Below are positions 1 through 13,480 of a DNA stretch of 13,480 nt, piece after piece. Source of the DNA: an uncultured Rubrobacteraceae bacterium. GTDB lineage: Bacteria; Actinomycetota; Rubrobacteria; Rubrobacterales; Rubrobacteraceae. The position numbers and the translations under genes are program-made. Positions within the stretch are counted from its first letter, which is position 1; each line of letters begins with the position of its first letter. The notes under the pieces were generated by a model. The model had not been told where the DNA came from. It saw only the letters and a list, made by a program, of their open reading frames with translations, and ran no database searches. Location of the stretch: the NCBI GenBank assembly GCA_902805985.1, contig CADCUW010000411.1, positions 1 to 13,480 of the forward strand, written 5' to 3'.

Positions 1-886
1 CGGCCTGGCTGAGGATCTCGTCCACGAAGATGCCGTCGGGGCCGACGAAGAGGACCTCGTCGTTTGGCATCCCGGCGCCGACCTTGTCCTTGATGAGCTG
101 GGCGGCGTTGTTCTCGATGATGCCGCCGAAGTAGACGGCGTCGGGCTCGGCCTGGGCGACCTTGTTCATGAGCGAGCGGTAGTTGGAGGCCGAGCCGTCG
201 ATGCCCTCGCGCCCAAGGACCGCTATGTCCTGCTCCTCGGCCGCCTTCTGGAACTGATCGGCGAGGCCCTTGCCGTAGGTCTCCTTGTCGTCGAGGATGT
301 AGACGGACTCCACGCCCTCTTCCTGCATCAGCGCGGCACCCGCCTGGCCCTGCTTGTCGTCGGCCACGATCACGCGGGCGTAGTTACGCTCGCCGGTCGG
401 GTAGTACTTGTCCGGCTCGTCCGGCTCGCCGCCGGGCTTGGTCAGGCCGATGTAGGTGTTCGCGGGGCTGACCATCGCGAGGCCGGCCTCGTTGAGGGTC
501 GGGATCTGGGTGGCGGCACATCCTGAGTTGAACGGGCCGATCCAGCCGACGACGGCCTCGTCCTGGGCGGCCTGCTGCGCGTTCTCGGCGCACTTAGCCG
601 GGTCCCATTGCCCGGCCTGGGCCGTGGCGTCGTCGAGGGACTCGTAATCTATCTGGAGGCCCGCGACCTCGCCGTCGCGCTCCTCGATGGCGAGCTCGAT
701 CGCGTTGACCATCGTCGTGGTCTGGGCGCGGTTCGCCCCCTGCAGCGGCAGGTCGCTGACGATCTTGATCGACTCCCCGCCGCCCGAGTCGCCACCGCCG
801 CCACTGGCGCCACCGCACCCCACCATCAGCAGGGCCGCCAGCAGCCCCGCCATCACCAAAGTCGTTACCCGACGCGCTTTCCTCAA
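1..886 (-). CDS. Branched-chain amino-acid-type ABC transporter substrate-binding lipoprotein (3' end off the left edge)
   Basis: I translated 295 codons without a stop; the C-terminus lies beyond position 1. The TTG at 884-886 is chosen because AGGAGG (complement of 891-896) sits 4 bases upstream and the N-terminus is a lipoprotein signal: basic MRKARR, a hydrophobic core, then the lipobox LMVGC with the acylated Cys at residue 24, followed by a Gly/Ser-rich linker. The remainder reads like a type I periplasmic-binding fold of the LivK kind: SIKIVSDLPLQG at the start of the first lobe, a WIGPFNSGCAATQIPTLNEAG segment, VSPANT, and DDKETYGKGLADQFQ opening the second lobe. Family knowledge: such proteins sit outside the membrane and hand a ligand to a LivHMGF-type permease. 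The ligand cannot be read from sequence, and the permease genes would be to the left, outside the window. Confidence 0.9.
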   Translation of the reverse strand, partial: MRKARRVTTLVMAGLLAALLMVGCGGASGGGGDSGGGESIKIVSDLPLQGANRAQTTTMVNAIELAIEERDGEVAGLQIDYESLDDATAQAGQWDPAKCAENAQQAAQDEAVVGWIGPFNSGCAATQIPTLNEAGLAMVSPANTYIGLTKPGGEPDEPDKYYPTGERNYARVIVADDKQGQAGAALMQEEGVESVYILDDKETYGKGLADQFQKAAEEQDIAVLGREGIDGSASNYRSLMNKVAQAEPDAVYFGGIIENNAAQLIKDKVGAGMPNDEVLFVGPDGIFVDEILSQA

Positions 887-956
887 TTCTCCTCCTCGAT
901 TCCGGTAAATCCGAGTTCGCCGCCGCGGCGGCCCAAAAAATTCCTGTTGATACGGC

Positions 957-986
957 ATTATGGATATGCATGATCCGATTTGTCAA
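957..986 (-). promoter_or_regulatory. Sigma-A-type promoter for the substrate-binding protein gene
   Basis: On the minus strand there is a consensus TTGACA (complement of 981-986), an 18-base spacer and CATAAT (complement of 957-962). Transcription would start near 950 and give a leader of about 64 bases before the TTG start at 886. The leader holds a 14-bp perfect palindrome of GCC/GGC type at 919-932, preceded on this strand by a run of T. It could act as an attenuator, but nothing else supports that. Confidence 0.65.
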
Positions 987-1023
987 GCAGGCGGAACGGA
1001 CGCTCGGAACGCGTTTTATACGT

Positions 1024-1032
1024 TGGTATAAT
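1024..1032 (+). promoter_or_regulatory. Extended -10 promoter for tRNA-Leu
   Basis: TGG directly followed by a perfect TATAAT (1027-1032) is an extended -10 element 16 bases before the first base of the tRNA. No good -35 hexamer is visible at the normal distance, which is tolerated by extended -10 promoters. Confidence 0.6.
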
Positions 1033-1048
1033 GGCCCCCGTTCCACGC

Positions 1049-1134
1049 GCCGGAGTGGCGGAATTGGTAGACGCGCCGGACTCAAAATCCGGTTCCCCGA
1101 AAGGGGAGTGTCGGTTCGAGCCCGACCTCCGGTA
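1049..1134 (+). tRNA. tRNA-Leu (anticodon CAA)
   Basis: An 86-base class II tRNA folds by eye. The acceptor GCCGGAG pairs with CTCCGGT (first pair G-U), the D-arm stem is GCG/CGC around GAATTGGTAGA, the anticodon stem CCGGA/TCCGG encloses the loop CTCAAAA with anticodon CAA, a long variable arm has a CCCC/GGGG stem, and the T-stem GTCGG/CCGAC encloses TTCGAGC. The discriminator base is A, as expected for leucine. The 3' CCA is not encoded (the genome reads CCC). An integrase gene lies just downstream in the opposite orientation, the usual arrangement when the 3' end of a tRNA gene serves as a phage or island attachment site. Confidence 0.95.
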
Positions 1135-1183
1135 CCCACGATTGACCTGCAAAATGCACGAAAACTCACCCGGACTGAGCGAA

Positions 1184-1207
1184 GACCCCGGCTGCCGGGC
1201 CGGGGTC
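1184..1207. terminator. Hairpin between tRNA-Leu and the integrase gene
   Basis: A perfect 9-bp stem (GACCCCGGC with GCCGGGGTC) around a 6-base loop lies between two converging genes. There is no clear T-run on either side, so a bidirectional terminator role is likely but not proven. Confidence 0.5.
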
Positions 1208-1210
1208 CAT

Positions 1211-1232
1211 GGCAGCAGTAGGGCAGCAGTAG
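1211..1232. repeat. Perfect tandem duplication of an 11-mer next to the integrase stop
   Basis: GGCAGCAGTAG occurs twice head to tail (1211-1221 and 1222-1232), one base before the integrase stop codon and about 80 bases from the tRNA 3' end. Short direct repeats in this place could be arm-type integrase or excisionase sites. A chance slippage duplication is equally possible. Confidence 0.5.
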
Positions 1233-1233
1233 A

Positions 1234-2376
1234 CTAGGAAAGAGCCTCTTCCATCGCCCGGGCGGCGCTGTCTTGCATGTCGGGGAGCACGTGGCTGTAC
1301 GTATCCAAGGTGACAGCAATGGACGCGTGGCCTAGCATCTCGGACACAACCTTGGGGTTAACATTCTGGGAGAGCAGTAGCGTCGCGCACGTGTGCCTAA
1401 GATCGTGGAACCTTACCTGGGGGAGGCCAATGCGCCCAAGAAGAGGCTTGAACAGGTGCGTGGTCACGTAGCGGCGGTCCAGTGGCTCCCCCGCCTCCGA
1501 GGCGAATATGAGGCCGTTCTCCCGCCACAGGGGCCCCGCCGCGTCTATCTCCTCTAGCTGGCGCTCCAGATGGCCCCTGAGAGCTTCTGAGGCCGTCGGA
1601 GGAAGCTTCACTGTCCGGCGGCTGCCCTTGGTCTTGGGGGTGGCGAGCACGGGGCCGCCCTTCGCCGTGGTGAGGGCGCGCCTGACCCGCAGCGTGCCGC
1701 CGTCCAAGTCCACGTCCTCCCACTTGAGGCCCAGCAGCTCGCCCTGCCTCAGGCCCGTGGTGACGGCCAGGACGTAGAGCGCCTCCAGGCGGTCGCCGCG
1801 CGCCCCGCCGAACAGGGCCCCGACCTGCTCCGGGGTCAGGGGGCGCATCTCTTCCCGCCTGACTTGCGGGGGCCTGACGGCCTTCGTTACGTTGCGCGGG
1901 ACGAGCCCGTCGTGCTCGGCCTGCTTTAGCGCCTTGTGCAGCGTGACGTGGACGTACTGCACGGTCCGAGGGGAGAGCCCGGACTCCAGCTTCGCCTTGT
2001 AGAGGCCGCGCAAGTGCGCGGGCGTGAGCGCCTTGAGCTTCACGCGGCCGACCTCGGGCACGATATGCTTGCGGGTTATCTGCTCGTAGCGCTCGAAGGT
2101 TGTTCCCCGCACGGTGTCCTTCACCGAGTCAATTAGCCCGCGGTTCAGGTAGTTCTCGACGGTGAGCGTCCCCGCCTCGAAGACGAGGCCGCGGTCTGCG
2201 TCGGTCATGGCCTGGCGCAGCGCCCTCTCCGCGTCGCCCTTCCTCTTAGCCGAGACGTAGCGGCGCTTGCCGTCCGGGCCGAAGTAGGACCCGCGGTAGC
2301 CGATCACCTTGCCGGCCTTGTTCTTGCGTGGGTAGACGGTCCCCGAACCGTTGCCCCGCTCCTTCTTCCTCGCCAT
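1234..2376 (-). CDS. Tyrosine recombinase / phage-type integrase
   Basis: The product is 380 residues from the ATG at 2376. The reading frame stays open further upstream, but that part overlaps the XRE gene and looks non-coding. Residues 1-65 form a basic, Gly-rich arm-binding domain (GSGTVYPRK, then GYRGSYFGPDGKRRYVSAK). Residues 70-165 form the SAM-like core-binding domain. The catalytic domain holds Arg210 (TTGLRQGELLGLKW), Lys248 or Lys250 (TPKTKGSRR), His324 and Arg327 (HDLRHTCATLLL), His350 (LGHASIAVT) and the nucleophile Tyr360 (LDTYSHV). The whole catalytic set is present and the length is normal, so the enzyme should be active. It starts 2 bases after the XRE stop, so the two are co-transcribed. 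It points toward tRNA-Leu, the likely attachment site. Confidence 0.95.
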   Translation of the reverse strand: MARKKERGNGSGTVYPRKNKAGKVIGYRGSYFGPDGKRRYVSAKRKGDAERALRQAMTDADRGLVFEAGTLTVENYLNRGLIDSVKDTVRGTTFERYEQITRKHIVPEVGRVKLKALTPAHLRGLYKAKLESGLSPRTVQYVHVTLHKALKQAEHDGLVPRNVTKAVRPPQVRREEMRPLTPEQVGALFGGARGDRLEALYVLAVTTGLRQGELLGLKWEDVDLDGGTLRVRRALTTAKGGPVLATPKTKGSRRTVKLPPTASEALRGHLERQLEEIDAAGPLWRENGLIFASEAGEPLDRRYVTTHLFKPLLGRIGLPQVRFHDLRHTCATLLLSQNVNPKVVSEMLGHASIAVTLDTYSHVLPDMQDSAARAMEEALS

Positions 2377-2378
2377 GT

Positions 2379-2570
2379 CTAGCTCGTCTCCCGGATCAAC
2401 TCTTTGGGATCGACCCCAAGGGCCTCCGCCAGCTTGCGCACCGTCCTCGGGTGCGCACCCTGCCGGCCGTCCTCGAGGCGCCAGATCGTGTTGTAGGAGA
2501 CGCCGCTCTTCTCCTCTAGCTCGCGCAAGGAGAGGACCCGCTCCCTCCTCAGTTCCTTCAGCCGCTCCAC
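2379..2570 (-). CDS. XRE-family helix-turn-helix regulator
   Basis: A 63-residue protein consisting of a single Cro/CI-type domain: RLKELRRERVLSLRELEEKSG, then VSYNTIWRLEDGRQGAHP with the recognition helix, then TVRKLAEALGVDPKEL. I prefer the GTG at 2570 because GGAGGT lies 4 bases upstream of it and the protein then begins right at the domain. An ATG at 2582 adds four residues (MEVN) but has GGAG only one base away. The gene sits directly before the integrase and is divergent from the 94-aa gene at 2739. It is likely the repressor or integration-control protein of the island, acting on the repeats at 2588-2660. A role as excisionase cannot be excluded, since no other candidate is visible. 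Confidence 0.9.
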   Translation of the reverse strand: MERLKELRRERVLSLRELEEKSGVSYNTIWRLEDGRQGAHPRTVRKLAEALGVDPKELIRETS

Positions 2571-2587
2571 GTTGACCTCCATGCTCC

Positions 2588-2660
2588 GTATTTTGCACCA
2601 CTACTTGTACAAAATACTACTACAATATGTAGACAAACGCAACACGATATTGTAAAATAC
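2588..2660. promoter_or_regulatory. Operator-like repeat cluster in the divergent promoter region
   Basis: An AT-rich stretch in otherwise GC-rich DNA. GTATTTTG (2588-2595) and CAAAATAC (2610-2617) form a perfect 8-bp inverted repeat with a 14-base spacer. A third related half site reads TTGTAAAATAC at 2650-2660, against TTGTACAAAATAC at 2605-2617. The arms lie immediately before the XRE start and between it and the divergent gene at 2739. Repeated half sites in front of a Cro/CI-type gene are what a self-controlled operator looks like. Binding by this XRE protein is inferred. Confidence 0.55.
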
Positions 2661-2738
2661 AGGTGTCGGATAAAGAGATGGCCCCGGCGCTGTAACCGCC
2701 AAGTAACAGCCCGGAGCCCGGCCCATAAGGAGAAGCTT

Positions 2739-3023
2739 ATGGACAAGGCAAGTGTAGCGTACGTGTTGTGCCGGATCGAGGACGACTCCTCCCTCACTCC
2801 CGTCAGCCAGCACCAGGACATACTTACGGGGATAGCTGCCGGTGGGTACGCCGTGGAGGTGGAGGACTTCGACTTGGCGTACGCGCTCTACAGCGGTGCT
2901 ACTCGGGTTGCGGCCTTCCGTGAGGGGAGGATCGGCTACCGCATGTGGGCCACGAGGACGGGGCGGATCAGCCCGAGCGTGGAGGACCGCTACGACCACG
3001 ACGTAGACGAGCTCATGGCCTAG
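2739..3023 (+). CDS. Hypothetical protein, 94 aa, divergent from the XRE-integrase operon
   Basis: The ATG is preceded by AAGGAG (2727-2732) at 6 bases, and codon use is typical of the window, so it is a real gene. I do not recognise the family. The protein is acidic and soluble, without signal peptide or membrane segment. It contains AAGGYAVEVEDFDLAYALYSG and AAFREGRIGYRMW, and an Asp-rich C-terminus (EDRYDHDVDEL). Its place in a small tRNA-associated element, opposite the repressor and next to the operator-like repeats, suggests it is element cargo controlled by the XRE protein. Its function is unknown. Confidence 0.75.
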   Translation: MDKASVAYVLCRIEDDSSLTPVSQHQDILTGIAAGGYAVEVEDFDLAYALYSGATRVAAFREGRIGYRMWATRTGRISPSVEDRYDHDVDELMA

Positions 3024-3043
3024 CGTCATCTAACCAATCTAGA

Positions 3044-3077
3044 GGACGGGGCGAACCGCATGGTATCTGCCCCGTCC
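3044..3077 (+). terminator. Hairpin after the 94-aa gene
   Basis: A 9-bp perfect stem, GGACGGGGC with GCCCCGTCC, encloses a 16-base loop that itself contains ACC-GCAT-GGT. It starts 20 bases after the stop at 3023. No U-run follows, so this is a probable but not canonical terminator. A separate 12-bp palindrome, GATTCGCGAATC, follows at 3106-3117. Confidence 0.5.
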
Positions 3078-3152
3078 GTCCTCATGCGATTAGCATTAGC
3101 GGGACGATTCGCGAATCACCGCCAGGTCATAGACCCAGCCGCCGATCCATGA

Positions 3153-3380
3153 CTAGGCTTCAGAACGCTCCCGGTTCAACGACAGCAGGTTCTTGAGGAT
3201 CTCCTCGTCCGGCAGGTCGGCCGGCCAGCCGTAGGCCGCGAAGACCGCCGCGTCGAGCCTCTTGTGGGCGTTGTCCAGCCACCTCGGACGGGCGTTATAG
3301 AGGTTGGTCAGCGTGAGCTTCTTCAGCTCGGCTTCGAAGGCGCCCTCGGGGTCGAGCCAGTTGCGGCGCTGCTCGTCCAG
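3153..3380 (-). pseudogene. C-terminal remnant of an MmeI-like (type IIL) DNA methyltransferase / class I SAM-dependent methyltransferase
   Basis: About 75 residues at the end of a longer minus-strand frame closely follow the conserved tail of this family: RRNWLDPEG, then LTNLYNARPRWLDNAHKRLD, then AVFAAYGWPADLPDEEIL and LLSLNRER before the TAG at 3153. The full proteins are usually around 900 residues or more and carry the SAM-binding and catalytic motifs far upstream of this tail. None of that is present: above about 3385 the frame turns into Arg/Pro-rich nonsense and overlaps an oppositely oriented small gene. It is therefore a broken end left by deletion or recombination at the edge of the island. 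Family assignment is from memory of the conserved tail. Confidence 0.7.
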
Positions 3381-3457
3381 CCGGCATCGAAAATACAAGA
3401 GCCCTGGCGGCACGCTGGCCGGCTGGCCGAACCGGAAAGCCAAGGAAGTTTGATTCT

Positions 3458-3688
3458 GTGGCACAGTACGACCATATGCGCTGGTACAACCCGAAGCTCC
3501 GCCGCTTCGAGTGGAGGAAGATGCCCGAAGACGACGCGGGGGCACTCGCCCTCCTCGCAAGCGCCAGTCCGCACGAGGTGGCCGTGGCGACCTACCGGGA
3601 GTGGCGCGCCCTCGGGGCAAGTGTCACGGCATCGCTCATCCGCGCGGGAGATGCCGCCAGGAACCACGACGGGGGGCAGCGATCCTGA
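3458..3688 (+). CDS. Hypothetical protein, 76 aa
   Basis: The GTG start at 3458 has AAGGA (3442-3446) 11 bases upstream; an internal ATG at 3476 has no ribosome site. The sequence looks like a genuine small protein: RWYNPKLRRFEWRKMPEDD, then an Ala/Leu helix (AGALALLASASPHEVAVATY) and WRALGASVTASLIRAGDAAR. I do not know the family. It lies between the methyltransferase remnant and the converging HD-GYP gene, so it may mark the edge of the accessory island. It has no signal peptide and no membrane segment. Confidence 0.6.
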   Translation: MAQYDHMRWYNPKLRRFEWRKMPEDDAGALALLASASPHEVAVATYREWRALGASVTASLIRAGDAARNHDGGQRS

Positions 3689-3706
3689 CTCGTCGGTGGG
3701 CGAGTC
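3687..3706. terminator. Small hairpin between converging genes
   Basis: A 6-bp stem GACTCG/CGAGTC with an 8-base loop overlaps the stop codon of the 76-aa gene, 15 bases before the end of the HD-GYP gene. No T-run is visible, so the support is weak. Confidence 0.3.
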
Positions 3707-3721
3707 TCCGGCAAGTCGGTG

Positions 3722-5221
3722 TCAGGACCCGTCCGCCGCGCTCGCCGACCCGAGACCACGGAGCCCGTCCGTCCCCGAGAGGCCCGGAATCGCGCCGGGC
3801 GCAGCGAACCTGGCGTCGGCCGCGACCGCGTAGCTGCAGTCTTCGGCGTCGATCACCCTGAGCAGGACCCTTACCGCCTGCTGGTCGAGGGCGCTACCGG
3901 CCATCCCTGCCAGCTCACGCCGGGCCTCCTCGGGTGGAAGGCCGGGGTTGTGCGGGCCGTCCAGCACAAGCGAGGCGTAGGTCTCGCAGGCGGCGAGTAT
4001 CTTGGCCTCCAGCGGTATCCATTCCCCCCTAAGCCTGTCCGGGTAGCCCGTACCGTCTTCCCTCTCGTGGTGCCAGCGGACCCACCGGGCGGCTTCCGCG
4101 AACCCCTCGGCAGCCGACAGGACACGCTCGCCCCGGATCGAGTGCTCGCGCAGGTGCATCTGGCCCACCGAGTTGAGCTTCTTCGGGTGGCTCAAGAGCA
4201 CCTCGTCCGGCACGCTCGCGAGCCCCACATCCATCAGGAGCGCCGCCGTCCTGAGTTTCTCGACCTCTCCGCGGTCGAGGCCGAGCTCGCGGGCCACATC
4301 GGCCGCGTAGACGGCGGTGGCCGGCGACAAGCGGGCGGTGTGACCGTCCCTCGTGCCCACGGCCTCGACCAAGCGGAAGGCGAACGCGAGGGGCGCCGCG
4401 AGCGCCCCCCTTAGCTCGGCCTCCAACCTCTCGTTCCTCGCCTCCAGGGCTTCCACCCGCTCCCGGTGCTCACGGGCCACATGCAGGAGGGCCACTGCAA
4501 CGGCGGCGCCCACGAAGAGCGCTATCGGCGCCGCGGGCCCGTAGGCCAGGAAGGCCCACGCCGCGCAGAGCACCGTCAGGACCGCTGCCCCGTCGGCAGC
4601 AACGGCGGGAAGCATGACCTCCCGCAAGGACTCGGAGAACGTGGTGCCGCGCTTGACGCGCAGGAGGCCCATCGCCAGCAGGTCGTCGAGGGCGTGGAAC
4701 GCCAGCCCCGCCGTTAGCACACCGGCGAGCAGACGCGGCTGGGTCCCGTCGGAGAAGAGCAGGGGCTCGGCGAATTGGGAGTAGGTAAGCCCGGCGGCAA
4801 GAAAAGCCAGGGTGTGGGTCGCGGCCGTGAACGCCGTACGCAGCTTGTTCCGGTAGAGCACGGACGGTACCGCTACCGCCAGGGCCCACACCGGGCCGGC
4901 GAGGACCAGCGCGGTCAAAACCGGGATCTCTATCACCTCGGTCGTAACGCCGCCGAGCCGCACGGGGAACTGGCGGAAGGCCGCGCACACGGCGGCCAGG
5001 ACCGCCACCGCCCAGACGGCCGTCCACTCGAACGGGACCCCGAAGGAGAGGACCCAGGCGAGCACGGCGGCCGAGGCCAGACCGCACAGGGCGCACACGT
5101 AGACACGGGTGCGCCGCGGACGCCGCCCGTTCTCCTGTCCCGCGCACGGATCGCCCTCTTGGGCAGCCGCTTTCCTGCGAACGGTTTCGCGCGGGGAGAT
5201 CCGTAGGGCATCCCGATCCAT
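3722..5221 (-). CDS. Polytopic membrane protein with a degenerate HD-GYP domain
   Basis: 499 residues. A basic N-terminus (1-38) leads into about six hydrophobic segments between residues 40 and 248, then a short coiled coil (251-273, HRERVEALEARNERLEAEL), then an HD-GYP-like domain (about 280-460). HD-GYP enzymes normally hydrolyse cyclic di-GMP. Here the first His (294), His360 in HSIRGERVL, His384-His385 and the DGTGYP motif (389-394) are kept. However, the HD pair is Met330-Asp331, the usual HDIGK segment reads MDVGL, and the later metal-binding Asp is Glu413. Catalysis is therefore doubtful; it may act as a c-di-GMP sensor or in protein contacts. The ATG at 5221 has only a weak GGGG ribosome site, so the true start could differ. 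Two tiny ORFs and a hairpin lie directly upstream on the same strand. Confidence 0.85.
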   Translation of the reverse strand: MDRDALRISPRETVRRKAAAQEGDPCAGQENGRRPRRTRVYVCALCGLASAAVLAWVLSFGVPFEWTAVWAVAVLAAVCAAFRQFPVRLGGVTTEVIEIPVLTALVLAGPVWALAVAVPSVLYRNKLRTAFTAATHTLAFLAAGLTYSQFAEPLLFSDGTQPRLLAGVLTAGLAFHALDDLLAMGLLRVKRGTTFSESLREVMLPAVAADGAAVLTVLCAAWAFLAYGPAAPIALFVGAAVAVALLHVAREHRERVEALEARNERLEAELRGALAAPLAFAFRLVEAVGTRDGHTARLSPATAVYAADVARELGLDRGEVEKLRTAALLMDVGLASVPDEVLLSHPKKLNSVGQMHLREHSIRGERVLSAAEGFAEAARWVRWHHEREDGTGYPDRLRGEWIPLEAKILAACETYASLVLDGPHNPGLPPEEARRELAGMAGSALDQQAVRVLLRVIDAEDCSYAVAADARFAAPGAIPGLSGTDGLRGLGSASAADGS

Positions 5222-5278
5222 ACCCCGGAACTTTAGGGCAGGACGGGACGTCCGTAAAGGGCTCGCTGCGAAATTGAT

Positions 5279-5301
5279 GCCCGCCTGCCACGACGGCGGG
5301 C
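5279..5301 (-). terminator. Hairpin in the leader of the HD-GYP gene
   Basis: A perfect 7-bp stem, GCCCGCC/GGCGGGC, with a 9-base loop lies between the stop of the MAKKPW ORF (5316) and the HD-GYP start (5221). On the minus strand it is followed by ATCAATTT, a weak U-rich tail. It could be a leaky terminator or attenuator. Confidence 0.4.
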
Positions 5302-5315
5302 GGATCGTTCGGACG

Positions 5316-5336
5316 TTACCAGGGCTTCTTGGCCAT
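5316..5336 (-). CDS. Six-codon ORF encoding MAKKPW (second of a pair)
   Basis: ATG at 5336, five sense codons (Ala-Lys-Lys-Pro-Trp), stop TAA at 5316-5318. AGGAGGT (complement of 5345-5351) stands 8 bases upstream, one of the best ribosome sites in the window. A homologous unit lies about 100 bases upstream on the same strand. The two differ by a synonymous Ala codon, by Pro for Ala at residue 5 and by TAA for TAG. I do not recognise a named peptide. Possible roles are a regulatory leader peptide (Pro-Trp-stop before the hairpin at 5279-5301), a directly translated signalling peptide, or an ultra-short RiPP precursor comparable in size to biarylitide pentapeptides; no modifying enzyme is visible here. 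That it is translated is inferred. Confidence 0.5.
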   Translation of the reverse strand: MAKKPW

Positions 5337-5418
5337 GGCGCGGTACCTCCTCTCCGCTTTCTCGAGTCGGGTCGTCGACCAGGTCGCGACGGCCGCCTAC
5401 GTCTTCACCAGCATCGAC

Positions 5419-5439
5419 CTACCAAGCCTTCTTAGCCAT
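5419..5439 (-). CDS. Six-codon ORF encoding MAKKAW (first of a pair)
   Basis: ATG at 5439, Ala-Lys-Lys-Ala-Trp, stop TAG at 5419-5421. GGAGGTGA (complement of 5446-5453), a full match to the anti-Shine-Dalgarno core, stands 6 bases upstream. It shares length, start context and four of five residues after Met with the ORF at 5316-5336, while the 82-base spacer between the two ORFs shows no other repeat apart from the second ribosome site. That pattern suggests the peptide, not the DNA, has been kept. No promoter is clear upstream on this strand. The pair precedes the HD-GYP membrane protein gene. Confidence 0.5.
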   Translation of the reverse strand: MAKKAW

Positions 5440-5507
5440 AGCGCCTCACCTCCCTCCGGATCTTCACTGGTACCAATCCTTACAGAAGCGCGCCGATTCT
5501 GCACGAG

Positions 5508-5536
5508 TTGGGAAGCGGGCGCCCCGCACGTACAAT
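5508..5536 (+). promoter_or_regulatory. Sigma-A-type promoter for the broken gene at 5563
   Basis: TTGGGA (5508-5513), a 17-base spacer and TACAAT (5531-5536) form a good promoter. Predicted start near 5543, about 20 bases before the ATG at 5563. Confidence 0.55.
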
Positions 5537-5562
5537 CCCTTTCCCTGGGGAGAGAAGTCACG

Positions 5563-5895
5563 ATGCCCGAGCAGCCGAGCAAGATCCCCACCTTTACGTC
5601 CGCTCGGAGGACGGACTCCTCGGCCTCACCGTAGCGGCGACCGGCAACCGGGCCGCGCTCCTGAAGCTGTGTCGGCAGTTAGATGAGCGTTCAAGGAAGA
5701 GGACTCGTATCCCTCCGACCAGGCGATCTATTACGACGTCAACTGTGATCTCTTCGAGGTGGCCGTCAAGCTGGCGAGGAATCCAGGGGGAAGCGGGAGC
5801 CGGTCCCCAAGCCAGGGAGGACGCCGAAGCGGCTGGCGTGGGCGAAGTTGGCGAGGAGGCCAAAGGAGAGGCGGGAGCGCGGCAAGAACGGTTAG
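5563..5895 (+). pseudogene. Small hypothetical protein gene split by three single-base frameshifts
   Basis: No single frame is convincing, but three consecutive frames give protein-like segments: MPEQPSKIP from the ATG at 5563; LYVRSEDGLLGLTVAATG and ALLKLCRQLDER from about 5590; FKEEDSYPSDQAIYYDVN and LFEVAVKLARN from 5690; and KREPVPKPGRTPKRLAWAKL up to the TAG at 5893-5895. Each junction is mended by adding one base to a short run: CCCC at 5586-5589, TT at 5690-5691 and GGGGG at 5786-5790. The restored protein would have 111 residues. The promoter, a GGGGAGAG ribosome site, the start and the stop are all intact. All three shifts have the same sign and sit at homopolymers, so sequencing error is a serious alternative to real decay. 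Family unknown. Confidence 0.6.
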
Positions 5896-5976
5896 CCGGG
5901 GGTTCATCTTTGGAAAGACTGGACGCGAATAGAACGAAAACAGGCCGTCGCACCTGACAGGGGTTTGACAGTGTAA

Positions 5977-6196
5977 GCCCTGCCGAAGTACCCGTATGCG
6001 TCCGAGAAGGTGGCCCACAGGTACGCCAGGACGGGTGTCAGAGGAGGGTCGCACCCCGGACGACGCGCGGCTAGCAGCGCTGGGAGACGAAACGATGAGG
6101 GCCATAATCGAGGAGACCTCAAGGCTGGGGAACAAAGACAAGAAGTTGCTGCTGAGGATGGCGCGCCAGATCCCTTCGCCCCCCAACGACGCTTAG
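5977..6196 (+). pseudogene. Remnant of a small regulator-like gene with a frameshift
   Basis: The 3' part, ending at the TAG at 6194-6196, encodes EEGRTPDDARLAALGDETMR, then AIIEETSRLGNKDKKLLLRM and ARQIPSPPNDA. This helical, charged tail recalls the C-termini of XRE-type regulators. Upstream, a different frame reads LPKYPYASEKVAHRYART with coding-like base use, and skipping one G of the GGG at 6014-6016 joins the two. An in-frame TAA at 5974-5976 closes the upstream part, and no DNA-binding domain is present. A start at the ATG 5996 in the downstream frame would give 66 residues, but its first residues (MRPRRWPTGTPGR) do not look coding. Most likely a 5'-truncated, frameshifted gene. Confidence 0.4.
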
Positions 6197-6316
6197 CCCC
6201 TACCGGCGTAGAAGGGAAACCGCACGGCGCTGGTTGGGTATACGAGGCGGGTACTCTTCCGAGGCCGACCGGAGCTGCGTGGGTCTCCCCCATCCAACTT
6301 CGCGTATCTTTATTCG

Positions 6317-6460
6317 ATGACACAAGATACGGCATCGCCACGTAAGGCCGTCAGCGTCGGGAACGAGTCTATCCCCCTGATCGGACCGGGGCTAGGCGGG
6401 ATCCTGCATCCGTACTTCGGAGAATTGTCCTTCCAGAGACTGTCTGGAAAATCGGAATAG
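6317..6460 (+). pseudogene. Possible small ORF cut off by the inserted repeat element
   Basis: ATG at 6317 opens a 47-codon frame reading MTQDTASPRKAVSVGNESIP, then LIGPGLGGILHPYFGELSF. The frame then enters the left terminal repeat of the element at 6435 and stops at TAG 6458-6460. The sequence before the junction is protein-like, but no ribosome site is visible and I recognise no family. If it is real, the element truncated a longer gene. Confidence 0.25.
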
Positions 6461-6577
6461 AGCCCGAATCGAGGCCCGAGGGCCACCAAGAGGGGACAAA
6501 GGATTCTGGATTTGGCCACTTCTTGCTGCCAAAGTCCCCTCGTCGAGAAGCCTTCGGGTATTTTCCAGACAGTCTCT
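6435..6577. mobile_element. 143-bp MITE-like element with 18-bp perfect terminal inverted repeats
   Basis: AGAGACTGTCTGGAAAAT at 6435-6452 is repeated exactly as its reverse complement at 6560-6577. The interior has no ORF and contains a second inverted pair (GAGGGGAC 6490-6497 with GTCCCCTC 6534-6541), so the unit could fold on itself. The flanking octamers (gtccttcc and ctacgagg) do not match, so there is no target duplication under this choice of ends. The repeats recall the ends of IS256-type insertion sequences, but that is from memory and uncertain. A non-autonomous element or an internally deleted IS fits best. Confidence 0.65.
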
Positions 6578-6608
6578 CTACGAGGTTGGGTGAATAAGGG
6601 CGAGAGGG

Positions 6609-6635
6609 AGGGCCGTGGTATGAAGTCCCGGCCCT
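6609..6635 (-). terminator. Hairpin downstream of the protease gene
   Basis: AGGGCCG/CGGCCCT, 7 bp with a 13-base loop, lies 27 bases past the end of the protease gene. The following minus-strand sequence is pyrimidine-rich, not a clean U-run. Confidence 0.4.
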
Positions 6636-6662
6636 GGTAAACGTGGCCTTCGCGCTGGAACC

Positions 6663-7835
6663 CTAGAAACCGCCGACGTACTCGCGCACGATGGCGGCGC
6701 CGTCCTTGCTGGTGCCGGCGGTGGCCGTCGCGCTGGAGGTGAGCTCGCCTTCGACCTCCGCGGGGCTCGAGGCGGTGTTCTTCGAGAGGTAGAGGGCGGC
6801 CCCGCCGCCCACGTGCGGGGCGGACATCGAGGTGCCGCTCATCTTGATCGCCCCACCGCCCTTCTTCGTCGAGAGGATGCCCGCCCCGGGCGCCCAGATG
6901 TCCACGCAGGAGCCGTAGTTGCTCCACCAGGGCTCCGCGTCCCTCTTGTTGGTCGCCGCGACGGTGGCGACGCCGTTGTCGGTGCCCGCTCCCGCCCTGG
7001 CCGGGGAGCTCTTGCAGGCGTCCTCGCCCTCGTTGCCAGCAGCTATAGAGTAGAAGACGCCACCGGCCGCCGAGTTCGTCACCGCGACGTCGAAGGCCTT
7101 GCTCAACCCGGAGCCAATGCTTATGTTGGCGATCGCTGGCGTGACGGCGTTCGCGGTCACCCAGTCGATGCCCTCGATCGCGTCGGAGACTGTGCCCGAG
7201 CCGCGGCAGCCGGTCACCTTCACGCCCGTGAGGGGGACGCCTGGGGAGGACCCTACCACGTCGCGCGCGTTGTCCTTGGCCGCAACGATGCCCGCCACGT
7301 GCGTGCCGTGGCCGTAGCAGTCGTAGTTCTTGCCGTCCCCCGCGAAGTTGACGTGGTTCGCCACTCTGAGGTCGCGGTGCTTGTAGACGCCGGAGTCGAT
7401 CACGTAGGCGTTGACGCCCGAGACGGCCCCCGAACCGTCCCCGGCCTTCGTGGAGCTCTTGTCCGCGTCGATCTTGTCGATGCCCCAGGGGATCGTCTGG
7501 GCGGTCGCCCGCGTCGTCTGGTCGGACTCTACGTAGGCCACCCGCCCGTCGGCGCGCACCTCCCCCAGGCGCCTCTCTGGGATGCGGGCGGCGTAGCCGT
7601 TTATGGCGTGCCGGTAGGTGTGGATCACCTCGGCGCCGTGTCCTTGGGCGTGCTCCCGGGCCACGGCGGTTGGATCCTGGGTTGCCTCCTCGAGCACGAC
7701 TATGTACCGGCCTGGGATGGCGTCCCGCGGGGAGCCTTGGCCGGCCGTGGTGCCCTCCTGGGCCAGCGCCAGCCCTGCGCAAGAGAGCAGCACAGCTAGT
7801 GCCGTCGAAGCCAGCATCAGAACGTTCCTTCTCAT
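6663..7835 (-). CDS. Secreted subtilisin-like serine protease (S8 family, proteinase K-like)
   Basis: 390 residues. A Sec signal peptide covers residues 1 to about 25 (MRRN, hydrophobic core, cleavage after ALA). An inhibitor I9 propeptide spans about 41-110 (GRYIVVLEE to VAYVESDQ). The catalytic domain follows, with Asp147 (YVIDSGV), His176 (GHGTHVAG), the oxyanion Asn268 (AAGNEG) and Ser336 (GTSMSAPHV). The order and spacing are normal for a proteinase K-type enzyme, and all key residues are present. It should be exported, cleaved from its propeptide outside the cell and degrade proteins. The ATG has AGGAGG starting 17 bases upstream, extending into a G-run. The gene stands alone on its strand, with a likely terminator at 6609-6635. 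Confidence 0.95.
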   Translation of the reverse strand: MRRNVLMLASTALAVLLSCAGLALAQEGTTAGQGSPRDAIPGRYIVVLEEATQDPTAVAREHAQGHGAEVIHTYRHAINGYAARIPERRLGEVRADGRVAYVESDQTTRATAQTIPWGIDKIDADKSSTKAGDGSGAVSGVNAYVIDSGVYKHRDLRVANHVNFAGDGKNYDCYGHGTHVAGIVAAKDNARDVVGSSPGVPLTGVKVTGCRGSGTVSDAIEGIDWVTANAVTPAIANISIGSGLSKAFDVAVTNSAAGGVFYSIAAGNEGEDACKSSPARAGAGTDNGVATVAATNKRDAEPWWSNYGSCVDIWAPGAGILSTKKGGGAIKMSGTSMSAPHVGGGAALYLSKNTASSPAEVEGELTSSATATAGTSKDGAAIVREYVGGF

Positions 7836-8087
7836 CTCCGTACCCCCTCCTCTTGTGCCAGGTGGAGACAGAAAGGCGCTAACCCGCCATCTCCGCGCGC
7901 TCCCTTAGTGTCGACGATAGCGGGCGGTATGTCTATTATTGAGCGGTCGCCCCGTGTTCGGAAACCTTCCCGGCGAACTTCCGACTTGTTTAACTCTGGG
8001 CAGGAGCTTGGTGGTCTGCAGCCGCTAAGCTTCTAGGGTACCGGTTTTAGGGATCGCTCGCGAACTTCCTGCCGCCCACCAGTTGGG

Positions 8088-8426
8088 TTGGCTTGTTCTC
8101 GGCTTGCGTCCCGCCGGTGCCCGCGGCAGGCCGGGCGGGGCTTCTGGCACCGCTACGGGGTGGTGGTGGCGTCTGTGTGCATCGGCGGGGCGATCGAAGG
8201 CGCGATGCTAGGCTGTGTGTTCTCCCTGGACGGGACGCTGTTCCCCGAAGCGGCTCCCGGAGACTACGCGGGGGAACTCGGCCGCCTTATCGCCGACACG
8301 GGGGTGTTGTTGTTCGGGGCCGGGTGCGTAGGCGCCGTCTTTGGACTGGTGGTGGGGCTGGCGGCGGGCGTGGCCCTCGGGCTGCCGCTGGCCGCGCTTC
8401 TCGGGACGCTCTCGGAAAGAGACTGA
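8088..8426 (+). CDS. Small hypothetical membrane protein
   Basis: The frame can start at the TTG 8088 (112 residues), but its first 20 residues are basic and carry no ribosome site. A GTG near 8161, just before the hydrophobic part, would give a protein of about 88 residues. Two hydrophobic segments are clear: VVVASVCIGGAIEGAMLGCV, and VLLFGAGCVGAVFGLVVGLA continuing into AGVALGLPLAALLG. Between them is an acidic loop (FPEAAPGDYAGELGRLIAD). The Gly/Ala-rich helices look like a small helical-hairpin membrane protein of unknown role. It lies alone between the divergent protease gene and the converging thiolase gene. Confidence 0.5.
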   Translation: MACSRLASRRCPRQAGRGFWHRYGVVVASVCIGGAIEGAMLGCVFSLDGTLFPEAAPGDYAGELGRLIADTGVLLFGAGCVGAVFGLVVGLAAGVALGLPLAALLGTLSERD

Positions 8427-8580
8427 CTCTAGGGGCCGCCTAGATCCGACGTCCCCCGTCCGGCTCCCTCCCGCGGCCCGACTTCCGAGAACCCGATCCG
8501 CGCGTCCGGTACCCCGAACCCTTCGGCCCCGCCCGCCGTCTCCAGGGCCTCCGCAACCGGCAAGCCAGGCGCCGGCGAGT

Positions 8581-9855
8581 TTACTCCACTTTCTCCAGGA
8601 CCATCGCGATGCCCTGACCGACGCCGATACACATCGTGGCGAGGCCGAACCGGGCGTCTTCTCTACGTCCCATCTCGTGAACGAGCGTGGTCAGGATGCG
8701 CGCGCCCGAAGCCCCTAGAGGATGCCCCAGCGCGATGGCCCCACCGTTGGGGTTGAGCCTCTCGTCCTCCGGGTCGATGCCCCACTCGTGGATCACGGCC
8801 AGGCTCTGCGCCGCGAACGCCTCGTTTAGCTCGATCGGGCCGACCTCGTCCATGGAGATCCCCGCCCTGACGAGTGCTTTTCTCGTGGCGGGCGCGGGCC
8901 CTATGCCCATCACCCTCGGCGGCACCCCGGCGACCGCCATGCTCCTTACCTTCGCCATGGGTCCGAGGCCGTTGGCCCTGGCGTATTCGGCGGAGACTAG
9001 CATCACGGCCGCGGCCCCGTCGTTGAGGGAGCTGCTGTTGCCGGCTGTGACCGAGCCCTCCGTGGAGAACGCGGGCTTGAGCCGGCCGAGCTTCTCGAGC
9101 GTGGTATCGCGCCTGGGTCCCTCGTCGGCCTCCACGACGGTCTCCTCCTTGCGCCCCCTGACCGTTACGGGCGCTATCTCCTCGCGGAAACGCTTGCTGT
9201 CCTGGGCGGCGACGGCCTTCTCGTGGCTGCGCAGGGCGAAGCGGTCCTGGGCCTCGCGCGAGACGTCGTACTCCTCGGCGACACCCTCTGGGTCGTCCTC
9301 ATCAGGGGTAACGAGGAAACGCTCCTGGGCGAGGTTCTCGGCGGTCATGCCCAGGGTGTCGGTGTGGCCCGACGCCTCCATCTTCGGGTTGACCATGCGC
9401 CATCCCAGGGTGGTGTCGTGGGCCGTGACGTTGCCCGTGGGGAAAGGACGCGCGCCCTTGGGGAGCACCCAGGGGGCCCGGCTCATCGACTCGACCCCCG
9501 CCCCCACGTAGACGTCGGCCTCCCCGAGCATTATGGCCCGCGCGGCCTGGGACACGGCGTCCAACCCGGAGCCGCACAGACGGTTCACCGTGACCCCGGC
9601 CACGGTCTCGGGGAAGCCCGCCAGCAGCAGGCTCATCCTGGCAACGTTTCGGTTGTCCTCGCCGGCCTGGTTGGCGCATCCCATATAGACGTCCTCGACC
9701 TCGCCGGGCGGGACGCCGGTACGGTCCACCAAGGCCTCGAGGGCCGTCGCCCCGAGGTCGTCCGGGCGGACGGAGGACAGGGCGCCGCCGTGGCGGCCAA
9801 TGGGGGTGCGAACCGCGCCGACGATCCAGACCTCTCTCGCTCCCTCGTAAGCCAT
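8581..9855 (-). CDS. Acetyl-CoA C-acyltransferase (thiolase), PcaF/PaaJ-like
   Basis: 424 residues. Thiolases cleave 3-ketoacyl-CoA with CoA. The nucleophile is Cys94 in NRLCGSGLDA, followed by Asn344 in LNEAFAAQ, His378 in GGAIALGHPLGASGAR and the second Cys409 in CIGVGQG: the complete catalytic set. The segment GCANQAGEDNRNVARM (59-74) is typical of 3-oxoadipyl-CoA thiolases (PcaF/PaaJ), which end aromatic ring breakdown, but no other aromatic-degradation gene is in the window. It is slightly long because of an acidic insertion (about 180-193, PDEDDPEG) in the loop domain. The ATG is preceded by AGGGAG. A possible small ORF ends 23 bases upstream. A gene-free stretch (8427-8580) separates it from the converging membrane protein gene. 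Confidence 0.93.
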   Translation of the reverse strand: MAYEGAREVWIVGAVRTPIGRHGGALSSVRPDDLGATALEALVDRTGVPPGEVEDVYMGCANQAGEDNRNVARMSLLLAGFPETVAGVTVNRLCGSGLDAVSQAARAIMLGEADVYVGAGVESMSRAPWVLPKGARPFPTGNVTAHDTTLGWRMVNPKMEASGHTDTLGMTAENLAQERFLVTPDEDDPEGVAEEYDVSREAQDRFALRSHEKAVAAQDSKRFREEIAPVTVRGRKEETVVEADEGPRRDTTLEKLGRLKPAFSTEGSVTAGNSSSLNDGAAAVMLVSAEYARANGLGPMAKVRSMAVAGVPPRVMGIGPAPATRKALVRAGISMDEVGPIELNEAFAAQSLAVIHEWGIDPEDERLNPNGGAIALGHPLGASGARILTTLVHEMGRREDARFGLATMCIGVGQGIAMVLEKVE

Positions 9856-9878
9856 CTCCGCTCCCTCGCTGTAGTCGA

Positions 9879-10127
9879 CTAATCGTACTCGTCCCGCAGC
9901 CAGGCATCCTGATCCCGACCCCAGGCCCGCGCAACTCGTAGGGCTTTATTCTGCCCGTCGGTAGCGAAGACGGCAAAGCGGGGGCCCGCGGCCACGTGAT
10001 GAGGCCTCAGAACATCCCGCCGCCAAGCCCTGGCGGACGCGGCGGACCGCCAGGACCCGGCCGTACAGAGAGGCATGGCGCCGCAAAGGTTCGTCAACGC
10101 CTCTTCCACGTCTTCCCGCGGCTGCAC
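9879..10127 (-). CDS. Doubtful small ORF or gene remnant upstream of the thiolase
   Basis: The stretch 9856-10212 has no solid gene. The best frame starts at a GTG (10127) without a ribosome site and encodes 82 residues. The ends look protein-like (QPREDVEEALTNLCG, and RFAVFATDG followed by RVARAWGRDQDAWLRDEYD), but the middle is rich in Trp, Arg and Ala and does not. A neighbouring frame reads SLYGRVLAVRRVRQGLAAG in that middle part, which suggests a frameshifted remnant. It ends 23 bases before the thiolase start. Family unknown. Confidence 0.25.
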   Translation of the reverse strand: MQPREDVEEALTNLCGAMPLCTAGSWRSAASARAWRRDVLRPHHVAAGPRFAVFATDGQNKALRVARAWGRDQDAWLRDEYD

Positions 10128-10212
10128 GAGCTTTGTGGCGTATCGTCCGGCAGAGGTTCACGCCGCATACTTTTCGGGAGAGCGTGTAGGGCCGTTTCGC
10201 CCGCGGGGATCT

Positions 10213-10692
10213 CTAGGTCTCTATGTTGACCGTCATGAGCCCGGAGAGGCCGTCTTCGTCTATTCCCACGAAGTAGATGGGGACCTCGGCGATGCCGGTC
10301 TCGCAGCGGTAGACGGCGAGCGCGTCGTAGCGGCGGTGGAAGAGCCTCTGGAGCCTCGCGAAACCGCGGGCGGTCCTCCTCTGCCCCTCGTCCATCCAGG
10401 GCTGGACGTCGCCCAGTCGGTCGAAGGTGGCGTCGAAGTCCTGGCGGGAGACGCCGCCCTCCGGCGAATCGCAGCCGGTGAGATCGGAGAAGCGTTCGAC
10501 GGAGGGTAGCTCGTTCTCGCCGGGGTAGGAGACGAACCACCAGGCGCTGTCCGCCTCGGAGCCCGGCATCTGGAGCCCCTCGGAGGCTTTCAGCAGCCGG
10601 CTCTCGGTGTCCTGCGCGGTGGCGGCGGTGTCCAGCAGCAGGCCCGCCAGCAGCGTTGGAGATCCGATAAAGACGCCCTTCCATCTGGTCAT
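10213..10692 (-). CDS. Secreted protein resembling nuclease A inhibitor (NuiA)
   Basis: 159 residues from the ATG at 10692, with GGGAGAG upstream; the frame is open further upstream but is antisense to the pyrophosphatase gene there. Residues 1-26 look like a signal peptide (MTRWKG, then SPTLLAGLLLDTAATAQ). The mature part has the layout I remember from cyanobacterial NuiA: LLKASEGLQMPGSEAD at the start, a central DFDATFDRLGDVQPWMDE, FARLQRLFHRRYDALAVYR, and the ending EVPIYFVGIDEDGLSGLMTV NIET, where NuiA ends in a similar VxVYxxG...GLxTxxxET pattern. NuiA blocks a non-specific nuclease. If the likeness holds, this would inhibit a secreted nuclease. No nuclease gene lies beside it. Assigned by pattern only. 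Confidence 0.6.
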   Translation of the reverse strand: MTRWKGVFIGSPTLLAGLLLDTAATAQDTESRLLKASEGLQMPGSEADSAWWFVSYPGENELPSVERFSDLTGCDSPEGGVSRQDFDATFDRLGDVQPWMDEGQRRTARGFARLQRLFHRRYDALAVYRCETGIAEVPIYFVGIDEDGLSGLMTVNIET

Positions 10693-10750
10693 GCCAACTC
10701 TCCCTTCCCGGTTGCGTGCCGTTGCGAGGTTATCGGCCGGGCGGTGGGTG

Positions 10751-10781
10751 TTGTTTAGAGGCAGGGGTGGCGGAGTAAGAT
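10751..10781 (+). promoter_or_regulatory. Possible promoter for the pyrophosphatase operon
   Basis: TTGTTT (10751-10756), a 19-base spacer and TAAGAT (10776-10781). The spacer is longer than usual, so the assignment is weak. It would give a leader of about 45 bases. Confidence 0.35.
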
Positions 10782-10833
10782 GGGCGCGCGGGGCCGGCGA
10801 TGGGGCCGGTCCGAAACGGCGAGAGGAGTCTGG

Positions 10834-11373
10834 ATGCCGCACCCCTGGCATGACGTGGAGATAGGAGAAGACGCCCCCCGGGTGTTTCAGGCGCTGGTCG
10901 AGATTCCGAAGAGCTCGAAGGTCAAGTACGAGTTGGACAAGGACACGGGGATGCTCAAGGTGGACCGCGTCCTGTACTCCTCCATCCACTACCCGGCCAA
11001 CTACGGCTTTATTCCCCGCACCCTGGGCGACGACGGCGACCCGCTCGACGTGCTCGTCCTCATGCAGGAGCCCGTCTACCCCTTGAGCCTGCTCGTGGTG
11101 AGGCCCATAGGCATGATGCATATGGTCGACGACGGCGAGAACGACGAGAAGATCATCTGCGTCCCGCTCGAAGACCCGGAGTACCGCTCCTACGAGAGCT
11201 ACGACGAGCTGCCCCAGCACCGTCTCGACGAGTTGAGGAGCTTCTTTGAGGACTACAAGAAACTCGAGGACAAAGAGGTCAACGTCGAGGACTTCGCCGA
11301 CGCGAAGGAGGCGATAAAGGCCGTGGAGCACGCGATGAAGCTCTACGACGAGGAATTCTCCGGGCGCGGTTAG
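10834..11373 (+). CDS. ppa: Inorganic pyrophosphatase, family I
   Basis: 179 residues from the ATG at 10834, chosen because AGGAG (10824-10828) lies 5 bases upstream and the protein then begins like the family; the frame is open back to 10780. The signature is DGDPLD (67-72), with [18 protein letters not shown] (22-39) supplying the active-site Lys and Glu, [10 protein letters not shown] (52-61), and YKKLE (141-145) with the second Lys. The length fits the hexameric bacterial enzymes of 165-180 residues. It splits pyrophosphate into phosphate in the cytoplasm and so pulls nucleic-acid and aminoacyl-tRNA synthesis forward, needing magnesium. It is followed on the same strand by the two paralogous small genes, probably in one transcript. 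Confidence 0.97.
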
Positions 11374-11440
11374 GAACCGGCCTGTGGGGGCATAGAGCCC
11401 GCAGCAAGGCAGACGAACGCAAGAGACGGAAGGAGGATTC

Positions 11441-11698
11441 GTGGCGGAGCAACGCACCGAGGGACGGATCAGAGTGCGTCAGGTTACGGACGTGCAGTTC
11501 TCGTGGACCGAGGAGGGGCGGGGCGAACACGGCGCCTTCACGGTGCAGCTCGTTCTCGATAACGGCGCCGAGGAGTACGTGCTCCAGCCGACGGCCGAGG
11601 ACGCCAAGGTACAGTTGGAGCTCTTCGAGAGCGCGAGCACGGTCTACTTCGACCTCGACCGGAAGGTCTTGATCCCGAGCAACATATCGCTGGGCTAG
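11441..11698 (+). CDS. Conserved hypothetical protein, 85 aa (first of two tandem paralogs)
   Basis: GTG start at 11441 behind AAGGAGG (11429-11435) at 5 bases. The small acidic protein begins VRQVTDVQFSWTEEGRG and contains LDNGAEEY, AEDAKVQLELFESASTVYFD and RKVLI. It has no signal or membrane segment. More than half of its residues match the next gene, so the two arose by tandem duplication. The alternating hydrophobic pattern suggests a compact beta-rich fold with one helix (AEDAKVQLELFES). I do not recognise the family. It is 67 bases downstream of the pyrophosphatase gene. Confidence 0.85.
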   Translation: MAEQRTEGRIRVRQVTDVQFSWTEEGRGEHGAFTVQLVLDNGAEEYVLQPTAEDAKVQLELFESASTVYFDLDRKVLIPSNISLG

Positions 11699-11732
11699 GG
11701 ACGAACAGAACACGCGACGAAGGAGAAGAGCG

Positions 11733-11990
11733 TTGAGCGAGAACGTCGAGCGGAACATCATGGTGCGCCAGGTAACGGACGTGCATGCCAACTGGAGCGA
11801 GCAGGAGCGCGGGGGGCCCGGCAAGTTCTCCTACCAGCTCATCCTGGACAACGGCGCCGAAGAGTACGCCATCAGGCCCGAGGCCGAGGACGCGGACGTC
11901 CTGATCGAACTCTTCAAGCAGACGAGCACGATCTACTTCGACATGGAGCGCAAGGTCCTCATCTTCGGGAGCATCCCGCTCGGAGGATAG
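11733..11990 (+). CDS. Conserved hypothetical protein, 85 aa (second of two tandem paralogs)
   Basis: TTG start at 11733 behind AAGGAG (11720-11725) at 7 bases. It shares with the preceding gene VRQVTDV, the W-E-RG-G-F run, QL-LDNGAEEY, AEDA, ELF, ST-YFD and RKVLI, and differs mainly at the N-terminus and at the end (SIPLGG against NISLG). The separate ribosome site and a gap of only 34 bases point to co-transcription and two similar subunits, possibly a heteromer. It is followed by two strong terminators. Function unknown. Confidence 0.85.
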   Translation: MSENVERNIMVRQVTDVHANWSEQERGGPGKFSYQLILDNGAEEYAIRPEAEDADVLIELFKQTSTIYFDMERKVLIFGSIPLGG

Positions 11991-12042
11991 CCCGTAGCCG
12001 TCACCACTTGGTCGGCCCGAGACGGGCCGATGTAGCAACAAT

Positions 12043-12086
12043 GGCACGAAGAGGGGGACCCGGTACCGGGTCCCCCTCTTCGTGCC
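12043..12086. terminator. 44-bp perfect palindrome, strong bidirectional terminator
   Basis: Every base of 12043-12064 pairs with 12065-12086; the outer end is GGCACGAAGAGGGGGACC and the centre is CGGTACCG. It lies 53 bases after the stop of the second paralog and before the converging SRPBCC gene. An RNA of this sequence would form a very stable hairpin in either direction. Confidence 0.75.
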
Positions 12087-12099
12087 GAAGATAAAGCGA

Positions 12100-12139
12100 G
12101 AAGGGGGGCGGCGCCGAAAATAGGCGCCGCCCCCCCTTC
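12100..12139. terminator. Second strong hairpin between converging genes
   Basis: GGGGGGCGGCGCC (12103-12115) pairs with GGCGCCGCCCCCC (12123-12135) over 13 bp around the loop GAAAATA. After one bulged C the stem continues for at least 3 bp (GAA/TTC). The plus-strand tail is TTCTTCTAG. It lies 24 bases past the end of the SRPBCC gene and would serve that gene and back up the palindrome at 12043-12086. Confidence 0.75.
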
Positions 12140-12163
12140 TTCTAGCTGACTGCTAGAAGCTCT

Positions 12164-12781
12164 CTAGAACTCGAATATGATGCGGGACTTGCCCTTGCCG
12201 CCAGAAGAGGAGCCGCCGCCCCGGCGCAGCAGCAGCCAGAGCAGCACCACGCCGCCGATGACGGCGAGCCCGGTGCCGGAGGTCAGCGTCGCGACGGCAC
12301 CGCTGTGCGCGTCGGCCACGGCGGGACGCTGCTGGACCTCATCGGGCGTCGCCTTGCCCTCGATAATGTCCCTGAAGTTACGCAGGTCCTGCTCCATGAT
12401 GGCCTTCGGGCCGGAGGTCAGCCTGGAGACGGCCTCGCCGGCCTTGCCGCCCGGCGGATCTGCGTACTTCATCTGGACCTCGAGCTTGGTGCGGTTCGGG
12501 GTGACCTCTTGGAAGCGGACCTGCCCCGAGGTCTGGACGTCGCCGTCCACCGTGTTCCACCCGATGGCGCTGTTCTGCTCGTCCTGGGTGGTCCTGGCGT
12601 CGAACTCGGCCCTGTAACCTAGAGGTCCCTTCACGACCCAGTGGGTTGTGTCGGGCCCCGTGGAGCGCACCTCTTCGATGTTTTTCATGAAGCTCGGCAG
12701 GTTCTCGAGGTTGCGCCAGTACTCGTAGACCTGGGCTACCGGGGCTTCTACCTCTATGCTTCCAGTGATCGGCTCCGCCAT
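12164..12781 (-). CDS. SRPBCC-domain protein with a C-terminal membrane anchor
   Basis: 205 residues. Residues 1-145 form an SRPBCC / polyketide cyclase-type domain: GSIEVEAPVAQVYEYWRNLE, LPSFMKNIEEVR, a WVVKGPLG strand, IGWNTVDGDVQTSGQVRF, and a long closing helix ending LRNFRDIIEG. The fold has a hydrophobic pocket, but the ligand is unknown. A linker leads to one membrane helix (about 171-185, GLAVIGGVVLLWLLL) followed by RRGGG, a Gly/Ser/Lys tail and the hydrophobic end IIFEF. With the domain first and the anchor last, it would be tail-anchored with the domain in the cytoplasm. GGAGGG lies 9 bases before the ATG. A sigma-B-like promoter sits upstream, suggesting stress induction. Confidence 0.85.
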   Translation of the reverse strand: MAEPITGSIEVEAPVAQVYEYWRNLENLPSFMKNIEEVRSTGPDTTHWVVKGPLGYRAEFDARTTQDEQNSAIGWNTVDGDVQTSGQVRFQEVTPNRTKLEVQMKYADPPGGKAGEAVSRLTSGPKAIMEQDLRNFRDIIEGKATPDEVQQRPAVADAHSGAVATLTSGTGLAVIGGVVLLWLLLRRGGGSSSGGKGKSRIIFEF

Positions 12782-12835
12782 TCTAAAACCCTCCGTTATT
12801 CGGGGAATACTGCAAGACTTCGATAAGCCCTCTGT

Positions 12836-12860
12836 GTACCCTCACGCTACAGGGGTAAAC
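12836..12860 (-). promoter_or_regulatory. Sigma-B/sigma-F-like promoter for the SRPBCC gene
   Basis: On the minus strand, GTTTAC (complement of 12855-12860), a 13-base spacer and GGGTAC (complement of 12836-12841). The consensus for general-stress sigma factors is GTTTAA or GTTTAC, 12-16 bases, GGGTAT. Transcription would start near 12828, about 47 bases before the ATG. Confidence 0.6.
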
Positions 12861-12918
12861 CTGCGGACTACCCCGTTTTGCCGCCGGGAAGTTAAAGATC
12901 TCACGCGCCCTTGCGGGT

Positions 12919-13480
12919 TCAGGGGCCCGGTCTATCGCCCGGCGACGGAAGGCCCCTCTCCCAGACGCCCTGGTGCCCGTCCATGTACGTGACGAGGGAG
13001 GCGTGCGGCAGCGTGAGCGCGGAGACGAGCACCAGGTAGACGGCGAGAAGGGAGCCGGGGGCTTCCGATGCGCGCGGGACCGCTAGGTAGAGCCCGGCGA
13101 GGAGCGCGAGCGCCAGCGCGGTCAGGGGCGCCGCGTCCCTCGCGAACCGGGCCAGCGCGCGGCCCGGACGCCCGGCGCGCAGGTGGGGGGCGCCCGCGGG
13201 GTCGAGCAACACCAGCCGGGCCACGTGCCGGGGGGCGTGCCAGAGCGTGAAGTACAGGCCGACGGCGAGGACCGGCGGCACGGCGGCGAAGAACGCGAAG
13301 AGCAGCGACGTCTCGAGCGCGATGGGCAGCAGGGTACGGCCTCCTCCGGCGAGGTCGCCGGCCGCGCGGAGCATGAAGAGCAACGCGACCACCGCCAAAG
13401 CGCCCCCAACCGCGAGCCGGAAGCCCGGTGAGAAGACCGCCGGGAGGGCCGTCGCGTCCGCGCCGAACAACCCGGCGGCG
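12919..13480 (-). CDS. blh: Beta-carotene 15,15'-dioxygenase, Brp/Blh family (5' part off the right edge)
   Basis: The frame is open to position 13480, so the TTG at 13470 need not be the start. About 187 C-terminal residues are visible and the family is usually near 300. Hydrophobic helices alternate with the family's conserved His motifs: AAVPPVLAVGLYFTLWHAPRH (a WHxxRH-type motif) and SALTLPHASLVTYMDGHQGVW near the C-terminus. The first His motif would be off the window. Family knowledge: these iron-dependent membrane enzymes split beta-carotene into two retinals, mostly to supply a rhodopsin. A rhodopsin or carotenoid gene would be expected beyond the right edge, but none is visible here. 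Confidence 0.8.
   Translation of the reverse strand, partial: AAGLFGADATALPAVFSPGFRLAVGGALAVVALLFMLRAAGDLAGGGRTLLPIALETSLLFAFFAAVPPVLAVGLYFTLWHAPRHVARLVLLDPAGAPHLRAGRPGRALARFARDAAPLTALALALLAGLYLAVPRASEAPGSLLAVYLVLVSALTLPHASLVTYMDGHQGVWERGLPSPGDRPGP

Follow-up and report, generated by a model that had tools for sequence, protein, structure and literature searches.

Pheromones of the SHP/Rgg type are leader-bearing peptides. In Firmicutes, quorum sensing by leaderless communication peptides (LCPs) and RopB uses very short open reading frames (ORFs) that lack a secretion signal and adjoin the receptor gene; the sequences are divergent between species, the pairs co-evolve, and the peptides, which are hydrophobic (e.g., MWLILLFL), target a cytosolic regulator of the RRNPP type (PMC10518010). 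Biarylitide precursors are five residues long and come from an 18-bp gene (PMC13417212). LCP/RopB (PMC10518010) is the nearest working analogue of the locus analyzed here, since short peptides without a secretion signal (85 ORFs of 5–11 residues in Rubrobacteraceae) again lie beside a receptor gene and the peptide sequences again diverge between species in co-evolving pairs. However, the Rubrobacteraceae peptides are basic (K or R at position −2 from Trp in 27/36 loci), end in a C-terminal Trp and occur in tandem rather than being mostly aliphatic or aromatic, and the gene beside them encodes not a cytosolic RopB-type receptor but a membrane protein that combines an S-component-like domain with HD-GYP.

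The window, i.e., the whole analyzed stretch of 13,480 nucleotides from an uncultured Rubrobacteraceae bacterium, contains two tiny ORFs of 21 bases each, separated by 82 bases. The initial annotation had described them as twin six-codon ORFs with strong ribosome sites, and this was borne out when the positions and letters were re-read (Table 1). A simple promoter/terminator scan returned nothing at the array, and the only Rfam match in the window at the gathering threshold was a tRNA. Other features were observed in the window. A MITE-like element of approximately 143 bp (6435–6577), bounded by 18-nt perfect terminal inverted repeats, had 15 matches in the same assembly at E 1e-5, one of them being the element itself. 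A gene for a secreted-looking subtilase (Peptidase_S8 with an Inhibitor_I9 propeptide; 6663–7835, minus strand) lies approximately 1.2 kb upstream of the array, and at 1049–2601 a tRNA-Leu (caa) adjoins a tyrosine recombinase gene, a pair that suggests an integrated element at that contig end.

Table 1. Features of the tiny-ORF array and the receptor gene in the window
Feature	Position	Strand	Basis or remark
Tiny ORF 1, MAKKAW-stop	5419..5439	minus	ATG GCT AAG AAG GCT TGG TAG, read directly
Shine-Dalgarno of ORF 1, GGAGGTGA	5446..5453	minus	6 bases ahead of ATG
Tiny ORF 2, MAKKPW-stop	5316..5336	minus	ATG GCC AAG AAG CCC TGG TAA, read directly
Shine-Dalgarno of ORF 2, AGGAGGT	5345..5351	minus	8 bases ahead of ATG
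G+C-rich hairpin GCCCGCC / GGCGGGC, without T run	5279..5301	minus	directly after the array; by eye and folding
Promoter-like element TTTACG - 17 nt - TAAAGT	5230..5258	minus	between array and receptor; by eye
Receptor candidate, 499 aa, N-terminal membrane domain and C-terminal HD-GYP, start codon putative	3722..5221	minus	ORF, Pfam HD_5, AlphaFold model
Membrane sensor domain (alignment A2)	4400..5104	minus	ECF S-component-like fold in model
HD-GYP domain	3881..4348	minus	Pfam HD_5 4.1e-27, residues 292–447; alignment

In the assembly of 4,226,979 bases, the pattern ATGGCNAARAARNNNTGGTRR had two matches, both of them the window ORFs, and the reversed-pattern control had none. The pattern was absent from all 8 congeners and, with a Shine-Dalgarno (SD) sequence in front, from the 395 remaining members of a 396-genome phylum sample. 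The initial annotation had proposed that the hexapeptide M-A-K-K-x-W is conserved; no copy was found at orthologous loci in these genomes, which is literally the outcome that it had itself named as speaking against its claim. A DNA search of the genus genomes with 401 bases around the array detected no orthologous DNA, the best foreign match having an E value of 6.9e-4 over 27 bases. As the literal motif occurred nowhere outside the locus, the signature had to be derived from orthologous loci. A second locus in the same genome (C252) encodes MARKSW and VARKSW. The literal motif is private to the window locus; the class, comprising an SD sequence, a tiny ORF and a Trp-stop ending ahead of one receptor family, is widespread.

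Orthologous loci were collected by searching 39 genomes of the family with alignment A2, which comprises 21 sequences of the membrane domain. The domain was found in 24 genomes, in 46 rows representing 45 genes (one gene was in two pieces), and was absent from all 10 genomes of one genus. Two genes had no upstream sequence; for the other 43, 560 bases upstream were examined. Trp-ended tiny ORFs preceded 36 of these 43 receptor genes, a split from the remaining 7 that was made after the tiny-ORF results had been seen, and amounted to 85 ORFs, in 7 of which the SD match extended over just four bases. The near-identical loci of G095, G117 and G127 among them are not independent. Before counting, four Trp-ended ORFs (LIRSVSGW, MSFRDLW, VSREKW and an out-of-register reading ending SGKTW) were dropped, and G005:C102 was consequently counted as array-less. 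There were 5 single-copy loci and 31 with two to five copies, at a start-to-start spacing of 68–117 bases, plus one of 171, and in 36/36 loci the array sat 60–190 bases upstream of the receptor gene on the same strand. Examples were VSEGKIHAW in three copies with VAEGKIHAW, MGRKAW in three copies, MPRIASW in four, MARKIW with VARKIW, and VQKIELGHKYW with VSKIRLGHKYW; the culturable relative Rubrobacter taiwanensis has loci encoding MRFGSRRAW and VTGFGKNRLW. What is conserved is the ribosome site, a short core at the C-terminus in which K or R stands two or three positions ahead of the final Trp, a TAA or TAG stop, the repetition in tandem and the receptor, whereas the intervening letters vary by locus. 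Six of the seven array-less receptors form one clade. No tandem pair was seen at L029, L047, L048, L061, L066 and L121, L029 having a lone 10-aa ORF that ends in W behind an SD match of five.

The frequency of such ORFs was determined in a count of every tiny ORF of 5–12 codons with an SD match of at least 5 and any last residue. In the 36 array loci, 77 of 80 such ORFs, spread over 35 loci, were Trp-ended, and at an SD match of at least 6 the proportion was 57/57. The antisense strand of these loci contained one tiny ORF, which was not Trp-ended, and 30 rounds of shuffling gave a mean of 0.17 loci (maximum 1/36). Upstream of 99 other ORFs from 15 neighborhoods, which were mechanically called ORFs of at least 100 aa and not annotated genes, 13 tiny ORFs were found, none of them Trp-ended. 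A strict DNA pattern had 57 matches over all 39 genomes; the 38 at receptor loci were all in frame, and of the 19 elsewhere none was. As in-frame matches were confined to receptor loci, the arrays are, within the reach of the strict DNA pattern, exclusive to this receptor family. The suggestion that the membrane HD-GYP protein is the partner of the tiny ORFs was upheld by these counts.

The tiny ORFs also carry the mark of selection on their peptides. The interior codons of 42 equal-length adjacent pairs (seven unequal-length pairs were left out) showed 72 silent versus 47 replacement differences where 24% silent was expected, giving a dN/dS-like ratio of 0.21 and a nominal p of 3e-17, in which the differences are not independent. 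Between adjacent copies, the ORFs were 84% identical, compared with 46% for the spacers and 45% for random sequence. Judged from these codon changes, the tiny peptides are under protein-level selection, which supports the initial claim of a conserved peptide. Of the initial interpretation as a whole, selection and the HD-GYP partner gene stood, and the MAKKxW signature did not.

Adjacent copies agreed at each of the final five residues (Trp and the four before it) in 45–49 of 48–49 pairs, and the agreement fell further from the C-terminus (29/35, 19/29 and 12/17 pairs), which suggests a C-terminal core of approximately five residues. The 85 ORFs ended with TAG in 44 cases, TAA in 40 and TGA in one, while TGA ended 36/101 mechanically called ORFs of at least 200 aa. 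The scarcity of TGA suggests that read-through past Trp is avoided because a free C-terminal carboxylate matters. The four residues before Trp were identical in 62/74 copy pairs within loci and in 0/14 pairs of paralogous loci of one genome. Out of four core positions, 3.29 were mismatched between paralogous loci of the same genome and 3.30 between different genomes. Each paralogue has a private peptide. Over 35 loci, the distance between peptides correlated with that between receptors (Mantel r 0.37 for the sensor half and 0.28 for the HD-GYP half; p 0.0005 for both), which could be explained by shared descent alone.

The AlphaFold model of the window receptor (pLDDT 80.7) predicts an ECF S-component-like fold for the membrane sensor domain. 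ECF S components bind small ligands. With LytS/BtsS-type 5TMR-LYT domains, the window receptor scored 17.5 bits (Pfam 5TM-5TMR_LYT), below the curated cut-off of 24.6, and MASE9 was matched in 2 of the 21 membrane-domain members, with a best value of 5.7e-5. To our knowledge, no peptide ligand has been described for 5TMR-LYT, MASE9 or ECF S-component folds. The C-terminal domain resembles the HD-GYP c-di-GMP phosphodiesterases (4mcw, 4r8z, 5z7c) in its HH and GYP motifs, with G and P in 32/32 readable alignment rows, Y in 31/32 and HH in 32/32. It differs from them in the HD dyad, which is degenerate in 32/33 readable array-bearing receptors that retain GYP; in the window receptor, GYP is likewise kept, the dyad reads M-D and the first metal-site His is replaced by Leu. 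The three receptor sequences read from two other families have the dyad. Because it is degenerate in nearly all members, the output in Rubrobacteraceae is probably non-catalytic, i.e., partner control or nucleotide binding.

Outside the family, the membrane domain was weakly matched in 11 genomes of a phylum sample of 392. In a second family, the gene was present in 7/35 genomes, 6 of them with upstream sequence, and each of the 6 loci contained ORFs of 20 aa (e.g., MARFFKLIFSLVGLGSTVRW) with the common ending GSTVRW, in two copies at 5/6; no TGA stop occurred in the 11 copies counted. In a third group, an order represented by 19 genomes, the search found 12 orthologues spanning the membrane half, and 12/12 had an ORF of approximately 25 aa with an SD match of 8–9. 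These ORFs encode a hydrophobic leader, a small-residue or Gly-Gly stretch and a variable aromatic tail (GRWTW, GSWWY, GIWGVW, FFRWW, AGSWKF), two of them lacking a terminal aromatic residue. By analogy, this layout may be that of a secreted pheromone precursor. The hydrophobic leader and variable C-terminal signal are shared with SHP/Rgg-type pheromones, but the receptor class differs and no Rgg-type regulator is involved. The longer peptides had no NCBIfam or Pfam match. Five of the 11 distant relatives (L180–L183 and L187) had no clear peptide, and a 31-aa ORF ending RQW at L185, as a single occurrence, was kept out of the counts.

The position of the arrays raises the main rival explanation, in which the tiny ORFs encode cis-acting leader peptides: their translation, for instance through stalling at the last Trp codon or the stop, would control receptor transcription or translation, with no independent role for the peptide. 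The uniform placement close upstream on the same strand, the strong ribosome sites, the single unvarying Trp codon just ahead of the stop and the rarity of TGA would all fit. The segment between array and receptor was more structured than its shuffles (z < −2) in 15/36 loci, which also agrees with such control; the window segment as a whole had a z of −0.52. However, the inter-ORF spacers were unstructured (n = 49; mean z 0.37), and only 4/36 loci had terminator-like sites after the array. Moreover, a strict promoter-like motif was found in 22/36 array-to-receptor segments, compared with a mean of 1.5 and a maximum of 6 in shuffles and 0/49 inter-ORF spacers, although this motif was picked after the data had been seen and the window's own element falls short of it. 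The ORFs may therefore be off the receptor's main transcript. No common promoter motif was seen upstream of the arrays (1/36 loci). Peptides that stall one and the same ribosome would be expected to resemble each other between paralogues, yet no paralogue pair shared its core, and neither the stalling-type conservation nor the run of regulatory codons of an attenuator was found, most ORFs having a single Trp codon and the cores differing in 14/14 paralogue pairs. The longer, leader-bearing peptides of the other families do not fit either. Control in cis is accordingly considered unlikely. The segments of several loci (e.g., L173, L175 and L169) also contain long near-perfect inverted repeats with arms of approximately 12–17 bp around a promoter-like −10 element, possibly an operator or a terminator.

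All of the pairing evidence would apply equally to peptides that never leave the producing cell and bind the receptor there as small subunits or modulators, a cell-private autoregulation, and the Rubrobacteraceae peptides have no export signal. Yet their relatives bear hydrophobic leaders with aromatic tails after a Gly-Gly-like stretch, and in known transporters the S-component fold takes its ligands from outside; such a purely intracellular role is thus rather improbable. Precursors of a modified or antimicrobial, RiPP-like peptide are a still more doubtful proposition. With their tiny genes and aromatic C-terminal residue, the peptides recall the biarylitide precursors (PMC13417212), whose gene size is similar (PMC13417212, PMC12951456). 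However, no P450 or other modifying enzyme was found by Pfam in nine window proteins and ten neighbors, the Rubrobacteraceae peptides mostly contain a single aromatic residue and no second, the copies are in tandem, and the constant neighbor is a receptor. Chance, or a DNA or RNA motif mimicking an ORF, has nothing in its favor beyond small size and is hardly credible, being contradicted by the near-zero controls, the frame test and the silent-change test.

Array and downstream gene are considered likely to form a peptide-signal/receptor pair with output via the HD-GYP domain, because the tiny translated peptide, tandem copies, short and private core, ligand-binding-type fold and leader-bearing relatives point the same way. 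Each tiny ORF would be translated without a leader, and the active part would be the C-terminal core with a free C-terminal Trp (KKAW and KKPW in the window). We infer that the peptide accumulates, is exported by some route and, most likely from outside, is bound as cognate ligand by the S-component-like domain of the membrane protein encoded alongside; the ligand would then cause a change of state in the cytoplasmic HD-GYP domain and so produce a c-di-GMP-type output.

Searches of the open-licence literature yielded no account of such peptides next to HD-GYP proteins, and this family of tiny Trp-ended peptides is apparently undescribed and fast-diversifying. With their membrane receptors, the peptides probably form a new bacterial peptide signaling system. 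The broader proposal, given somewhat better than an even chance, is a new class of peptide cell-to-cell signaling in Actinomycetota, with pheromone genes that can be as short as 21 bases, a free C-terminal Trp and, for each, a receptor of ECF S-component fold wired to the c-di-GMP machinery, the leaderless tandem forms of Rubrobacteraceae and the leader-bearing forms of at least two other families being variants of a single system. The pairs are directly testable, as the peptides are cheap to make, the partner gene is named and same-genome paralogues serve as built-in specificity controls. If true, bacterial peptide signaling would be extended by a receptor fold and an output, HD-GYP membrane proteins of unknown input would gain a defined ligand, and functional signal genes would be as small as 18–33 codon-bases, far below gene-annotation limits.
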